DNA of 64,000 nucleotides, taken from the NCBI GenBank assembly GCA_017399175.1, contig JAFQEE010000023.1, positions 25,107-89,106 of the forward strand, read 5' to 3'. Below, piece after piece: positions 1 to 64,000 of this stretch (position 1 is its first letter; the number at the start of each line of letters is the position of its first letter). The notes beneath the pieces were generated by a model, which did no database searches, had not been told where the DNA came from, and was given only the letters and a program-made list of their open reading frames with translations. The position numbers were made by a program, and so were the translations under genes. Origin of the DNA: Clostridia bacterium. Its GTDB lineage: Bacteria; Bacillota; Clostridia; Oscillospirales; Acutalibacteraceae.

Positions 1-1
1 T

Positions 2-346
2 ATAGGAACAACAGATGGAATATATAAACTAACAGATACAGTAAGTGCTGTTAAAAGTTATTGGACTACACCAAAAGATAAGTTCAAATATCCGCAGTAT
101 ATGAAGACCACGAATAAGCGAGGTTGTGTATCAGAGGTGACAGGAGATGTTTCCGTTTATGTTAAAACTGATAAAACCAACGACTTTGAGTGGATAAACA
201 GTTATTACAATGTAACAGATAAAATCGTGAGCAGAATCAAGCGAAAGAAATTCAAAGATATTCAGTTAAAGTTTGAATCTGATACAAGGTTCAGCCTTGA
301 ATCTGCAACACTTGAATGTTTTATCGGTGGATACATAAAAAGGTAA
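2..346 (+). CDS. Phage protein, C-terminal part only (unknown function)
   Basis: The frame is open from base 2 to a TAA at 344-346 and continues beyond the left edge. About 114 residues are visible, rich in Lys, Thr and Asp, with alternating hydrophobic residues that suggest beta structure. There is an ATG at 101, but the coding frame clearly extends upstream of it without a stop, so that is not the true start. The next virion gene starts 12 bases downstream, so this is probably another structural or connector protein in the same late operon. I do not recognise the family. Confidence 0.6.
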   Translation: MGTTDGIYKLTDTVSAVKSYWTTPKDKFKYPQYMKTTNKRGCVSEVTGDVSVYVKTDKTNDFEWINSYYNVTDKIVSRIKRKKFKDIQLKFESDTRFSLESATLECFIGGYIKR

Positions 347-358
347 GGATGTGATTAA

Positions 359-1456
359 ATGGCTTATGAGATAGATTATAATGATGAACGCTTCCAACAG
401 GTTGAAGCCGATAAACAAGCTGCATTGACTGAAGTTGAAAAGACCTATGACGGAATGATTGAACAGTCAGACGGATTTTATAATGCTCAGATAGATGCAT
501 CACAACAGTGGGCTGAAACACAGCAAAAGAATCAGCAGGAACAGACTGATTTTGCCATTGAAAAAATCGAACAGCAGAAGGATAAGGCACATAAAGACTA
601 TTTAAAAGAACAGTCAGGTGCTTATGTCGATTATCAGAAGCAAAGTAATGCATACGGTGTAAATGCTGAACAGATGGCTGCTTCAGGGATGAAGAATACA
701 GGCTACAGTGAAAGCTCACAGGTTGCTATGTATAACACATATCAGAACCGTGTTGCAATGGCAAAGACATCTTTTAATCAAGTAGTGCTTAACTATGATA
801 ATATGGTTAAGGAAGCCATACTTCAAAATAATAGTGCATTGGCTGAAATAGCTTTTAACACACAAAAAGAGCAGTTGGAATTGGCTCTGCAGGGATTCAA
901 TCATAAAAATCAGCTTATTCTTGACAAAGCAAATAAGAAAACTGAAATTGATAATACATACCATAACAGATGGCAGGAAGTACAACAGCAAATCAATACA
1001 GAAAATGCTTTTGAAGAACAAATCAGACAGTACGAACAGAATTATGCATTACAGAATAAACAGTTTGAAGAAAGCATCAGACAGTTTGATATTGAAATTG
1101 CAAGACTTAAAGAACAGGATGCAAAAGACAATGCATATAAGATTCAGCAGTTGGAACTCCAAAAAGCACAGCTTAAGGAAGAACAGCGACAGTTTAATGC
1201 TTCTCTTGCAGAAGAAAAACGACAGTTTAATGCAAAACAGAGTAGTGACGGTGTCATAATTGATTCGGTTAAAGTGAAAGATGATAGCAATGTAACAAAC
1301 AATTCACAAGGTGGTGCACCAGTCGTTGATATGGCAAGTGTCATTTCGTTGGGCTATGGTCCAATTAGTGCCACAAGACTTAATCAACTTGTAGCATCCG
1401 GTGAAATTGTAGAATATGAAGAAAATGGTAAATTGAAGTATAAGAAGGCTAAATAA
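359..1456 (+). CDS. Coiled-coil phage virion-associated protein
   Basis: A 365-residue protein, extremely rich in Gln, Glu, Lys and Ala, predicted to be nearly all helix and coiled coil. Heptad-like stretches cover roughly residues 1-100 and 150-300, separated by a Gly/Ser-rich turn (NAEQMAASGMKNTGYSES, about residues 101-120). The C-terminal 50 residues are less helical. The start is an ATG preceded by AAGGATG. It lies between a partial virion gene and the giant polyvalent protein, with 14 bases to the next ATG. Such pairs of a coiled-coil protein and a giant multi-domain protein are seen in podovirus-like late modules, where they may be internal or ejected proteins. That role is inference. 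Confidence 0.65.
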   Translation: MAYEIDYNDERFQQVEADKQAALTEVEKTYDGMIEQSDGFYNAQIDASQQWAETQQKNQQEQTDFAIEKIEQQKDKAHKDYLKEQSGAYVDYQKQSNAYGVNAEQMAASGMKNTGYSESSQVAMYNTYQNRVAMAKTSFNQVVLNYDNMVKEAILQNNSALAEIAFNTQKEQLELALQGFNHKNQLILDKANKKTEIDNTYHNRWQEVQQQINTENAFEEQIRQYEQNYALQNKQFEESIRQFDIEIARLKEQDAKDNAYKIQQLELQKAQLKEEQRQFNASLAEEKRQFNAKQSSDGVIIDSVKVKDDSNVTNNSQGGAPVVDMASVISLGYGPISATRLNQLVASGEIVEYEENGKLKYKKAK

Positions 1457-1470
1457 GTAGAGGTGTGATT

Positions 1471-4400
1471 ATGAGTTTTAATTCTGAATATCTTGAACTT
1501 CGTAAAAAGAGAAAAAAGCAAGAAGAAAAATCAGAAAACCCAATTATTATAAGTGATGTGCCTATGAAAACCATCACGAGTAAGAATAATATTGCACCTG
1601 AAGATTTTAAGCCGAGACTTACAACATCTTTGCCGACAGTAAATATTGATAGTGAAACAGAAGATAATCGTACTTGGTTTCAAGGAAGTAAATACTTTGA
1701 TGACGGCTATAATGTTGGTGATGTAACAAAAACTATTTTGGGAACATTAGGTGATGTTGGTGTAAATTTAGTTGGTTCAATTGGTGATATTTCTGAAGGA
1801 CTGCTTAATGCCGGAGCAACTGTTGTTGGAAATGTAGCAGGAATATTCGGTAATGACGAATTGAAAAAAGAAACTGAATATTTTATAAAAGAAGACAAGC
1901 TTGATAATGATGTAGGCGATTTAGTTGAAATGCTTACAGGGTTAAATTTTGATGAGAAGTCTGTTTTAGGTGAAAAGTCAGATGCTCTTGTTCAGTCCGC
2001 AGGTCAATTAGGTGCTACTGCAGCCTTATCAATGACAGGTGTTCCTTGGTGGCTTACCACAGGACTTACAAGCTTTGGCGGAGAAACAGCAAACGCTCTT
2101 AATCAAGGCGCAACACTTGAAGAGGCTACAATCAGCGGTCTTGTTACTGCAGGTGCTGAAATCCTTACAGAAAAGATTTCAGGTGGTATTAAGTTTGGTG
2201 GTAAAACACTTGACGATGCATTGACAAAAACATTAGCTGCAAATATTTCCAAAAAGGTTACAAGAACTCTTGCAAAATTTGGTATGGATGCAGTCGGTGA
2301 AGGTGCTGAAGAAGTTCTTTCAGGTGTTATGAGTGCTGTAGGACAGAAGCTGACCTATGCTGATGATAAAGAACTTAATGAATTGTTTTCTTCTGAGGAT
2401 GCGTGGGAGTCATTTATCGGTGGTGCAGTTCTTGGTGGTTTTTCAAGTGGCGCAAATGCTGTTAAAAGCAGTGTGACAGGTGTTGATGCTCTTTCAGGTC
2501 TTACAACCAACGAAAAAGCCGTTTTTGATAAAGTATATAAAGATACTATCGCTGAAAGAGAAAAAGGCGGAGAAAAGCTCACAGCGAAAGAAAAAACAAA
2601 GATTTATGATGATGTTCTCAATAAACTTGAAAAAGGATATATCAGTACAGATACAATTGAAAGTGTGCTTGGCGGTGAAACATATAAGCAGTATCAGACA
2701 GAGGTAGATAATGAAAAAGCCCTGCAGGATGAAAAAACTAAACTGCAGAATGAATTGAAAACACTTGAAGAAGCAAGTAATACAATAGGAAATGCTAAAA
2801 AGTATGAAGCAACCGAAAATAAACTTGCAGAAGTTGAAAGCAAACTAAAAGAATTTCATGACAACTCAAAAGTTTCACAACTTAAAGGACAGTTGAGTAA
2901 TGAGGTTTCTGAACTTGCGAAAAACAGCAGACTTGCAGAAAGCTATAACGAGAAATCTCGTAAAAGTCAGGCATTTGAAGCTGATTTGTCAAAGTATGAT
3001 GAAAAACAGCGTTCAGCGGTCAAGAGAGCCATTGACAGCGGAATACTCAATAACACAAACAGAACACACGAATTCGTTGATTTAATTGCAAAATTAGAAG
3101 CGGATAAGGGTGTTCTTTTTGATTTCACCAACAATGAAAAGTTAAAGGGTTCAATGTTCACTATTGAAGGCAAGGAAGTTGCAGGATATGTTCAAGGAAA
3201 GAACATAGCAATAAACATTGATTCATCAAAAGCATTGAATACTGTTGTCGGCCACGAGATAACTCACATCCTTGAGGGAACGGAACTTTATCCTGTGTTA
3301 CAGGATGTTGTAAAAGTTTTCGCAGAATCGAAGGGTGAGTATAACTCAAAATTGCAATCGATTACAGAAATGTATGATGGAATGGAAGGTGCAAATATTG
3401 AGAATGAACTGACAGCAGAATTAGTTGGTGAATACTTGTTTTCTGATACAGAGTTCATCAAGAATTTATCTGCAGAACAGCCCGGTGTTTTCCAAAAGGT
3501 TTATGAAGAAATCAAGTACCTTTGTAAGGTTGCAACCACAGGCAGTAAAGAACTAAGACAGCTTGAAAAGGTTAAGAAAACATTTGCAGAGGTTTACAGA
3601 CAAAAAAATAACACCGTTACAGATAACGGTGTTATGTATAGCTTAAATGCAAATTTTCCAAGTGAATATGATTCTTGGGACAAAATCGACCCGACAATTC
3701 ACTTTGATATTGGGACAACATCAGAAACACTAAAACAAATAGGTTTATCTGATAAGAAAATTGTTTGGGATAGTTCTAAAATAATAAAAATTAAATCAAA
3801 ACATTCAGAGATGACTGACACCATAATTAAACAGGTACCGGAAATATTAGAAAGTCCAATTATTGTAATGCAATCAAAAAATTCTTCATCACGACTAACA
3901 ATGTTTGGAGAGGTATATACAACAGAAAATAAACCTGTTTTAGCTGTTCTCGAACTACATCCAACAAAAAATAATATAGCTATTGATGAAATTAAATTAG
4001 CTAGTGCTTATGGAAAAGATAATGCACAAAATTTTATAAACAGTAGTAAAGTTCTTTATGTTGATAAAAATAAAAAGAGAACTGAAAAGTGGTCACAGAT
4101 TACTAGGCTCCAATTGCCGGTCAACTATGAACTCTTCAGTTCTAACAATAGTTTATCACAAGATGAACCTACTGTCAATAATGATTCTATGCAAATTGAT
4201 GCAGATTATGCTGAGGCAATTGAGAAAGGTGATGCAGAAACTGCACAAAAGCTAGTTGAAGATGCGGCAAAAAAAGCCGGATATAATTCGCCGATACTCT
4301 ATCACGGTACAAAAAGTTTTGGTTTTACTGAATTTGATTTACAGAAGATGGATGATGGTAGATGTATATTTCTAACAAGCAATAATAATATTGCATCTAC

Positions 4401-7400
4401 TTATTCAGGTGTAACAGGTTCAAGGGACGTTTCAGATACATACAACAAAAAAATTGAGCAAATGACAGCAAAACAAGTTGTTGATGAACTTAACGCTTTA
4501 CGTACCGAGGATACAGAAGATAATTATAAATATTCACATTATGACCTTAAAAAGACAAATGAGCTTATTACGACAGTTAATAACGGCATTGATTCATTGA
4601 AAGAAATTGTTAGTTTTGAACTTCAAAAATCATCCGATAAAGATGCAAAGACATACAATCAGTTGTTAAAACTAAATGACTTGTTGCAAAAATATAAGTA
4701 TGATGAATTGTCAACGCCAATATATATGTTGCTTCATTATTCAGATGTTTTTTCTCAAAATGGTAAAGAGATTTCACAACTTGAAAAAAACATACGTTTA
4801 TTTAATAAAATACGTTCTCTGGACGTGCTTGATGGTGTAATTGTAGAAGAAAGTTTTGGTGGATATTCAATTGAAGTTAATTCATTGCAAGAGGCGAGAG
4901 ATAAATTAACTGTAAGGAGTAAAACAGGCAACTATGCACTATATGCTAAACTTGGAAAATCATTTGTAGTTGATTGTAACGGCTCGCTTTGGAATGATAT
5001 TACTTATTATGAAGAAATACCTGAATCATTTAAGAAATTTTATCCTAATGGTTTGTGGCAAAAAGGAACAACGAGAGATGTAGCGGAATATGCACAATCA
5101 TTAGGTTATGATAGCGTAACATTTAAAAATATTAGAGACAATGGTGGACAAAATTATAATGTAGAAGCTGACGAAATTTCAGATATTTATGTTGTGTTTA
5201 ACCCAGAAAATGTCAAATCAGCAGACATGGTGACCTATGATGAAAATGGGGAAGTAATTCCCTTATCGGAGAGGTTTAATGAAGAAAATAAAGATATGAG
5301 GTATTCATTAAATGATAACACTGAAGATATTGCTCCTGAAATGAATAACAATATTTACGGTGAGGATATCAAGCTTGAAATTGATGATGTGCCGATTAAG
5401 GAAACAACATCAGCGGAAACAACTCAATCAACAGATAACACCGAATTGGATATACCTGATTTGTTTGTTAAACCGAAAAACATTGAAAATGAGCAAACTG
5501 TAGTTTCTGATGATGTTGCATCTGTTCAGCAATCAGCGGAAACAACACATGATGATTTGGTGGAACAAATGTCTGATATTATGGATGAAACTCCGAAAAG
5601 TGATGCTAAAGAAGAATTACCTGATTACTTTGTTGATAGTGAAAACAAGCAAGAAACAAAATTAACACGAAAGGTACATCACTCAAACATTATCGAAGGA
5701 TTTAAAAGTGTATTTAAAAAAGAAGGTATCGATCTTGATAAAGCTTTAAAAGCTGGCAGAAGACACGGTGAAATTTTTTATGATGATAACACACCTCAAA
5801 GACTATTGGAAAAAACTTTTGGTTATAAAGCAGGGAAACTTTTGGCAGACCTTACTGTAAATAAGATTGCTCAGAATGAGACAGAGGGTATTAAATGGCT
5901 TAACACTATTACAGGTAAAAAAGGTCTTTTAAGAAAATTATCAAAGGAATATAACATTAAGCCTTACAGTAAAGAAGATGCTGCGGCACACATGTATTTG
6001 GAAGGTTTCTATGTTAATGAAAGTGATGAATATGTCAGATATGGTGATGCTGAGCTTGCAGCAGATTTTCCTGATAGAAACGTCAGAGAAAATATAAGAT
6101 TATTTGCAAAAGACCCGCGTGTCAGAGAATTTTATGATTTATCATTAAATGCAATCAATGAGGCAAGAACACGAAATGCTTACGAACCAATCCCAAGACG
6201 TGATAATTATGCATTGCACTTCAGAGCAATGGACGATTTCTTTTCAAGACTCGGTGTACCACTTAATCCCAATGACATAAAAGCAAAGGACTTACCAACG
6301 GATTTGAATGGTGTTACTGTTGATTTGAAACCGGGACAACCATATTTTGCGAGTGCTAAACACAGAATAGGTGTTAAAACAACTTATAGCCTATTAGGTG
6401 GTATGGAACGCTACGCAAACAGTGCAAAAAATCAGATATATCACATTGATGATATACAAAATTTAAGAGCATTAAGAAACTACATTGCTGATACTTTTGG
6501 TCAAGCAAAAGGGTTAGAAGGCATAGATGAATTACCTGCAGGTGAAGCAAAAGAAAGAATTGAACAAGTATATAGTGGACATCTTTCAAATTTTGCTAAG
6601 TGGTTAAATGAGGAGGCAAATCATGTAGCAGGTAAAACTGCTCTAATTGATAGAGCTATTCCAAGAAGAGCACTGCAAGTTCTTAGTAAGATTAACGGAA
6701 TGGTTGGTAGCAATCAGGTAGGCTTGAACATTTCATCAAGCTTAACTAATATTATTCCTGTTGTTCAGACATTTGCAAGAACGAATAAATATGATTTTGT
6801 AAAAGCATTCTCACAGACGGTTCTTAATACAGCTCGACGTCGTAGCGGTAATGATGATGGATTTGCAGAAAAAAGTCCTGTTATGATTAGACGAAAAGGT
6901 GCAGAGAGCTTTGCAAAAACTCCATATCAAAAAGCTACAGATGCAGGATATGCTTTTATGAGTGCGGTTGATGGTGTTGCAACTGAACTTATTGCAAGAA
7001 CAAAATATAATGAATATATCCGAAAAGGAATGAGTGAACAGAAAGCTCATATTGAAACTGATAAATGGGTTTCAAGATTGATGGGTGACAGGTCACTTGG
7101 TCAACAGCCACTCTTGTATAATTCGAAAACGTATGGACTATTTACAAAATACCAATTGGAAGTAAGAAACCAATTGGATAGTATGTTTTATGACACGCTT
7201 CAAGAAGCAAAGGAAAAGTATGAGAATATTGAAAGTAATCTCGAAAAGAATGCAAAAACAGCAGCAAAATATACTGCAACACTTTTTGAACTTGCAGTTG
7301 CACAGCATTTTTTTGGTACAGCGTTTGAGTCTATGGCAGGTTATAACCCGGCTTTTGATATTATCGAGGTAATCTTAACTGCTTGTGGCTATGACGATGA

Positions 7401-8538
7401 CGAAGATAGCGAAGATACAACTCTTGATAATTTAGAGCAGGCTTTCTTTGAATTGCTTGGAGATTTGCCATATTCAAGTTTAATTACCGGTGGTGGTAGA
7501 ATACCAATCAGTTCAGCCTTGCCAATACAAGAAGTGATAATGGGCAAAGACCAAAACGGATATGATTTATCCAGAGAGGAAAGAGGTCTTAAAGCACTTG
7601 AAGCACTACCGTACTATCTTTTACCAACAGGTTATGGTCAAATTAAAAAGACTATTCAAGGCTTATCAATGTTTGATGATGACCTTCCAATTGCCGGTTC
7701 TTATACTGACAGCGAAAATCTTCGTTTTACTGTTGATGAAACAATGGGTGAAATGCTTCGTGCAGGATTGTTTGGCCAATATTCGAGCAAAACTGCAAGA
7801 CAATATTTTGATGAAGAACGAGCACCGTTAAAGGAAAAGCAGATTCAGGAGCTTATCGACCTTGATATTCCTATTCAAGACTATTGGGAAATCCGTGAAG
7901 GATTAAGTGATTTAGGTCCATATGCTAAATTGAATGAAAAAGGCGATTATATCGGCAATCTTGACTTGCCTGTTGAAAAGAAAAATATTCTTATCAATAA
8001 TATTGCTGACAGAGATACTCCTATAGACCTCAGAGGCTTTGAAAATTATGACGACTTTGAAGAGTTTGATTTTGCAACAAGGTATCCTGAAAAGTATGCA
8101 GTTCTTCAAGAACAGGGTATTTCAGTAAAGGAATATAATGAAAAATATAAAGAAACCGCATTTCTGTACACGGATGATTTTTCTTGGGCTGCAAACAATC
8201 CTGAAGGGTATGTAATTTCAAAAGCTGTTACAGATGACGTGCTTCAGTACAAACAGTACACAAGTGATTTGAATAGCATTGAGGCTGACAAAGACAGGAA
8301 CGGAAAATCTATCAGCGGTTCAAAAAAGAAAAAGAAAACTGCATACATAAACGACCTTGATATTGACCGTGGTGCAAAGCTTATTCTTTTTAAGAGTCAG
8401 TACAAATCGGATGATAGGTACAACAGTGAGATTGTTGATTATCTCAACAGTCGAGAAGATATTACTCGTGATGAGATTATAACAATTTTAAAGGAATTAG
8501 ATTTTACCGTTTATGATGACGGTACGGTCAGATGGTAA
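1471..8538 (+). CDS. Giant polyvalent phage protein: metallopeptidase, BECR-like nuclease, ADP-ribosyltransferase, LPD38-like
   Basis: A 2355-residue protein, numbered from the ATG at 1471. A GTG two codons upstream lies inside the AGAGGTG ribosome binding site and is the less likely start. Order of parts: a Gly/Ala-rich hydrophobic region (about 80-330); a coiled coil (about 400-490); a zincin-like peptidase with HEITH at 595-599 and a downstream ENELTAE as possible third ligand; a domain at about 730-885 resembling MuF-C/BECR phage nucleases; a helix then YHGT (944-947) and FLTS (967-970), as in ART-PolyVal ADP-ribosyltransferases (about 915-1255); an acidic linker; then a long region (about 1440-2100) resembling LPD38. 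The C-terminus carries the ISGSKK-type end common in clostridial phage proteins. Such proteins are thought to be packaged and injected into the host. Domain names are from memory of family patterns, without a database search. Confidence 0.8.
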   Translation: MSFNSEYLELRKKRKKQEEKSENPIIISDVPMKTITSKNNIAPEDFKPRLTTSLPTVNIDSETEDNRTWFQGSKYFDDGYNVGDVTKTILGTLGDVGVNLVGSIGDISEGLLNAGATVVGNVAGIFGNDELKKETEYFIKEDKLDNDVGDLVEMLTGLNFDEKSVLGEKSDALVQSAGQLGATAALSMTGVPWWLTTGLTSFGGETANALNQGATLEEATISGLVTAGAEILTEKISGGIKFGGKTLDDALTKTLAANISKKVTRTLAKFGMDAVGEGAEEVLSGVMSAVGQKLTYADDKELNELFSSEDAWESFIGGAVLGGFSSGANAVKSSVTGVDALSGLTTNEKAVFDKVYKDTIAEREKGGEKLTAKEKTKIYDDVLNKLEKGYISTDTIESVLGGETYKQYQTEVDNEKALQDEKTKLQNELKTLEEASNTIGNAKKYEATENKLAEVESKLKEFHDNSKVSQLKGQLSNEVSELAKNSRLAESYNEKSRKSQAFEADLSKYDEKQRSAVKRAIDSGILNNTNRTHEFVDLIAKLEADKGVLFDFTNNEKLKGSMFTIEGKEVAGYVQGKNIAINIDSSKALNTVVGHEITHILEGTELYPVLQDVVKVFAESKGEYNSKLQSITEMYDGMEGANIENELTAELVGEYLFSDTEFIKNLSAEQPGVFQKVYEEIKYLCKVATTGSKELRQLEKVKKTFAEVYRQKNNTVTDNGVMYSLNANFPSEYDSWDKIDPTIHFDIGTTSETLKQIGLSDKKIVWDSSKIIKIKSKHSEMTDTIIKQVPEILESPIIVMQSKNSSSRLTMFGEVYTTENKPVLAVLELHPTKNNIAIDEIKLASAYGKDNAQNFINSSKVLYVDKNKKRTEKWSQITRLQLPVNYELFSSNNSLSQDEPTVNNDSMQIDADYAEAIEKGDAETAQKLVEDAAKKAGYNSPILYHGTKSFGFTEFDLQKMDDGRCIFLTSNNNIASTYSGVTGSRDVSDTYNKKIEQMTAKQVVDELNALRTEDTEDNYKYSHYDLKKTNELITTVNNGIDSLKEIVSFELQKSSDKDAKTYNQLLKLNDLLQKYKYDELSTPIYMLLHYSDVFSQNGKEISQLEKNIRLFNKIRSLDVLDGVIVEESFGGYSIEVNSLQEARDKLTVRSKTGNYALYAKLGKSFVVDCNGSLWNDITYYEEIPESFKKFYPNGLWQKGTTRDVAEYAQSLGYDSVTFKNIRDNGGQNYNVEADEISDIYVVFNPENVKSADMVTYDENGEVIPLSERFNEENKDMRYSLNDNTEDIAPEMNNNIYGEDIKLEIDDVPIKETTSAETTQSTDNTELDIPDLFVKPKNIENEQTVVSDDVASVQQSAETTHDDLVEQMSDIMDETPKSDAKEELPDYFVDSENKQETKLTRKVHHSNIIEGFKSVFKKEGIDLDKALKAGRRHGEIFYDDNTPQRLLEKTFGYKAGKLLADLTVNKIAQNETEGIKWLNTITGKKGLLRKLSKEYNIKPYSKEDAAAHMYLEGFYVNESDEYVRYGDAELAADFPDRNVRENIRLFAKDPRVREFYDLSLNAINEARTRNAYEPIPRRDNYALHFRAMDDFFSRLGVPLNPNDIKAKDLPTDLNGVTVDLKPGQPYFASAKHRIGVKTTYSLLGGMERYANSAKNQIYHIDDIQNLRALRNYIADTFGQAKGLEGIDELPAGEAKERIEQVYSGHLSNFAKWLNEEANHVAGKTALIDRAIPRRALQVLSKINGMVGSNQVGLNISSSLTNIIPVVQTFARTNKYDFVKAFSQTVLNTARRRSGNDDGFAEKSPVMIRRKGAESFAKTPYQKATDAGYAFMSAVDGVATELIARTKYNEYIRKGMSEQKAHIETDKWVSRLMGDRSLGQQPLLYNSKTYGLFTKYQLEVRNQLDSMFYDTLQEAKEKYENIESNLEKNAKTAAKYTATLFELAVAQHFFGTAFESMAGYNPAFDIIEVILTACGYDDDEDSEDTTLDNLEQAFFELLGDLPYSSLITGGGRIPISSALPIQEVIMGKDQNGYDLSREERGLKALEALPYYLLPTGYGQIKKTIQGLSMFDDDLPIAGSYTDSENLRFTVDETMGEMLRAGLFGQYSSKTARQYFDEERAPLKEKQIQELIDLDIPIQDYWEIREGLSDLGPYAKLNEKGDYIGNLDLPVEKKNILINNIADRDTPIDLRGFENYDDFEEFDFATRYPEKYAVLQEQGISVKEYNEKYKETAFLYTDDFSWAANNPEGYVISKAVTDDVLQYKQYTSDLNSIEADKDRNGKSISGSKKKKKTAYINDLDIDRGAKLILFKSQYKSDDRYNSEIVDYLNSREDITRDEIITILKELDFTVYDDGTVRW

Positions 8539-8550
8539 ATATCAAATAAA

Positions 8551-8578
8551 AGAGGACTGCATTTGTAGTCCTCTTTGT
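8551..8578 (+). terminator. Intrinsic terminator after the polyvalent gene
   Basis: AGAGGACT (8551-8558) pairs with AGTCCTCT (8567-8574) and is followed by a short T-rich run. It lies 12 bases after the stop of the giant gene and just before the ribosome binding site of the tail-fibre gene. The T-run is weak, so read-through is likely. Confidence 0.6.
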
Positions 8579-8597
8579 ATTTGGAAAGGAGAAAATA

Positions 8598-10070
8598 ATG
8601 AGTAAGAAGCAGGACAGAGGGCGAGTGAGAACAGCACACGACCTTGAAAGAAAATATAATTTAGGCGGTCAGAAGGATTTGCTGAAAGAAATGCAAAAAG
8701 TTATATCTGAAGTAAAGAAGGATATATCAGATATGCAGGATGAAGATGTATCCACCGGTGTTATCTCAAAATTAGTCAGTGTATTTCTTGAACCTGATGT
8801 AGAAGAAGCAACTGCTATTCAAAAACACGTAGCAGGTACTGAACTTATTCCAAATGATAAACTTGCACTCTATGATTTTGTAGGTAATGGAGATGGTGTC
8901 AAGGCAACAGATGCAAGATATATAATCGACAAAATAATGTTGGGTGAAGCATCACTTGCTAATTGGGAGAGGGCAGTTAAGTCGGATGTCACTATCACAA
9001 TAGATTTGTCTTCGCCTGAAAACTTAATTAAGGCAACAGGCACAAATATGTGGGGTAGAGATGTTGAGTATGACACAGGAGATTTTATTCAATGGGTGCT
9101 GAAAGATATTGAATCAAACAAAATCAAGATAGAAAGCCTGAAGGAAGAAATCAAGGCTTTATCATCAAATGGTGGAAGTGTTGACGAAGAACAGATTGAA
9201 GAATTGACAAATGCTATTGATGAGATAAACCGAGAAATCGAAACTCTTAGAAGCAGTATTGGAGCAATCGAGTTGCCAACAAACAAGTTCACCTCAACAG
9301 TACAGATGTTCCTTGAACCGGGTGACGAGGAAATAAGTGTGATGGGTAAACACGTGGCAGGTACTCAAATAATTCCTTCCTCTAAACTATCTTTATATGA
9401 CTTTAATAATAGCGGAACAGTAACAGCAGTTGATGTGAGAATGGCAGAACAAGCAAAAGGTGGACTAATTTCACTTGCTGATTGGTCAGGTGCTAAAAAG
9501 TCAAACGTTACAGTCACAATAGATATGGCAACTCCTGAAAAGGTTGTTGGAATATCGGGTGTCAATATGTGGGGTAGAACAGTCGAACTCACTACAACAG
9601 AGTTTATTGCAAAACTGCTTTTTGAGATTGATTCTATTAAAAGCAATCTTATCGGTGATATCAAGGATGATATTGATTCACTTAAATCAAACACAGGAAA
9701 TAGCGGAGCAGATTTTATTACTGAACAGGGAACTGATGGAATATGGACTTATGAAAAGTGGGATAGTGGCCAGTCGATTTGTCGAGCAAAATACTCACCC
9801 GGTAGTAAAACTTTTTATTCTTTGGCAAATACATTTTGCTACAACTCAAACAGTGTGTCATTTCCTTCAGGGGTGTTTGCTTCAACACCAACACACATAT
9901 CTATAACTGCTTATTGTAGTGATGGAGATTCTATGGCGTTTTGCAGTGCTACTTCACTTGGCAAATCTTCTGTTGGATGGGACACATTGCTTTTAAACCC
10001 TAATAAAGATAGCGGTAGTTTTACCGTTTCTTATTTCATTGAAGTAGTTGGGTCTTATATGGTAGGTTAA
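8598..10070 (+). CDS. Tail-fibre/receptor-binding-like phage protein with two dockerin-like modules
   Basis: A 490-residue protein with an ATG after AAAGGAGA. It contains an obvious internal duplication: residues about 63-168 and 238-343 share FLEP, KHVAGT, LYDF, an EF-hand-like loop, and NMWGR near the end. The second loop (D268 to D279) has the spacing of a dockerin calcium loop (D-x-N-x-S-G, then D at position 12); the first (D93 to D105) is one residue longer. The two modules are joined by a coiled coil (170-225). The last 115 residues begin near DGIWTYEKWDSG, a pattern typical of phage tail-fibre C-terminal beta domains. Position before the lysis cassette supports a host-recognition protein. 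The dockerin-like part is more likely a structural module than a cellulosome anchor. Confidence 0.75.
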   Translation: MSKKQDRGRVRTAHDLERKYNLGGQKDLLKEMQKVISEVKKDISDMQDEDVSTGVISKLVSVFLEPDVEEATAIQKHVAGTELIPNDKLALYDFVGNGDGVKATDARYIIDKIMLGEASLANWERAVKSDVTITIDLSSPENLIKATGTNMWGRDVEYDTGDFIQWVLKDIESNKIKIESLKEEIKALSSNGGSVDEEQIEELTNAIDEINREIETLRSSIGAIELPTNKFTSTVQMFLEPGDEEISVMGKHVAGTQIIPSSKLSLYDFNNSGTVTAVDVRMAEQAKGGLISLADWSGAKKSNVTVTIDMATPEKVVGISGVNMWGRTVELTTTEFIAKLLFEIDSIKSNLIGDIKDDIDSLKSNTGNSGADFITEQGTDGIWTYEKWDSGQSICRAKYSPGSKTFYSLANTFCYNSNSVSFPSGVFASTPTHISITAYCSDGDSMAFCSATSLGKSSVGWDTLLLNPNKDSGSFTVSYFIEVVGSYMVG

Positions 10071-10078
10071 ATTGTTAA

Positions 10079-10126
10079 AAAGCATTCTTAAGTAAAGCAA
10101 TTTTACGCTTGATTTAAGGATGCTTT
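10079..10126 (+). terminator. Intrinsic terminator after the tail-fibre gene
   Basis: A 20-base left arm (10079-10098) pairs with a right arm (10107-10126) apart from a few G-T or mismatched positions. The two arms begin and end with AAAGCAT and ATGCTTT. It separates the fibre gene from the lysis cassette. Confidence 0.75.
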
Positions 10127-10159
10127 CTATATGTTCACAACAGGAAGGTGGTGAGAAAT

Positions 10160-10441
10160 ATGACCGAGTGGGGAGTTGTAGGTGTATTGGTTGTAATTAT
10201 TGGTTTGATTACGGCCATATGCGGTCCACTTCTGAAAGCAACAAAAGCAATCACAGAGCTTACTTCGGAAATTAAGTTTTTCAGGGAAGAACTTAATGAA
10301 ATGAAGCAGGAAAACAAGGAGTTTCAATTATCTGCCTCCGATAAACACTCAAAAATTCACAGACGAATTGATGAGCACGGTAAGAAAATTGAAGACCACG
10401 AAAAAAGAATTTTTAGTCTCGAACAGAGAAAGGATGAGTAA
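10160..10441 (+). CDS. Small phage membrane protein with coiled coil (holin-like)
   Basis: A 93-residue protein. The ATG at 10160 follows GGAAGGTGGTGAG, which makes it a better start than the upstream in-frame GTG codons. One transmembrane helix (about residues 4-26) is followed by a charged coiled coil to the C-terminus, with several His/Lys/Glu heptads. This layout resembles XhlA-type or other lysis-associated membrane proteins. The gene sits directly before the amidase (2 bases between stop and start), so a role in lysis is likely. It could instead be an accessory membrane protein, because a better holin candidate lies at 11564. Confidence 0.65.
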   Translation: MTEWGVVGVLVVIIGLITAICGPLLKATKAITELTSEIKFFREELNEMKQENKEFQLSASDKHSKIHRRIDEHGKKIEDHEKRIFSLEQRKDE

Positions 10442-10443
10442 CT

Positions 10444-11292
10444 ATGAAACAACCAAAAGTATATTTAGGTGTCGGTCACGGTGGTAAAGACCCCGGTGCC
10501 GTTGCATTTGGTAGAAAAGAAAAAGATATGGCTCTTGATATTGCAAAAGCAACTCGTGATGACTTAGTTCGTCATAATGTTCTTGTAATGTTGAGTCGTG
10601 AAAGCGATGTAAGTGAAAACCTTGCAGCACGAATTAAAGAATGTATAGCTTTTAACCCTGACCTTGCCGGAGATATTCATCTTAATGCAGGTGGCGGTGA
10701 CGGTACAGAAGTGTTCCACTCTAAAGCAGATACATCTGATGATGACCTTGCAAGAAATGTTCTTAATGAAATTGTTAAGATAGGTCAGAACAGCAGAGGA
10801 CTTAAAACAAGAGTAAATTCTAATGGTAGGGATTATTTCGGCTTTATTCGTCAATTAACAGTTGACAATGATATACCAGCTGTACTCATCGAATGTGCGT
10901 TCATTGATAACAAGAATGATGTCAAGATTGTTGATACACTTGCAGAACGCAGAGCTATGGGTGTTGCAATCGCAAAAGGATACCTTAAGACTCTTGATAT
11001 TGAATACATAGAGCCTGTGGAAGATGATAACTTCTTCCCATCAAAAGGTTACTTCAAAAAAGGTGATTCAGGAAAGAACATTGAAAGAATCAATGATTTC
11101 TATTACAATGTGTTCCCAACATATGCAAAAACTCTCAAAAGAGATAAAGAAGATGTAAAGGGCGGTTACTTCGGTGAGAACACTGAAGCCTGGACAAAAG
11201 AATTCCAAAGACGAACAGGCCTGAAGCAGGACGGATGTATCGGTCCTCTTACACTTGCAATGATGAAAAAATTCGGATTTAAGGAGAAATAA
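10444..11292 (+). CDS. Phage endolysin: N-acetylmuramoyl-L-alanine amidase with peptidoglycan-binding domain
   Basis: A 282-residue lysin that cleaves the amide bond between N-acetylmuramic acid and L-alanine in peptidoglycan. The N-terminal Amidase_3 domain (1-175) shows the zinc and catalytic pattern: H12 in GVGHGG, E26, H79 in DIHLNAG and E150 in LIECAFI. The C-terminal part (about 200-282) is a PG_binding_1-like three-helix domain (YFKKGDSG, FQRRTGLKQDG, IGPLT). There is no signal peptide, as expected for an enzyme released by a holin. It lies in the lysis cassette between two small membrane-protein genes. Confidence 0.93.
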   Translation: MKQPKVYLGVGHGGKDPGAVAFGRKEKDMALDIAKATRDDLVRHNVLVMLSRESDVSENLAARIKECIAFNPDLAGDIHLNAGGGDGTEVFHSKADTSDDDLARNVLNEIVKIGQNSRGLKTRVNSNGRDYFGFIRQLTVDNDIPAVLIECAFIDNKNDVKIVDTLAERRAMGVAIAKGYLKTLDIEYIEPVEDDNFFPSKGYFKKGDSGKNIERINDFYYNVFPTYAKTLKRDKEDVKGGYFGENTEAWTKEFQRRTGLKQDGCIGPLTLAMMKKFGFKEK

Positions 11293-11294
11293 TC

Positions 11295-11561
11295 GTGGGA
11301 AATGATAAATTTCAAAAGATTTGCAAAGAAATTGTAGTTAAGTACTTCAATGAACATGCAGATAAAACTGACAATAAACAGATTACTGAAAATGATGTGT
11401 TTATTGTGTGGTGTTGCAAGACATTGCAAAATAATAAAGCGTTGGTAAGTACTACCGTGTCAGACGGTATGTATTATGAAATTACCCATAATGGAGATAA
11501 GCAGGAAACATATGTTGATGTTTATAAGAAATGGGAAAACTTTTGTGTAAAGGAGAACTAA
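11295..11561 (+). CDS. DUF6275-like small phage protein
   Basis: An 88-residue protein starting at a GTG 2 bases after the amidase stop, with AAGGAGAA overlapping the end of the amidase gene. The central part (DVFIVWCCKTLQNNKALVST, then DGMYYEITHNGDK and a YVDVYKKWEN end) matches what I remember of the DUF6275 family found beside phage lysis genes. The function is unknown. The start codon and spacing fit translational coupling with the amidase. Confidence 0.7.
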   Translation: MGNDKFQKICKEIVVKYFNEHADKTDNKQITENDVFIVWCCKTLQNNKALVSTTVSDGMYYEITHNGDKQETYVDVYKKWENFCVKEN

Positions 11562-11563
11562 TT

Positions 11564-11875
11564 ATGAATTTATTTGAAATTTTAAAAGATTACTTAATCG
11601 TTACAATCGTTTTGATTTGCCTTGTTGTAGGATATATTCTCAAGAATATTGTCACAACAGACAAAATCAACAAGTTCATTCCACTTATTATGGCAGTTCT
11701 CGGTGTTGTCCTCAGTTTGTGGATGCATGCTTGGAAATTCACACCTGATATATTACTTGCTGGTTTGATTTCAGGTCTTGCCTCATCAGGTGTGTATGAC
11801 GGTTTTAAAGGTATTAAAGAGTATTTCGGTGATATTAAAGATAAATTTATTTCAAATGAAAAGAGAAATGAATGA
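11564..11875 (+). CDS. Phage holin, Hol44/superfamily V-like
   Basis: A 103-residue membrane protein starting at an ATG 2 bases after the preceding stop, behind AAGGAG. Hydrophobic segments lie at about residues 10-28, 40-58 and 62-80; the last ends in the pattern LAGLISGLASSGVYDGFKG seen in phage holins of the Hol44 type. The C-terminus is short and charged. It should form membrane lesions that let the amidase reach the wall. The gene order of small membrane protein, amidase, DUF6275-like protein and holin makes a complete lysis module. Confidence 0.75.
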   Translation: MNLFEILKDYLIVTIVLICLVVGYILKNIVTTDKINKFIPLIMAVLGVVLSLWMHAWKFTPDILLAGLISGLASSGVYDGFKGIKEYFGDIKDKFISNEKRNE

Positions 11876-12311
11876 CAGCAAGTTACCGGCAATTAAGCTA
11901 ACGAACATATTTTACTCATTTATGGTTGTTAGAGCCTTAAAAGTCGCAATTTTTGGTGTCTTATAACCACGAATGATAATAAACTGCAAGTTACAAGCAA
12001 GTTACACGAGTTGCAGTTTTTAATGTAGAAAAGTTAAACTCATTTTAAAAAACAGCCTGTTTTTAACTTATTGGTGCAATAAGTTAAATAACAAGTGAAA
12101 TTTCACTTATACAATTAAATTATAAGTAAAGTAACGCCCTGTGCAAAATTTTTTCTGCACAGGGCAATTTTTTATAACAAAGTGTCAAATGTGCTCGATA
12201 TAATAAATAAAGGTATTTTGTGTTCTTGAATTTTGGATAAATAAAAGGGTAATTATAAAGTTTTTGTAGAGTAAATGCTGAAAGAAAACATATAAGTTTG
12301 CGAAAATATAT
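11876..12311. other. Non-coding region after the lysis cassette, with several hairpins
   Basis: About 440 bases without a credible gene. It contains three structures: AACTGCAA/TTGCAGTT arms around 11990-12020 followed by a T-run; a 12-bp perfect stem at 12062-12073/12077-12088 with a 3-base loop; and the 16-bp palindrome AAGTGAAATTTCACTT at 12093-12108. A strong terminator follows at 12136. The palindrome and stem may be regulator sites or nested terminators ending the late transcript. Confidence 0.5.
12136..12172 (+). terminator. Strong intrinsic terminator of the phage late operon
   Basis: GCCCTGTGCA (12136-12145) pairs perfectly with TGCACAGGGC (12156-12165), followed by AATTTTTTAT. The loop is T-rich and the A-rich left flank also allows termination on the minus strand. 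Confidence 0.85.
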
Positions 12312-12361
12312 TTGACAATTGCTATTACGATGATGTATAATGATAAATCATTATACCATCA
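12312..12361 (+). promoter_or_regulatory. Promoter with a palindromic operator over the -10 box
   Basis: TTGACA (12312-12317) and TATAAT (12336-12341) with an 18-base spacer. An inverted repeat (TATAATGA / TCATTATA with outer TGATG / CATCA, 12331-12361) covers the -10 box and the expected start site, so a repressor bound there would block transcription. The cargo genes downstream therefore seem to be controlled separately from the lytic operon. Confidence 0.75.
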
Positions 12362-12390
12362 TTAACCAATAATTAATGGATGGTGAAAAA

Positions 12391-12927
12391 ATGGAAGAAT
12401 TGAATTTTGAACAGATTATAGATAAATGGGAAAAACGTGTTTTTCGATTATATATAATTGGTGGTGTCGCTGTTACTGTTGTAGCAAGTGGAATCTTAGC
12501 ATCGTTAATATATATAATTAAACTACAATTTCTTGCTGAAGAACCTTCATATCAACTTGCAGCAGAAATTTGTAATACATATACGAGTATCATTCTTGGC
12601 TTTGTTGCGATGGCTGTTTCGTTGATTAGTATAATACTTAGTTTTTATAATACAATACAAGCAGAAAAAAGCAACATAGAATCGTTGAGACAGTTTAATG
12701 AAACAACACAATTGAGTAAAAGTTTATTAAAAAAATTAGAGCCGATTTCTGATAATTTGAAACAGATACCAGAATTAATTGAGGCACAGTCACAAATTAA
12801 GTATACAATGAAAGAAATTCAAGAAACGTTAGACTCGATAAAAAATACGTCACAAAACGGGGGAACTGTTGTTGAAGGTAAACCTGCAGAAATGCCCGCT
12901 GGAGAGTATGATGATACGAGTAAATAA
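12391..12927 (+). CDS. Cargo membrane protein with two membrane helices and a coiled coil
   Basis: 178 residues from the ATG at 12391 (weak GGTGAA site); an in-frame ATG at 12376 would add five residues. A short cytoplasmic start is followed by two hydrophobic helices (about residues 18-42 and 62-86), then a long helix with heptads (about 88-155) and an unstructured acidic tail. No family is recognised. The gene has its own operator-promoter, lies between the lysis module and the attachment site, and is followed after 42 bases by a second unknown gene. That position is typical of lysogenic conversion or superinfection-exclusion genes, but the function is unknown. Confidence 0.6.
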   Translation: MEELNFEQIIDKWEKRVFRLYIIGGVAVTVVASGILASLIYIIKLQFLAEEPSYQLAAEICNTYTSIILGFVAMAVSLISIILSFYNTIQAEKSNIESLRQFNETTQLSKSLLKKLEPISDNLKQIPELIEAQSQIKYTMKEIQETLDSIKNTSQNGGTVVEGKPAEMPAGEYDDTSK

Positions 12928-12969
12928 ATGAGTTAAAACAGAATATTTTTGAAGGTAGGTACATATATT

Positions 12970-13437
12970 ATGTGTATGAAGAGTGTTAATATTACAACGA
13001 TGTTTGTAGAAGATGATTTGAGCAATATCGCAGAAGGTATTGTTTCTGATAGACAGGTTTTTAAAATAAAAGCTGAAAAAAACAATAATGAAAAAAGTGT
13101 CAATTTACGAATAGTAACTTTTTTAAATGCAATGTCATCAAACGAAGACCCATTTTTGGAAAATGTTTACGATATTATGTGGACATTAGGATGCGTCAAA
13201 GATGGTGAGTTTGATAATACCAACATTGGAACAACGATTTTTGACACAGCAAAATGCAAGATAAAAAATGAAAAGGTTTCGGCAAGACAGTTTACAAATG
13301 AAAGAAGAAAATTAATTCTTAATCATTATGTGATAGATACTTTAGGAACATACTATTTGAAGGTGTATATAAAAAAAGCAAACACTGAATTACCATGGGA
13401 AATACAGTCAATCAATTCAATTGAAATTTGCGAATAA
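12970..13437 (+). CDS. Unknown cargo protein, beta-rich
   Basis: 155 residues from the ATG at 12970, with GAAGGTAGG about ten bases upstream; an in-frame TTG at 12949 is less likely. No signal peptide or membrane segment is visible. The alternating pattern (VNLRIVTFLN, GTYYLKVYIKK) suggests a beta-sandwich, and the end IQSINSIEICE looks like an edge strand. It is probably co-transcribed with the membrane protein upstream. I do not recognise the family; a soluble partner of the membrane protein is a reasonable inference. Confidence 0.55.
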   Translation: MCMKSVNITTMFVEDDLSNIAEGIVSDRQVFKIKAEKNNNEKSVNLRIVTFLNAMSSNEDPFLENVYDIMWTLGCVKDGEFDNTNIGTTIFDTAKCKIKNEKVSARQFTNERRKLILNHYVIDTLGTYYLKVYIKKANTELPWEIQSINSIEICE

Positions 13438-13562
13438 CAACGAATTGACACTATTAAAAATTACACAATTGTTACACAAAAGGAGTTATAACAGTTGATG
13501 CACAAGGTTTTTCAGTTATCAAAGAAATAATTGTGCCCGAATGGCAAATGTTTCAAAAATTT

Positions 13563-13593
13563 CAGCACTCACTCATGTGGGTGCTGTTTTTTT
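13563..13593 (+). terminator. Intrinsic terminator of the cargo operon
   Basis: CAGCACTCAC (13563-13572) pairs with GTGGGTGCTG (13577-13586), with one mismatched or wobble position, followed by seven T. It ends transcription of the two cargo genes. Confidence 0.85.
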
Positions 13594-13601
13594 GTGAATT
13601 A

Positions 13602-13625
13602 TTTTGACTTGCATTTTGACTTGCA
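13602..13625. repeat. Two tandem copies of a 12-bp repeat near the prophage end
   Basis: TTTTGACTTGCA occurs twice head to tail (13602-13613 and 13614-13625). Nearby are further imperfect repeats (TTATACCGTTTTATACTG). Tandem short repeats beside an attachment site can be integrase arm-binding sites; that reading is inference. The surrounding 13438-13740 holds no credible gene. Confidence 0.6.
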
Positions 13626-13691
13626 TTTTTATACTTTGTTATACCGTTTTATACTGTTTTACCGAAAAATCACAAACAATAAAGCAAAACA

Positions 13692-13736
13692 AAAAACCTT
13701 GAACTCCCTTATGTATCAAGGATTTTCAAGGTTTTT
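13692..13736 (-). terminator. Terminator downstream of the tRNA-Trp gene
   Basis: AAAAACCTTGAA (13692-13703) pairs with TTCAAGGTTTTT (13725-13736). Read on the minus strand it follows the tRNA-Trp CCA end and finishes in T, so it can stop the tRNA transcript. It might also belong to the attachment region. Confidence 0.6.
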
Positions 13737-13740
13737 ACTG

Positions 13741-13816
13741 TGGCAGGGGCAGAAGGATTCGAACCCTCGGCACGTGGTTTTGGAGACCACTGCTCTACCA
13801 ACTGAGCTATACCCCT
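13741..13816 (-). tRNA. tRNA-Trp (CCA)
   Basis: The minus strand folds as a full cloverleaf: acceptor AGGGGTA/TGCCCCT with one wobble, D-arm GCTCAGTTGGTAGAGC, anticodon loop CTCCAAA giving CCA, T-arm GGGTTCGAATCC, and an encoded CCA. The prophage lies immediately downstream of its 3' end, so this gene is the probable integration target. Confidence 0.95.
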
Positions 13817-13839
13817 ATATTCTGTTATCGCAACCGTCT

Positions 13840-13916
13840 TGGTGGGCCAACAGGGACTCGAACCCCGGACCGTCCGGTTATGAGCCGGATGCTCTAACCA
13901 ACTGAGCTATTGGCCC
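13840..13916 (-). tRNA. tRNA with CAT anticodon (Met or Ile2)
   Basis: The minus strand has acceptor GGGCCAA/TTGGCCC, D-arm GCTCAGTTGGTTAGAGC, anticodon loop CTCATAA (CAT), T-arm GGGGTTCGAGTCCC and an encoded CCA. It lacks the unpaired first base expected of initiator tRNA. Elongator Met and lysidine-modified Ile2 cannot be separated by eye. It lies 23 bases upstream of tRNA-Trp in the same direction. Confidence 0.93.
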
Positions 13917-13995
13917 TTAACACGGTTGCTCAAATATTATATATATTTTTGTATCTCTTGTCAATAGTTTATTTAATATTTTTGTTGAAATCCTT

Positions 13996-15588
13996 TCATT
14001 TTATATCGGCAATTCCGTCAGCAATATATTTGAATGCAGGGGCACAATCAACAGCACCTGAATATCCGTCATCCTTAAAAATAACAACTGTATATGTTGT
14101 ATCCTTGTAAGAGAAATATCCGCAAAACCATGTGTGGGTGATTTCTCGTTCATTTTCATACCAACCGCTTTGTGCTGTTGCAGTTTTACCATGATTTTCA
14201 GTTTTCTCTGAGTTTGCCAACTTGCCATTACCCGATTTAACCACATTTCCTAAAATAGAATTCAATGCTGTTACTGTGCTCTTATTAAGAATACGATAAT
14301 TTTGCGGCAATTCAACCTTTCGAATTGTTTTGCCGCTTTCATCAATAATTCCTTTCATCAGGGTGGGTGGTCGATAATATCCGCCATTAGCAAAACAAGA
14401 ATATGCCACAGCCATCTGCAAAGGACTTGCAAGGAGATTTCCCTGACCGAAAGACAAATTTGCAAGTGATTGGGCAGAATTTACAGACTCAGTTGATGGT
14501 AATATACCTGATTGTACATAAAAATTGTCAGCAATTTCAATGCTTTTTCCAAGACCGAAATCACTACACAGGGAAATCAGTTTTTCCTTGCCGACTTTTT
14601 GTCCCAAAGCAATAAAATATGTGTTGCAGGACTCTTCCATAGCAGAATTCATATCAACAACACCGTGAGCATTGTTATTACTGCATCTGAAAGTTGTGCC
14701 GTTTATAGTGATACTGCCTGTACAGTTGTGAGTTAAATCAATGTTGTTTTCAATCGCGCAGGCAGCAACAATAGGTTTGAAAACAGAACCCACACTATAG
14801 GGCGTAAGACTTCTGTTGATAAAAGGGGAATCGGCATTATTTAATGAAGAAGAAATATCGTTAGGGTTAAATGTTGGTGCAGATGCGATAGCAAGTATTT
14901 CATTTGTATATGAATTAAGAACCACAACAGCACCTTTGCTTATTCCCGTTTTTTCAAGTGAGTCTTCTGCGATTTTCTGTATATCAAGGTCAATGGTAAG
15001 TTGAATTCCGGCAGGGGACAAATAGTTTTCACTTTTAAAATTAATTCCTTCACCTGTGAGAATATTACCTAAAGCATCTATATTCCAAAAAGCCTTTAGA
15101 GTACCCTTATTATCGGATAAATAACTTTCATAAGCGTTTTCAAGTCCCATGGCACCCTGACCGTTTTCGTCAAGGTGACCTATGAGATGAACGCAAGGCT
15201 GATTATCCGAATAACGCATAACGCAATCAACAGATTTAATATGATTTTCATAAAACCTTTCAGGAATATTAAGAATGCTGACTTTTCCATTTTTTATATT
15301 TTCATAAAAGGCTTGTGATTGTTCATTATTAATGTAGTTTTTAACTATATTAAAGGCATTTTCAGTAGGTAAAGCTACAGTAACAGTTTCGGTGGAATTG
15401 TTTACAATTTTTTTCATATTTCTGTCGTAAATCATTCCTCGCGATTTGGAAATTTCAATACTTCTTGTGTTTCTGTTTAAGGAACTTTTACGAACCCCGG
15501 CATTTGAAAAAATAATTCCAAGATTTGTTATTAGAATACCGAATATGATAATAAGACTGAAAAATGCTGTGCCAATTCTTTTATACAT
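13996..15588 (-). CDS. Class B penicillin-binding protein (transpeptidase)
   Basis: A 530-residue membrane-anchored D,D-transpeptidase that cross-links peptidoglycan. One N-terminal membrane helix (about 8-28) is followed by a short dimerisation region with SRGMIYDRN, then the transpeptidase domain with SVFK (S268 to K271), SCN (320-322) and KTA (468-470). The last motif is a variant of the usual KTG. It is shorter than typical FtsI/PBP2 proteins and lacks PASTA domains. The start is an ATG after AGGTGA, and that site lies inside a hairpin. It follows a PAP2 phosphatase gene on the same strand. Confidence 0.88.
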   Translation of the reverse strand: MYKRIGTAFFSLIIIFGILITNLGIIFSNAGVRKSSLNRNTRSIEISKSRGMIYDRNMKKIVNNSTETVTVALPTENAFNIVKNYINNEQSQAFYENIKNGKVSILNIPERFYENHIKSVDCVMRYSDNQPCVHLIGHLDENGQGAMGLENAYESYLSDNKGTLKAFWNIDALGNILTGEGINFKSENYLSPAGIQLTIDLDIQKIAEDSLEKTGISKGAVVVLNSYTNEILAIASAPTFNPNDISSSLNNADSPFINRSLTPYSVGSVFKPIVAACAIENNIDLTHNCTGSITINGTTFRCSNNNAHGVVDMNSAMEESCNTYFIALGQKVGKEKLISLCSDFGLGKSIEIADNFYVQSGILPSTESVNSAQSLANLSFGQGNLLASPLQMAVAYSCFANGGYYRPPTLMKGIIDESGKTIRKVELPQNYRILNKSTVTALNSILGNVVKSGNGKLANSEKTENHGKTATAQSGWYENEREITHTWFCGYFSYKDTTYTVVIFKDDGYSGAVDCAPAFKYIADGIADIK

Positions 15589-15592
15589 AAAA

Positions 15593-15623
15593 AATCACCT
15601 GTATCAAGTGTTGACACAGGTGA
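15593..15623 (-). terminator. Hairpin/terminator overlapping the PBP ribosome binding site
   Basis: TCACCTGT (15595-15602) pairs with ACAGGTGA (15616-15623), with an extended inner stem around a GTG loop. On the minus strand the 3' arm is followed by six T and then the ATG of the PBP gene, and the arm itself contains the AGGTGA site. It can act both as a terminator after the PAP2 gene and as a cover for the next ribosome binding site. Confidence 0.7.
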
Positions 15624-15639
15624 CAAAAATAATTACAAT

Positions 15640-16260
15640 TTATGCTTTTTTCTTTTTGAACTTTTGGATTAAATCGAATTCAGCAATTTTTGTGTTTTTC
15701 ATAATTGCAGTCATTATTACATAGCCCATAATACCTGCGAAAGTACCAACAAGAACACCACCGAGAACATCTGTTACATAATGAACCATAAGGTAAATTC
15801 TTGAAAGGCCAACGAGGGCTGAGAATACAGGGAAAATCCAACTGTATTTCTTGTTAAGTACAAGGAAGAGTGCAACGCCGATTTCAAATGCAGCAGTTGT
15901 GTGACCTGATGGGAATGACTTGTCGCTTTCAATATGTGCACCTGCAAATTCATACCAACTCATAAAGAGTGGATTATCTGCATAGTAAACATAAGGACGA
16001 GGACGAGCAAATAATGGCTTCATAATAAGGTTTGTAACAAGTGTTCCCACAAGAACTGCAAAGAGTACCGACAAACCGAATTTGCGTGTTTTCTTGAAAA
16101 AGCTTAATACAAGACCTAAAACTGCCATTGGTGTAACAAATTCAGAACCACCGAAGAAAGTGATGAATTCAGCAACAATGTTCATAACTGCACCTTGAAT
16201 CTGTTCACCGAAGAAAGTGAATACACTCATATCAAATGAGTCAAAAATTGAAAAATCCAT
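15640..16260 (-). CDS. PAP2-family membrane phosphatase
   Basis: A 206-residue integral membrane phosphatase, probably acting on undecaprenyl or lipid phosphates at the outer face of the membrane. The three PAP2 signatures are present: a Lys followed by ARPRPY, PSGHTTAA, and SRIYLMVHYVTDVLGG. About five or six helices are predicted, plus a Lys-rich C-terminal tail. The ATG follows AAAGGAG, 18 bases after the LRR lipoprotein stop on the same strand, and a PBP gene follows. Bacitracin-resistance-type recycling of the lipid carrier would fit this wall-related neighbourhood, but the substrate is not shown. Confidence 0.88.
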   Translation of the reverse strand: MDFSIFDSFDMSVFTFFGEQIQGAVMNIVAEFITFFGGSEFVTPMAVLGLVLSFFKKTRKFGLSVLFAVLVGTLVTNLIMKPLFARPRPYVYYADNPLFMSWYEFAGAHIESDKSFPSGHTTAAFEIGVALFLVLNKKYSWIFPVFSALVGLSRIYLMVHYVTDVLGGVLVGTFAGIMGYVIMTAIMKNTKIAEFDLIQKFKKKKA

Positions 16261-16278
16261 TTTCGTTCTCCTTTTCGT

Positions 16279-17133
16279 TTATTTCTCCCAGTTGATTTTT
16301 AAATCATTGATTGCAAGTCCGTTTTGTGTTGGATACCACTTGTCACCAAGTTTAATATCGCTTTCTTTTGCATCAACATTGATTGTAAGAAGACTTGTGC
16401 AGTTATAGAATGCATATACATCAATCTGCTTGATTGTGTCAGGAATATTGATTTCGCTGATTCCCGAGCAATATCCGAAAGCATCCTTACCGATAAATTC
16501 AACTTTTTGTGAAAGTGTAAGTTCAGTGATTGAACCGCAACGGAAAAACGCCTTTTCTTCAATGCGTTTTACGCTGTCAGGAATAACAACCTTTGTAATT
16601 TTACCACATTTATAAAATGCTTTTGTACTAATTGTTTCAACTCCGTCAGGAATTGTGTACTGTGAAATCTGAATATCATTTCCGTTAGCATCTTTTGTGT
16701 CCTGTAAGTCTTTTGCAAGAGGGTAGAAAAGAAGTGTTTTCATATCCTTTGTGAAAAGAACACCGTCAACATCACAGAAATTTTCATTTTCTTTACTAAC
16801 TGTAATTTCTGTAACATGCTGATTGTTTTCAAGCGCCCAAGTACCGATTTCTTTGACATTTTTACCGATGGAAATTTTATTGACATATTCAAGGTTTACA
16901 ACGGAAAAATCAGCAATTTTAGTAACAGGAACACCTTCGACCTCATCGGGGATAACAATTTCCGTAATTGTTGCCTTGTTTGGTACAGTAATTACTGTTG
17001 CTTCGCCGTTTTCAATGTCATACTCAATCTCCTCACTTTCAATACCAATAAAGGTACCAAGTGAATCACATCCTGTAAATAATAAACAAATGCAAAGAAG
17101 AAGTGCTGCAATTTTAATTATGTTCTTTTTCAT
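16279..17133 (-). CDS. BspA-type leucine-rich-repeat lipoprotein
   Basis: 284 residues. A lipoprotein signal ends in LFTGC, so Cys22 should be lipidated. The rest is a run of LRR_5/BspA-type repeats with the pattern IPDGVETI..KAFYKCGKITKV at about 23-residue spacing (roughly 45-265). Such proteins form surface-exposed solenoids that bind proteins or glycans. The start codon is one base from the stop of the transporter gene upstream on the same strand, so the two are translationally coupled. The ligand is unknown. Confidence 0.88.
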   Translation of the reverse strand: MKKNIIKIAALLLCICLLFTGCDSLGTFIGIESEEIEYDIENGEATVITVPNKATITEIVIPDEVEGVPVTKIADFSVVNLEYVNKISIGKNVKEIGTWALENNQHVTEITVSKENENFCDVDGVLFTKDMKTLLFYPLAKDLQDTKDANGNDIQISQYTIPDGVETISTKAFYKCGKITKVVIPDSVKRIEEKAFFRCGSITELTLSQKVEFIGKDAFGYCSGISEINIPDTIKQIDVYAFYNCTSLLTINVDAKESDIKLGDKWYPTQNGLAINDLKINWEK

Positions 17134-17134
17134 A

Positions 17135-18808
17135 TTAAACTACCTCACTTTCTACTGTATCCTGTTCTTCTATTTCACGAAGTCTTGCCTGTAATTCTGC
17201 AACACACATATCGTGTTTTTCTCTTGTAAGGTCATAGAAGAAGAACGGAATTACCATAAGGATAGTACTGATAATTGTTGCCCATGTGTAGATATTGAAT
17301 ACGCTGTTAAGGATTGCCTGGTCAAAAAGCACATCCCAGTCAGATGTGAATCCGACTTTTGCGAGAAGTCCGGGAATAATAAAACCAAGAACTGCGTTAA
17401 CCGGATTTAAGAACCAACTAAATACACCTGCCATAGAGTCAGCGCGTTCACCGTATTTCCATTGGTGATAGTCCTGAATATCAGCACCAAGACCAATGTT
17501 GATACCGTCAACAACAGGTTGGAATGTGTTTCTTAGGAACATAGCACCGATAAACACATAAACATTCTCAATTCTTACAGCAAACAGCATAAGAACAATT
17601 GTGAGAAGTGAAATTCCCCTGAATGCAATAAGAATATTTCTCTTCTGGAATTTCTTTGTAAGAATAGGGCAGAGGATATTACCAAATGTCATACCAACAA
17701 CAACCACATTCGCTGCAACACCGTAAAGTGCTTCCATTCTGAGAGAATAAATGAACCAGAATTGAAGAAGACCACCAACCAATGCTGACCATTGACCTAA
17801 AATTGTGGAAATATTTGTAATCCACAAATATTTGTTTTTAAGAACATTTTTAGCACCGTTAAAAAATGTAACTTTTTTGCGTTTATCACCTGATGCTTCA
17901 ATAACGCGTTCTTTACAATGAATAGCGGCAAAGGAAACAAAAACACCTATAAAGCCAAAAATAGGAACAAAGATTTTGTAAGTGTTAATGTTAAGATATC
18001 CGCCTGTTGACTGAATAAGCATAGGGAAGAAAAGGCTGATAATAGATGGGAAAAGTCCCGTAATAATAGGAACGATAGAGTGAAGTTTTTGTCTTTCCTG
18101 TGAGTTTGGTGTCATAAATGTAACAAGACCGTTAACACCGACATAAGCATTATAGAAAAAGTTCATAAAAGTGAAAGCACCGTGAAGGATAATGAGCTTG
18201 TAAACACTTGGAAGTCCCTGAATAGGTAAGAATGGAATTATTGACATAATTATTGCGGAAGGAATACCGCAAAGAAGAATAAACGGTTTAAGTCTTCCGT
18301 ATTTTGCACAGAACTTTTTGCGTATTGCCCATGTTGTGTAGTTGGTTATACCACTTATAAAAAGGATGTTTGCTACAATCTGTGGAGTTCCTAACATAAA
18401 GTCGAGAGCATCCATAGGTACGAAATAAAGCAGCAAGCCTATAACCATTTCACCCGAATAGCAAACGTGAGCAAACCTTCTCATCTTTGGAGAAAGCTCA
18501 CCGTGGTTCTCATAAATAAGAACACTAATTGGGTTCATAAACATAAACAGATAGCCAATAATTGTACTTATCACGTTAACAAGCTGGAACTGCATATTAC
18601 TCAGTCCCATAATAGAACCGCAAAAATATGATGCCGAAAAAGAAAGCATACCGGATGCAGTTAAAAAGATGTAAGAACCTGCTTGTGTTGCAGTGTATGC
18701 GCAGAATTCTTTTAAAGAAACATATTCACCCTCATTTGGTGTGTTCCAATGGTCTTTAACATAGCCGGGTAATTCTTTTACCTTGCCGATGATTTCATTT
18801 TTTGTCAT
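17135..18808 (-). CDS. MFS transporter, GPH sugar:cation symporter-like
   Basis: 557 residues with about twelve membrane helices and a loop of charged residues near the middle (CKERVIEASGDKRKK). The general layout and the short cytoplasmic N- and C-termini match MFS_2/GPH-type carriers that import sugars or glycosides with a cation. It heads the operon transporter-LRR-PAP2-PBP on the minus strand. The fucose operon lies just upstream in the same direction, separated by a terminator, a repeat element and its own promoter. Fucose or a fucoside as substrate is possible, but that is inference. Confidence 0.8.
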   Translation of the reverse strand: MTKNEIIGKVKELPGYVKDHWNTPNEGEYVSLKEFCAYTATQAGSYIFLTASGMLSFSASYFCGSIMGLSNMQFQLVNVISTIIGYLFMFMNPISVLIYENHGELSPKMRRFAHVCYSGEMVIGLLLYFVPMDALDFMLGTPQIVANILFISGITNYTTWAIRKKFCAKYGRLKPFILLCGIPSAIIMSIIPFLPIQGLPSVYKLIILHGAFTFMNFFYNAYVGVNGLVTFMTPNSQERQKLHSIVPIITGLFPSIISLFFPMLIQSTGGYLNINTYKIFVPIFGFIGVFVSFAAIHCKERVIEASGDKRKKVTFFNGAKNVLKNKYLWITNISTILGQWSALVGGLLQFWFIYSLRMEALYGVAANVVVVGMTFGNILCPILTKKFQKRNILIAFRGISLLTIVLMLFAVRIENVYVFIGAMFLRNTFQPVVDGINIGLGADIQDYHQWKYGERADSMAGVFSWFLNPVNAVLGFIIPGLLAKVGFTSDWDVLFDQAILNSVFNIYTWATIISTILMVIPFFFYDLTREKHDMCVAELQARLREIEEQDTVESEVV

Positions 18809-18889
18809 TAAACCATCCCTTTCTGAAACTAATCAATTTATTATACAATACTTTTCCAACAAAATAAAGTGGATAAGTAAAAAAACAAC

Positions 18890-18945
18890 TTTTTCGTCAA
18901 AGTGATTATAATAAGTTCACTTTATCTGTTACAAATGACGAAAAA
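18890..18945 (-). promoter_or_regulatory. Promoter with nested inverted repeats upstream of the transporter operon
   Basis: On the minus strand TTGTAA (18929-18934) and TATAAT (18905-18910) are separated by 18 bases. The -10 box lies inside AAAGTGA/TCACTTT (18899-18905/18917-18923), which is flanked by TTTTTCGTCA (18890-18899) and TGACGAAAAA (18936-18945). Two nested palindromes centred on a promoter suggest a repressor operator that may respond to the transported sugar. Confidence 0.6.
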
Positions 18946-18967
18946 AGTCCTTTTAAATAATAATTAT

Positions 18968-19335
18968 AAATTATAATTTATCGGGGTGATTTGTTCACGC
19001 GTAGTGGCAGGCTTCCACGCCTGCATCCGCTCCCTCCTTGAGGGAGATGTTGAACGAAGTGAAACTGAGGGAGTTACTCCCCCAGTCACTCGCAAAGCTC
19101 GTGACAGCCCATTACTCGCCTGCCGGCTCGGTCGGTGCTTCTGCTTCGCAGAGGTGTCAACTGGACACCCGCACCCGTGCCCTCCCGAACTTTTAATATG
19201 CACTTACGGGCGAGCACAGAGACTCGCCCCTACATTCCAACCATATTGGTTTTATTTTATAATCGCGTCGCAGACCCTCAATTCTGCATTCAGCATTTTG
19301 CATTCTGCATTTACATCGGCAAACTCCTATTTGTA
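18968..19335. repeat. Family A modular intergenic repeat (copy 1), carrying an inverted family C block
   Basis: The left end AAATTATAATTTATCGGGG (18968-18986) and the right end CGGCAAACTCCTATTTGTA (19317-19335) are degenerate inverted ends of the family. Inside are a palindrome (GCAGGC..GCCTGC), a CTCCCTC/GAGGGAG hairpin block, a reversed family C block (about 19075-19130), a CGCGTCGCAGACCCT module and a TGCATT-rich tandem tract. It fills most of the gap between the fucose operon and the transporter operon. There are no plausible genes in it. Confidence 0.75.
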
Positions 19336-19348
19336 TAATTGCTTTTGT

Positions 19349-19377
19349 CAAAAAAGGGATGCCTTATGACATCCCTT
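19349..19377 (-). terminator. Intrinsic terminator of the fucose operon
   Basis: On the plus strand AAGGGATG (19354-19361) pairs with CATCCCTT (19370-19377). Read on the minus strand the stem is followed by six T. It lies just after the kinase stop. Confidence 0.85.
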
Positions 19378-19388
19378 AAAGCCGATAT

Positions 19389-20753
19389 TTAATTTTTACT
19401 AAATGAATTCTTGATTAATTCTCTTGCTTTTGTTAAGTCAAGGTCTTTATCAAGATACATTAACTGTACCATAATATTTCCTGCTGCAGTAGCCTCAACA
19501 GGACCTGCAATTACCTTTTTACCTGTAATCTTTTCAGTAAGTGAATTAAGGTAAGTATCCTTACATCCGCCACCAACAATATTGATTACATCAACCTGCT
19601 TGTTACTGATTTCCTCAATAACTTTAACAGCATCATTATAAGCTTTTGCAAGTGAATGATAAACACAGTTAATAACATCACCAACTGGTAATTCAGGTTT
19701 ACCTAAATAATTCCTGATTGCTTCAATCATACTTTCAGGGGCTAAAAAGTCCTCGGCATTAGGATTGACACATTCGGTGAAATCACTTTCCATAGCCATT
19801 TCCATCATTTCGTCGTATGTATATTTTTTATCGAGATTTTTACGGATACTCTGTAAAAGCCACATACCCATAATGTTTTCGAGGAAACGGTAGCGATGTT
19901 CTATTCCGCCTTCGTTTGTAAAGCCTGAATTCATAGCCTTTTCGCAAGTGACAGGTTCTGAATTTTCAGTACCGATAAGACTCCATGTGCCTGATGAAAT
20001 GTAAATTCCATTATCACCAACTGAACAAGCAGCAACAGCAGATGCAGTATCGTGTGATGCGCAGAGAATGACCGTTGTATCAAAACCGATTTCAGCCTTA
20101 GTTTCGTCAGTTAATGTTCCTACAACAGTACCGGGAAGTGAAAGGGGAGAGAAGATTTTTTTATCTATTCCCAAATTTTCGAGAATTTCTTCATCTCTCT
20201 CAAATGTTGTTGTATTTACAAGTCCACCTGTTGTTGTAAGAGTGTATTCATTTCTGATTTTGCCTGTCAGTTTGAATGAAAAATATTCAGGCATCATAAG
20301 AAAATACTCTGCTTTGTCGAGTTTGCCACTCTTTTTGTCACAGTACAACTGATAAATTGAGTTGTAATTAGTAGCCTGAATTCCTGTACGCTCATAAAGT
20401 TCTTTTCTTGGAATAATCTTGTCAATTTCTTCAGGAATAACTAAAGTTCTTGAGTCACGATAAGAAACAGCAGGCATTATTTCCTTTTTGTCCTTGTCAA
20501 GAAGAACATAGTCAACACCCCAAGTGTCAATGGCAACCGTTTCAGGGTGAATTCCACGACGATTACACTCTTTAAGACCATTTTTGATTTCTTCAAAAAG
20601 TTTTTCGATATCCCAACAGAGTGTACCGTCAACATCAATAATTCCGTTGTCAAAACGGTAGATTTCCTGAAGTTTTAACTTTCCGTCTTCAATATAGCCT
20701 AAAATGTGACGACCACTTGAAGCACCCATATCAATAGCCAAACAGTATTTCAT
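19389..20753 (-). CDS. FGGY-family sugar kinase (rhamnulokinase-like; probably L-fuculokinase here)
   Basis: 454 residues. It should phosphorylate the ketose formed by the isomerase at O-1, giving fuculose-1-phosphate (or rhamnulose-1-phosphate). The N-terminal phosphate loop is DMGASSGR (8-15), SSGTWSLIG follows in the middle, and the C-terminal signature is IVGGGCKDTYL followed by AGPVEATAAGN. By sequence it looks like RhaB rather than E. coli FucK, but it is the last gene of fucI-fucA-fucU, two bases after fucU, which argues for fuculose as the physiological substrate. RhaB-type kinases with fuculose activity are plausible. Confidence 0.88.
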   Translation of the reverse strand: MKYCLAIDMGASSGRHILGYIEDGKLKLQEIYRFDNGIIDVDGTLCWDIEKLFEEIKNGLKECNRRGIHPETVAIDTWGVDYVLLDKDKKEIMPAVSYRDSRTLVIPEEIDKIIPRKELYERTGIQATNYNSIYQLYCDKKSGKLDKAEYFLMMPEYFSFKLTGKIRNEYTLTTTGGLVNTTTFERDEEILENLGIDKKIFSPLSLPGTVVGTLTDETKAEIGFDTTVILCASHDTASAVAACSVGDNGIYISSGTWSLIGTENSEPVTCEKAMNSGFTNEGGIEHRYRFLENIMGMWLLQSIRKNLDKKYTYDEMMEMAMESDFTECVNPNAEDFLAPESMIEAIRNYLGKPELPVGDVINCVYHSLAKAYNDAVKVIEEISNKQVDVINIVGGGCKDTYLNSLTEKITGKKVIAGPVEATAAGNIMVQLMYLDKDLDLTKARELIKNSFSKN

Positions 20754-20755
20754 AA

Positions 20756-21190
20756 TTATATAACACCTTTTTGTAAGATGATGTTTGCATAAAGAGCAGA
20801 TTCACCTGTAGCAATAATAGCATAACAGTCTTTAGCCTGACGGTAAAACTCAAAGCGTTCATATTCACCGAAAGCATCTGCACCTCTGTCATCGTGTTTT
20901 GCTACGATTTCCTTATATTCGTCCCAGATAGGTGTTTCCACATTGTCACCGGCCATAACCTGCATTAACATAACAGGGGATGGGACATATGTATCAAGCG
21001 GGAATACTGTGAGAATTGCATCAAGAATGTCAGTAGCACTATGACCGTCAGCACGAAGTACTATTGCGTTTTTACCCATACTTTCACTAGGAAAGTTAGC
21101 ATCAGCAATGACAATTCTGTCGCTGTGTCCCATTTCACAAAGGACTTTGAGCATTTCAGGGGACAATATTTTTGGTATATTTTTAAGCAT
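20756..21190 (-). CDS. fucU: L-fucose mutarotase (RbsD/FucU family)
   Basis: 144 residues, the normal length of FucU. It interconverts the alpha and beta anomers of L-fucose for the isomerase. The conserved LCEMGHSDRIVIADANFP block includes the catalytic-type His of GHSD (about residue 22), and the C-terminal FYRQAKDCYAIIATGE is typical. It overlaps the aldolase stop by one base and is followed closely by the kinase, so all four genes are one operon. RbsD is the alternative, but the context is fucose. Confidence 0.92.
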   Translation of the reverse strand: MLKNIPKILSPEMLKVLCEMGHSDRIVIADANFPSESMGKNAIVLRADGHSATDILDAILTVFPLDTYVPSPVMLMQVMAGDNVETPIWDEYKEIVAKHDDRGADAFGEYERFEFYRQAKDCYAIIATGESALYANIILQKGVI

Positions 21191-21888
21191 TATTCATCTT
21201 CCTTATTATAATGTTTGTATCCGGGGTGCTTGCCTGTAACGCCATAGTAGTTATCTCTTAAATAAAGGAGTTTATCAATTTTTGGCTTTGAAATTTCCTG
21301 TGCACCGCCGAGTAAGTGTGCAGTAAGAGATATTTTAGCAAACAACTCAAGAGTTTCCATTCTGTAATATGCAGTAATAAGGTCACAACCAATTGCCAAA
21401 GCACCGTGATTCTGTAAAAGCATTACATCGTGTTCAGGAAGATACGGTGCAATAGCTTCAGGCACTTCGTCAGTACTTGGTGTACCAAAAGGAGTAAGTG
21501 GAATTGAACCGATTGCAATAACAGTTTCAATCATTGAATATTCATCAAGACTCTTACCTGCAACTGCATAACCCGTTGCTGTTGGTGGGTGAGCGTGAAC
21601 AACTGCACCAACATCTTCTCTTTCCTTGTAACAACGAAGGTGCATTTTTATTTCACTTGATGGCTTGTAAGGTGCACCTTCAAGAACTTCACCTTGAGCA
21701 TTGATAATAACAAGTTTTTCAGGTGTGATAAAACTTTTGCTTATTCCTGTAGGTGTTGCCATAAAATTGCCATCTGGTAACCTTACAGAAACATTACCGT
21801 CATTTGCGGCAACCCAACCGAGTTGCCACATTTTGTGACAGACATCACAAACTTGCTCACGGATTTCCATATATGATAAATTTACCAT
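21190..21888 (-). CDS. fucA: L-fuculose-1-phosphate aldolase (class II aldolase/adducin)
   Basis: 232 residues. It cleaves L-fuculose-1-phosphate to dihydroxyacetone phosphate and L-lactaldehyde. Zinc ligands are visible in HAHPPTATGYAVAG and in LLQNHGALAIG, and the N-terminal GNVSVRLPDG and the substrate loop GISK are as in FucA/AraD. It is a little longer than E. coli FucA (215). It lies between fucI and fucU. Because the family is promiscuous, it is also a candidate for splitting methylthioribulose-1-phosphate made by the mtnA operon of this window. Confidence 0.92.
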   Translation of the reverse strand: MVNLSYMEIREQVCDVCHKMWQLGWVAANDGNVSVRLPDGNFMATPTGISKSFITPEKLVIINAQGEVLEGAPYKPSSEIKMHLRCYKEREDVGAVVHAHPPTATGYAVAGKSLDEYSMIETVIAIGSIPLTPFGTPSTDEVPEAIAPYLPEHDVMLLQNHGALAIGCDLITAYYRMETLELFAKISLTAHLLGGAQEISKPKIDKLLYLRDNYYGVTGKHPGYKHYNKEDE

Positions 21889-21907
21889 TATGTGTTTTGC
21901 TCCTTAA

Positions 21908-23704
21908 TTATTTTTTGAAAAGTGGACCAAAATTCTGACAAGCTCTGTAGTCAGCACTTTCCTTATCCATACCAAATGCATTCCATGCTGCAGGACGGAA
22001 AATCTTTTCTTCAGGAACATTGTGCATACAAACAGGGATACGAAGCATTGAACAGAGTGTAATAAGGTCAGCACCGATGTGACCGTAAGAGATAGCACCG
22101 TGGTTAGCGCCCCAGTTGTTCATAACATCATAAGCAGTTTTGAATGCACCTTCGCCTGTTGTTCTTGGAGCAAACCAAGTGCAAGGCCACGTGTAGTCAG
22201 TTCTCTTCCAGAGTGTATCAGAAACATCTTCAGGGAGCTGGACTGTCCAACCTTCAGCAATCTGAAGAACAGGGCCAAGACCCTTAACAAGGTTAAGACG
22301 AATCATAGTAGCAGGCATTTCAGCTCTTGTTTCAAATCTTGAAGAATATCCACCACCACGGAAATAGCCAAGGTCAGCATAGTTCCAAGTTGCGTTTTCC
22401 ATAATTGCCTTTTGGTCTGCTTCAGTAACTTCATACCAAGGTTTGATTACTGCATTACCATTTTCGTCTTTTGCAGCACCGTTAGCGTCAAGACAGCAAG
22501 CACCTGAGTTGATAAGGTGAATAATACCGTCACTATCTTTTGCTTTGCCTTCAATATCATAACCTGTAACTCTCTTGATTGCGTCACCGCTCCAGTATGT
22601 ACGAACATCGGCAAACATCTGTGCACGGTTTGTAAGAAGTTTCATAAAGAGCATTCCAAGACCATTGAGAACATCATTTTCAGTTGCAAGAATATATGGC
22701 TCTCTTGCACCGTTCCAGTCAAATGATGTATTGAGCATTGATTCAGGGAAGTCACAGTTAGGATAGAAGTCAGTCCACTGACGCTGTCCCTGGAAACCTG
22801 CAGCAATAGCATTGTGACCAACCATTTCTTCTTCACAACCCTTTGGAAGATTGTCGTTACCATTCATAAGGTCCTTGATAATAACCATCATCTTAACAAC
22901 AAATTCCCAGTCTGCATCTTTTTCTTCGCGAGTTTTCTGAAGATTTTCAGGGTTCTTGTCAAAGCCTTCAATACAGTTTTCCTTTGCCCATTTGAGAGCC
23001 TTCTGGAATTCAGCTTCGTCATAAACGCCTTCTGTCATTCGACGGATGATTTCAACCTCGTCAACTGATTCAACACGCATACCAAGGTAATCTTCAATAA
23101 AGTTACAGTCAATGATAGAGCCGCCGATACCCATACAGATTGAACCAATCTGAAGATATGACTTGCCACGCATTGTAGCACAAGCCACAGCAGCACGACC
23201 AAAACGAAGAAGCTTTTCTTCTACGTCAGCAGGAATTGTTTCATCATCAAGGTCCTGAACATCGTGACCGTAAATGCCGAATGCAGGAAGACCTTTCTGT
23301 GCGTGAGTAGCAAGAACAGATGCAAGGTAAACTGCACCGGGACGCTCTGTACCGTTAAAGCCCCATACTGCCTTGATTGTGTGAGGGTCCATATCCATTG
23401 TTTCTGCACCATAGCACCAGCAAGGTGTAACAGTAACTGTAATGTCAACACCTTCCTTACGGAATTTGTCAGCACAAGCAGCAGCCTCTGCAACTCGACC
23501 GATAGTAGTGTCAGCAATAACAACCTTTACAGGTTCACCATTTGAATATTTAAGGTTGTCAGTAAAAAGTTTAGCAGCACGCTTTGCCATGTTCATTGTC
23601 TGCACTTCAAGTGATTCACGAACACCAAGAACACCGCGTCTGCCGTCGATTGTAGGACGGATACCGATAACAGGATAATCGCCGATAAGTCTGTTTTTAG
23701 CCAT
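21908..23704 (-). CDS. fucI: L-fucose isomerase
   Basis: 598 residues, close to the 591 of the E. coli enzyme. It converts L-fucose to L-fuculose using a divalent metal (usually Mn2+). Characteristic stretches are [30 protein letters not shown] and the Glu/Asp/His metal-binding region in the C-terminal half ([10 protein letters not shown], ending [15 protein letters not shown]). It is the first gene of the fucose operon, with AAAGGAG upstream of the ATG and a good promoter at 23770-23798. Confidence 0.95.
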
Positions 23705-23769
23705 AATAATTTCTCCTTTAAAAAAGAATGTTTTTTCATCATAGGTAAGTTATAAAACTATACACATTA

Positions 23770-23798
23770 AGTATATCAAATCGTAATTTTCAAGTCAA
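23770..23798 (-). promoter_or_regulatory. Promoter of the fucose operon
   Basis: On the minus strand TTGACT (23793-23798) and TATACT (23770-23775) with a 17-base spacer, about 65 bases before the fucI start. No clear operator is visible. Confidence 0.65.
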
Positions 23799-23811
23799 TA
23801 AAAAAGAAATG

Positions 23812-23991
23812 ATAAATGGGAGTTTGTCGATGTAAATGCAGAATGCAAAATGCAAAGTGCAAAATGAATGGTCTGCGACGCAATTATAAAAAATAACCAA
23901 TAGGGTCATAAATGTAGGGGCGGATGCCCTTCATCCGCCCCTACGATTCATATCCAAATTAATAATCAAACTCCCCGATAAATTATGATTT
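23812..23991. repeat. Family A modular intergenic repeat (copy 2, inverted orientation)
   Basis: It begins with the reverse complement of the family's right end (ATAAATGGGAGTTTGTCG) and ends with that of the left end (CCCCGATAAATTATGATTT, 23973-23991). Between are the TGCAAAATGCAAAGTGC tandem tract, the GTCTGCGACGC module and a GTAGGGGCGGATG/CATCCGCCCCTAC palindrome. All modules are in reverse order compared with copies at 31795 and 53423. Confidence 0.8.
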
Positions 23992-24037
23992 AAACTTCAA
24001 ATTTAGGGTTCGAATCCCACTAATCTTGAACATAAAA

Positions 24038-24073
24038 TTAAAAGAGAGTCTGCAAAAGCAAACTCTCTTTTAA
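24038..24073 (-). terminator. Terminator of tRNA-Arg
   Basis: AAAGAGAGT (24041-24049) pairs with ACTCTCTTT (24062-24070), with an extra TGC/GCA pairing inside, and is T-rich at the end on the minus strand. It begins one base beyond the CCA end of tRNA-Arg. Confidence 0.8.
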
Positions 24074-24150
24074 TGGCACGCCGGAAGGGATTCGAACCCC
24101 CGACCTTTTGGTTCGTAGCCAAACACTCTATCCAGCTGAGCTACCGGCGC
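24074..24150 (-). tRNA. tRNA-Arg (ACG)
   Basis: The minus strand folds with acceptor GCGCCGG/CCGGCGT (one wobble), D-arm GCTCAGCTGGATAGAGT, anticodon loop CTACGAA giving ACG, T-arm GGGGGTTCGAATCCC and encoded CCA. The ACG anticodon implies editing to inosine. Confidence 0.95.
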
Positions 24151-24321
24151 ATATGCGGACTTTTTACCGCCCGAATATAATACCATTACAATGGTAAAAA
24201 GTCAACAGTTTTTTGAAATTTCTTAAAATATTTTTCTTTTCATAACAGAATTTGTAAAATATCTCTTTTGTGAGCAGTAAACTTACTTTAACCGTAAAAC
24301 TTACCGTATAATTTAAGCGTA

Positions 24322-24358
24322 TTGATTTCCTTACATTACTTTGATATAATCATATCAA
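24322..24358 (+). promoter_or_regulatory. Promoter with palindrome over the -10 box
   Basis: TTGATT (24322-24327) and TATAAT (24345-24350) with a 17-base spacer. TTGATAT-AATC-ATATCAA (24341-24358) is a perfect palindrome over the -10 box and probably an operator. Confidence 0.65.
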
Positions 24359-24384
24359 CAAGTAAGATTTGTGGAGGTGCTTTT

Positions 24385-24714
24385 ATGGATTCGTATATCG
24401 TTCCAATAATTTTAGGTGCTTTTTGTGTAGTCCTTGGCATTCTTAATACAAAAGGGAATATATCTTCACTCCATTGGTACCATAGACAGCGAGTTGCCGA
24501 AGATGATATAGTTCCTTTCGGCAAAATGGTTGGACTCGGTACAATCATTATTGGTATCTCTTTGGTTGTGTTTGGTGGTTTATCCTTTGCAACAGAATCG
24601 TTAAAAAATGACCTTTTCATGTTAATTGGTACAGTTATTTTGATTGTTGGAATTGTAGTAGGTATTGTTTTAAGTTTTTATGCAATGATAAAATACAACA
24701 AAGGCATTTTTTAA
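24385..24714 (+). CDS. Small membrane protein of unknown function
   Basis: 109 residues from the ATG at 24385 behind GTGGAGGTG. Three membrane helices are expected (about 4-22, 46-68 and 77-101), with a polar loop HWYHRQRVAEDD between the first two. The layout resembles small DUF3784-like membrane proteins, but I am not sure of the family. It stands alone, with its own promoter-operator and a terminator, between tRNA-Arg and a convergent alcohol dehydrogenase gene. Confidence 0.65.
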   Translation: MDSYIVPIILGAFCVVLGILNTKGNISSLHWYHRQRVAEDDIVPFGKMVGLGTIIIGISLVVFGGLSFATESLKNDLFMLIGTVILIVGIVVGIVLSFYAMIKYNKGIF

Positions 24715-24766
24715 TTGTCAAATTCCAATTTATTAAGTTGTTACTAAATTGTTCAATATATATAAT

Positions 24767-24809
24767 AAAGACGAAATAACCCTTGCGGTTGTTTCGTCTT
24801 TATTTTTTT
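24767..24809. terminator. Bidirectional terminator between convergent genes
   Basis: AAAGACGAAA (24767-24776) pairs with TTTCGTCTTT (24792-24801), with an inner AACC/GGTT pairing, followed by eight T. It should end the small membrane-protein gene and, less strongly, the alcohol dehydrogenase gene. Confidence 0.85.
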
Positions 24810-24835
24810 TTATTGGAAAGGGAGTAATGTGCTAA

Positions 24836-25963
24836 TTACGGTTTTAATATTACCTTAATGCATCCGTCCGCTTTGTTGTCAAAAATTGAGTAGCCCTTGC
24901 GACCTTCGTCAAGACTTAAAGTATGAGTTATTATATCAGTTGCGTCAATTTCGCCTTTTTTTATCATATCAATGATTGGCTTAACATAAGTGTGTGCAGG
25001 ACATTGTCCCATTTTAAGAGTAATGTTGCGGCTGAAAAAATTGCCTAACGGAAAAGTATTGTATCTACCGCCATAAACTCCCACCATTGCCACAGTACCG
25101 CATTTTCGAACTGCTTCGGACGAAATTTCTATAGCGGATTTTGAGCCTGCCTGAAGCTTTAATGCAGTTTCAAACTTTTCTACTACGGACATTTTTCCGT
25201 CCATTCCAACACAATCAATCACTACATCAGCACCACCGTGAGTAATTTCTTTGATGTGCAAGCCTGTGTTGTCAAATTCTTCAAAATTCAGTGTTTCAAC
25301 ACCATAACTTGCCGCATGCTTTAAACGGTATTTTACACTGTCAACTGCAATTATTCGCTTTGCACCGAGTAAAATACACCATTTAATTGTTAATAAGCCA
25401 ACGGGTCCACAGCCCAAGACAACAACCGTATCGCCCTTTTTTACCCCTGCAATGTCAACAGCCCAGCGAGAAGTCGGCAAAATATCAGTTGAAAATAAAA
25501 CCTGCTCATCGGTAAGTTCATCAGGTACGGTAACAGGACCTACATTTGCATATGGAACGCGAAGATACTCAGCCTGTCCGCCCGCATATCCGCCGTAAGC
25601 ATCGGAATAACCAAATAATCCGCCTGTTTCGCCATTAGGGTTTGAATTGTCGCATTGACTGTATTCACCGTGCTCACAGAAAAAACAATGACCGCAAGCC
25701 ACAGGAAACGGAACGACAACTCTGTCACCCTTTTTTACTTTTGTAACAGATTTTCCTGTTTCCTCAACAATACCCATAGTTTCATGACCAAGAATGAATC
25801 CCGGCTTCATAGCAGGTACTCTGCCATGAATCAAATGCAAATCAGACCCGCAGATTGCTGTTGAGGTCACTTTAACAATTATATCGTCATCAGCCTGAAT
25901 AGTCGGGTCAGCGACTTGACCGACTTTGACATTCTTGACACCTTCATATACTATTGCTTTCAT
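24836..25963 (-). CDS. Zinc-dependent alcohol dehydrogenase (MDR superfamily)
   Basis: 375 residues. The catalytic zinc site shows C38, H60 and E61 (GHE), the structural zinc site has four Cys (C90, C93, C96, C104), and the Rossmann motif is LGCGPVG. The length and the glycine-rich insert after the structural site (GGLFGYSDAYGGYAGGQ) put it with formaldehyde-dehydrogenase-like or long-chain zinc dehydrogenases. It probably interconverts an alcohol and an aldehyde with NAD(P). The start is an ATG behind AAAGGG. It appears monocistronic, preceded by the 21-bp palindrome at 25980. The substrate cannot be read from the sequence. Confidence 0.88.
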   Translation of the reverse strand: MKAIVYEGVKNVKVGQVADPTIQADDDIIVKVTSTAICGSDLHLIHGRVPAMKPGFILGHETMGIVEETGKSVTKVKKGDRVVVPFPVACGHCFFCEHGEYSQCDNSNPNGETGGLFGYSDAYGGYAGGQAEYLRVPYANVGPVTVPDELTDEQVLFSTDILPTSRWAVDIAGVKKGDTVVVLGCGPVGLLTIKWCILLGAKRIIAVDSVKYRLKHAASYGVETLNFEEFDNTGLHIKEITHGGADVVIDCVGMDGKMSVVEKFETALKLQAGSKSAIEISSEAVRKCGTVAMVGVYGGRYNTFPLGNFFSRNITLKMGQCPAHTYVKPIIDMIKKGEIDATDIITHTLSLDEGRKGYSIFDNKADGCIKVILKP

Positions 25964-25979
25964 AATTATTCAACCCTTT

Positions 25980-26000
25980 CAATACTTATAAATAGTATTG
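25980..26000 (-). promoter_or_regulatory. Palindrome upstream of the alcohol dehydrogenase
   Basis: CAATACT and AGTATTG flank the 7-base centre TATAAAT in a perfect 7+7+7 inverted repeat ending 17 bases before the start codon. It is a candidate operator; the promoter itself is not clear. Confidence 0.5.
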
Positions 26001-26045
26001 CCGAAAGAACTCCAACAATTCAAAAGCATTAAAAGGAAAATCCAT

Positions 26046-26085
26046 ATAAAAAGAGTGCGAAACTGTTTCGTTAATTTCGCACTCT
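26046..26085 (-). terminator. Terminator after the PLP decarboxylase
   Basis: AGAGTGCGAAA (26052-26062) pairs with TTTCGCACTCT (26075-26085). On the minus strand it is followed by TTTTTATA. It ends the SCIFF operon. Confidence 0.85.
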
Positions 26086-26089
26086 CGTT

Positions 26090-27418
26090 TTATTTTACAA
26101 CCAAAATTTTCTCAATTTTATATTTTTTAAACAGCTCAATATGTTTTTCTGTAATCCTTTCACCGCTTACTGTAATCGGTATAGCAGGGGGACAGGAGAC
26201 AGTAGGACTCGCACAAACTCTATCTGTTGCATTCTCTACATCAATTTTTTCACTTTCCGTGAAAACAGCCTGACGGATTGTCATAACTTGTTCTGATTCA
26301 GGAAATTCAATATTTTGATAATTGTCTTTATTGATTTCACCCACATTCTCAAAGGCTTTTTTCAGTTTGTCAAAATCTTCCTGTGAATTTTGTGGGGTGA
26401 ACATAAACACTGCAAAATCATCATCAGCATATTCAAATTCAATTCTGTTTTCACGCAAAATACACTTAAAGTCCAAATTAATACCACGAAAATCAATAGT
26501 AAGCTTCAATGGTTCAGCAGATATAATGCTCAAACCCTTTGAATTGATAAAACATTTTAACTCTGCAACTTTTTCAGCACAGTTTTCAATATCATTACGA
26601 ATTTTCTTATCAATGTATCGGTTGCACAAATCAAGAGATTGCAAAATAAGGTATGACGGACTTGTGGAGCCAAAAATTGCCATAGCATTGATGACATTCT
26701 GTGAAAATCCATACTTGTCATCCTTTGCAATATGCAGGTATCCGCCACCTGTAAGAACAGGCAAAGTTTTATGTGCCGAATCGCAACACATATCAGCACC
26801 AAGGCTTATGGGGTGCATATCCTTTTCGCAGAATTTTAAATAGCTTCCGTGAGCATTATCAACAAGCAGGGGAATACTATAATTTCTACAAACCTTTGCA
26901 AGACTTTCGATATTACTCATTCCGCCTAAATAATCTGGACTTGTGATATATACTGCAAAAGGTTTGTACTCCATTTCTTTAAGGCTTTTTTCAAGCATTT
27001 CTGCCGTTACAATACAACTGCAGATACTACCAGAATTTTCAGGATAAAGCCATTTTACATCTGCGTCAAGTTTTGCAAGGGCATAGATAAAAGATTTGTG
27101 AGCATTTCGACCTGCAAGTACATAAGGCCTTCTTGTCTTGTCAGCCCTCAAATATGCTAAATATAGCATAGCATTTATGCTCTGACTTGAACCACCTGCA
27201 GAATAAACTGTTTTTGCAGTGCCGAAAAGGTGAGTGGCATTTTCCTCGCTTTCACGGATAATGCCGGTCGGTGCATAAAGCTCGTCAGCACCCTTTATTT
27301 CGGTAATATCAAGGGCTTCACAGCCCAAAAAAGACACACCTTTATGACCCGGCATATGCAGTCGGGCAGTATTACTTTTAATGTAATTCTGCACAAAGTC
27401 ATAAATTGGTGTGTTCAT
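26090..27418 (-). CDS. Orn/Lys/Arg decarboxylase-family PLP enzyme
   Basis: 442 residues, in the short form of the family found in Bacillota (no N-terminal response-regulator-like wing). The start MPGHKG and the PLP lysine in DSAHKTLPVLTGG (K217) are typical, with the phosphate/ring-binding DNAHG at 188-191. The C-terminal domain has a SCPPAIP motif, as in arginine or lysine decarboxylases. It should remove CO2 from a basic amino acid to make a polyamine precursor. It starts 11 bases after the SCIFF maturase stop, so it is co-transcribed with a RiPP maturase. The exact amino acid is uncertain. Confidence 0.88.
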   Translation of the reverse strand: MNTPIYDFVQNYIKSNTARLHMPGHKGVSFLGCEALDITEIKGADELYAPTGIIRESEENATHLFGTAKTVYSAGGSSQSINAMLYLAYLRADKTRRPYVLAGRNAHKSFIYALAKLDADVKWLYPENSGSICSCIVTAEMLEKSLKEMEYKPFAVYITSPDYLGGMSNIESLAKVCRNYSIPLLVDNAHGSYLKFCEKDMHPISLGADMCCDSAHKTLPVLTGGGYLHIAKDDKYGFSQNVINAMAIFGSTSPSYLILQSLDLCNRYIDKKIRNDIENCAEKVAELKCFINSKGLSIISAEPLKLTIDFRGINLDFKCILRENRIEFEYADDDFAVFMFTPQNSQEDFDKLKKAFENVGEINKDNYQNIEFPESEQVMTIRQAVFTESEKIDVENATDRVCASPTVSCPPAIPITVSGERITEKHIELFKKYKIEKILVVK

Positions 27419-27429
27419 CTTTTTTTTCC

Positions 27430-28803
27430 TTATTTATCGTAATTCTCTGCTACCTGAATCATAACGGCACATTCAATTCTCTTTTTAAAGAGTTCACAGC
27501 CGTATTCATAAATACCTGTGATTTTTCCTGATGCGTGATATGAGTTTGCAGCACAACCGCCAGAGCAGTAAAGTTTAGCCCAACAGTCGTTGCATTCAGG
27601 TCTTGCATAAGCATTACAGAGTTTGAATTCATTTTGAATTTCCTTGTTTGTAACACCGTCCCAAAGATTACCAAGCAAATATTTTGTGTCACCAACAAAC
27701 TGATGACAAGGATAAAGGTCACCTGTCGGAGTTACAGCCATATATTCAGTACCTGAGCCACAGCCTGAAATTCTCTTGTAAATACAAGGACCATGTGTAA
27801 GGTCAAGCATATAGTGATAGAATGTGAAACCGTTACCTGCTTTTTTACGCTTAATCATCTCTTTTGCAAGGATTTCATACTGCTCAAAGAGAATTGGCAA
27901 ATCACTTTCAGTCAATGCAGACGGGTCATCAGGTGAGCATACAACAGGCTCCATACTGAGTTCAGTAAACCCTAAATCAGCCATATGGAAAATGTCATTT
28001 GTAAAGTCAACATTATTATGAGTAAAAGTGCCTCTCATATAGTAACTTTTACCTTCACGACGCTTGATAAATTCCTGGAATTTAGGAACGATAACATCGT
28101 AACTTCCTCGTCCTTGATAATCCTTACGGAGTCTGTCGTGAACTTCCTTTCGTCCGTCAAGACTTAAAACTACATTACTCATTTCCTTGTTACAGAAATC
28201 AATAACATCATCGTCAATCAAAATACCATTTGTTGTAAGAGTGAAACGGAAATTTTTGTTGTGAATCTTTTCCTGAACTCGTGCATAAGATACAAGTTCT
28301 TTCACAACATCCCAATTCATCAGCGGTTCGCCACCGAAAAAGTCAACTTCAAGATTTCGTCTTGTACCTGAATTTTCAATAAGGAAATCAAGAGCGCGTT
28401 TACCAACTTCAAAGCTCATTAAAGCTCTTTCGCCGTGATATTTACCCTGACTTGCGAAACAGTATTCACAGTTAAGGTTGCAAGTATGAGCTACGTGAAG
28501 ACAAAGAGCCTTGATTACAGTATTTCTGTTTTTAAAGTCAAAAGCCATTCCCTCGTAAGTGTCAGCAGTATAAAGTTTTCCTGCATCTTCAAGACTTTTA
28601 ACATCACCGATACATTCGAGAACATCACTTTCAGTAATTTCTTCGTCCTTATATGTATCGAGTATATATTTCACAATTTCGTCAGTACTTTTGTCCTTAT
28701 ACATAGCGATAATGTCATAAGCAACTTCGTCAACCACATGAACCGAGCCACTACAAGTATCAAGGACAATGTTATATCCGTTTAATTTATATTGATGTAC
28801 CAT
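27430..28803 (-). CDS. scfB: SCIFF peptide maturase, radical SAM/SPASM
   Basis: 457 residues. An N-terminal peptide-recognition region (about 1-85) is followed by the radical SAM domain with CNLNCEYC (C108, C112, C115) and a SPASM domain with CGSG, DLYPC and the C-terminal CNDCWAKLYCSGGC. It should install thioether cross-links on the Cys residues of the small peptide encoded just upstream (28874-29023). The family is nearly universal in Clostridia. A terminator-like hairpin between the two genes would lower its expression relative to the peptide. Confidence 0.95.
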   Translation of the reverse strand: MVHQYKLNGYNIVLDTCSGSVHVVDEVAYDIIAMYKDKSTDEIVKYILDTYKDEEITESDVLECIGDVKSLEDAGKLYTADTYEGMAFDFKNRNTVIKALCLHVAHTCNLNCEYCFASQGKYHGERALMSFEVGKRALDFLIENSGTRRNLEVDFFGGEPLMNWDVVKELVSYARVQEKIHNKNFRFTLTTNGILIDDDVIDFCNKEMSNVVLSLDGRKEVHDRLRKDYQGRGSYDVIVPKFQEFIKRREGKSYYMRGTFTHNNVDFTNDIFHMADLGFTELSMEPVVCSPDDPSALTESDLPILFEQYEILAKEMIKRKKAGNGFTFYHYMLDLTHGPCIYKRISGCGSGTEYMAVTPTGDLYPCHQFVGDTKYLLGNLWDGVTNKEIQNEFKLCNAYARPECNDCWAKLYCSGGCAANSYHASGKITGIYEYGCELFKKRIECAVMIQVAENYDK

Positions 28804-28820
28804 AAAATTTCCTTCTCAAC

Positions 28821-28850
28821 AAAAAACAGGTAATACTCACGCATTACCTG
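28821..28850 (-). terminator. Attenuating terminator between SCIFF peptide and maturase
   Basis: CAGGTAAT (28827-28834) pairs with ATTACCTG (28843-28850). On the minus strand the stem is followed by six T. It lies between peptide and maturase and probably makes the peptide transcript more abundant than the maturase transcript. Confidence 0.8.
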
Positions 28851-28873
28851 CTTTAAGCAACAATTTTTAATGA

Positions 28874-29023
28874 TTATTTGTTTTCGCTGTTTTCACACTG
28901 CTGGTTAGCAACACCGCAAGATGTTTTACAAGCTGACTGGCAAGATGTCTGGCATTCGCCACAACCACCCTTAACTGCGCTTTCTTTTAAATCTCTTGTT
29001 TCGATTGTCTTAATTCTTTCCAT
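28874..29023 (-). CDS. scfA: SCIFF peptide precursor (six cysteines in forty-five residues)
   Basis: A 49-residue peptide. It starts MERIKTIETRDLKESAVK, followed by a Cys-rich core containing CGEC, TSC, SAC, KTSC and QQC: six cysteines, as the SCIFF name states. The ATG follows AGGAGA, and a consensus promoter lies 45 bases upstream. It is the substrate of the radical SAM maturase encoded next on the same strand. The biological role of the product is still open. Confidence 0.95.
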   Translation of the reverse strand: MERIKTIETRDLKESAVKGGCGECQTSCQSACKTSCGVANQQCENSENK

Positions 29024-29066
29024 AGTAATATCTCCTATCTGAATAATATCAAATATTTACAGAAAA

Positions 29067-29095
29067 AGTATATCACAAGCCATATTGACTGTCAA
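29067..29095 (-). promoter_or_regulatory. Promoter of the SCIFF operon
   Basis: On the minus strand TTGACA (29090-29095) and TATACT (29067-29072) with a 17-base spacer. It sits back to back with the promoter of the CLC channel gene; the two -35 boxes are only 9 bases apart. Confidence 0.85.
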
Positions 29096-29104
29096 GATAT
29101 TTAA

Positions 29105-29133
29105 TTGACAACTTTTGTTCAAAGTGCTATATT
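29105..29133 (+). promoter_or_regulatory. Promoter of the CLC channel gene
   Basis: TTGACA (29105-29110) and TATATT (29128-29133) with a 17-base spacer, 32 bases before the ATG. No fluoride riboswitch-like sequence is visible in the short leader. Confidence 0.8.
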
Positions 29134-29165
29134 TTACTCATAAAAACACCATAAGGAGGGTGTAT

Positions 29166-30383
29166 ATGAATATAAAAGAAAATATGAGGAAATATGCACC
29201 TGACTTTTTGCGTGTAGTCCTTATAAGTGCCATTACAGGTGTTGCTTGTGGACTTGTTGGTGCAGGGTTTGTAAAATCAATCTCATTCGTTACAACTTTA
29301 AGAGAGAATAACGGTTGGATTCTTTTACTTTTGCCTGTTTTCGGTCTTGTGTTGACCTTTGTTTACAGTCGTTTAAAAGTAAATGGAGTCGGTACAAATC
29401 ATATTATAAAAAGTGTCCGTACAGAAGAAAATGTTTCACCACTATTGAGTGTTGCCGTATTTTCGGGAACCGTTTTGTCACATTTTGGTGGTGCATCCGT
29501 TGGTCGTGAAGGTGCTGCACTTCAGCTCGGTGGTAGTATCGGTGAATTTTTTGCAAGAGTTTTCAAAATTCCTGAAGATTTTCGTCGAATTCTTGTGATG
29601 AGCGGTATGGGTGGTTGCTTTGCAGCACTTTTCGGTACACCATTCGCCGCATTTGTATTTGTCCTTGAAATTTCACGAATTGGTAAAAGATGCTTTGTAG
29701 CTTTTGTCCCTGCATTTATTTCAAGTATGACAGGCTTTTTAGTTGCAAATAAGCTTGGTGTTGAGTCTGAACGATTTCCTGTCAACGAAATTCCTCAATT
29801 AACACCGGGAATTCTGTGGAGATTTATTTTTATTGCAGTTGTGGGTGCATTGGTAAGTGCGATTTTTGTTTATGCACTTCATTATTCGGAAAAATACTTT
29901 AAAAAGTTTATAAAAAATGAGTATATCCGCGTGGCTGTTGGCGGAATTATCATCATTGTACTTACATTTATTCTTGGAACAGACGATTATAACGGTGGCG
30001 GAATAGGTGTTGTTCACCATGTTTTTACTCACGGTGAGGTGAATTATGAAGCATTTATTTTGAAAATTATTTTCACAGCAATTTCAGTTGGTGCAGGGTA
30101 TAAAGGCGGTGAAATTGTTCCTACAATTTTCATAGGCGGAACACTTGGCGGTGCAATTTCTTGCATTCTCGGGTTGAATCCTGCATTTGGTGCAGCAGTA
30201 GGTATAACAGCATTATTCTGTGGTGTTACAAATGCACCTTTTGCAACGACAATTCTGGCTTGTGAAATGTTTGGAATAGAGGGTATAGGATACTATTTCA
30301 TCGCATCAGCAATCAGTTTTATACTTTCAGGAAAAGTCAGTCTTTACACCGGCAGAAAATTACCTTTCGTGCATGATAAATAA
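29166..30383 (+). CDS. CLC-family anion channel/antiporter
   Basis: 405 residues from the ATG at 29166 behind AAGGAGGGTG. The CLC motifs are present with deviations: GREGA with the gating glutamate E115 instead of GREGP, GVGTN (74-78) in place of GSGIP, and GGEIVPT in place of GIFAP. About ten membrane helices follow the CLC pattern; there are no CBS domains. It should move chloride or another anion across the membrane, possibly coupled to protons. The replaced serine of the first motif means selectivity may differ from chloride; fluoride-type CLCs also lack that serine. Confidence 0.87.
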   Translation: MNIKENMRKYAPDFLRVVLISAITGVACGLVGAGFVKSISFVTTLRENNGWILLLLPVFGLVLTFVYSRLKVNGVGTNHIIKSVRTEENVSPLLSVAVFSGTVLSHFGGASVGREGAALQLGGSIGEFFARVFKIPEDFRRILVMSGMGGCFAALFGTPFAAFVFVLEISRIGKRCFVAFVPAFISSMTGFLVANKLGVESERFPVNEIPQLTPGILWRFIFIAVVGALVSAIFVYALHYSEKYFKKFIKNEYIRVAVGGIIIIVLTFILGTDDYNGGGIGVVHHVFTHGEVNYEAFILKIIFTAISVGAGYKGGEIVPTIFIGGTLGGAISCILGLNPAFGAAVGITALFCGVTNAPFATTILACEMFGIEGIGYYFIASAISFILSGKVSLYTGRKLPFVHDK

Positions 30384-30445
30384 AATGTAAAATTTTTGAA
30401 ACAAAATGCGATGCTTTTTACTCTTATATATAAAGAGGTGATATT

Positions 30446-30916
30446 ATGACAAAGCAAAAGTTCAACAAACGCAAACTGTTTATCATTTTTATGGTGATTG
30501 CTTTAGGAATTGTAATAATTGCGGGAATTTTCGTTTATCATAATTCTCTGCAAGGACAGAAACCTTTTGAAACTTTAACCACAGAAGATGTAAAAAGCAT
30601 TTCACTTTATTCTGTAACAGGAGAAATTATCTACACATTTAATCAAAAAGAACAGGATGAAATTATAAAATTACTGAATGGTGTTGCAGTTGATAAAGAA
30701 ATTGACCCTGAATATATATGGAATGGTGGATTTGACCGACAATTTGGAATTGAGAAAAAAGATGGTTCTGTAATTGTTTTTGGAACAAGCGGAGAATTTT
30801 ATGTCGATGGTCATAGATACAAGGTATCAGAAAATAATACCTCAATTGCAAAGCTTCGTAATTTGCATGGTGAATATTATATGGAATATTATATTCCACA
30901 TAATGCCCAAGGTTAA
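30446..30916 (+). CDS. Membrane-anchored extracellular protein of unknown function
   Basis: 156 residues with a basic N-terminus and one membrane helix (about 10-32), then an outside domain of about 120 residues with TTEDVKSISLYS and a C-terminal tail rich in Tyr (HGEYYMEYYIPH). No family is recognised. The ATG follows AAAGAGGTG. A second anchored protein gene begins 14 bases downstream, so the two probably form an operon. Confidence 0.65.
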   Translation: MTKQKFNKRKLFIIFMVIALGIVIIAGIFVYHNSLQGQKPFETLTTEDVKSISLYSVTGEIIYTFNQKEQDEIIKLLNGVAVDKEIDPEYIWNGGFDRQFGIEKKDGSVIVFGTSGEFYVDGHRYKVSENNTSIAKLRNLHGEYYMEYYIPHNAQG

Positions 30917-30930
30917 ACAGAGGTGATTTT

Positions 30931-31701
30931 ATGAAAAATCATAGAAAATTATTAACTATTCTGTTATCTGCATTTATAGTTTTATCAATCCTTTTTGTTG
31001 CTTGGTTTAATTACAAGCCGACTAAAATATCATATTTCAAGGGATGTATTGAGCATTCAATAAACATAACTGACCTCAGAGAAGTTGTTGGTGTAGCCGA
31101 TTATGTATTTGTGGGATATGTTGAAGAAATATATGACTATAATCACGATAGGTTGTTTCATAAATTTCCGAAAGTAATTGATTATTACGGTGGACCATTT
31201 ACCGAATGTAAGGTTACGGTGACAGAGTGCATAAAGGGTTATATTCCTTCGGGTGAAACACTTTCATACTATAAAGTCGGTGGTGTAACTTGGCTTCGAA
31301 CAAGCATTTACCTTGATGTGGAAGAAGAGTATATTAAACAGGGCTATGATGATTATTATCCGGAAGTGGGTAAATATTATGTTTTTCGTGGCTTTGCTCA
31401 CCCTGACGGAACAATAACAGGTGGTGGAATAAACAGCACAGAGCCATTGGAAGAAAACTATGATTTGAATAATTATAAGCAATCAATAGTTTATCAAAAA
31501 TGGATAAATGCATACGAGAATCAGATTTTCAGTAAGTATGGCAATGATTACAAATATCTTTGTTCTGCTGATGCCGATTACGGTGACGGTACATACAACG
31601 CAGACCTTTACGCCCGATATATTGACGAAGTATATGACGGCGAAGAACAAGATGACGAATATTACAAAGCAATAAAAGCGGGCAACTCAACAATCAAATA
31701 G
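30931..31701 (+). CDS. Secreted or membrane-anchored protein of unknown function
   Basis: 256 residues. The N-terminal helix (about 7-25, LLTILLSAFIVLSILFVAW) is a signal anchor or uncleaved signal. The remainder is rich in Tyr and Asp, with VVGVADYVFVGYVEEIYDY near residues 50-70, a pattern seen in secreted proteins that start with a small beta domain. There is a very acidic C-terminal region. No enzyme motif is visible. It is probably co-transcribed with the upstream anchored protein. Confidence 0.6.
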   Translation: MKNHRKLLTILLSAFIVLSILFVAWFNYKPTKISYFKGCIEHSINITDLREVVGVADYVFVGYVEEIYDYNHDRLFHKFPKVIDYYGGPFTECKVTVTECIKGYIPSGETLSYYKVGGVTWLRTSIYLDVEEEYIKQGYDDYYPEVGKYYVFRGFAHPDGTITGGGINSTEPLEENYDLNNYKQSIVYQKWINAYENQIFSKYGNDYKYLCSADADYGDGTYNADLYARYIDEVYDGEEQDDEYYKAIKAGNSTIK

Positions 31702-31794
31702 AACAATTGATGTATCGCGTAGGGACAGACATCCTTGTCTGTCTTTTTGTTGTTAGTAGGTGTAAATAAGGTTTGTTATTTTTATCTGTACAAC

Positions 31795-31973
31795 AAATCA
31801 TTATTTATTTGGGAGAAATGAAACTAAAAATAGGAACGAAAACCTTGTAGGGGACGACGCCCTCGGCGTCCTACTTCTGGTTTGTCTGTATACTTGGTTC
31901 GGGCTGCCGTGGTCGTCAGCCCATACAATTACGAATTCCGAATTACGAATTATCCCGACAAACTCCAATTTAT
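31795..31973. repeat. Family A modular intergenic repeat (copy 3)
   Basis: The left end AAATCATTATTTATTTGGGAG and the right end CCCGACAAACTCCAATTTAT (31954-31973) enclose a GTAGGGGACGACGCC/GGCGTCCTAC palindrome, a second small palindrome (GGGCTGCCG..CGTCAGCCC) and tandem AATTACGAATT units. The gap 31702-32111 otherwise holds a small GACAGAC/GTCTGTC palindrome at 31720-31745 and the nadB promoter. Confidence 0.8.
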
Positions 31974-32032
31974 TGGGTTTTATTTTTTGCTAAAATTTAA
32001 TTAAAATATATACATAAAATATTAAAAATATC

Positions 32033-32061
32033 TGTTATTTTTTAGAAATATATGGTATGAT
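32033..32061 (+). promoter_or_regulatory. Possible nadB promoter (extended -10)
   Basis: TATGAT (32056-32061) is preceded by TGG, giving an extended -10 element; the -35 box TGTTAT (32033-32038) is weak. It lies 50 bases before the nadB ATG. Confidence 0.4.
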
Positions 32062-32111
32062 AATATCTGTATAATTATATTTATTCATTTTTGAAAGAAG
32101 ATGAAGTTAAA

Positions 32112-33572
32112 ATGAGTAAAAAATGCGATGTGCTCATAGTCGGTTGCGGTGTCGCAGGACTTAATACAGCACTTTCATTACCTGAAAATCTTAATATTAC
32201 AATTCTTGCGAAAAAGAGCAATACTGACTCTAATTCTTCACTTGCACAGGGGGGTGTTGCTGCTGTTCTCGATTTAGAAAACGATAGTTACGAATTGCAC
32301 ATAAATGATACAATGATTGCAGGAAAACACGCAAACGACATTGATGCAGTTACAACTCTTGTGGAAGAAGGCCCTGCCGAAGTACGAAAGATTATCGAGT
32401 ACGGTGTCGAATTCGATAAACGCCCTGACGGTGAACTTAATATGACACTTGAGGGCGGACATTGTCGCAGACGAATCGTTCATCATAAGGACACAACAGG
32501 TGCTGAAATGGTTCGTGCTATGGTTCTTGAGGCACAAAAGCGAGATAACATCACCATAATCGAGAATACTCCTGTTTTCAAACTCACAAGAGTAAAGAGT
32601 GGTATCTGTGCTCACATTTTAACCGGTGATGGTCAGGATGAAATATTCGCAAGCTATTGTGTTCTCGCGACAGGTGGTATTGGTCGAGTTTATAAATACA
32701 CAACAAACCCAAAGGTTGCAACGGGTGACGGAATCCGTCTTGCATTTGAACTTGGTGCTCGTATAAAAGATTTAAGTTATGTTCAGTTCCATCCAACTGC
32801 ATTTAATTCTGATGATAATGAACAATTCTTAATCAGTGAAGCAGTCCGTGGTGAGGGTGCGTATCTTCTCAACTGTAATAAGGAAAGATTTATGCACCGT
32901 TATGACGAAAGACTTGAACTTGCTCCTCGTGATGTTGTTTCAAAGTCGATTATTATTGAATCAAGAAGAACAGGTAGCAACAATTTCTACCTTGATATTA
33001 CTCACCGTGAAAAAGAGTATCTTCTTAATCGATTTCCGGGTATTCATCAAGGTTGCTTAAAGTACAATGTTGATATTACAAAAGATTTAATTCCTATTTT
33101 CCCTTGTCAGCATTATCTTATGGGTGGTATTGAGGTTGATTTGAATTCACGAACAACAGTTTCACGACTTTATGCTGTGGGTGAATGTTCAAATACAGGT
33201 GTTCACGGTAAAAACCGACTTGCAAGTAACTCACTTTTAGAAGCACTTGTTTTCGGTAAGCGTTGTGCTGACGATATTGTTCGTTGTATCGATATGAAAT
33301 ATCCTGAGGTGCAGATTACGGAAGTTGAAAAGCAGGACCTTAACGGTGCACCTTTACTCAAAGGAGTTCGTACAGAAATTCGTAATATTATGCAACGCTC
33401 ATACTTTGTAATGCCTGCTAATGAAGATGCAGTACGAAACGGTTATAAACGAGTTCGCGAAATTCTCACTCGTCTTAAAAACGGAAAATTCAAAATTACT
33501 CCCGAATACTGTGAGGCTTTAAGCCTTGCAACGGTGGCATATATAATTCTCAAGGAGGTCAATGACCAATGA
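32112..33572 (+). CDS. nadB: L-aspartate oxidase
   Basis: 486 residues from the ATG at 32112; an in-frame TTG at 32091 is less likely. It oxidises L-aspartate to iminoaspartate, the first step of de novo NAD synthesis, using fumarate as acceptor in anaerobes. FAD-binding GCGVAGLNTAL near the N-terminus, SSLAQGGVAAVL, ATGGIGRVY, QFHPTAF and HGKNRLASNSLLEALVFG are all diagnostic of NadB. It overlaps nadC by four bases (ATGA). The partner quinolinate synthase nadA is not next to it. Confidence 0.95.
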   Translation: MSKKCDVLIVGCGVAGLNTALSLPENLNITILAKKSNTDSNSSLAQGGVAAVLDLENDSYELHINDTMIAGKHANDIDAVTTLVEEGPAEVRKIIEYGVEFDKRPDGELNMTLEGGHCRRRIVHHKDTTGAEMVRAMVLEAQKRDNITIIENTPVFKLTRVKSGICAHILTGDGQDEIFASYCVLATGGIGRVYKYTTNPKVATGDGIRLAFELGARIKDLSYVQFHPTAFNSDDNEQFLISEAVRGEGAYLLNCNKERFMHRYDERLELAPRDVVSKSIIIESRRTGSNNFYLDITHREKEYLLNRFPGIHQGCLKYNVDITKDLIPIFPCQHYLMGGIEVDLNSRTTVSRLYAVGECSNTGVHGKNRLASNSLLEALVFGKRCADDIVRCIDMKYPEVQITEVEKQDLNGAPLLKGVRTEIRNIMQRSYFVMPANEDAVRNGYKRVREILTRLKNGKFKITPEYCEALSLATVAYIILKEVNDQ

Positions 33573-34405
33573 AATTAAACCAGTTTTATGTAGATAATCT
33601 TATTAAAGAAGCAATTAGCGAAGATATCAACTATATTGATGTTTCTGCTGACTACCTTATTCCGGAAGAGCAGAGAAATGACTCATATTTTGTGGCAAAG
33701 GCTGACGGTGTCCTTTGTGGTCTGGATATTGCCATGCGAGTTTTCACTCTCCTTGATGATACTTTCACATATACAGTTCATAAAAATGATGGTGACGAGG
33801 TTAAAGCAGGTGACTTAATCGTTGAATTCAACGGTAAAACTGCTTGTCTTTTAAAGGGTGAGCGAACAGCACTTAATATTATTCAGCATATGTCAGGCAT
33901 CGCAACTGCAACAAACAAAGCAGTTAAACTCTGTGAAGGTACAAACGCATCTGTAACAGATACAAGAAAGACTTTACCGGGACTTCGTGCGTTACAGAAA
34001 TATGCAGTAGTTTGTGGTGGTGGCAAGAACCACAGATATAACCTTTCTGACGGTGCTATGCTCAAGGACAACCACATAGACGCAGGCGGCGGAATTACAA
34101 ATGCTGTAAAAATTCTCCGTTCAAAGCTTGGTCATATGGTAAAAATCGAAGTAGAAACAAGAAACTTTGACGAAGTAAAAGAAGCGGTAGAAGCAGGTGC
34201 TGATATCATTATGCTCGACAATATGAATAACGAGCAGATGGCAGAATGTGTTAAATTCATTGACGGACGCGCAAAAACAGAGGCGTCAGGTAACATCACT
34301 CTTGATAACATCGCATCAGTTGCAAAAACAGGTGTTGATATTATTTCACTTGGTGCGTTGACACATTCAGTTAAAGCATTTGACATTTCAATGAAAATGA
34401 GATAA
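33569..34405 (+). CDS. nadC: Nicotinate-nucleotide pyrophosphorylase (quinolinate phosphoribosyltransferase)
   Basis: 278 residues. It makes nicotinate mononucleotide from quinolinate and PRPP. Diagnostic blocks are DTRKTLPGLRALQKYAV, the GGGKNHRYNLSDG and MLKDNH active-site region, and EVETRNFDEVKEAVEAG. Its ATG overlaps the nadB stop. folC starts three bases after its stop, so the three genes are translationally linked. Confidence 0.96.
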   Translation: MKLNQFYVDNLIKEAISEDINYIDVSADYLIPEEQRNDSYFVAKADGVLCGLDIAMRVFTLLDDTFTYTVHKNDGDEVKAGDLIVEFNGKTACLLKGERTALNIIQHMSGIATATNKAVKLCEGTNASVTDTRKTLPGLRALQKYAVVCGGGKNHRYNLSDGAMLKDNHIDAGGGITNAVKILRSKLGHMVKIEVETRNFDEVKEAVEAGADIIMLDNMNNEQMAECVKFIDGRAKTEASGNITLDNIASVAKTGVDIISLGALTHSVKAFDISMKMR

Positions 34406-34407
34406 AT

Positions 34408-35655
34408 ATGAATTTTAATGAATCAGTAGAATATATCCATTCACTTTTAGCATTTGGAATAAAACCGGGACTTGAACGCATTTCAATGCTTCTCGATTTA
34501 CTCGATAATCCACAGGATAAACTGAAAATTATCCATGTTGCAGGAACAAACGGCAAAGGCTCAACATCCACAATGATTTCCAATATGCTTATAGCAAGCG
34601 GATATAAAACAGGACTTCTCACATCTCCCTATGTCATTGATTTTTGCGAACGAATTCAAATCAATGGTGAAAATATAGATAAAAACATTTTCGCAGAGTG
34701 TGTTACAGAAGTCCGTAAAAAAATAGAAGAATTAAACAAAAAAGACATAATCATTACAGAGTTTGAGGCAATAACAGTTTCAGCATTTCTATGCTTTGTA
34801 AAAGCTGAATGTGAATATGTTGTATTGGAAGTCGGTCTTGGTGGTCGTTTTGATGCAACAAATGTTGTGAAAAAGCCTGAAGCAGTAGTAATTACATCAA
34901 TTTCCCTTGATCACGTGGCAATTTTAGGTGACACAATCGAAAAGATTGCCTTTGAAAAATGCGGAATTATCAAGGAAAATGTGTCTGTAATCACATCTTC
35001 CAATCAACATAAAGATGCATTAAAAGTAATCACAGAAACTTGTGAAAACAAAAATTGTAATCTGATTATTACAAATCCACATAAAACTGAAATTCTTGAT
35101 GATTCCATTTTTGGTACGCTTTTTTCTTATGACGAAAATGTATACAAAACAAAGCTTACAGGCAATCATCAGATTGAAAATACAGTAAATGCCATTGAAT
35201 GTGCAAAAGTGCTGAAATTAAGTGACGATGCAATAGCACAGGGCATTGAAAATACAAGAATGATTGCACGAATGGAGATTATAAATGAAAAACCACTCGT
35301 AATCCGTGACGGCGGTCACAATGAAGGCTGTGCAGAAGCACTTTACAATTTTCTCACTAAATATAATGTGCAAAATATCAATCTCTTAATTGGTTTAATG
35401 GCTGATAAGGATGTTGAAGGTTATGTTGAGAAAATAGTGCCACTTTGTAATTCAGTTATAACTGTAACACCATCAAATCCAAGAGCCTTAAATGGTGTAG
35501 ACTTAAAAATAATCACAGAAAAATACTGTGATGATTGTAAATTCATAAACAAGCCCAAAGAGGGATACAAATATATTCTTTCAAACACCAAAGAAGACGA
35601 AACAGTCCTTGTCTGTGGCTCATTTTATATGATGTCAGATATCTTTGGAGAATGA
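34408..35655 (+). CDS. folC: Folylpolyglutamate synthase / dihydrofolate synthase
   Basis: 415 residues, Mur-ligase fold. It adds glutamate to folates (and possibly to dihydropteroate). The P-loop AGTNGKGST (about 47-55), the LLTSPYVIDFCERI strand and loop, the LEVGLGGRFDATN block and VITSISLDHVAILGDT are typical. It starts three bases after nadC. The only link to NAD synthesis is shared cofactor metabolism, so the operon looks like a housekeeping assembly. Confidence 0.93.
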   Translation: MNFNESVEYIHSLLAFGIKPGLERISMLLDLLDNPQDKLKIIHVAGTNGKGSTSTMISNMLIASGYKTGLLTSPYVIDFCERIQINGENIDKNIFAECVTEVRKKIEELNKKDIIITEFEAITVSAFLCFVKAECEYVVLEVGLGGRFDATNVVKKPEAVVITSISLDHVAILGDTIEKIAFEKCGIIKENVSVITSSNQHKDALKVITETCENKNCNLIITNPHKTEILDDSIFGTLFSYDENVYKTKLTGNHQIENTVNAIECAKVLKLSDDAIAQGIENTRMIARMEIINEKPLVIRDGGHNEGCAEALYNFLTKYNVQNINLLIGLMADKDVEGYVEKIVPLCNSVITVTPSNPRALNGVDLKIITEKYCDDCKFINKPKEGYKYILSNTKEDETVLVCGSFYMMSDIFGE

Positions 35656-35669
35656 AAAGGGGGAATCTT

Positions 35670-38600
35670 ATGTACAAAGATTTTATTGAAGACAGAATAA
35701 ATGTGTTTCTTGAAGAATTTGAGAAACTCATAATTAAAGAGAATATTCCGATAGCCAATTTTCTCTATAAAGAGTGTGATTATAAACTTGATAATACTCT
35801 GCCTGAAATCGACGACAGTTTTACACTTTTCACACCTTACATAAATCGTTGGGGTGGAAAAAAGGACAGACATGCTTGGTTTTATAACGAAATTCAGGTA
35901 CCGTCACATTGGAATGGTGAAATTCAGTTAGCAGTAGCAAGTGATGCTCGTCTTGGTTGGTGCGACATTAACCCACAGTTTATCGCTTATGTTGATGGTA
36001 AACTTCAGCAGGGAATTGACAAAAACCACCGTGAAGTATTTCTCACAAACGGTACACACAAAGTTTATCTTTATGCTTATTCAGGCAGTATCCACGATGA
36101 ATATGTTGATTTTGTTACAAATCTTCAACTCATAGATGCTAAAACAAAACAGCTTTATTATGATATAAAAGTTCCGTTTGAAATTCTCCAGTATGAAGAT
36201 GAAAACTCAAGAAATTACTTTGAAATCAAAAAGCATCTTAATAATGCTCTTAATTTCATTGATATGAGAAGTCCTTATTCCGATGAATATTATGCTTCAC
36301 TCGATAAGGCTATTGACTATCTTAAAACAGAATTTTACGGGAAATACTGCCGAAAAGGTGATGTTTTCGCATTCTGTATCGGTCATACTCATATTGACGT
36401 TGCGTGGGAATGGACACTTGCACAGACCCGTGAAAAGATTCTTCGTTCATTCTCAACTGTGTTGGCACTTATGAAAAAGTATCCCGAATATAAGTTTATG
36501 TCAAGCCAGCCACAACTCTATAAGTATCTTAAAATGGATGCACCTGAACTTTACGAAGAAGTTAAGGAAATGGTACGCCTTGGCCGTTGGGAAGTTGAAG
36601 GCGGTATGTGGGTTGAAGCCGACTGTAACCTTTGTTCAGGCGAAAGCTTAGTCCGTCAGTTCATTTATGGCAAACGCTTTATGAAGGATGAATTCGGCGT
36701 GGATAGTAAAATCCTTTGGTTGCCTGACGTTTTCGGTTATTCAGCAGCATTACCGCAGATTTTACAAAAATGTGGTGTTGATAAATTTGTAACATCAAAA
36801 ATCGGCTGGAACGAAATGAACAAAATGCCATATGACACATTCATCTGGCACGGAATTGACAACACGCCTGTTTTCACTCATTTTATGACAGCACAGGATA
36901 AAGTCAGAGGACAAGAGCCTGCAACAAATGTTACATATAATGCAAAACTTAATGCTAACCAGCTTCGTGGTGCTTATGACCGTTATCAGCAGAAAGACCT
37001 TTATGACAATGTGCTCATAACATTCGGCTTCGGTGATGGTGGTGGCGGACCGTATGCTAAAGACTTGGAGTATTTTGACAGATTAAAACACGGTATTCCG
37101 GGAACAAGCACACCAATAATGGCATATTCAGGCGAATTCTTTGATGACATAAAATCAAAGACAGAGAATAATCCTAAAATTCCTCATTGGAACGGTGAAC
37201 TTTATCTTGAATTTCATCGTGGTACATATACTTCGCAGGCAAAGAACAAGAAATATAACCGTAACAGCGAATTTATGTTCCAGCGTGCTGAAACGCTCTC
37301 TCTTATCAATGAACATTTAAATGGATATAAATATCGTAAAGAGGATATGATGAATGCTTGGGAAACAATTCTTCTCAACCAATTCCATGATATTATTCCT
37401 GGTTCATCAATCAAAGAGGTTTACGAGGTTTCACATCAGCAGTACGAAGAAATCGGTGCGGTTGGTAATGAAATCATCAACGACACAACAACTGAAATTG
37501 CAAATAATGTTGAGGCAACAGATGGCTATGTTGTATTTAATCCACACTCATTTGTGAACAGTAGTGCAGTAGAAATTGACGGTAAATGGTACTATGCGGA
37601 GAATGTTCCTGCAAAGGGTTATAAGGTAATTAAGCCTTGCGAAGAAGAAAGCAAAGTGAAAGTTACAGGAAACTCAATGGAAAATGATTTCTTCCGTCTT
37701 ACTCTCGATGAAAAAGGAACATTCACAAGCATTTTTGACAAACGCAATAACCGTGAAGTTCTCAAAAACGGTCAGCGTGGTAATGTGCTTACTGCTTACG
37801 AAGATTACCCAAGAGAATATGATAACTGGGAAATGAGTAGTTATTATACTGAAAAGCATTGGGAAGCAGATGATGTCAAATCAGTTGAAATTCTCAATGA
37901 AGGCGAGCGTGCAGGTCTTAAAATTACAAAGAAATTCAAGAACAGCACAATCATTCAGAATATTTACCTTTACAATAATATTGATAAGATTGATTTCCAG
38001 ACATACATTGATTGGAAAGAATCACATCTTATCCTCAAAACTGCATTCCCTGTTGATGTTAATACAAACAAGGCAACTTATGATATTCAGTTTGGTTCGG
38101 TTGAGCGACCAACTCATAAGAACACAAGCTGGGATGCTGCAAGATTTGAAGTCTGTGCTCATAAATACTGCGACTTGTCAGAATACGGTTATGGTGTCAG
38201 CCTTATGAATGACTGTAAATATGGTCACGCAATCCACGATGGAGTTATGAGCCTTACTCTCCTTAAATGTGGTACATTCCCTGACCCTCAGGCAGATAAA
38301 TGTGAGCATACATTTACATATTCTCTTTATCCACATGCAGGAGATTATCGTGAAGCAGGTACAATTAAGAAAGCATATGACCTTAATATCCCAATGGTCT
38401 GTAAGAAAGCAGGGGAGAATAAGGGCAATCTTTCAAACGAATATTCATTCTTCTCAATTGATTGTGATAATGTAATCTTTGAAACTGCAAAGAAAGCAGA
38501 AACTGAAGACAGCATTATTCTCCGTGGCTGTGAATATTATAATAAACGAACAACAGCAAAAGTTTCTTTTGGGTTCCCTGTAAAAGAAGCATACCTTTGC

Positions 38601-38702
38601 GATATGCTTGAAAACAATATTCAGAAACTTAATATTGTTGATAATTCAGTATCAGTTGATTTCAGACCATTTGAAATTAACACGATTAAGTTAATAAAAT
38701 AA
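35670..38702 (+). CDS. Alpha-mannosidase, glycoside hydrolase family 38
   Basis: 1010 residues from the ATG at 35670, which has AAAAGGGGG in front; an ATG at 35652 overlapping the folC stop would add six residues. Family 38 signatures are GHTHIDVAWEW (metal-binding His and Asp), LWLPDVFGYSAALPQIL with the nucleophile Asp, and NQFHDIIPGSSIKEVYE. There is no signal peptide, so it acts in the cytoplasm on imported alpha-mannosides, for example from host N-glycans. The domain order of N-terminal barrel, three-helix bundle and beta-sandwich fits the length. Confidence 0.93.
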   Translation: MYKDFIEDRINVFLEEFEKLIIKENIPIANFLYKECDYKLDNTLPEIDDSFTLFTPYINRWGGKKDRHAWFYNEIQVPSHWNGEIQLAVASDARLGWCDINPQFIAYVDGKLQQGIDKNHREVFLTNGTHKVYLYAYSGSIHDEYVDFVTNLQLIDAKTKQLYYDIKVPFEILQYEDENSRNYFEIKKHLNNALNFIDMRSPYSDEYYASLDKAIDYLKTEFYGKYCRKGDVFAFCIGHTHIDVAWEWTLAQTREKILRSFSTVLALMKKYPEYKFMSSQPQLYKYLKMDAPELYEEVKEMVRLGRWEVEGGMWVEADCNLCSGESLVRQFIYGKRFMKDEFGVDSKILWLPDVFGYSAALPQILQKCGVDKFVTSKIGWNEMNKMPYDTFIWHGIDNTPVFTHFMTAQDKVRGQEPATNVTYNAKLNANQLRGAYDRYQQKDLYDNVLITFGFGDGGGGPYAKDLEYFDRLKHGIPGTSTPIMAYSGEFFDDIKSKTENNPKIPHWNGELYLEFHRGTYTSQAKNKKYNRNSEFMFQRAETLSLINEHLNGYKYRKEDMMNAWETILLNQFHDIIPGSSIKEVYEVSHQQYEEIGAVGNEIINDTTTEIANNVEATDGYVVFNPHSFVNSSAVEIDGKWYYAENVPAKGYKVIKPCEEESKVKVTGNSMENDFFRLTLDEKGTFTSIFDKRNNREVLKNGQRGNVLTAYEDYPREYDNWEMSSYYTEKHWEADDVKSVEILNEGERAGLKITKKFKNSTIIQNIYLYNNIDKIDFQTYIDWKESHLILKTAFPVDVNTNKATYDIQFGSVERPTHKNTSWDAARFEVCAHKYCDLSEYGYGVSLMNDCKYGHAIHDGVMSLTLLKCGTFPDPQADKCEHTFTYSLYPHAGDYREAGTIKKAYDLNIPMVCKKAGENKGNLSNEYSFFSIDCDNVIFETAKKAETEDSIILRGCEYYNKRTTAKVSFGFPVKEAYLCDMLENNIQKLNIVDNSVSVDFRPFEINTIKLIK

Positions 38703-38718
38703 AAAAGGAGAATTTATT

Positions 38719-40371
38719 ATGAAAAAGATTTTATCAGTAGCATTAGTCCTTATTATGATGCTGTCAGTTTTCAGTATCACAGCATCAGCAGAAGCCGTAG
38801 TAATGGCAGGTTATTACGATGCCGAAATCAACGACCTTTACTATGTCATTTATGAGGGCGAGGATTATGCAGAGGCTTATGTTGTAGGCTATGAAGCTGA
38901 CCTTGATAATATAGAACCTGCAGGCGCATTGACTATCCCTGAAACCGTTACATATCAAGGCAACGAATACACAGTAACAGGTGTTGAAAGTGAAGCTTTT
39001 TATCAGTCATTGTTCACATCAATTACACTTCCTGATACAATTAATTATATGGGTGACTACGCATTTTCAACTTGTGATTATCTTGAAAATGTAGTTATTC
39101 CTGAAGATTGTCATTTTGATTATTTTGGATATGGTGTTTTCACAACAACACCTTTTGAAGCAGAAATCTATTCAAAGGACGAAACATTTTTTGGTGAAAA
39201 TGTGCTTTACTCATATATTGGTAATGCTGATGAATATGTAATTCCTGAAGAAATTGATATTCTTGCAAACAACTGTTTCTTTATGTCGGGTGTAAAGAGT
39301 GTTGTGATTAATGATAACATTACAGAAATTGCTCCATATGCGTTCGCATCTTGCCGTAACCTTACAACAGTTGATATTCCTGACAATGTCGAATACATTT
39401 ATGACGGTGCATTTAAAGATTGCACAAGCCTTGAAACAATAACACTTGGTGAAGGTGTTGCTTATATCGGTCTTGATTGCTTTGCAAATACAAAAATCAA
39501 GTCAATTCATTTAGGTCAGGCAGTTTACAGCGTTTTCGGTGCATTCAGAAACTGCAATACTCTTGAAACTATCACAATTGATGCAGGAAACACTGCACTT
39601 ATAACAGACGGAGAAGCAATTTATTTCAACACAAGCTTCTATTTTGAAGATGTTGATGCGGGTGACATTCTCGTTTATTATTTACCAAGCAAGGCACAGG
39701 GTAAAATTACATTGAAATCTGATGTTATGATGATAGGTGCTTATGCTTTCTATGGCTGTAAAGACCTTAAAGAAGTTTTAGCAGAAAAAATTTATGCAGT
39801 TGATACAGATGCTTTCAGAAACAGCAGTATTGAAAAGTTTACAGCATCAGATATTATGATGATTTGGGATGGTGCTTTTAAGAATTGTAAAAACCTTAAA
39901 GACATTGACATTACAACAGTGAACACTATCAGCGCAGGTGCTTTCGAAAACTGTACAGCACTTACGGATGTTGAGTTCAGCAAAGATATTTATGAAATAG
40001 GTGCTCAAGCATTCGCAAATACAGGACTTACTGATGTGGTAATCAATGGTGACGATTGCTTCATTGAAGAAGGTGCATTTATGAATTGTGAGAATCTTGA
40101 AAGTGTTAGACTTGAAGATGGCGTTTATTATGTTGGTATGAACGCATTCCTTAATTGTCCAGAACTTCAGAAAATTTACCTTGCAAAGTCAGTTAAAGTC
40201 TTTGAAGACAATGCTTTCAACGGTTGTGACAATGTTACATTTGAGCTGATTAAAAATACAACAGCATATAAATATATCAAGAATAATACAGATTTTAATA
40301 TCAAAGTAGTCGGAAATTACTCATTATGGCAGAGAATTCTTGATTTCTTCCGTTCACTTTTCGGTTTTTAA
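38719..40371 (+). CDS. Secreted BspA-type leucine-rich-repeat protein
   Basis: 550 residues with a cleavable signal peptide (cleavage near ITASAEA, about 25). About sixteen LRR_5/BspA repeats follow (pattern ENVVIPED, SFxxC.NLTTVDIPDN, AFKDCTSLETITL). The C-terminus ends in the aromatic amphipathic stretch WQRILDFFRSLFGF after the last repeat, with no LPXTG motif. It is a surface or secreted binding protein, 16 bases after the mannosidase gene and preceded by AAAGGAG. It is related in type to the lipoprotein at 16279-17133, not in direct alignment. Confidence 0.9.
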   Translation: MKKILSVALVLIMMLSVFSITASAEAVVMAGYYDAEINDLYYVIYEGEDYAEAYVVGYEADLDNIEPAGALTIPETVTYQGNEYTVTGVESEAFYQSLFTSITLPDTINYMGDYAFSTCDYLENVVIPEDCHFDYFGYGVFTTTPFEAEIYSKDETFFGENVLYSYIGNADEYVIPEEIDILANNCFFMSGVKSVVINDNITEIAPYAFASCRNLTTVDIPDNVEYIYDGAFKDCTSLETITLGEGVAYIGLDCFANTKIKSIHLGQAVYSVFGAFRNCNTLETITIDAGNTALITDGEAIYFNTSFYFEDVDAGDILVYYLPSKAQGKITLKSDVMMIGAYAFYGCKDLKEVLAEKIYAVDTDAFRNSSIEKFTASDIMMIWDGAFKNCKNLKDIDITTVNTISAGAFENCTALTDVEFSKDIYEIGAQAFANTGLTDVVINGDDCFIEEGAFMNCENLESVRLEDGVYYVGMNAFLNCPELQKIYLAKSVKVFEDNAFNGCDNVTFELIKNTTAYKYIKNNTDFNIKVVGNYSLWQRILDFFRSLFGF

Positions 40372-40405
40372 TATTAATTTAGTGTGAAAAAAGGAGTAGA
40401 TTAAA

Positions 40406-41218
40406 ATGGACTTTAGTCAATTATTAAACAAACTTGTAGAATTTGCTACAACAACAGGATTTAAACTTATTGCCGTAATCATTCTTGTGATTGCAGGTTT
40501 AAAAGCAATTAAGTGGCTTAAAAAATGGATTAAAACATCACCTAAACTTGACAAAATTGATTCAAGTCTTCGTTCATTTGCAGTAAGCTTTTTAAGTGTA
40601 GTACTTTATGCAATTCTCTTTGTAACAGTACTTATGATTTTAGGTGTTCCTGCAACATCATTTATTGCAGTTCTTACAACTTGTGCTGCAGCAATCGGTC
40701 TTGCATTACAGGGTTCACTTTCAAACTTTGCAGGCGGAATTATGATTCTTCTCTTTAAGCCTTTCAAGGTTGGTGATTTTATTGAAGCAGCAGGGGAAAC
40801 AGGCATTGTAAGTGAAATTTCAGTTGTTTATACAGAACTTCTTACACTTGATAATAAGCGTATCACAATTCCAAACGGTACTCTTACAAACTCTGTAATC
40901 GAAAACTATTCATCAGAAGAACTTCGTCGAGTTGACCTTACATTCAACACAGCATATGACTGCGATATGGAAACAGTTAAAAAGGTTATCAGTAAGGTTA
41001 TTGAAAATAATCCGATGGCACTTAAAAACCCTGCACCTTTTGTCCGCCTTTCAGAACACGGTGAAAACGCACTTACATACACAGTTCGTATCTGGTGTAA
41101 AAATGCAGATTATTGGGACGTGAACTTTGATACAATCGAAAGCGTTAAAAAGGCATTCGATGAAAACGGAATCAAAATTCCATATAATCAGATTGATGTT
41201 CATATTGATAATAAATAA
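40406..41218 (+). CDS. Mechanosensitive ion channel, MscS family
   Basis: 270 residues, close to the size of E. coli MscS (286). Three membrane helices lie in the first 120 residues. The third, pore-lining helix has the Ala/Gly-rich pattern AAIGLALQGSLSNFAGGIMI, followed by KPFKVGDFIEAAGETGIV and the IPNGTLTNSVIENYS motif of the beta domain. It releases solutes on hypo-osmotic shock. It follows the LRR gene after 34 bases behind AAAGGAG and is the last gene of this series. Confidence 0.93.
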   Translation: MDFSQLLNKLVEFATTTGFKLIAVIILVIAGLKAIKWLKKWIKTSPKLDKIDSSLRSFAVSFLSVVLYAILFVTVLMILGVPATSFIAVLTTCAAAIGLALQGSLSNFAGGIMILLFKPFKVGDFIEAAGETGIVSEISVVYTELLTLDNKRITIPNGTLTNSVIENYSSEELRRVDLTFNTAYDCDMETVKKVISKVIENNPMALKNPAPFVRLSEHGENALTYTVRIWCKNADYWDVNFDTIESVKKAFDENGIKIPYNQIDVHIDNK

Positions 41219-41239
41219 AAAAGTAATTAAACAAAAAAC

Positions 41240-41268
41240 AATGGCGAGGTCGAAAAAACCTCGTCATT
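41240..41268 (+). terminator. Terminator after the MscS gene
   Basis: AATGGCGAGGT (41240-41250) pairs with ACCTCGTCATT (41258-41268), with one G-T pair, followed by ATCTTTT. The T-run is moderate. Confidence 0.65.
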
Positions 41269-41283
41269 ATCTTTTCCTCAATC

Positions 41284-41430
41284 AAATTATAATTTATCGG
41301 GGAGAAATAAAATAATGTAGGGCGGGGGCTTGCTCCCGCCGAACCTAATTCTTCTATGCACTCCAAACGGCGGGAGCAAGCCCCCGCCCTACACTAACCA
41401 TATAAATCATCTCGACAAACTCCAATTTAT
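41284..41430. repeat. Family A modular intergenic repeat (copy 4) with a 24-bp perfect inverted repeat
   Basis: The ends are AAATTATAATTTATCGGGG (41284-41302) and CTCGACAAACTCCAATTTAT (41411-41430). The core is two 24-base arms, 41317-41340 and 41369-41392, that are exact reverse complements and start GTAGGGCGGGGG and end CCCCCGCCCTAC. This is the shortest and cleanest copy in the window. The 335-bp gap holds otherwise only a terminator and a promoter. Confidence 0.85.
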
Positions 41431-41485
41431 CTTACATCTTAAAAAACACATTACTCTGTGGTTTATTAAAAAATGTTAAAACTTC

Positions 41486-41536
41486 TTGACATTTGCAACA
41501 GAAATGTATATAATGAAAATGTAAAGAGTTCTTTAC
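41486..41536 (+). promoter_or_regulatory. Consensus promoter with operator upstream of a membrane protein/Xre pair
   Basis: TTGACA (41486-41491), 17-base spacer and TATAAT (41509-41514), a perfect consensus promoter. GTAAAGA-GT-TCTTTAC (41521-41536) is a palindrome around the expected start site. The nearby Xre regulator is a likely ligand. Confidence 0.85.
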
Positions 41537-41553
41537 TTTTTGGAGGTGTTACT

Positions 41554-41916
41554 ATGAAGAAACTTTTAAAGAATTTAGGATTTCACAAAATGGATGAAAT
41601 GGAACAGAGCATTTTGTTTAAAGCACAAAGAAATGCCTATCTTTTCCTCGAATTTGCATTGATTATTTGGGCTTTTTATGAAAGCTATAAGGTATTGACA
41701 CACCACACACATCTTAACATCATACCGTCAATGCTTGCGGTAAGCGGATTGGCAATTCAAAATTGGTCGCAATTAATAATGACGCATAACGCAGTAAAGG
41801 GTGATGAAGAATCACCAAAAGCTTCTCCGTTATTTAAAACACTATTTATAAGCATTTTTGTTGCGGTAATTACCCTCATAATTTCAAATATTGTAATATT
41901 TTGGATGATGAAATAA
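41554..41916 (+). CDS. Small membrane protein paired with an Xre regulator
   Basis: 120 residues from the ATG at 41554 behind GGAGGTG. After a charged start (HKMDEMEQSILFKAQRNAY) there are three helices (about 30-48, 55-72, 96-117), followed by WMMK. Its stop is directly followed by the ATG of the Xre gene, so they are coupled. Such pairs of a small membrane protein and a short Xre regulator are common in Bacillota, with the membrane protein often of unknown role. Confidence 0.7.
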   Translation: MKKLLKNLGFHKMDEMEQSILFKAQRNAYLFLEFALIIWAFYESYKVLTHHTHLNIIPSMLAVSGLAIQNWSQLIMTHNAVKGDEESPKASPLFKTLFISIFVAVITLIISNIVIFWMMK

Positions 41917-42114
41917 ATGACAAACAGAATTAAAGAATTACGAAAACAAAAAGGATACAGACAAGAAGATTTGGCTGAAGCTTTAAATGTTTCCCGTCAA
42001 ACAATTATTGCTATTGAGAATGATAAGTATAATCCTACTCTTGAATTAGCAATAAAACTTGCAAGATATTTAAATACAACAGTTGAAGAACTCTTTATTT
42101 TAGAAATACAGTAA
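41917..42114 (+). CDS. Xre-family transcriptional regulator
   Basis: 65 residues, a single helix-turn-helix domain (RIKELRKQKGYRQEDLAEAL, VSRQTIIAIENDK) of the short YgzD/YvaO-like type with no other domain. It probably represses its own operon through the palindrome at 41521-41536. It starts right after the stop of the membrane protein gene with no spacer. Confidence 0.9.
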   Translation: MTNRIKELRKQKGYRQEDLAEALNVSRQTIIAIENDKYNPTLELAIKLARYLNTTVEELFILEIQ

Positions 42115-42124
42115 TAAGTTAAAA

Positions 42125-42207
42125 GTAGGGGACGACGACTCGACGTTGCCTACGAAACCCTATTGGTTAATATTTATAATCGCAACGCAGTTACATTATT
42201 CTGCATT
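42125..42207. repeat. Fragment of a family A repeat
   Basis: It contains the GTAGGGGACGACG palindrome, CCCTATTGGTTAATATTTATAATCGC and a decayed GCAACGCAG module, but not the inverted ends of a full copy. It lies between the Xre gene and the terminator of prs. Confidence 0.6.
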
Positions 42208-42235
42208 AAAAAAACTCCCCGAAGGGAGTTTTTAG
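42207..42235. terminator. Bidirectional terminator between the Xre gene and prs
   Basis: AACTCCC (42213-42219) pairs with GGGAGTT (42224-42230) around CGAA. There are A-rich and T-rich flanks on both sides. Confidence 0.8.
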
Positions 42236-42250
42236 TTTATATACATTATC

Positions 42251-43420
42251 TTATTTAATTCCTGCTTTTTTAAGAAGAACTTCAATCTTGTCAGCCGGGT
42301 TAAGGAGTTTGCTTACTGACTTATCGTGGTTAAGTGTATCGATAATATATGAAAGGTATTTTGAAAGTTCAACTTCACAGTACCATTCGCGTTTCTTGAG
42401 TTCAGGCATACGATAAACAAGGTTTGTTGTAAATACCTTATCGAAAAGACCGTCACGGTATGCCTTGTCAAAGCTTTCAAGACCTGCATTGAAAAGACCG
42501 AATGCAGAGAAAATAAATACTCTGTTTGCACCGAGTGACTTGAGTTTCTTTGAAACATCAAGCATTGATTCACCTGATGAAATCATGTCATCGATAATCA
42601 TAACATCTTTACCCTCAACATTTGAGCCAAGGAAAGAGTGCTCAATAATCGGATTTCTGCCGTCAACGATTCTTGAATAGTCACGACGCTTATAGAACAT
42701 ACCAAGGTCAAGACCAAGATAGTTTGAATACTGCATACAACGTGACATACCGCCTTCGTCAGGAGAAATAATCATTGTATGTTCCTTGTCAAGTTTAAGG
42801 TTATCAACATTGTTAACAAGAGCTTTAATCATCTGGTATGCAGGTGAAACATTTTCAAAGCCGTGAAGCGGAATAGCATTCTGAACACGAGCATCATGAG
42901 CATCAAAAGTGATGATGTTGTCAACACCCATATCGAGGCAAAGCTCCTGAAGCATAACAGCACAGTCAAGAGATTCTCTTGAAGAACGCTTGTGCTGTCT
43001 TCCTTCATAAAGCATCGGCATAATAACAGTGAGTGTTTTTGCCTTACCGCCAATAGCAGAAATTGCTCTTTTAAGGTTTGCATAGTGGTCGTCAGGACTC
43101 ATAGGAACTGTGTGACCATACATTTTATATGTTACACCGTGGTTAAAAGCATCAACGAGAATGTAAATGTCATATCCACGAACAGATTCGTGAAGTGAAC
43201 ATTTACCTTCACCTGTACCAAAACGAGGGAAAGAAGCATTGAGGATATAAGTATCTCTTTCATAACCTGAAAAAGCGATTGTGGATTTATGCTCAGAATC
43301 CTGCTGCTTACGCCATTTTACAAGATAGCGGTCAATCTTTTCTGCCATTTCTTCGCATCCCGGTAAAGCGATAATACCGAGAGGTCCATTTGGTATTGTG
43401 GTAATTTCTCTGTCTGCCAT
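42251..43420 (-). CDS. prs: Ribose-phosphate pyrophosphokinase, long clostridial form
   Basis: 389 residues; ordinary Prs proteins have about 315, so this is the longer form seen in some Clostridia. It makes PRPP from ribose-5-phosphate and ATP. The PRPP-binding loop is VMIIDDMISSGESM (about 274-287), and the N-terminal and metal-binding regions (FDAHDARVQN, MPMLYEGRQHKRSSRESL) are recognisable though divergent. The ATG follows GGAGG. It appears monocistronic between two terminators or gaps. Confidence 0.9.
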   Translation of the reverse strand: MADREITTIPNGPLGIIALPGCEEMAEKIDRYLVKWRKQQDSEHKSTIAFSGYERDTYILNASFPRFGTGEGKCSLHESVRGYDIYILVDAFNHGVTYKMYGHTVPMSPDDHYANLKRAISAIGGKAKTLTVIMPMLYEGRQHKRSSRESLDCAVMLQELCLDMGVDNIITFDAHDARVQNAIPLHGFENVSPAYQMIKALVNNVDNLKLDKEHTMIISPDEGGMSRCMQYSNYLGLDLGMFYKRRDYSRIVDGRNPIIEHSFLGSNVEGKDVMIIDDMISSGESMLDVSKKLKSLGANRVFIFSAFGLFNAGLESFDKAYRDGLFDKVFTTNLVYRMPELKKREWYCEVELSKYLSYIIDTLNHDKSVSKLLNPADKIEVLLKKAGIK

Positions 43421-43469
43421 AATTTAACCTCCGAATAGTAAATAACAATATATGATTACTTGTAAATAT

Positions 43470-43497
43470 ATTTTACTATATTTTGTGGTTTTTTCAA
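43470..43497 (-). promoter_or_regulatory. Possible prs promoter
   Basis: On the minus strand TTGAAA (43492-43497) and TAAAAT (43470-43475) with a 16-base spacer, about 50 bases before the prs start. No PurR-like box is evident. Confidence 0.5.
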
Positions 43498-43522
43498 GAG
43501 TAAATCGACAAAAAAATTATTT

Positions 43523-44689
43523 TTAGTTAAATGCGTGTTCAATAGTTATTACAACGAAATATCTTTCGTCTATTTTGCTCAATTTATCTTCAATAATTTG
43601 GATAATCTGATTATTTGAAAGATGATATTTATGAGGAACTATCAAATCAAAGATAAGATTTGTGTGAGTGGGACCATCAACAACCCTGAAATCGTGAATT
43701 GACATTTCATTTGAAATCTCTTGTACAATGCTCTTAGTCATGTCCTTTAAGGAGTTAATTCTCTCGTCGTCTGTGACAATAGGGTCTGTATGAATTGAAA
43801 TTATAAGTCCGAACTCATTAAAAATATCTCGTTCTGCAAGGTCGATAATATCGTGTATTTCCATAATGTCATCACGCGATGACACCTCAGCGTGAGCAGA
43901 GGCAAATCGTCTTCCGGGACCATAGTCGTGAACAATCATATCGTGAACACCGACAATTTTGTCATAAGACATTATTTTCTTTTCAATCTGCTCTGTAAAC
44001 TCTTTGTCAGCAGGTTTGCCGAGAAGGTCAGCCATAGTATCCTTGAGAATGTTAAAACCGGCAAGGAAAATAAAGCCGGCAACGATAATACCAAGATATC
44101 CGTCAATGCTTATGTCAGAAAATGCCGAAACAATAATTGCAACAAGGGCTACTGAAGTAGCAAGACAGTCGCTGAAACTGTCCTTCATAACTGCAATCAT
44201 AGGTGCAGAGTTAATTTTTTCACCAAGTTTTTTGTTGAAATAACCAAGCCAGAGTTTCATCAAAATACTGACAAGAAGAATTATGAGAGCTATCCAGTTG
44301 AATTTAACGGGAGCAGGGTTGACAATTTTATCAACAGAACTTTTGAAAAGTTCAATTCCCATAAGCAAAACGAAAAACGAAACACCTAATGCGGATATGT
44401 ATTCAACTCGTCCGTGACCGTAAGGGTGGTCCTTATCCGCAGGCATAGCAGAAAGCTTTACACCAATAAGTGAAATTATTGATGAACCTGCATCGGACAA
44501 GTTGTTGATAGCATCTGCCGTAACAGAAATACTACCTGAAAGAACACCTGCAATATATTTAATTATAGCAAGAATAAGATTAACTACAATTCCTGTGATA
44601 CTTCCAAGTGTTCCGTATGCTTCACGAACCTTCAGGTTGCTTGTGTTTTCAGGGTCACGAATAAAGAGTTTAACGAGAATTTTTTGCAT
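43523..44689 (-). CDS. Cation diffusion facilitator, probably Mn2+-type exporter
   Basis: 388 residues: six membrane helices (about 25-225) followed by a cytoplasmic CDF domain. Metal-site motifs are NNLSD in helix 2 (N-x3-D) and DSFSD in helix 5 (D-x3-D), and DHPYGHGRVEYIS is present. The N-D/D-D combination resembles MntE-like manganese exporters rather than zinc types, but this is inference. It overlaps the tetR stop by 20 bases and is translated from within it, so they form one operon. Confidence 0.85.
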   Translation of the reverse strand: MQKILVKLFIRDPENTSNLKVREAYGTLGSITGIVVNLILAIIKYIAGVLSGSISVTADAINNLSDAGSSIISLIGVKLSAMPADKDHPYGHGRVEYISALGVSFFVLLMGIELFKSSVDKIVNPAPVKFNWIALIILLVSILMKLWLGYFNKKLGEKINSAPMIAVMKDSFSDCLATSVALVAIIVSAFSDISIDGYLGIIVAGFIFLAGFNILKDTMADLLGKPADKEFTEQIEKKIMSYDKIVGVHDMIVHDYGPGRRFASAHAEVSSRDDIMEIHDIIDLAERDIFNEFGLIISIHTDPIVTDDERINSLKDMTKSIVQEISNEMSIHDFRVVDGPTHTNLIFDLIVPHKYHLSNNQIIQIIEDKLSKIDERYFVVITIEHAFN

Positions 44690-45290
44690 TTAAAAGTACC
44701 TCTTTACCCTCGTCACCAAGAACACCCCAAAGTCCTAATGTTGTAACACGAAGCCACATTTCAGCAACCTGTCGAGGAGTCCAGTCAGGATGTTCAGTAA
44801 ACCAACATGTGACAAGACCTATAAGACCGTATTTACCGTAAAAGTATGTGAAATCATATTTTGTATCGTCCATATTAGGGAAAATACTCTTAAAAATCTC
44901 ATATACTCTTTCGTTGAGTCTTTCGCCTAATTTATAAGCAAATTGCGCATCACCATTAGCACCTAAAAAGGTAGAATAAAGGTCCTTGTGTTCATAAAAA
45001 TGAGTGCAGAAATCTTCACAAACATCAACGGCTGTTTTTAAAAGTGCTTCACCTGTATATGAAGAAAGCTTTGCATCAAAATCAGCATAAAGCTCATTTT
45101 CAAGTGCATCAACAAGGTCATAAACATCTTTGTAATGAAGATAGAAAGTACCTCTGTTAATTTCAATATGGTCTGTTAATTCCTTAACAGTAATTTTATT
45201 TATTCGTTTTGTCCTTGCTAATTCCACAAGACCTTGACGAATAAGTTTTTTAGTTCGTCTTACACGGCTGTCCTCGTTATTTATTGGCAT
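44670..45290 (-). CDS. TetR-family transcriptional regulator
   Basis: 206 residues with an N-terminal HTH (residues about 15-60: LIRQGLVELARTKRINKITV, then RGTFYLHYKDVYDLVDAL) and a C-terminal domain of the TetR_C_8 kind. It is divergent from an ABC exporter operon and co-transcribed with a CDF transporter. It probably represses the region through the palindrome at 45334-45351, which covers the -35 box of its own promoter. The inducer is unknown. Confidence 0.9.
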   Translation of the reverse strand: MPINNEDSRVRRTKKLIRQGLVELARTKRINKITVKELTDHIEINRGTFYLHYKDVYDLVDALENELYADFDAKLSSYTGEALLKTAVDVCEDFCTHFYEHKDLYSTFLGANGDAQFAYKLGERLNERVYEIFKSIFPNMDDTKYDFTYFYGKYGLIGLVTCWFTEHPDWTPRQVAEMWLRVTTLGLWGVLGDEGKEVLLNAKNSR

Positions 45291-45319
45291 AATATCATCT
45301 CCGGATAATAATTTTTATC

Positions 45320-45351
45320 ATTATATCATTACTGTGTTCAATAATCAACAC
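45320..45351 (-). promoter_or_regulatory. tetR promoter with palindromic operator
   Basis: On the minus strand TTGATT (45343-45348) and TATAAT (45320-45325) with a 17-base spacer. GTGTTCAATAATCAACAC (45334-45351) is an imperfect 18-bp palindrome (GTGTT/AACAC arms) covering the -35 box, a typical TetR operator layout. Confidence 0.7.
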
Positions 45352-45400
45352 TTGTCTATTATTTTTTCACATAATTTACAAAAATTTTATAATTAGTTTT

Positions 45401-45480
45401 TTGTTAAATAATATAGCATTATTATAATTTGTATGATATACTAATTAAGTATGTAAAATTATGGCGTTTTAAGTATGTAA
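45401..45480 (+). promoter_or_regulatory. ABC exporter promoter and direct repeat
   Basis: TTGTTA (45401-45406) and TATAAT (45423-45428) with a 16-base spacer. Downstream, TTAAGTATGTAAA occurs twice, about 24 bases apart (from 45445 and about 45469), between promoter and gene; these could be extra regulator sites. Confidence 0.5.
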
Positions 45481-45502
45481 ATAATCTTAAGGAGTGAATG
45501 AA

Positions 45503-46204
45503 ATGCCATTTATCGAATTCAAAAATGTATCAAAGATTTATCAGGTTGGTGAAATCGAAATCAAAGCGGCTGACGATATCAGTTTCCCTATTGAAAAAGG
45601 TGAATTTGTAATTATCGTCGGACCTTCAGGTGCCGGTAAAACAACCGTTCTTAATATGCTTGGCGGTATGGATAAGCCTACATCAGGTGTAATCAATGTT
45701 GACGGAACAGATATTGCACAGTTCAATGAAAAAGAGCTTACAGCATTCCGTCGTGATGATGTTGGATTTGTTTTCCAGTTCTATAACCTTGTGCCTAACC
45801 TTACCGCTTACGAAAATGTTGAGCTTGCAACACAGATTTGCAAAAACCCCGTTGATGCAGAGGAAATTCTCAGCGAAGTAGGACTTGCAAACAGAAAAGA
45901 AAACTTTCCATCAAAGCTTTCAGGTGGTGAACAGCAGAGAGTTTCAATTGCCCGTGCTTTGGCAAAAAATCCCAAGCTTCTTCTTTGTGACGAGCCTACA
46001 GGTGCCCTTGACTACATAACAGGTAAATCAATTCTAAAACTTTTACAGGATATGTGCCGTGAAAAGGGAATGACAGTAATTGTTATCACTCACAACTCTG
46101 CACTTATGCCTATGGCTGACAAAATCATCAAAATCAATGACGGTAAAATCGAAAAGATTTTCTTAAATCAGGACCCTATGCCTGTTGAACATATTGAATG
46201 GTAA
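45503..46204 (+). CDS. ABC transporter ATP-binding protein (MacB/LolD type)
   Basis: 233 residues from the ATG at 45503 (AAGGAG); an in-frame GTG at 45494 is inside the spacing. Walker [10 protein letters not shown] (40-48), signature LSGGEQQRV, Walker [13 protein letters not shown] and the H-loop VITHNS are intact. It powers the FtsX-type permease encoded 15 bases downstream. The TetR regulator divergent to it suggests control by an effector molecule. Confidence 0.93.
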
Positions 46205-46219
46205 AGGATAGTAACATAT

Positions 46220-49200
46220 ATGACTAAATCGCTGAAAAAAGATTTCAAAAGAGAAATCAGAAAAAGCATAAGCCGATTTATTTCGATTCTGCTAATAGTA
46301 GCATTGGGCGTTGCCTTTTATTCAGGTGTCCGTTCAACTATGCCTGCTATGCATATGACGGCTGATGCGATTTATGATAAACAGAACCTTATGGATATTC
46401 GTGTTGTGGGTACTTTGGGACTTACGCAGAACGATATTGAAGCCTTAAAGGAAATTGAAGGCATTAAGGGGATTGAGGGCTCATATACAACTGACTTTCT
46501 TTGTATAGTAAATTCAAAAGAAATTGTCACACGAGCTATTTCAATGTCCGAAAGCATAAACAAAATTAAGGTTTTGGAGGGCAGAAACCCTAAAAAGTAT
46601 AACGAATGTCTTGTGAGTCAGGAGTTTATTGACGAATCGGGACTTGAAATTGGTGACACGGTAAGACTCTCAACAGGTACGGATACACCTGTTTCTGATA
46701 CTCTTGCAACCGATAGTTTTGAAATTATCGGTATATGCTCCTCCTCATATTATCTTAACGGCGATGTGGGAACAAGTAACATCGGTGACGGTATGGGCGA
46801 CGGCTACATTGTAATTCCGCGTCAGGCATTTGTAACTGACATTTTTACATCAATTTACATTACAGTTGCAGGTGCAAATGAACTCAACTGCTATGATGAC
46901 AAATACAAGGATATCGTTGAAACTATTGCAGACAGAATTGAACAGATTGCGGGTAAACAATGTGATATCCGTTATGCCGAAATTCGTTCCGAAAGCAATG
47001 ATAAGCTTCAGAAGGCAAGAAATGAGTTCGCTGATGCAGAGGCTACTGTGGAAGAAGAAATCAAGAGTGCTTATGATGAGCTTCAGATGCAGAAACTTCT
47101 CATAGAACAGAGCAAGAGTGATATTCAGAATAACAAGGAACTTCTCGAAAACGCCGAGGCAAATCTTCCTATATATCAACAGCAGGTTGCTGATGCTGAA
47201 AAGCAGATTGCCGAGGGTGAAGAACAACTTGCAGTAATGAAACAGACTCTTCAGGAGAGTAAATCAATTCTTGATGATGCAGTTGCGAACCTTGAAGAAC
47301 TGAAAAACGACCCGAATGCTGACCCTGACCAGGTTGCATCCATGACAAGTACGGTTACAACGCTTCAGAATACATATAACTATGTTTCTAATCAAGCAAT
47401 TACGGCTGAACAGGAACTTGAACAAGGTAAAAAAGACCTTCTTGAAGCAAAGGTAACAGTCGGTCAGTTGCAGAATGCTATTGCAAACAAAGGTGCTTTA
47501 AATGATGCCGAACAGGAAATTATGGATGCCGATGCAATGCTTAAAGAGGCTGAAGAAGAATACAATATGCATAAGGAAGATGCATATGCTGAACTTGAGG
47601 ATGCACGACTTGAGCTTGAAGAGGCTGAACGCAAGGTTGCTGAAATGGAAGTACCTGTATGGCACGTGCTTGACCGTGAAAGCATTGAGGCTTATGTAAG
47701 TTATATTACAGATTCTGACAGTATCGGTGCAATCGGTGCAGTTTTCCCCGTAATCTTCTTTATTGTTGCTGCTCTTGTCAGCCTTACAACAATGACACGA
47801 ATGGTTGAAGAACAGAGAATGCAGATTGGTACTCTCAAAGCATTGGGTTACAGTAAAGTTTCAATCGCATCAAAATATCTTCTCTATGCCGCAACAGCAA
47901 GTATTTTAGGTAGCATAATCGGTGTGTTCGTTGGTGAATTTTCAATTCCTCCGATTATTATTACAGCATACAGAGCTGTTTATTATAACCTTGGTGAAAA
48001 TGTAATCAAGCTGAATTTAGGATATGCTCTCAGTGCAGGTCTTGTGGCAACACTTTGCACAACTCTTGCCGCATTCCTTGCTTGTTTCTATTCACTTCGC
48101 AGTGTTCCTGCGGACCTTATGCGACCTGTCGCACCAAAGTCAGGTAAACATACTTTTGTTGAAAAAATTAAATTTATCTGGCAACGACTTAACTTTGGGC
48201 AGAAATCAGCGGTACGAAATCTCTTCAGATATAAAAAGCGTTTCTTTATGACACTTTTTGGTGTAAGCGGATGTATGGCACTTCTTCTTGTGGGACTTGG
48301 TATCCGTGATTCTGTTACAAGTATGACAGAGCATCAGTACGGTGATATTTTCAACTATACTGAAATTGTCAGCGTTGATTCAAGTCTTACAAGAGCAGAA
48401 CGCAGAGCAATGCTTTCAAAAATCGAAACTTTGCCAAGCCTTGAGAATTATATTCAGGCAAACAGAACAATGATTTCGGCATCTCAGAACTCAACAACTG
48501 ATATTGATGATGAAAAGAGAGCATATTTGATTGTTCCGACAGATGTTGACCAGTTCCCACAGTTTGTTTCATTAAGGGAACGAACAGGTGAACAAAGTAA
48601 ACTTTCACTTTCTGACGAAGGTGTAATTATTACAGAAAAATTTGCTGATTTACTGGATGTACAGATAGGGGATAACATTTATCTTCGTATTGATGAATCC
48701 ACAGTTACACCAAAGGAAATAAAGGTCGTTGGTATTACTGAAAATTACATTTTCAATTATATCTATATGACACCGGGACTTTATAAGTCACTTTACAATG
48801 TTGAACCCGAAATCAACATTCTTATGATGAAATCCAATGACAAGTTCTCAACTCAAAACCTTAAACTTGCCTTGTCACGAATTGACGGTGTAAATTCAGT
48901 TACCACAAACGAAGATGAGCTTGAAAGTATTAATGAAGTCATTAAAAATCTTGACTTTATTATCATTCTTATGGTGATATCAGCGGCAATTCTCGCGTTT
49001 GTTGTTCTTTATAACCTTAACAACATCAATATAACAGAAAGAAGACGAGAACTTGCTACATTTAAACTGTTAGGTTTTTATGATAACGAATTAGCATCTT
49101 ATGTATATCGTGAAAATGTTGTGCTTACAGTATTTGGTATTATTCTGGGTATTGTGCTTGGTATCGTTCTTCATAGATTTGTTATGATTACAGTTGAAAC

Positions 49201-49351
49201 CGATGTTTATATGTTTGGCAGAGAACTTGATTTCTTAAGTGTCATTATTGCCACAATAATTACGGTTATATTTACAGTAATTGTCAATGCTATAATGTAT
49301 TTCAGTCTTAAAAAGATTGATATGGTTGAATCGCTAAAGAGTGTAGAATAG
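46220..49351 (+). CDS. FtsX-family ABC permease with long coiled-coil insert
   Basis: 1043 residues. There is one membrane helix near the N-terminus (about 18-38), an extracellular region with a long coiled coil (about 255-480, ending DARLELEEAERKVAEMEVP), then membrane helices at about 505-525, 560-580 and 610-630, a second extracellular domain (about 680-900) and three more helices near the C-terminus (about 910-1030). The two FtsX_permease blocks and coiled-coil insert fit MacB-like exporters of Bacillota for peptides, lipids or mechanotransduction at the wall. It is the partner of the ATPase upstream. Confidence 0.9.
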   Translation: MTKSLKKDFKREIRKSISRFISILLIVALGVAFYSGVRSTMPAMHMTADAIYDKQNLMDIRVVGTLGLTQNDIEALKEIEGIKGIEGSYTTDFLCIVNSKEIVTRAISMSESINKIKVLEGRNPKKYNECLVSQEFIDESGLEIGDTVRLSTGTDTPVSDTLATDSFEIIGICSSSYYLNGDVGTSNIGDGMGDGYIVIPRQAFVTDIFTSIYITVAGANELNCYDDKYKDIVETIADRIEQIAGKQCDIRYAEIRSESNDKLQKARNEFADAEATVEEEIKSAYDELQMQKLLIEQSKSDIQNNKELLENAEANLPIYQQQVADAEKQIAEGEEQLAVMKQTLQESKSILDDAVANLEELKNDPNADPDQVASMTSTVTTLQNTYNYVSNQAITAEQELEQGKKDLLEAKVTVGQLQNAIANKGALNDAEQEIMDADAMLKEAEEEYNMHKEDAYAELEDARLELEEAERKVAEMEVPVWHVLDRESIEAYVSYITDSDSIGAIGAVFPVIFFIVAALVSLTTMTRMVEEQRMQIGTLKALGYSKVSIASKYLLYAATASILGSIIGVFVGEFSIPPIIITAYRAVYYNLGENVIKLNLGYALSAGLVATLCTTLAAFLACFYSLRSVPADLMRPVAPKSGKHTFVEKIKFIWQRLNFGQKSAVRNLFRYKKRFFMTLFGVSGCMALLLVGLGIRDSVTSMTEHQYGDIFNYTEIVSVDSSLTRAERRAMLSKIETLPSLENYIQANRTMISASQNSTTDIDDEKRAYLIVPTDVDQFPQFVSLRERTGEQSKLSLSDEGVIITEKFADLLDVQIGDNIYLRIDESTVTPKEIKVVGITENYIFNYIYMTPGLYKSLYNVEPEINILMMKSNDKFSTQNLKLALSRIDGVNSVTTNEDELESINEVIKNLDFIIILMVISAAILAFVVLYNLNNINITERRRELATFKLLGFYDNELASYVYRENVVLTVFGIILGIVLGIVLHRFVMITVETDVYMFGRELDFLSVIIATIITVIFTVIVNAIMYFSLKKIDMVESLKSVE

Positions 49352-49359
49352 ATTATGAT

Positions 49360-49555
49360 GTCATTCTGAGGAGCATCGCGACGAAGAATCTCATAGGCTC
49401 CACCCTTGAGGGGCGCGGGCATCCGGTGGATGCCGAATTAGCGCTGTCTGAGCCGGTAGGCGAGTAAGGGAGCTGTCAAAAGTGTAACTTTTGACTGAGG
49501 GGGGTAAATCTAAACAATAAAATTTACAGAGATTCTTCACTTCGTTCAGAATGAC
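49360..49555. repeat. Family B repeat enclosing a family C block
   Basis: The ends GTCATTCTGAGG..GAAGAATCTC (49360-49392) and GAGATTCTTC..TTCAGAATGAC (49529-49555) are inverted copies. Inside lies a family C block (49397-49504) with CCACCCTTGAGGGG, a CATCCGGTGGATG hairpin, GCTGTCTGAGCCGG, GGCGAGTAAGG, then AGCTGTCAAAAG..CTTTTGACTGAGG. It lies between the ABC permease and the cyclophilin. Confidence 0.75.
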
Positions 49556-49589
49556 CTGAAATTAAAATATAATTAAGGAGATAAAAATT

Positions 49590-50183
49590 ATGTTTCATCA
49601 GTTAAATGCACCCGTTGCAGGTGATATGATTGCAACAGTAAAAACAAATATGGGAGAAATCAAAATCAAGCTTTTCCCTGAATATGCACCAAAGGCAGTT
49701 GAGAACTTCACAACTCACGCTAAAAACGGATACTATGACGGTCTTATTTTCCACCGCGTAATCAATGATTTTATGATTCAGGGTGGTGACCCTAACGGTA
49801 CAGGTACAGGCGGAGAAAGTATCTGGGGAAGACCTTTTGAAGATGAATTCACAGGTGAACTCCATAATCTTCGCGGTGCACTTTCAATGGCTAACTCAGG
49901 CAAAAATACAAACGGAAGTCAGTTCTTTATCGTTCAGGCAAAGGAATGTCCCGAAGACCTTATTGACCAGATGAGAATGGCTGACGAAAGAGTTTTCCCG
50001 ACAGAATGTATTGAAGCTTATGAAGAAATCGGCGGAACACCATGGCTTGATTTCCGTCACACAGTTTTCGGTCAGGTTTTTGAAGGAATGGACGTTGTTG
50101 ATGCAATCGCAACAGTAAAAAGCGATATGTTCAACAACAAGCCTTTTGAAGACGTTGTAATCGAAACAATTATTATAGAATAA
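49590..50183 (+). CDS. Peptidyl-prolyl cis-trans isomerase, cyclophilin type
   Basis: 197 residues. It catalyses proline isomerisation in folding proteins. Cyclophilin marks are FHRVINDFMIQGGDPNGTGTGG, the catalytic Arg in FHRV, QFFIVQ and the FGQVFEGMDVVDAI block. There is no signal peptide, so it is cytoplasmic. It has an AAGGAGAT site 8 bases before the ATG. It has a slightly longer middle (residues 105-130, ECPEDLIDQMRMADERVFP) than the minimal cyclophilin, common among clostridial members. Confidence 0.93.
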   Translation: MFHQLNAPVAGDMIATVKTNMGEIKIKLFPEYAPKAVENFTTHAKNGYYDGLIFHRVINDFMIQGGDPNGTGTGGESIWGRPFEDEFTGELHNLRGALSMANSGKNTNGSQFFIVQAKECPEDLIDQMRMADERVFPTECIEAYEEIGGTPWLDFRHTVFGQVFEGMDVVDAIATVKSDMFNNKPFEDVVIETIIIE

Positions 50184-50194
50184 AACCTTATCCG

Positions 50195-50243
50195 CCTCCC
50201 TCTGACGAGGGAGGTGGCAACGCATTAGCGTTGACGGAGGGAG
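50195..50243 (+). repeat. Short family C repeat supplying the ribosome binding site of the next gene
   Basis: CCTCCCTC (50195-50202) pairs with GAGGGAGG (50207-50214); CAACGC/GCGTTG (50218-50233) forms a second hairpin. GGAGGGAG (50236-50243) serves as the ribosome binding site of the deaminase gene. CTCCCTC of the first arm can pair alternatively with GAGGGAG of this site, so the element can fold in two ways. Confidence 0.65.
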
Positions 50244-50254
50244 AGATAAACAAA

Positions 50255-51547
50255 ATGTTATTTAAAAACATCTCAATAATCAACGAAAACCTTGAAATCG
50301 AAAACAATATGTATGTTGGTGTCAAGGCTGATAAAATCGACTATATCGGAGCAATAAAACCACAGGAAAACTATGGTGAAGAATACGACGGAAAGGGAAA
50401 AGTCCTGTCATCAGGCTTTGTAAATCTTCATACTCATTCACCTATGACACTTCTTCGTGGCTATGCTGAAAATCTTCCTTTGGACCGTTGGCTCAATGAA
50501 AAGGTTTTTCCTTTTGAGGACAGACTTAATTGTGACCGTGCATATTATGGTACTATGCTTTCAATAGCAGAAATGCTCAGTAGCGGTACAACATCATTTA
50601 CCGATATGTATTTCTTCGGTGATGGTGTTATGAAGGCTGTAATCGACAGTAAGGCAAAAACTAATTTTGGCCGTTCAATCGTGTCATTCGTTGATGAAGA
50701 TATCGAGAAAAATGACCGTTTTCAAGAGGGTATTTATCTTGCTGAAAAGTATCACAATACACAGAACGGTAAAATCAAGATTGATATGAGCCTTCACGCA
50801 GAATATACAAACCGACTTTCAATTATCGAGCAGTTTGGTGAGTTCACAAACGGGAAGGACTATATAAATCACATTCATTTGTCAGAAACAAAGGCTGAAC
50901 ACGAAAATTGCAAGGCAAAATACGGAAAAACTCCTGCTCGTCTTTTCTATGATGCAAAGGTGTTCAACAGCCCTACAATTCTCGCTCATTGTGTGTGGGT
51001 AGAAGATGATGATATGGACATATTCAAGGAAATGGGTGTAACGGTTGCTCATTGTCCTGCAAGTAATATGAAACTTGGAAGCGGTTTCTGTGACACATAT
51101 AAGTTGTTACAGAAAGGCGTAAATATCGGTATCGGTACTGATTCAGCTGCAAGTAATAACGGACTTGACATTATGCGTGAAATGTATCTTGCAGCACTTT
51201 TACCAAAGGGTGTGAAAAACAAAGCCGATATCGTAACTCCACAGGATATTTATAAGATGGCTACTGTCAACGGATATAAAGCACAGGGCAGAAACGATTG
51301 CGGTGTAATTAAAGTTGGTAACAAAGCCGATTTAATCGTGCTTGATATGTCAACACCTAATATGTATCCTGATTTTGATATTCTAAATAATCTCGTTTAT
51401 TCAGCAAATAAGAGTAATGTAGTACTTACAATGGTTGACGGTGAAATTCTCTACAAAAATGGCGAATTTACAACTATTGATGTTGAAAAAATGGGATATG
51501 AGGTCAGCCGTCTTGTACGCGAAGTAGTAAACGAGGTAAATGGGTAA
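50255..51547 (+). CDS. 5-methylthioadenosine/S-adenosylhomocysteine deaminase-type amidohydrolase
   Basis: 430 residues from the ATG at 50255; the upstream TTG at 50231 lies in the repeat. It belongs to the ATZ/TRZ amidohydrolases. The zinc ligands HTH of FVNLHTHSPMTLLRGY, the later His in HAEYTNRL and HIHLSETKAEH, and the Asp of IGTDSAASNN are present. It should deaminate methylthioadenosine or S-adenosylhomocysteine to the inosine analogue. Its stop overlaps the start of a purine nucleoside phosphorylase gene, and mtnA follows, so the operon handles methylthioadenosine. Confidence 0.88.
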   Translation: MLFKNISIINENLEIENNMYVGVKADKIDYIGAIKPQENYGEEYDGKGKVLSSGFVNLHTHSPMTLLRGYAENLPLDRWLNEKVFPFEDRLNCDRAYYGTMLSIAEMLSSGTTSFTDMYFFGDGVMKAVIDSKAKTNFGRSIVSFVDEDIEKNDRFQEGIYLAEKYHNTQNGKIKIDMSLHAEYTNRLSIIEQFGEFTNGKDYINHIHLSETKAEHENCKAKYGKTPARLFYDAKVFNSPTILAHCVWVEDDDMDIFKEMGVTVAHCPASNMKLGSGFCDTYKLLQKGVNIGIGTDSAASNNGLDIMREMYLAALLPKGVKNKADIVTPQDIYKMATVNGYKAQGRNDCGVIKVGNKADLIVLDMSTPNMYPDFDILNNLVYSANKSNVVLTMVDGEILYKNGEFTTIDVEKMGYEVSRLVREVVNEVNG

Positions 51548-52350
51548 TGATTACAAAAGCAGTTGAATATATAAAATCAAAAATTACAGATACTTATGAA
51601 ATCGGTATTATTTTAGGCAGTGGACTCGGCACTCTCGGTGAAAAGATTGAAAATCCACAGTTTGTGGATTATGCGGATATTCCTGATTTTCCTGTTTCAA
51701 CAGCACCGGGTCATGTTGGACGATTTGTTTTCGGTACACTTAACGGCAAAAAGGTTATGTGTATGCAGGGTAGAATCCACCTGTACGAGGGCTATGAAGT
51801 GCAGAATGTCGTAATGCCAATCCGCGTTTTGAAAATGATGGGTGTTAAAAAACTTATAGTAACAAATGCAGCAGGCGGCATCAATGAAAACTTTAATGTT
51901 GGCGATATTATGGTGATTACAGACCACATTAATTTTACAGGTAAAAATTGTCTTATTGGCAAAAATGATGATAATTTTGGATGCCGTTTCCCTGATATGA
52001 GTTTTGCTTATGCACCCGAACTTCGTGAAATTGCATTTGATTGTGCTGAAAAGTTAGGAATGAAACTCCGTGAAGGCGTATATATTGGTTGTACAGGACC
52101 TTCATATGAAACACCTGCCGAAATCCGTGCATTTCGTGTGCTTGGTGCTGATACAGTTGGTATGTCAACTGTTCAGGAAGTCATCGCAGCAAACCATTGT
52201 GGTATTGATGTTCTCGGTTTTTCACTTGTTTCTAATAAAGCAGCAGGACTTTTAGGGGAAAGACTTACTGAAGAAGAAGTTCTTACAATCGGCAGGCAAA
52301 AAAGCGAAGAAATGCAGTCACTAATTACCGAAATCGTAGGTGAATTTTAA
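51547..52350 (+). CDS. Purine-nucleoside phosphorylase, probably acting on methylthioinosine
   Basis: 267 residues, trimeric PNP/MTAP fold. GIILGSGLGTLGE (phosphate loop), GRIHLYEGY, TNAAGGIN and GCTGPSYETPAEIRAF are typical. It splits a purine nucleoside with phosphate, giving hypoxanthine and the ribose-1-phosphate. In this operon, following a methylthioadenosine deaminase and preceding mtnA, methylthioinosine is a plausible substrate, but inosine or guanosine cannot be excluded from sequence. Its start overlaps the upstream stop, and its stop overlaps the mtnA start. Confidence 0.9.
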   Translation: MITKAVEYIKSKITDTYEIGIILGSGLGTLGEKIENPQFVDYADIPDFPVSTAPGHVGRFVFGTLNGKKVMCMQGRIHLYEGYEVQNVVMPIRVLKMMGVKKLIVTNAAGGINENFNVGDIMVITDHINFTGKNCLIGKNDDNFGCRFPDMSFAYAPELREIAFDCAEKLGMKLREGVYIGCTGPSYETPAEIRAFRVLGADTVGMSTVQEVIAANHCGIDVLGFSLVSNKAAGLLGERLTEEEVLTIGRQKSEEMQSLITEIVGEF

Positions 52351-53381
52351 TGTTTTTGAATGATGCAGCAGTGGGCTTTGATACTGTAAATAACAAGGCA
52401 GTTTTCATTGACCAGACACTTTTGCCAAATGAATATAAAGAGGTTTGCACCGACGATTATAACGAGATTTTTGATGCAATAAAACTCCTTAAAGTTCGTG
52501 GTGCACCTGCAATAGGTGTGTTCACAGCAATCTCGTTGGCTGTGCTTATGAACAAGAGTAAAGCCTTGACATACGAAACTCTTTTCAAGGAATTGAAAAA
52601 GTATTGTGATGACCTTATTCTGTGCAGACCGACCGCAATAAACCTTAAATGGGCAACCGGTGAGATGCTCAGAATTGCAGAAGAAAGCACCACGGAAAAC
52701 TTTAGACTGAATCTTACAAATCAAGCATTAAAAATGATTGATGATGATATTGCAATCTGCAGAAAAATTGGTGAATACGGTGCACAATTACTTAAAAACT
52801 GCAATTCAATTCTCACTCATTGTAATGCAGGTCGTCTTGCAACCGTGAAATACGGAACAGCACTTTCACCCGTATATATTGCAAAGGAAAACGGACATAA
52901 TATCAAGGTTTTTGCTGATGAAACACGACCACTTTTACAAGGGGCGCGAATTACTGCATCCGAACTTTGTGAATCGGGAATTGATACAACTGTTATTTGC
53001 GACAATATGGCATCATATGTTATGAAAAACGGACTTGTTGATGCAGTTCTTGTTGGTTGTGACCGAGTAGCATTAAACGGTGATACTGCAAACAAAATTG
53101 GTACAAGCGGTATTGCAATTCTTGCAAAATACTATAATGTTCCGTTTTATGTGTGTATGCCTTTTTCATCATTTGACAAGAGTATTAAAACAGGTGACGA
53201 TATTGTAATCGAAATGCGAAATGGTGACGAAATAGGGGATATGTGGTATGAAAATAGTATGATTCCACAAAATGCAAAAACACTTAATCCTGCATTTGAT
53301 GTTACCGACCACTCACTTATAACTGCATTCATTACAGAAAAAGGTGTATTTACACCAAACCAAATAAAAAATTACATATAA
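52350..53381 (+). CDS. mtnA: S-methyl-5-thioribose-1-phosphate isomerase
   Basis: 343 residues. It converts methylthioribose-1-phosphate to methylthioribulose-1-phosphate. The family blocks are RGAPAIGVF, THCNAGRLATVKYGTALSP, DETRPLLQGARITASEL and VGCDRVALNGDTANKIGT, including the catalytic Cys and Asp. The start codon overlaps the phosphorylase stop by one base. The later steps of the classical methionine salvage route (mtnB, C, D, E) are not in this window. Confidence 0.93.
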   Translation: MFLNDAAVGFDTVNNKAVFIDQTLLPNEYKEVCTDDYNEIFDAIKLLKVRGAPAIGVFTAISLAVLMNKSKALTYETLFKELKKYCDDLILCRPTAINLKWATGEMLRIAEESTTENFRLNLTNQALKMIDDDIAICRKIGEYGAQLLKNCNSILTHCNAGRLATVKYGTALSPVYIAKENGHNIKVFADETRPLLQGARITASELCESGIDTTVICDNMASYVMKNGLVDAVLVGCDRVALNGDTANKIGTSGIAILAKYYNVPFYVCMPFSSFDKSIKTGDDIVIEMRNGDEIGDMWYENSMIPQNAKTLNPAFDVTDHSLITAFITEKGVFTPNQIKNYI

Positions 53382-53388
53382 TGTAAGT

Positions 53389-53414
53389 AAGGACGATTTT
53401 TAAATCGTCCTTTT
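53389..53414 (+). terminator. Terminator of the methylthioadenosine operon
   Basis: AAGGACGATTT (53389-53399) pairs with AAATCGTCCTT (53402-53412), followed by a short T-run. It starts eight bases after the mtnA stop. Confidence 0.85.
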
Positions 53415-53422
53415 GCATTTTT

Positions 53423-53648
53423 AAATCATAATTTGTATGGGAGAATATGAAATTAAAATAGGAATGAAAACCTTGTAGGGTCGGGTCTCCGTGCCCGACC
53501 GCGGATTTATCGGTTGACTACGGGCAGGCACTGAGACCTGCCCCTACAACCAATCCCATTGGCTAATATTTATAATTGTGTCGCAGACCCTTCATTTTGC
53601 ACTTTGCACTTTGCATTTTACACTTACCCCAATAACCTCAAATTTATT
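53423..53648. repeat. Family A modular intergenic repeat (copy 5)
   Basis: The left end AAATCATAATTTGTATGG (53423-53440) and the right end CCCCAATAACCTCAAATTTA (53627-53646) bound GTAGGGTCGGG, a GGTCTCCGTGCCCGACC palindrome, GCAGGCACTGAGACCTGCC, ATTGGCTAATATTTATAATTG, GTGTCGCAGACCC and a TTTGCAC tandem tract (about 53594-53625). This is the most complete plus-orientation copy. Confidence 0.8.
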
Positions 53649-53693
53649 GAATTTATTAATATTATATAGTTCCGTATTAGTCAATGTTTTTCG

Positions 53694-53722
53694 TTGACAA
53701 ATCAACAAAAAAGAGGTAGAAT
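53694..53722 (+). promoter_or_regulatory. Promoter of the GH3 operon
   Basis: TTGACA (53694-53699) and TAGAAT (53717-53722) with a 17-base spacer, about 38 bases before the GTG start. No operator is obvious. Confidence 0.8.
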
Positions 53723-53759
53723 GTATAGATGTGAAATTATGTAAAAAAGGAGGACTTTT

Positions 53760-55976
53760 GTGGCAAAAACAAAGACACCTTTAACTGTGGAACAAACAGA
53801 AATCAATAAAATGAAGAAAAAGGAAACACTTATTCAGTTTTTTAAGAATTTCTTTATGGGATTTGTTGTGACAATTTTTGAAAGTCTTTCTTTAAATCCT
53901 TTGTACAAACTGTTTGACGGAACATGGTTCGCAGAAAAATTCGGTCTGCTTTTAGTTGCCAATTCCGTAAGTATCATAATATTTTTCTTTGTAAGATTTT
54001 TTGTAAATTACTTCTGGGTTTTCCATAGCAAGAAAAACATTCTCAAAATTCTGCCTTTATTTGCTGTATTGATTGTTGTTTTCTCTTGGTCAACAACAGA
54101 ACTTATTGATTTGATGATTAGACTTTTCAATATGTCAGCAGAAGCAGTGGACCTTTTAGGTGACGATACAATAAGACTTATTTCAAAGCTTACGGTTACA
54201 TTTGTAATGGGAATTGTAAACTTCGCAATTTGCAAATTATTTATATTTAACGATAAAAAAAGAAGAAAGCAAGGAGGAAAAAGAATGAATCCTTTAAGCT
54301 ATGTATTCAGTGCATATGGTCGTATGGTTGGTCGTATGGAACTTGTAAAATTGGGATTTTACTCTCATCATGCCGTATGGCAACAGGAGAGAAATCTCAA
54401 AAAACTTATGAAAAAGAATAAAAATACCGTTTACGGTAAAAAGAATAATTTCAAGGATGTAAAATCTGTTGAGGATTATCAGCGCCTTGTTCCTCTTTCA
54501 AATTATTCCGATTACGCTGAATATATTGACCGTATGGCAAATAAAGGCGAGAAAAACCTTATTACTGCAAAGCATATCAGCAGATATAATCAGTCATCAG
54601 GCAGCACAGGTAATTCAAAACTTATACCAATGGGAAGATGGGCAACATGGGTTGTAATGTGCTATAATTTCAGCGCTCCTGTGGGTTGTACTGATAAGTG
54701 GTATAAAAGTCAGGGCAAGAAAATGCCACCACAGAGAGGTCTTCTTACAATCGAGGTTCTTTATCACAGAACTCCAAGCAAGCAGATTGCAGCGGGACTT
54801 GCGGCTCATCCTATTCTTTTTGTTAAACCAATTCATAAATTTATCACAACATCTCCAACGGAGATTATGTTCCCTGAAACAAGAGAACCGATGGATATGC
54901 ACTATATGAAACTTCGTTATGCACTTATGCGTGATGATGTAAGCTATCTTGGTACAGTATTCATCACAATGCTTGAAGCAATGTTTTTCTATCTTGAAAA
55001 CAACTGGGAAATGATTTGTGATGACATTGAAAAGGGTACAATCAATGAAAGTGTTGTTTGTCCGCCTGAAGTCCGTGCAAAGCTTCTTAAAAAATTAAAG
55101 CCGATGCCTGAGCGTGCTGAACAACTCCGCAAGGAATTCAGAAAAGGCTTTGATGATGAAGCTATTGTTCCTCGTATCTGGCCAAAGGTTGGTTGGCTTT
55201 ACGGTATGGGTACAGGCAGTCTTTCTTTCTATGCGAAAAAACTTCGTCGATACATAGGTCCTGATATTCCTATTCACTATCTTGGCTATGCTTCATCAGA
55301 AGGACTTATGGCTGTTCCTATGGAACTTAATTCTTATGAATATGTAATGCTCCCACATAACGGATTTTATGAATTTTTACCTCTTGATGCTCCAGAGGGT
55401 ACAAAGCCTCTTACAATTTCACAGCTTGAGCCGGGTAAGGATTATGAAATTATCGTTACAAATATGAGCGGTCTTTACAGATACAGAATCGAAGATGTTG
55501 TCCGTTGCACAGGATATTACAAGCAGTCACCAAAGATTACTTTCCTTTACAGAAAAAATCAGATTGCAAATATCAGCGGTGAAAAGATTAACCAGACAGC
55601 ATTTGACCTTCTTGTAAATGACCTTTCAGAAGAAGTTGGCGAAGAATTTGTAGGTTACAGCATTTATCCTGACCGTACAACTTCACCGGGACATTACTGC
55701 GTTCTCATTGAACCTGTGAATGATATTCCTGACAGCGAAGCAGAAAGATACGCAGAGATTTTTGAAAAAAGACTTTGCGAAACCAATGTTCTTGTACCAC
55801 CACTTCTTCGTAATGGTGCACTCGGTCATTGTGAGGTTAAATTCCTCAAAAAAGGCACTTATGAAGATTACCGTGAGGTACTTAAGAATCGTGGTGCAAA
55901 CCTTAATCAGGTAAAACCAATTAAAGTTATTGATAATGATGACAGACGAGATTTCTTCTTGTCACATGTTCGTTAA
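53760..55976 (+). CDS. Membrane-domain/GH3 acyl-adenylating enzyme fusion
   Basis: 738 residues from a GTG at 53760 behind AAGGAGG. The first ~170 residues hold about four membrane helices (33-50, 62-82, 95-115, 146-166; GtrA-like in layout). They are joined to a full GH3-type domain with SSGSTGNSKLIPMG (ATP-binding loop), a YGMGTGS and YASSEG region, and GLYRYRIEDVVRCTGYY. GH3 enzymes adenylate a carboxylic acid and pass it to an amine or amino acid. An internal GGAGG and ATG at 54285 (M176), exactly at the domain junction, could yield the soluble enzyme alone. The next gene is a close paralogue. Confidence 0.87.
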   Translation: MAKTKTPLTVEQTEINKMKKKETLIQFFKNFFMGFVVTIFESLSLNPLYKLFDGTWFAEKFGLLLVANSVSIIIFFFVRFFVNYFWVFHSKKNILKILPLFAVLIVVFSWSTTELIDLMIRLFNMSAEAVDLLGDDTIRLISKLTVTFVMGIVNFAICKLFIFNDKKRRKQGGKRMNPLSYVFSAYGRMVGRMELVKLGFYSHHAVWQQERNLKKLMKKNKNTVYGKKNNFKDVKSVEDYQRLVPLSNYSDYAEYIDRMANKGEKNLITAKHISRYNQSSGSTGNSKLIPMGRWATWVVMCYNFSAPVGCTDKWYKSQGKKMPPQRGLLTIEVLYHRTPSKQIAAGLAAHPILFVKPIHKFITTSPTEIMFPETREPMDMHYMKLRYALMRDDVSYLGTVFITMLEAMFFYLENNWEMICDDIEKGTINESVVCPPEVRAKLLKKLKPMPERAEQLRKEFRKGFDDEAIVPRIWPKVGWLYGMGTGSLSFYAKKLRRYIGPDIPIHYLGYASSEGLMAVPMELNSYEYVMLPHNGFYEFLPLDAPEGTKPLTISQLEPGKDYEIIVTNMSGLYRYRIEDVVRCTGYYKQSPKITFLYRKNQIANISGEKINQTAFDLLVNDLSEEVGEEFVGYSIYPDRTTSPGHYCVLIEPVNDIPDSEAERYAEIFEKRLCETNVLVPPLLRNGALGHCEVKFLKKGTYEDYREVLKNRGANLNQVKPIKVIDNDDRRDFFLSHVR
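54272..54287 (+). promoter_or_regulatory. Internal ribosome binding site and start codon at the GH3 domain junction
   Basis: AAGGAGG (from 54271) precedes ATG 54285, in frame, at the point where the membrane part ends (KKRRKQGGKR) and the GH3 part begins (MNPLSYVFS). The second GH3 gene begins at the equivalent point. It may produce a separate soluble protein. Confidence 0.6.
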
Positions 55977-56000
55977 ATATAGTTTGGAGGATGAAACATT

Positions 56001-57704
56001 ATGAAAATTATGAAACGAATGATGGTTAACTTCGGCGTAATGCTCGGCCGTTCGGAACTTGCAAAATTAGCATTCTATTCTCACCACGCTGTATGGCAGC
56101 AGGAGAGAAACCTTAAAAAACTTATGAGAGCAAATAAAAATACAGAATATGGTAAACTCCATAACTTCAAGGATGTAAAATCTGTTGAAGATTATCAGAG
56201 AATCGTACCTTATTCTTGGTATCCTGACTATGCACCATACATTGAGCGTATGGCTGAAAAAGGTGAAAAGAACCTTATTACTGCAAAATATATTCCTAAA
56301 TACAACGAGTCATCAGGTAGTACAGGTAAGTCAAAGCTTGTTCCTATGGGACTTTGGGGTACTTGGGTTTGTCAGTGCTTCAGTTTCAGTGCTCCTGTTG
56401 GATGTGCTCACAAATGGTTCAGAAGTCACGGACAGAAAATGCCGCTTCAGAAAGGTCTTTTGACAGTTGAGGTTCTTCATCATAAGACTCCAAGCGGACA
56501 GACAGCAGCAGGTCTTGCTGCTCATCCAATGCTTTTCTTAAAGCCTATTACTCGTTTCTTCGCAACATCTCCAAAGGAAGTTATGTTCCCTGAAACAAGA
56601 GAGCCAATGGATATGCACTATATGAAACTGCGTCACGCTCTTATCCACGACGATGTTACATATCTTGGAACAGTTTTCATCACAATGCTTGAAGCAATGT
56701 TCTTTTATCTTGAAAACAACTGGGAAATGATTTGTGATGATATCGAAAAGGGGACAATTAACGAAAGTATCGTTTGTCCTCCTGATGTTCGCAAAAAACT
56801 TCTCAAGAAATTAAAGCCAATGCCTGAACGTGCAGAACAACTCCGTAAGGAATTCCGCAAGGGCTTTGACGATGAACCAATCGTTCCTCGTATCTGGCCA
56901 CAGATTGCTTGGCTTTACGGTATGGGTACAGGTAGCCTTTCACTTTACGAAAAGAAACTTCGTAGATATATGGGACCTGATGTTCCTTTCCACTATCTTG
57001 GTTATGCTGCATCAGAAGGTCTTATGGCTGTTCCGATTGAACTTAATTCATTTGAATATGTAATGCTTCCACAGAATGGTTTCTATGAATTCCTTCCAAT
57101 TGATGCTCCTGAAGACACTAAACCACTTACAATTTCACAGCTTGAAGTTGGTAAGGATTACGAAATCATCGTTACAAATATGAGCGGTCTTTACAGATAC
57201 AGAATTGAAGACGTTGTTCGTTGTACAGGTTACTATAAGCAGTCACCAAAGGTTACATTCCTTTACAGACGAAATCAGATTGCTAATATCAGCGGTGAAA
57301 AGATTAACCAGACAGCATTTGACCTTCTTGTAAACGACCTTTCAGAAGAAGTAGGCGAAGAATTTGTAGGATACAGCATTTATCCTGACCGTACAACTTC
57401 ACCGGGACATTACTGCGTTCTTATTGAGCCTGTGAATGATATTCCTGACAGCGAATGTGCTAGATATGCAGAAATTTTTGAAAAGAATCTCTGTGAAACT
57501 AATGTTCTTGTACCACCACTTCTTCGTAACGGTGCTCTCGGCCATTGTGAAGTTAAGTTCCTTAGAAAAGGCACTTACGAAGATTACCGTGAGGTTCTCA
57601 AAAGTCGTGGTGCAAACCTCAATCAGGTTAAGCCTATCAAGGTTATTGATAACGATGACAGAAGAGATTTTTTCCTCTCTCACGTTCGTAATACACTCAA
57701 ATAA
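56001..57704 (+). CDS. GH3-type acyl-adenylating enzyme (second paralogue)
   Basis: 567 residues; the ATG follows TTGGAGG. It is a close copy of the GH3 part of the gene upstream (whole stretches such as FYSHHAVWQQERNLKKLM, MLEAMFFYLENNWEMICDD and YRIEDVVRCTGYYKQSP are identical), without the membrane domain. Differences cluster in short stretches, for example SWYPDYAPYIERMAEKG against SNYSDYAEYIDRMANKG. Such tandem duplication suggests two substrates or a heteromer. The reaction is likely amide (or thioester) formation from an acid via acyl-AMP; the substrates are unknown. Confidence 0.9.
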   Translation: MKIMKRMMVNFGVMLGRSELAKLAFYSHHAVWQQERNLKKLMRANKNTEYGKLHNFKDVKSVEDYQRIVPYSWYPDYAPYIERMAEKGEKNLITAKYIPKYNESSGSTGKSKLVPMGLWGTWVCQCFSFSAPVGCAHKWFRSHGQKMPLQKGLLTVEVLHHKTPSGQTAAGLAAHPMLFLKPITRFFATSPKEVMFPETREPMDMHYMKLRHALIHDDVTYLGTVFITMLEAMFFYLENNWEMICDDIEKGTINESIVCPPDVRKKLLKKLKPMPERAEQLRKEFRKGFDDEPIVPRIWPQIAWLYGMGTGSLSLYEKKLRRYMGPDVPFHYLGYAASEGLMAVPIELNSFEYVMLPQNGFYEFLPIDAPEDTKPLTISQLEVGKDYEIIVTNMSGLYRYRIEDVVRCTGYYKQSPKVTFLYRRNQIANISGEKINQTAFDLLVNDLSEEVGEEFVGYSIYPDRTTSPGHYCVLIEPVNDIPDSECARYAEIFEKNLCETNVLVPPLLRNGALGHCEVKFLRKGTYEDYREVLKSRGANLNQVKPIKVIDNDDRRDFFLSHVRNTLK

Positions 57705-57728
57705 TTAAAAGACAGGAGGCACGGAAAA

Positions 57729-58877
57729 GTGAATATTTTACTTGCAATATTGTTCATTTTAGTTCCTGCACCTATTATATGGCTTAATAACAGAGTTAAA
57801 ATAGTCGAAAAAATCGGTATTGTTATCATCTGTTATGCTCTCGGTATGATTGTGGGTAATATCGGTGTGATTCCTGAAAGTTTTTCGGGAATTCAGACCA
57901 CAATTCAGGATGTGAGCGTGTGCCTTGCATTACCGCTTATTCTCTTTTCAATTGACATAAACAAATGGAAAAAGACTGCTAAAAAAGGTCTTGTGTGTAT
58001 GGGACTTGCAGTTGTTTCAATCGCAACAGTTGTTTTTGTTCTTCATATGATTTTCAGAGAAAACAATCCTAATGTTGCTGACTACGGTGCTTTGGCAATC
58101 GGTGTTTATACAGGCGGTACAGTCAATGTGGCATCAATTGCCGCTGCAAGAAACATTCCTGAAAATTCATATATTATGTTCAATACCGTTGATATGGTTG
58201 TATCTGCATTCTATATGCTTTTCCTTACATCTTTAGGTAGAAAATTTTTCCAGAAAGTATTCCGCCTTCCTGAGTTCCAGGGAAATAAAAATGTAGGAAA
58301 ACTTGAAGAAATTGACAATGACAACAGTTACAAAGGGATGGCAAAACCTGAAATTTTAGGTAAACTTGTTCTTGCATTTCTTCTTTCAGCAGTAATTGTG
58401 GGTATTTCTTATGTGGCAGGTACTTTTGTAAAGGGTTACGAAACAGCTGTTACAATCATTCTTATTACAACAATTTCAATCGCTTGTTCATTTATCAAGC
58501 CTGTGCGTGAAATCAAGAAAACAACATCACTCGGTATGTACATAATTTATATTTTCTGTTTCACGGTTGCAACTATGGCAGATTTCTCTGAAATTGTTCA
58601 TTTCGATTATACAATTATCATTTATGTAACAGTTTCAATTTTCGGCAGTATGCTTTTACATGCTTTACTTTGCAAATTTGCCAAGGTTGACTCTGACACA
58701 ATGATTGTAACATCAGTTTCTGCAATCTGTTCACCGCCATTCGTACCTGTTGCTGCGGCAGCACTCAATAACAACGCTGTGCTCGTATCAGGTCTTACAA
58801 CAGGTATTATCGGTTATGCAGTTGGTAACTATTTAGGTATTTTCATGCATATCATTCTTGAAAATTTACCATTCTAA
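57729..58877 (+). CDS. DUF819-family membrane protein
   Basis: 382 residues from a GTG at 57729 behind AGGAGG. Ten or eleven membrane helices are predicted, in two repeated halves. The signature YTGGTVNVASIAAARNI and DMVVSAFYM match YjcL/DUF819 proteins, which are thought to be transporters. In this operon it may export or import the compound made by the GH3 and PLP enzymes. That assignment is inference. The next gene starts 12 bases downstream. Confidence 0.85.
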   Translation: MNILLAILFILVPAPIIWLNNRVKIVEKIGIVIICYALGMIVGNIGVIPESFSGIQTTIQDVSVCLALPLILFSIDINKWKKTAKKGLVCMGLAVVSIATVVFVLHMIFRENNPNVADYGALAIGVYTGGTVNVASIAAARNIPENSYIMFNTVDMVVSAFYMLFLTSLGRKFFQKVFRLPEFQGNKNVGKLEEIDNDNSYKGMAKPEILGKLVLAFLLSAVIVGISYVAGTFVKGYETAVTIILITTISIACSFIKPVREIKKTTSLGMYIIYIFCFTVATMADFSEIVHFDYTIIIYVTVSIFGSMLLHALLCKFAKVDSDTMIVTSVSAICSPPFVPVAAAALNNNAVLVSGLTTGIIGYAVGNYLGIFMHIILENLPF

Positions 58878-58889
58878 GGAGGTAACATT

Positions 58890-60332
58890 ATGAATAGTAA
58901 TGTACCACAAAAGGGTAGACCTTTTGAAGAAATACTTAAAGAGCTTGACTCTTTCGGCAAGGATGACCCTAAATATAAAGAGGCAAAAACTTGGAGCCTT
59001 GTTTATTATCTCAACGAAGAATATACACAGTTCTTAAACGATGCATATTCAAAATATTTCTCTGCAAACGGACTTAATCCCACTGCTTTCAAGAGCCTTA
59101 AAAGACTTGAAAAGGAAGTTCTCCGTTTTACTGCTGACCTTTTCCATGTGGACTATGAGGCTTGTGGTGTAATGACCTCCTGCGGTACGGAAAGTTGTAT
59201 GCTTGCAGTAAAAACTTATCGTGATTTAGGTCGTTCAAAGGGTATTAAAAAGCCTGAAATGATTATTCCCGAAACTGCTCACGTTGCTTGGGATAAGGGT
59301 GCTGAGTATTTCGGTGTTAAAATCCGCCGTGCTCCTCTTGACGAGAATTGGCAGGTTGATGTTAAGGCAGTAGAAAAAATGATTAACAAAAATACTGTTA
59401 TGATTTTAGGTTCTGCTCCTGAATATCCTCACGGTATTATCGACCCTATTGAAAAACTTGGTAAACTCGCAGTGGCACATAAAGTCCCGCTTCATGTTGA
59501 TAGTTGTGTTGGTGGTTATATCTTACCATTTATGGAAATGGCAGGAATAGATGTTCCTGTATGGGACTTCAGAGTAGATGGCGTTACTTCAATTTCAGCC
59601 GATATTCATAAATACGGTTTTGCTGCAAAGGGTGCATCTTGTATCCTTTATCGTAATATTGACTATTTTAAGCATCAGGTTTTCGCAAATCAGGACTGGC
59701 CGGGCGGAGTTTTCGCTTCTCCTGCATTCCTCGGTACTCGTCCCGGTGGTGCTTATGCCGCTGCTTGGGCTGCAATTCAGGCAAATGGTATTGAAGGCTA
59801 TGTTGCACTTGCAAAGAAAACTATTGAAGTTTCAAATCTCTTAAAAGAAGAAATATGCAAATTAGGTTGCTTTGAAATTATCGGTAAACCAATCGTCAGC
59901 CTTCTTGCATTCCGTTCAACTGACAAGGATGTAAATATCTTTGCTGTTGGTGATGTTATGGAAGAAAAGGGTTGGCATATTGACCGACTTCAGATGCCTG
60001 ACGCACTTCACGCTATGGTTACTGCACCTCACGAAAAGGTAATTGAAGCATTTATTGCTGACCTTAAGGACGCAGTACAGACAGTTCGTGAGCATCCTGA
60101 ACTTGCAGAAGAAGGACAGGCTGCAACTTACGGTATGATTTCTCATATTCCGCTTCGTGGAATGGTAAGAAAACAGGTTATCGATATTTTTGCAAATTCC
60201 TATAAACTCAATGCAACAGAAATTGACTTGTCTGACAGTAGTGCTGTTGCTCCCGGTGGTGGCGAATCCGAGGGCGAAAAGAAGAGCCTTATGGATAAAA
60301 TCATCAACTGGTATGTCAAGAAAAAATCATAA
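58890..60332 (+). CDS. PLP-dependent lyase/decarboxylase, sphingosine-1-phosphate-lyase-like
   Basis: 480 residues, group II decarboxylase fold. The PLP lysine is K241 in ISADIHKYGFAAKG, with the phosphate-binding SCGTES (98-102), the stacking H131 and HVDSCVGG (202-209). The pattern is closer to sphingosine-phosphate lyase than to glutamate or tyrosine decarboxylase. The C-terminus has the extension SLMDKIINWYVKKKS, perhaps a membrane-binding amphipathic helix. It is last in the GH3 operon, behind AAGGAGG. It could cleave a phosphorylated long-chain amine or decarboxylate an amino acid that supplies the GH3 amine; both are untested. Confidence 0.9.
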   Translation: MNSNVPQKGRPFEEILKELDSFGKDDPKYKEAKTWSLVYYLNEEYTQFLNDAYSKYFSANGLNPTAFKSLKRLEKEVLRFTADLFHVDYEACGVMTSCGTESCMLAVKTYRDLGRSKGIKKPEMIIPETAHVAWDKGAEYFGVKIRRAPLDENWQVDVKAVEKMINKNTVMILGSAPEYPHGIIDPIEKLGKLAVAHKVPLHVDSCVGGYILPFMEMAGIDVPVWDFRVDGVTSISADIHKYGFAAKGASCILYRNIDYFKHQVFANQDWPGGVFASPAFLGTRPGGAYAAAWAAIQANGIEGYVALAKKTIEVSNLLKEEICKLGCFEIIGKPIVSLLAFRSTDKDVNIFAVGDVMEEKGWHIDRLQMPDALHAMVTAPHEKVIEAFIADLKDAVQTVREHPELAEEGQAATYGMISHIPLRGMVRKQVIDIFANSYKLNATEIDLSDSSAVAPGGGESEGEKKSLMDKIINWYVKKKS

Positions 60333-60335
60333 ACC

Positions 60336-60362
60336 AAAGCACCCTATATGGGTGCTTTTTTA
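60336..60362 (+). terminator. Terminator of the GH3 operon
   Basis: AAAGCACCC (60336-60344) pairs with GGGTGCTTT (60350-60358) with a 5-base loop, followed by T. Confidence 0.9.
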
Positions 60363-60377
60363 TGTCAAAATCCAAAC

Positions 60378-60573
60378 AAATCATAATTTGTCGGGGTAAC
60401 TAATTTGGTATGTCATTCTGAGCGTAGCGAAGAATCTCTCCAACAGTTAACATATCAACCAACGGAGATTCTTCGTCGTTACGCTCCTCAGAATGACCCA
60501 TCCTTTATAATCGCGTCGCAGACCATTAATTCCGAATTATGCATTACGAATTACCCCGACAAACTCCAATTTA
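60378..60573. repeat. Family A repeat (copy 6) with nested family B repeat
   Basis: The outer ends are AAATCATAATTTGTCGGGG (60378-60396) and CCCCGACAAACTCCAATTTA (60554-60573). Inside is a complete family B repeat (60412-60497) with ends GTCATTCTGAG and CTCAGAATGAC and GAAGAATCTC/GAGATTCTTC. It is followed by TTATAATCGCGTCGCAGACC and AATTCCGAATTATGC. The structure is a B element inside an A element. Confidence 0.8.
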
Positions 60574-60592
60574 AAATTTTTTATCAACCCTA

Positions 60593-60649
60593 TTGACAAC
60601 TAAAACATACTATGCTATAATACATTTAACATTTAAGTTAAATGTTAAA
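60593..60649 (+). promoter_or_regulatory. sdpRI promoter and operator
   Basis: TTGACA (60593-60598) and TATAAT (60616-60621) with a 17-base spacer. A perfect 25-bp palindrome (60625-60649; arms TTTAACATTTAA around a central G) lies right behind the -10 box. It is a strong operator candidate for the ArsR-type regulator encoded next. Confidence 0.9.
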
Positions 60650-60660
60650 GGAGGTATTTT

Positions 60661-60936
60661 ATGGGAATACAAAATACATTAAAAGCCCTTTCTGACCCGG
60701 TACGACGCGAAATACTCAATATGCTCAAAAGTGGTCAGATGACAGCAGGGGAAATAACAGATAAATTCGATATAACAGGTGCTGCAATTTCCCGTCATTT
60801 GTCTGTGTTAAAGGAAGCTGACCTTGTCCGTGATAAAAGGGAAGGAAAATTCATAATCTATGAATTGAACGCATCTGTTCTTGAAGAAATTATGCTTTGG
60901 ATAAAAGATTTGAAAGGAGATAACGGTAATGATTAA
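60661..60936 (+). CDS. sdpR: ArsR-family repressor, SdpR-like
   Basis: 91 residues, one winged helix (RREILNMLKSGQMTAGEI, then ITGAAISRHLSVLKEADLV). Its size and pairing with a SdpI-like gene fit SdpR, which represses its operon and is inactivated when SdpI captures it at the membrane. It probably binds the perfect palindrome at 60625-60649. The stop overlaps the start of the downstream gene by eight bases. Confidence 0.9.
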   Translation: MGIQNTLKALSDPVRREILNMLKSGQMTAGEITDKFDITGAAISRHLSVLKEADLVRDKREGKFIIYELNASVLEEIMLWIKDLKGDNGND

Positions 60937-61567
60937 AAAGAATTTACCAAAACTGATAATTACGTCATTAGTAATCCTTATACCAATACTTATTGGTCTT
61001 ATTTTGTGGGATAAGTTGCCTGACCAAGTCCTAATACATTGGAATATAAATGGTGCAGTTGATGATTATGCTACTAAAACACAAGCAGTATTTTTAATGC
61101 CGTTAGTATTACTTGCTTTCCATTGGATTTGTGTTTTAGGAACATCGCTTGACCCTAAAAAGCAGAATATTAGCGATAAAACATTTACTCTTGTTTTGTG
61201 GATTATTCCTGTTATATCTTTGCTTTGCAACTCAATGGTGTATGCAACAGCATTAGGTCATAAGGTCAGCGTTGAAATTATAATGCCACTTTTTATGGGT
61301 GCATTGTTTGTTGTAATCGGCAATTATTTTCCAAAATGCAAACAGAGTTATACAATAGGCATCAAAATTCCTTGGACTCTTAATGACGAAGAAAACTGGA
61401 ATAAAACACACCGTATGGCAGGCTTTCTTTGGGTAATCGGTGGAGTTGTAATAATGGCAACAGCATTTTTAGGTGCATTCTGTCTTTTCTTTGTTGTGCT
61501 TATACCAATGGTTATTATCCCATTCGTATATTCTTATCTTCTTTACAAAAAGAAGAAAACAGAATAA
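60929..61567 (+). CDS. sdpI: SdpI-family membrane immunity/signalling protein
   Basis: 212 residues with six membrane helices (about 9-27, 50-70, 84-104, 112-130, 157-177, 180-203). The N-terminal LPDQVLIHWNINGAVDDYATK is the DUF1648 part and the later region (IGIKIPWTLNDEENWNKTHRMAGFLW) is the SdpI part. In Bacillus SdpI gives immunity to the SdpC toxin and sequesters SdpR. No SdpC-like toxin gene is seen here. Confidence 0.9.
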   Translation: MIKKNLPKLIITSLVILIPILIGLILWDKLPDQVLIHWNINGAVDDYATKTQAVFLMPLVLLAFHWICVLGTSLDPKKQNISDKTFTLVLWIIPVISLLCNSMVYATALGHKVSVEIIMPLFMGALFVVIGNYFPKCKQSYTIGIKIPWTLNDEENWNKTHRMAGFLWVIGGVVIMATAFLGAFCLFFVVLIPMVIIPFVYSYLLYKKKKTE

Positions 61568-61575
61568 AGAAATCG

Positions 61576-61635
61576 GTAGGGCGGGGTCTTGACCCCGCTG
61601 TCATTTTGCACTTTGCACTTTGCGTTCTGCACTTA
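61576..61635. repeat. Fragment of a family A repeat
   Basis: GTAGGGCGGGGTC/GACCCCGC palindrome followed by the TTTGCACTTTGCAC tandem tract. It lacks both ends of the full element and lies next to the glnA promoter. Confidence 0.6.
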
Positions 61636-61639
61636 TTTA

Positions 61640-61667
61640 TTGACATCTTTTTAATCAATGGTATAAT
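61640..61667 (+). promoter_or_regulatory. glnA promoter
   Basis: TTGACA (61640-61645) and TATAAT (61662-61667) with a 16-base spacer, 60 bases before the ATG. Confidence 0.8.
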
Positions 61668-61726
61668 AATATAGTTAAAATGGGTATATATGTATTAATG
61701 TTCACATTTGAAAGGCGGTAAATCCC

Positions 61727-63049
61727 ATGAGTTATACAGTTGAAGACATTCTCAAAATAGCAAAAGAAAAAAATATCAAGTTCTTGCGTTTGCAGTTTAC
61801 TGACATTTTCGGTCAGATGAAAAACATCGCAATTACTGAAAATATGTTTGAAACAGTACTTAAAGATGGTCAGATGTTTGACGGTTCTTCTATTGAAGGC
61901 TTTGTTCGTATTGACGAATCTGATATGTACTTAAAACCTGACCTTGATACATTCACAATTCTTCCTTGGAAAGAGGGAACAGCACGAGTAATATGTGATG
62001 TTTACGGTGCTGATAAGGTTACACCGTTTGAAGGTGACCCTCGTTATGTCCTTCGTTCAGTAATCCAAGAAGCAGCAGATATGGGATATTCAATCAATGT
62101 TGGTCCTGAATGTGAATTCTTCCTTTTCAAACTTGACGAACACGGCAGAGCAACAACAAAGACAAACGACGCTGTTGGATATTTTGATATTGGTCCTGCC
62201 GATGACGGTGAACAGTGTCGAAATGACATTTGTATCGCACTTCAGCAGATGGATTACGAAATTGAAGCATCTCATCATGAATGTGCAGAAGGTCAGCACG
62301 AAATTGATTTCAAGTTTGCAGAGGCACTTGAAGCAGCTGATAAGGTTGTTACATTTAAGCATGTTGTTAAGACTTATGCTCGTCGTAACGGTCTTCACGC
62401 AACATTTATGCCAAAGCCTATTTACGGTGCAGCAGGTAACGGTATGCATACAAATCTTTCTCTTATGAAAGACGGTAAAAATGCATTCTATGACCCTGAT
62501 GATAAGTATGGTTTAAGTGAAACTGCATATCAGTTTATTGCAGGTGTTCTTCACCATGTAAAAGCAATTACTTGTGTTGCAAACCCACTTGTAAACTCAT
62601 ATAAAAGACTTGTTCCCGGTTTTGAAGCACCTGTTTATATTTCTTGGTCAGCATCAAACCGTTCAGCACTTATCCGTGTTCCTGCAGCAAGAGGAATGGC
62701 AACTCGTGTTGAACTCCGTTCATCTGACCCGTCTTGTAACCCATACCTTGAAATGGCACTCTGTATTGCAGCAGGTCTTGACGGTATCAAAAAGGGTATG
62801 AAAGCACCAGAGGGAATCACAACAAATATCTATGATATGACACGCGAAGAACGAAAAGCAAACGGTATTGAAAATCTTCCAAGCACATTACAGGAAGCAA
62901 CAAGAGAATTTGAAAAGAGTGAATTTGTAAAAGAAATTCTTGGTGAACACATTTTCTCAAAATATCTTGCAGGTAAAAAGCAGGAATGGAGGAGCTACAC
63001 AACAAGAATTACTCAGTGGGAAATCGACGAATACCTTACAAAATATTAA
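61727..63049 (+). CDS. glnA: Glutamine synthetase type I
   Basis: 440 residues, the short GSI-alpha form. It makes glutamine from glutamate, ammonia and ATP. FDGSSIEGFVRIDESDMYL, GPECEFFLF, NGLHATFMPKP with GNGMHTN, and the C-terminal EWRSYTTRITQWEIDEYL are present. It lacks the adenylylation loop of the beta form, so control by feedback and by regulators of the GlnR type is expected. It has AAAGGCGG before the ATG. It appears to be a single gene with its own promoter and terminator. Confidence 0.96.
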   Translation: MSYTVEDILKIAKEKNIKFLRLQFTDIFGQMKNIAITENMFETVLKDGQMFDGSSIEGFVRIDESDMYLKPDLDTFTILPWKEGTARVICDVYGADKVTPFEGDPRYVLRSVIQEAADMGYSINVGPECEFFLFKLDEHGRATTKTNDAVGYFDIGPADDGEQCRNDICIALQQMDYEIEASHHECAEGQHEIDFKFAEALEAADKVVTFKHVVKTYARRNGLHATFMPKPIYGAAGNGMHTNLSLMKDGKNAFYDPDDKYGLSETAYQFIAGVLHHVKAITCVANPLVNSYKRLVPGFEAPVYISWSASNRSALIRVPAARGMATRVELRSSDPSCNPYLEMALCIAAGLDGIKKGMKAPEGITTNIYDMTREERKANGIENLPSTLQEATREFEKSEFVKEILGEHIFSKYLAGKKQEWRSYTTRITQWEIDEYLTKY

Positions 63050-63064
63050 TTCAAAAAAACTATG

Positions 63065-63091
63065 GCGGAGTTGTGAAGCTCCGCTGTTTTT
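63065..63091 (+). terminator. glnA terminator
   Basis: GCGGAG (63065-63070) pairs with CTCCGC (63079-63084), followed by TGTTTTT. Confidence 0.85.
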
Positions 63092-63113
63092 ATGTTATCT
63101 ACTTTGTTGTGTT

Positions 63114-63325
63114 GTAGGGGTTGGCATGGCCCCACCCTTGAGGGGCGCGAGCGTCCTGTGGACGTTGAATTAGCGCTGTCTGAGCCGGCAGGCGAGTAAT
63201 GGAGCTGTCACCGTAAGGTGACTGAGGGGGATATCTCAACGACCGCGTAGTGGCAGGCTTCAACGCCCGCTTTTGCTTTCTCTGAGAGAGTGGTCATTCT
63301 GAGGAGCAGGGCGACGAAGAATCTC
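63114..63325. repeat. Composite of family A, C and B modules between glnA and tRNA-Leu
   Basis: GTAGGGG start, a family C block (63127-63230) with CCACCCTTGAGGGG, GCGCTGTCTGAGCCGG and AGCTGTCACCGTAAGGTGAC, a GTAGTGGCAGGCTTCAACGCC module shared with the copy at 18968, then a single family B end GTCATTCTGAGG..GAAGAATCTC (63293-63325). No credible gene occurs in this 360-bp gap. Confidence 0.7.
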
Positions 63326-63362
63326 AACATAATAAAAAAATTAAAACTTTTTCATTCTCATA

Positions 63363-63391
63363 TTGACAATTCAAGTTTCATAATATATAAT
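63363..63391 (+). promoter_or_regulatory. tRNA-Leu promoter
   Basis: TTGACA (63363-63368) and TATAAT (63386-63391) with a 17-base spacer, 22 bases before the tRNA. Confidence 0.85.
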
Positions 63392-63413
63392 AATAGGGCT
63401 GTTAGAACAGTAT

Positions 63414-63500
63414 GCTGGTGTGGCGAAATCGGCAGACGCAAGGGACTTAAAATCCCTCGGTAGCAATACCGTACCGGTTCAAGTCCGGTCACCAGCACCA
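63414..63500 (+). tRNA. tRNA-Leu (TAA)
   Basis: The plus strand folds with acceptor GCTGGTG/CACCAGC, a long variable arm (class II), anticodon loop TTAAAAT giving TAA, T-arm CCGGTTCAAGTCCGG and encoded CCA. Confidence 0.95.
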
Positions 63501-63536
63501 AAAATCCCGAATGCGAAAGCGTTCGGGATTTTTACT
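63501..63536 (+). terminator. Terminator of tRNA-Leu
   Basis: AAAAATCCCGAA (63501-63512) pairs with TTCGGGATTTTT (63523-63534), with GCGAAAGC inside. Confidence 0.9.
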
Positions 63537-63616
63537 TATTACCTATTAACTCTTCACTTTTCACTTAATACGGGATTTTTGGAAAGTAAGAAGTAATAGT
63601 GAATAGTGGAGAAGTA

Positions 63617-63645
63617 TTGCGACTTGGTCGCTTTTATGTTATACT
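63617..63645 (+). promoter_or_regulatory. Promoter of the last gene
   Basis: TTGCGA (63617-63622) and TATACT (63640-63645) with a 17-base spacer; GCGAC..GTCGC forms a small palindrome on the -35 side. Short direct repeats of the ACTTTTCACTT kind lie upstream. Confidence 0.6.
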
Positions 63646-63689
63646 ATCCACATAAGTGAAGATAGAATAAAAAATATAAGGAGTTTTTA

Positions 63690-64000
63690 ATGATACATCA
63701 TAAAAATCCCGTTGAGGAAAGTTTTATTGCGTGGATTGTTATGAATCCCGATAGTTTTCATCATTTGGATATGCAGCGCTTTTATACTTTTGTTCATTCA
63801 GTAATTAGATATAATGCTAAAAGTTGGCTTTCTTTTGAAAAATTTAAGAAAAAAATCTTGTTTCACAAATCTAATTTCCCTGAGGAGTATATTGAATATT
63901 ACTTTAATTTAATGCGGAAACTTGTTGATTTTTCAAAGGTATCATATTTACCCTCTTATGATTATGATGGTTGTAGTAAAATAACGACACGAGCTGTGAA
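63690..64000 (+). CDS. Unknown protein, N-terminal part only
   Basis: The ATG at 63690 follows ATAAGGAG and the frame runs open through the end of the window (103 visible residues). It begins MIHHKNPVEESFIAWIVMNP and is rich in Phe, His, Tyr and Lys, with NPDSFHHLDMQRFY near residues 19-32. It is AT-richer than its neighbours, and the tRNA-Leu end is close. I do not recognise the family. It could be the first gene of a cassette beside the tRNA, but this is only suggested by position. Confidence 0.6.
   Translation, partial: MIHHKNPVEESFIAWIVMNPDSFHHLDMQRFYTFVHSVIRYNAKSWLSFEKFKKKILFHKSNFPEEYIEYYFNLMRKLVDFSKVSYLPSYDYDGCSKITTRAV

What the first reader, a model, noticed from the sequence alone, without database searches (positions are those of the whole stretch)
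53760..60332. An unusual operon of two GH3 enzymes, a DUF819 transporter and a sphingosine-phosphate-lyase-like enzyme
Four genes share one promoter and terminator with short gaps. GH3 proteins form acyl-adenylates and join acids to amines or amino acids. They are well studied in plants but little in bacteria. A PLP enzyme of lyase or decarboxylase type and a multi-pass membrane protein complete a possible pathway for making (or breaking) an acyl amide, lipoamino acid or long-chain amine. I know of no described system of this composition in gut Clostridia.
Basis: inference. Interest (0 to 1): 0.75.

Follow-up and report, generated by a model that had tools for sequence, protein, structure and literature searches.

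The report
Amide-forming operon with odd sphingoid-type lyase
A gut Clostridia-type operon joins amide-making GH3 enzymes to an old gene pair, a transporter and a relative of sphingosine-phosphate lyase whose altered binding pocket, and kin beside taurine genes, suggest that it releases taurine rather than phosphoethanolamine.

Summary
Window 53760-60332 carries, on one strand with 12-24 nt gaps, two GH3 genes, a DUF819 membrane protein and a sphingosine-1-phosphate-lyase (SPL) homologue. ORF1 also holds a GtrA-like membrane domain; in five relatives this is a separate gene before a single GH3, so the window shows a GH3 duplication and a lost stop. GtrA-GH3-DUF819-SPL recurs in six genomes including the window's.

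The old core is DUF819-SPL: DUF819 lies directly upstream in 43 of 76 SPL loci of a motif-based scan, across several phyla; GH3 is in 4 of 80. The branch is not orthodox SPL: phosphate-pocket residues A103 and H129 are Leu and Asn in 80 of 80 scanned and 13 of 13 family/class loci (at least 3 shared), while catalytic residues and entry Tyr482 stay. In the window's family, six genomes carry a sister form heading an operon with a taurine-type aminotransferase and an isethionate-sulfite-lyase-type enzyme.

Best reading: the PLP enzyme releases taurine from capnine or cysteate, and GH3 makes an N-acyl amide. Substrates are inferred, not shown.

The parts
53694..53722 (+). promoter-like site TTGACA-17-TAGAAT
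   Evidence: such sites are not enriched over shuffles in the region
53760..54284 (+). GtrA-like membrane domain, N-terminal part of ORF1; a separate gene in five relatives
   Evidence: 16.9 bits, below the 26.1 cut-off; separate homologues in L037 and L040 at 19.9 and 22.5 bits, also below
54285..55976 (+). GH3 copy a; internal AGGAGG+ATG, so probably also made as a free protein (inference)
56001..57704 (+). GH3 copy b, nearest to the single GH3 of G010 (96%)
57729..58877 (+). DUF819 transporter-like membrane protein (CPA/AT clan)
   Evidence: 122.4 bits; clan from PMC8396727 passages
58890..60332 (+). PLP enzyme of an S1P-lyase sister branch (L37, N63; K241 binds PLP by homology)
60336..60358 (+). 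intrinsic-terminator-like hairpin

Best explanation
The operon is a GtrA-GH3 pair placed in front of an old DUF819-PLP-enzyme pair. Shown: composition, order, conservation, recognisable catalytic motifs, changed phosphate pocket. Inferred: the PLP enzyme cleaves the bond next to the amine-bearing carbon of a substrate with a short acidic head (-CH2-SO3), releasing taurine. The favoured substrate is capnine, the sulfonate analogue of sphinganine-1-phosphate (recalled chemistry) and backbone of gut sulfonolipids, which would give taurine plus a fatty aldehyde; cysteate decarboxylation is the near rival. DUF819 moves the acidic substrate or the amine product. GH3 adenylates a fatty acid with ATP and joins it to an amine or amino acid (perhaps taurine) to make an N-acyl amide, with the GtrA-like protein as its membrane partner.
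For: Order GtrA-GH3-DUF819-SPL in six genomes with differing flanks. DUF819 directly upstream in 43 of 76 SPL loci. Leu at A103 and Asn at H129 in 80 of 80 scanned and 13 of 13 other loci (at least 3 of the 13 are the same genes as in the 80); K311, K317, N126, H201, C276, D274 and Y482 kept in all, Y105 in 78 of 80 (Phe in 2) and 13 of 13 (residue roles from PMC6148460 Table 3). A Leu there would fit a head shorter than O-phosphate (inference). In six family genomes a sister SPL heads the order SPL-hydrolase-MFS-aminotransferase-GRE, with the activase found in 3 of the 6. L105's aminotransferase has taurine:2-oxoglutarate aminotransferase as best solved relative, 498 against 265 bits for the next; the GREs of L105 and L110, the two tested, are nearest to IslA. 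Seven of 300 family genomes pass the GRE cut-off; six are these, and the seventh lacks SPL, hydrolase, MFS and aminotransferase in the 20 kb around its GRE. The window-type GH3s form a clade (98/95, with one unlinked member) sister to ten GH3s each followed by a protein of one cluster, weakly like a condensation domain in the one member scanned.
Against: I know of no assayed enzyme of this SPL branch. The window genome has no IslA-type GRE match at 1e-100. The taurine-operon SPLs are only 44-49% identical to the window's and form a separate clade, so function may differ. Beside the 80 scanned loci (up to 10 kb each side) no relative of L105's aminotransferase was found at 1e-30 over 60% of its length, and of the GRE and activase only a 28-32% identical pair some 5 kb away on the other strand in L127. 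DUF819, an ABC ATPase and asparaginase neighbours suggest a small soluble substrate, which fits cysteate or aspartate better than a lipid. GH3 is beside only 4 of 80 scanned SPLs, so the two halves may work apart.
Confidence: 0.38

Rival explanations
1. The PLP enzyme is an acidic amino-acid decarboxylase (cysteate, cysteine sulfinate or aspartate to taurine, hypotaurine or beta-alanine) and DUF819 its substrate/product exchanger, like the AspT-aspartate decarboxylase pair (recalled); GH3 then acylates the amine.
For: Cysteate would give taurine too, so the taurine operon fits equally. DUF819 belongs to the clan of glutamate symporters and aspartate:alanine exchangers (PMC8396727 passages). 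Two SPL loci (L143, L165) are followed by asparaginase II. MfnA-type decarboxylases are the next relatives after S1P lyases.
Against: Much closer to S1P lyases (377 bits) than to MfnA (112); under the MfnA equivalog cut-off (257 against 299.4). Tyr482 of the SPL C-terminal extension is kept in every locus examined. The window genome has a PanD match (flagged with one in-frame TAA), so beta-alanine for pantothenate need not come from here.
Confidence: 0.25
2. An ordinary S1P lyase that breaks down host or dietary sphingoid phosphates to phosphoethanolamine and fatty aldehyde, with GH3 using the derived fatty acid.
For: End-to-end alignment with human and Symbiobacterium S1P lyase at about 377 bits; N126, K317 and, but for 2 of 80, Y105 of the phosphate site kept. 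One of the five enzymes in the review's table has Gln at the H129 site, so that site tolerates change.
Against: A103 and H129 are Leu and Asn in every locus examined, where the table's five enzymes have Ala/Thr and His/Gln; the sister form sits with taurine-type, not ethanolamine, genes.
Confidence: 0.2
3. The GH3 part and the DUF819-PLP-enzyme part are unrelated pathways that share a transcript.
For: DUF819-SPL stands without GH3 in most scanned loci; a 76% identical GH3 (L041, G327 contig 9) stands on another contig than that genome's DUF819-SPL (contig 21).
Against: The block is kept in six genomes with different flanks.
Confidence: 0.15

Closest known systems
Sphingosine-1-phosphate lyase (StSPL, human SGPL1, Dpl1p)
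   Same: PLP lysine and PLP-contact residues, Tyr482, end-to-end alignment at about 377 bits
   Different: Two substrate-phosphate residues replaced (A103L, H129N) in all loci examined; often paired with DUF819; a sister form in taurine-type operons
OlsH, GH3-like N-acyl ornithine synthetase of planctomycetes (PMC12493201)
   Same: GH3 family with recognisable ATP motifs; GH3s of the sister clade are followed by a possible acyltransferase, as OlsH shares an operon with the O-acyltransferase OlsI
   Different: 72.8 bits against an equivalog cut-off of 620; partners here are DUF819 and a PLP enzyme
Plant GH3 acyl acid amido synthetases (JAR1)
   Same: 187 bits to JAR1; three nucleotide motifs recognisable
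   Different: Bacterial, duplicated, in an operon with GtrA-like and DUF819 membrane proteins
Taurine-isethionate pathway with IslA/IseG (Bilophila; PMC6453916 passages)
   Same: A sister SPL form heads such an operon in six family genomes
   Different: No IslA-type match in the window genome; published operons, as I recall them, hold no SPL
AspT-aspartate decarboxylase exchanger pair (recalled)
   Same: Two-gene pair of a PLP enzyme and a CPA/AT-clan transporter
   Different: Different transporter family (DUF819) and PLP enzyme of SPL type

Membership tests
S1P lyase | PLP lysine K311 and PLP residues H201, C276, D274 | tested here: met
   80 of 80 scanned and 13 of 13 other loci
S1P lyase | Substrate-phosphate residues A/T103 and H/Q129 | tested here: not met
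   Leu and Asn in 80 of 80 and 13 of 13; roles from PMC6148460 Table 3
S1P lyase | Entry Tyr482 in the C-terminal extension | tested here: met
   80 of 80 and 13 of 13
S1P lyase | Cleavage of S1P | not testable with these tools
   needs an assay
GH3 acyl amido synthetase | GH3 N, M and C domains and three ATP motifs | tested here: met
GH3 acyl amido synthetase | ATP-dependent amide formation | not testable with these tools
   needs an assay
OlsH | NCBIfam equivalog NF052613 over 620 bits | tested here: not met
   72.8 bits for both GH3 ORFs
MfnA tyrosine decarboxylase | TIGR03812 over 299.4 bits | tested here: not met
   257 bits
DUF819 | Pfam PF05684 over 27 bits | tested here: met
   122.4 bits
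GtrA | Pfam PF04138 over 26.1 bits | tested here: not met
   16.9 bits in the window, 19.9 and 22.5 in two relatives
IslA taurine pathway in the window genome | IslA/HpsG-type glycyl radical enzyme | tested here: not met
   no match at 1e-100 in G000

The most novel reading that the evidence does not exclude
A large, unrecognised branch of the S1P-lyase family is capnine (sulfonosphingoid) lyase: it cuts the backbone of bacterial sulfonolipids to taurine and a fatty aldehyde. In the window it feeds a GH3 that makes N-acyl amides such as N-acyl taurines; in six relatives it feeds isethionate desulfonation to sulfite.
Probability: 0.25. Interest if true: 0.85.

Novelty: new variant of a known kind. 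Interest (0 to 1): 0.6.

Why it matters
Gut bacteria make sulfonolipids, and steps of their synthesis are known (PMC11211663 abstract), but my searches listed no enzyme that takes them apart. A lyase giving taurine would link sulfonolipids to gut taurine, sulfite and sulfide. The GH3 operon is also a concrete candidate source of bacterial N-acyl amides. The DUF819-SPL pair gives a handle on DUF819, for which the passages I read name no substrate.

Tried and rejected
Beta-alanine for pantothenate: PanD (PF02261) passes the cut-off in 28 of 300 family genomes; of the 13 SPL-bearing genomes only the window's has a match. With so few PanD genomes overall this says little, except that the window genome has its own match (flagged with one in-frame TAA).

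HpsG (3-sulfopropanediol lyase) instead of IslA for the taurine-operon GRE: the HpsG model NF048011 is the one passed over its cut-off, but the solved IslA enzymes score higher for L105 (1147 and 1102 against 1076 bits), and I192 and F682 of IslA are kept in L105 and L110 where HpsG has Leu and Ile. Likely, not certain.

Recent transfer of the operon between G000 and G010: GH3b and SPL are 96-97% identical, but glnA is 95%, so no excess is seen. DUF819 (84%) and GtrA (52%) differ more, unexplained.

Solved relatives of DUF819: no credible one by sequence (best E 0.25).

One search gave lower residue counts because nine rows held a wrong ORF; one search recounts all 80 from the match coordinates. 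Four of 80 loci had under 1.3 kb upstream and were left out of the DUF819 count; one of these (L150) has a partial DUF819. The SPL tree used 44 of these sequences and two references, L108 left out. Of 52 GH3 stretches fetched, one (L078) gave no GH3 in my ORF caller.

Papers: PMC12493201 outline with abstract, sections 6 and 8, and section 9 part 1 of 2; PMC6148460 section 26 and passages; PMC8396727, PMC12671195, PMC8473560, PMC6453916 passages; PMC11211663 abstract and passages; others search listings only.
Full report
What is there. ORF1 is more than a GH3: its first 175 residues match GtrA weakly (16.9 bits, below cut-off). In frame at 54285 lies an ATG after AGGAGG. In relatives the two parts are separate genes: in L111 the GtrA frame ends at a TAA that abuts the GH3 start. 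The window's fusion is therefore best read as a lost stop, with GH3a probably also started internally (inference). GH3a and GH3b differ by dS 0.89 and dN 0.10, with recognisable ATP motifs in both; the differences are concentrated in the first 200 residues. PMC12493201 section 6 places acyl- and amino-acid-binding residues of GH3 enzymes in the large N-terminal domain. GH3b is nearest to the single GH3 of G010 (96%).

How far the block is conserved. In the genus, 4 of 39 genomes, the window's included, have a GH3 match; in a sample of the family 39 of 300 do. I fetched 52 stretches around GH3 matches. The order GtrA, GH3, DUF819, SPL appears in L037 (G010), L040 (G258) and L042 (G326), and in the named scan in L111, L112, L113 and L114. 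L111 and L114 have the contig lengths of the G010 and G326 records, so I count them as the same. With the window that makes six genomes. The four named ones are Clostridia MAGs from roe deer, sheep, water deer and goat gut. The flanks differ between the window, L111, L040 and the group L112-L114.

The old core. SPL matches occur in 13 of 300 family genomes and 2 of 391 class genomes, the window's counted in both. The named scan kept the best 80 of 581 places, from Bacillota, Pseudomonadota, desulfobacteria, Spirochaetota, Bacteroidota, Myxococcota and others. DUF819 ends less than 400 nt upstream on the same strand in 43 of the 76 loci that hold at least 1.3 kb upstream; GH3 occurs in 4 of 80. 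So DUF819-SPL looks like the ancestral pair, to which GH3 and GtrA were added in gut Clostridia (inference).

The PLP enzyme is not an orthodox S1P lyase. It aligns end to end with human and Symbiobacterium S1P lyase at about 377 bits. The residue roles are those of Table 3 of PMC6148460. The PLP lysine, PLP-contact residues, N126, K317 and Tyr482 are kept in 80 of 80 scanned loci and 13 of 13 others; Y105 in 78 of 80 (Phe in 2) and 13 of 13. But A103 is Leu and H129 is Asn in all of them (at most 90 distinct genes). The 80 were found with motifs of my alignment, one of which covers the Leu; the 13 were not. In a tree of 44 members and two references, the members form one side of a 100/99 branch (the references are long branches). 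Leu in place of Ala or Thr should shorten the pocket for the head group; this is inference, since no structure could be modelled.

The taurine link. Six of the 13 SPL-bearing family genomes carry a sister form, 44-49% identical to the window's. In all six the order is SPL, beta-lactamase-fold hydrolase, MFS transporter, class III aminotransferase, glycyl radical enzyme; an activase was found in L105, L108 and L110 and not in the stretches held of the other three. A sulfite-reductase-like gene lies on the other side in four of the six, with an O-acetylhomoserine sulfhydrylase in three of these; the contigs of L107 and L110 hold little on that side. L105's aminotransferase has taurine:2-oxoglutarate aminotransferase as its best solved relative at 498 bits, the next 265. 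The radical enzymes of L105 and L110 are nearest to isethionate sulfite-lyases, including 5YMR, named IseG in PMC6453916. Of 300 family genomes, 7 pass the model's cut-off: these six and G081. G081 keeps the radical enzyme, activase, sulfhydrylase and sulfite-reductase-like gene but shows no SPL, hydrolase, MFS or aminotransferase match in the 20 kb fetched. The simplest reading is that SPL and aminotransferase form a front end that makes and uses taurine. Two chemistries could give taurine: retro-aldol cleavage of capnine, the sulfonate analogue of sphinganine-1-phosphate, or decarboxylation of cysteate (both recalled). Sulfonolipids of the capnine type are made by gut bacteria (PMC11211663 abstract).

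Other neighbours. Elsewhere the branch stands beside an AbrB-type membrane protein and an M20 peptidase-like protein (L158), asparaginase II (L143, L165), a solute-binding protein and TauE/SafE (L120), or a dipeptide-type ABC ATPase with aldehyde dehydrogenase and an S58 peptidase (L167). These are single or double cases and pull both ways: aldehyde dehydrogenase fits a lyase, asparaginase and ABC uptake fit a small soluble substrate. Beside the 80 loci no relative of L105's aminotransferase was found at 1e-30, and of the radical enzyme only a 28% identical one in L127. This is the main evidence against carrying the taurine reading over to the window.

GH3. The window's GH3s fall in a clade (98/95) with the other operon GH3s and one unlinked member (L041), sister to a clade of ten GH3s. 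Each of the ten is directly followed by a protein of one cluster; the one member scanned has a condensation-domain match below cut-off (20.7 against 30.6 bits). In planctomycetes the GH3-like OlsH makes N-acyl ornithine and OlsI of the same operon adds the second acyl chain (PMC12493201). That paper's authors suggest that other bacterial GH3s may make other N-acyl amino acids. The window proteins are far below the OlsH cut-off, so the amine is open.

What is known. Searches for OlsH, bacterial GH3, DUF819, bacterial S1P lyase, capnine or sulfonolipid breakdown and cysteate decarboxylase listed no paper that by title or abstract treats this operon, the DUF819-SPL pair or a capnine lyase; only open-licence papers are searched, and lists were capped.

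Verdict. A real, conserved operon; a new variant built of known families. The substrate claims are hypotheses with a clear assay. The strongest new fact is the invariant change in the S1P-lyase phosphate pocket across a branch often tied to DUF819, with a sister form in taurine-type operons.

Noticed in passing
L105-L110 (e.g. L105:8354-17779): Six gut-family genomes carry SPL-hydrolase-MFS-taurine-type aminotransferase-IslA-type operons; four have a sulfite-reductase-like gene and three an O-acetylhomoserine sulfhydrylase beside them: a possible sulfur-assimilation route from sulfonates.
   Followed up: partly
L038, L039, L043-L050: Ten of ten GH3s of the sister clade are directly followed by a protein of one cluster (weak condensation-domain match in the one scanned): a candidate aminolipid synthase pair resembling OlsH-OlsI.
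   Followed up: partly
L053, L055, L060, L061, L065, L066, L068, L070, L077, L086: Other GH3s lie within two genes of a protein of another cluster; the one scanned (L053) matches lecithin:cholesterol acyltransferase below cut-off. L075, L076, L077, L079 have a secreted, GDSL-looking protein next to GH3 (by eye).
   Followed up: no
window 53470-53550 and 60405-60500: Palindromic intergenic repeats on both sides of the operon, looking like REP or MITE-type elements (by eye).
   Followed up: no
window 50231-53381: Amidohydrolase, purine nucleoside phosphorylase and IF-2B-family genes in a row, possibly methylthioadenosine salvage; homologues of all three lie upstream of a divergent GH3 in L080.
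   Followed up: no
window 60661-61567: ArsR-type regulator followed by an SdpI/DUF1648 membrane protein, with a 12-of-12 promoter-like site at 60593.
   Followed up: no
L102, L103, L119, L121: DUF819-SPL followed by a 499-residue membrane-like protein (no Pfam match in L102) and preceded by a DUF4838 protein (scanned in L102).
   Followed up: no
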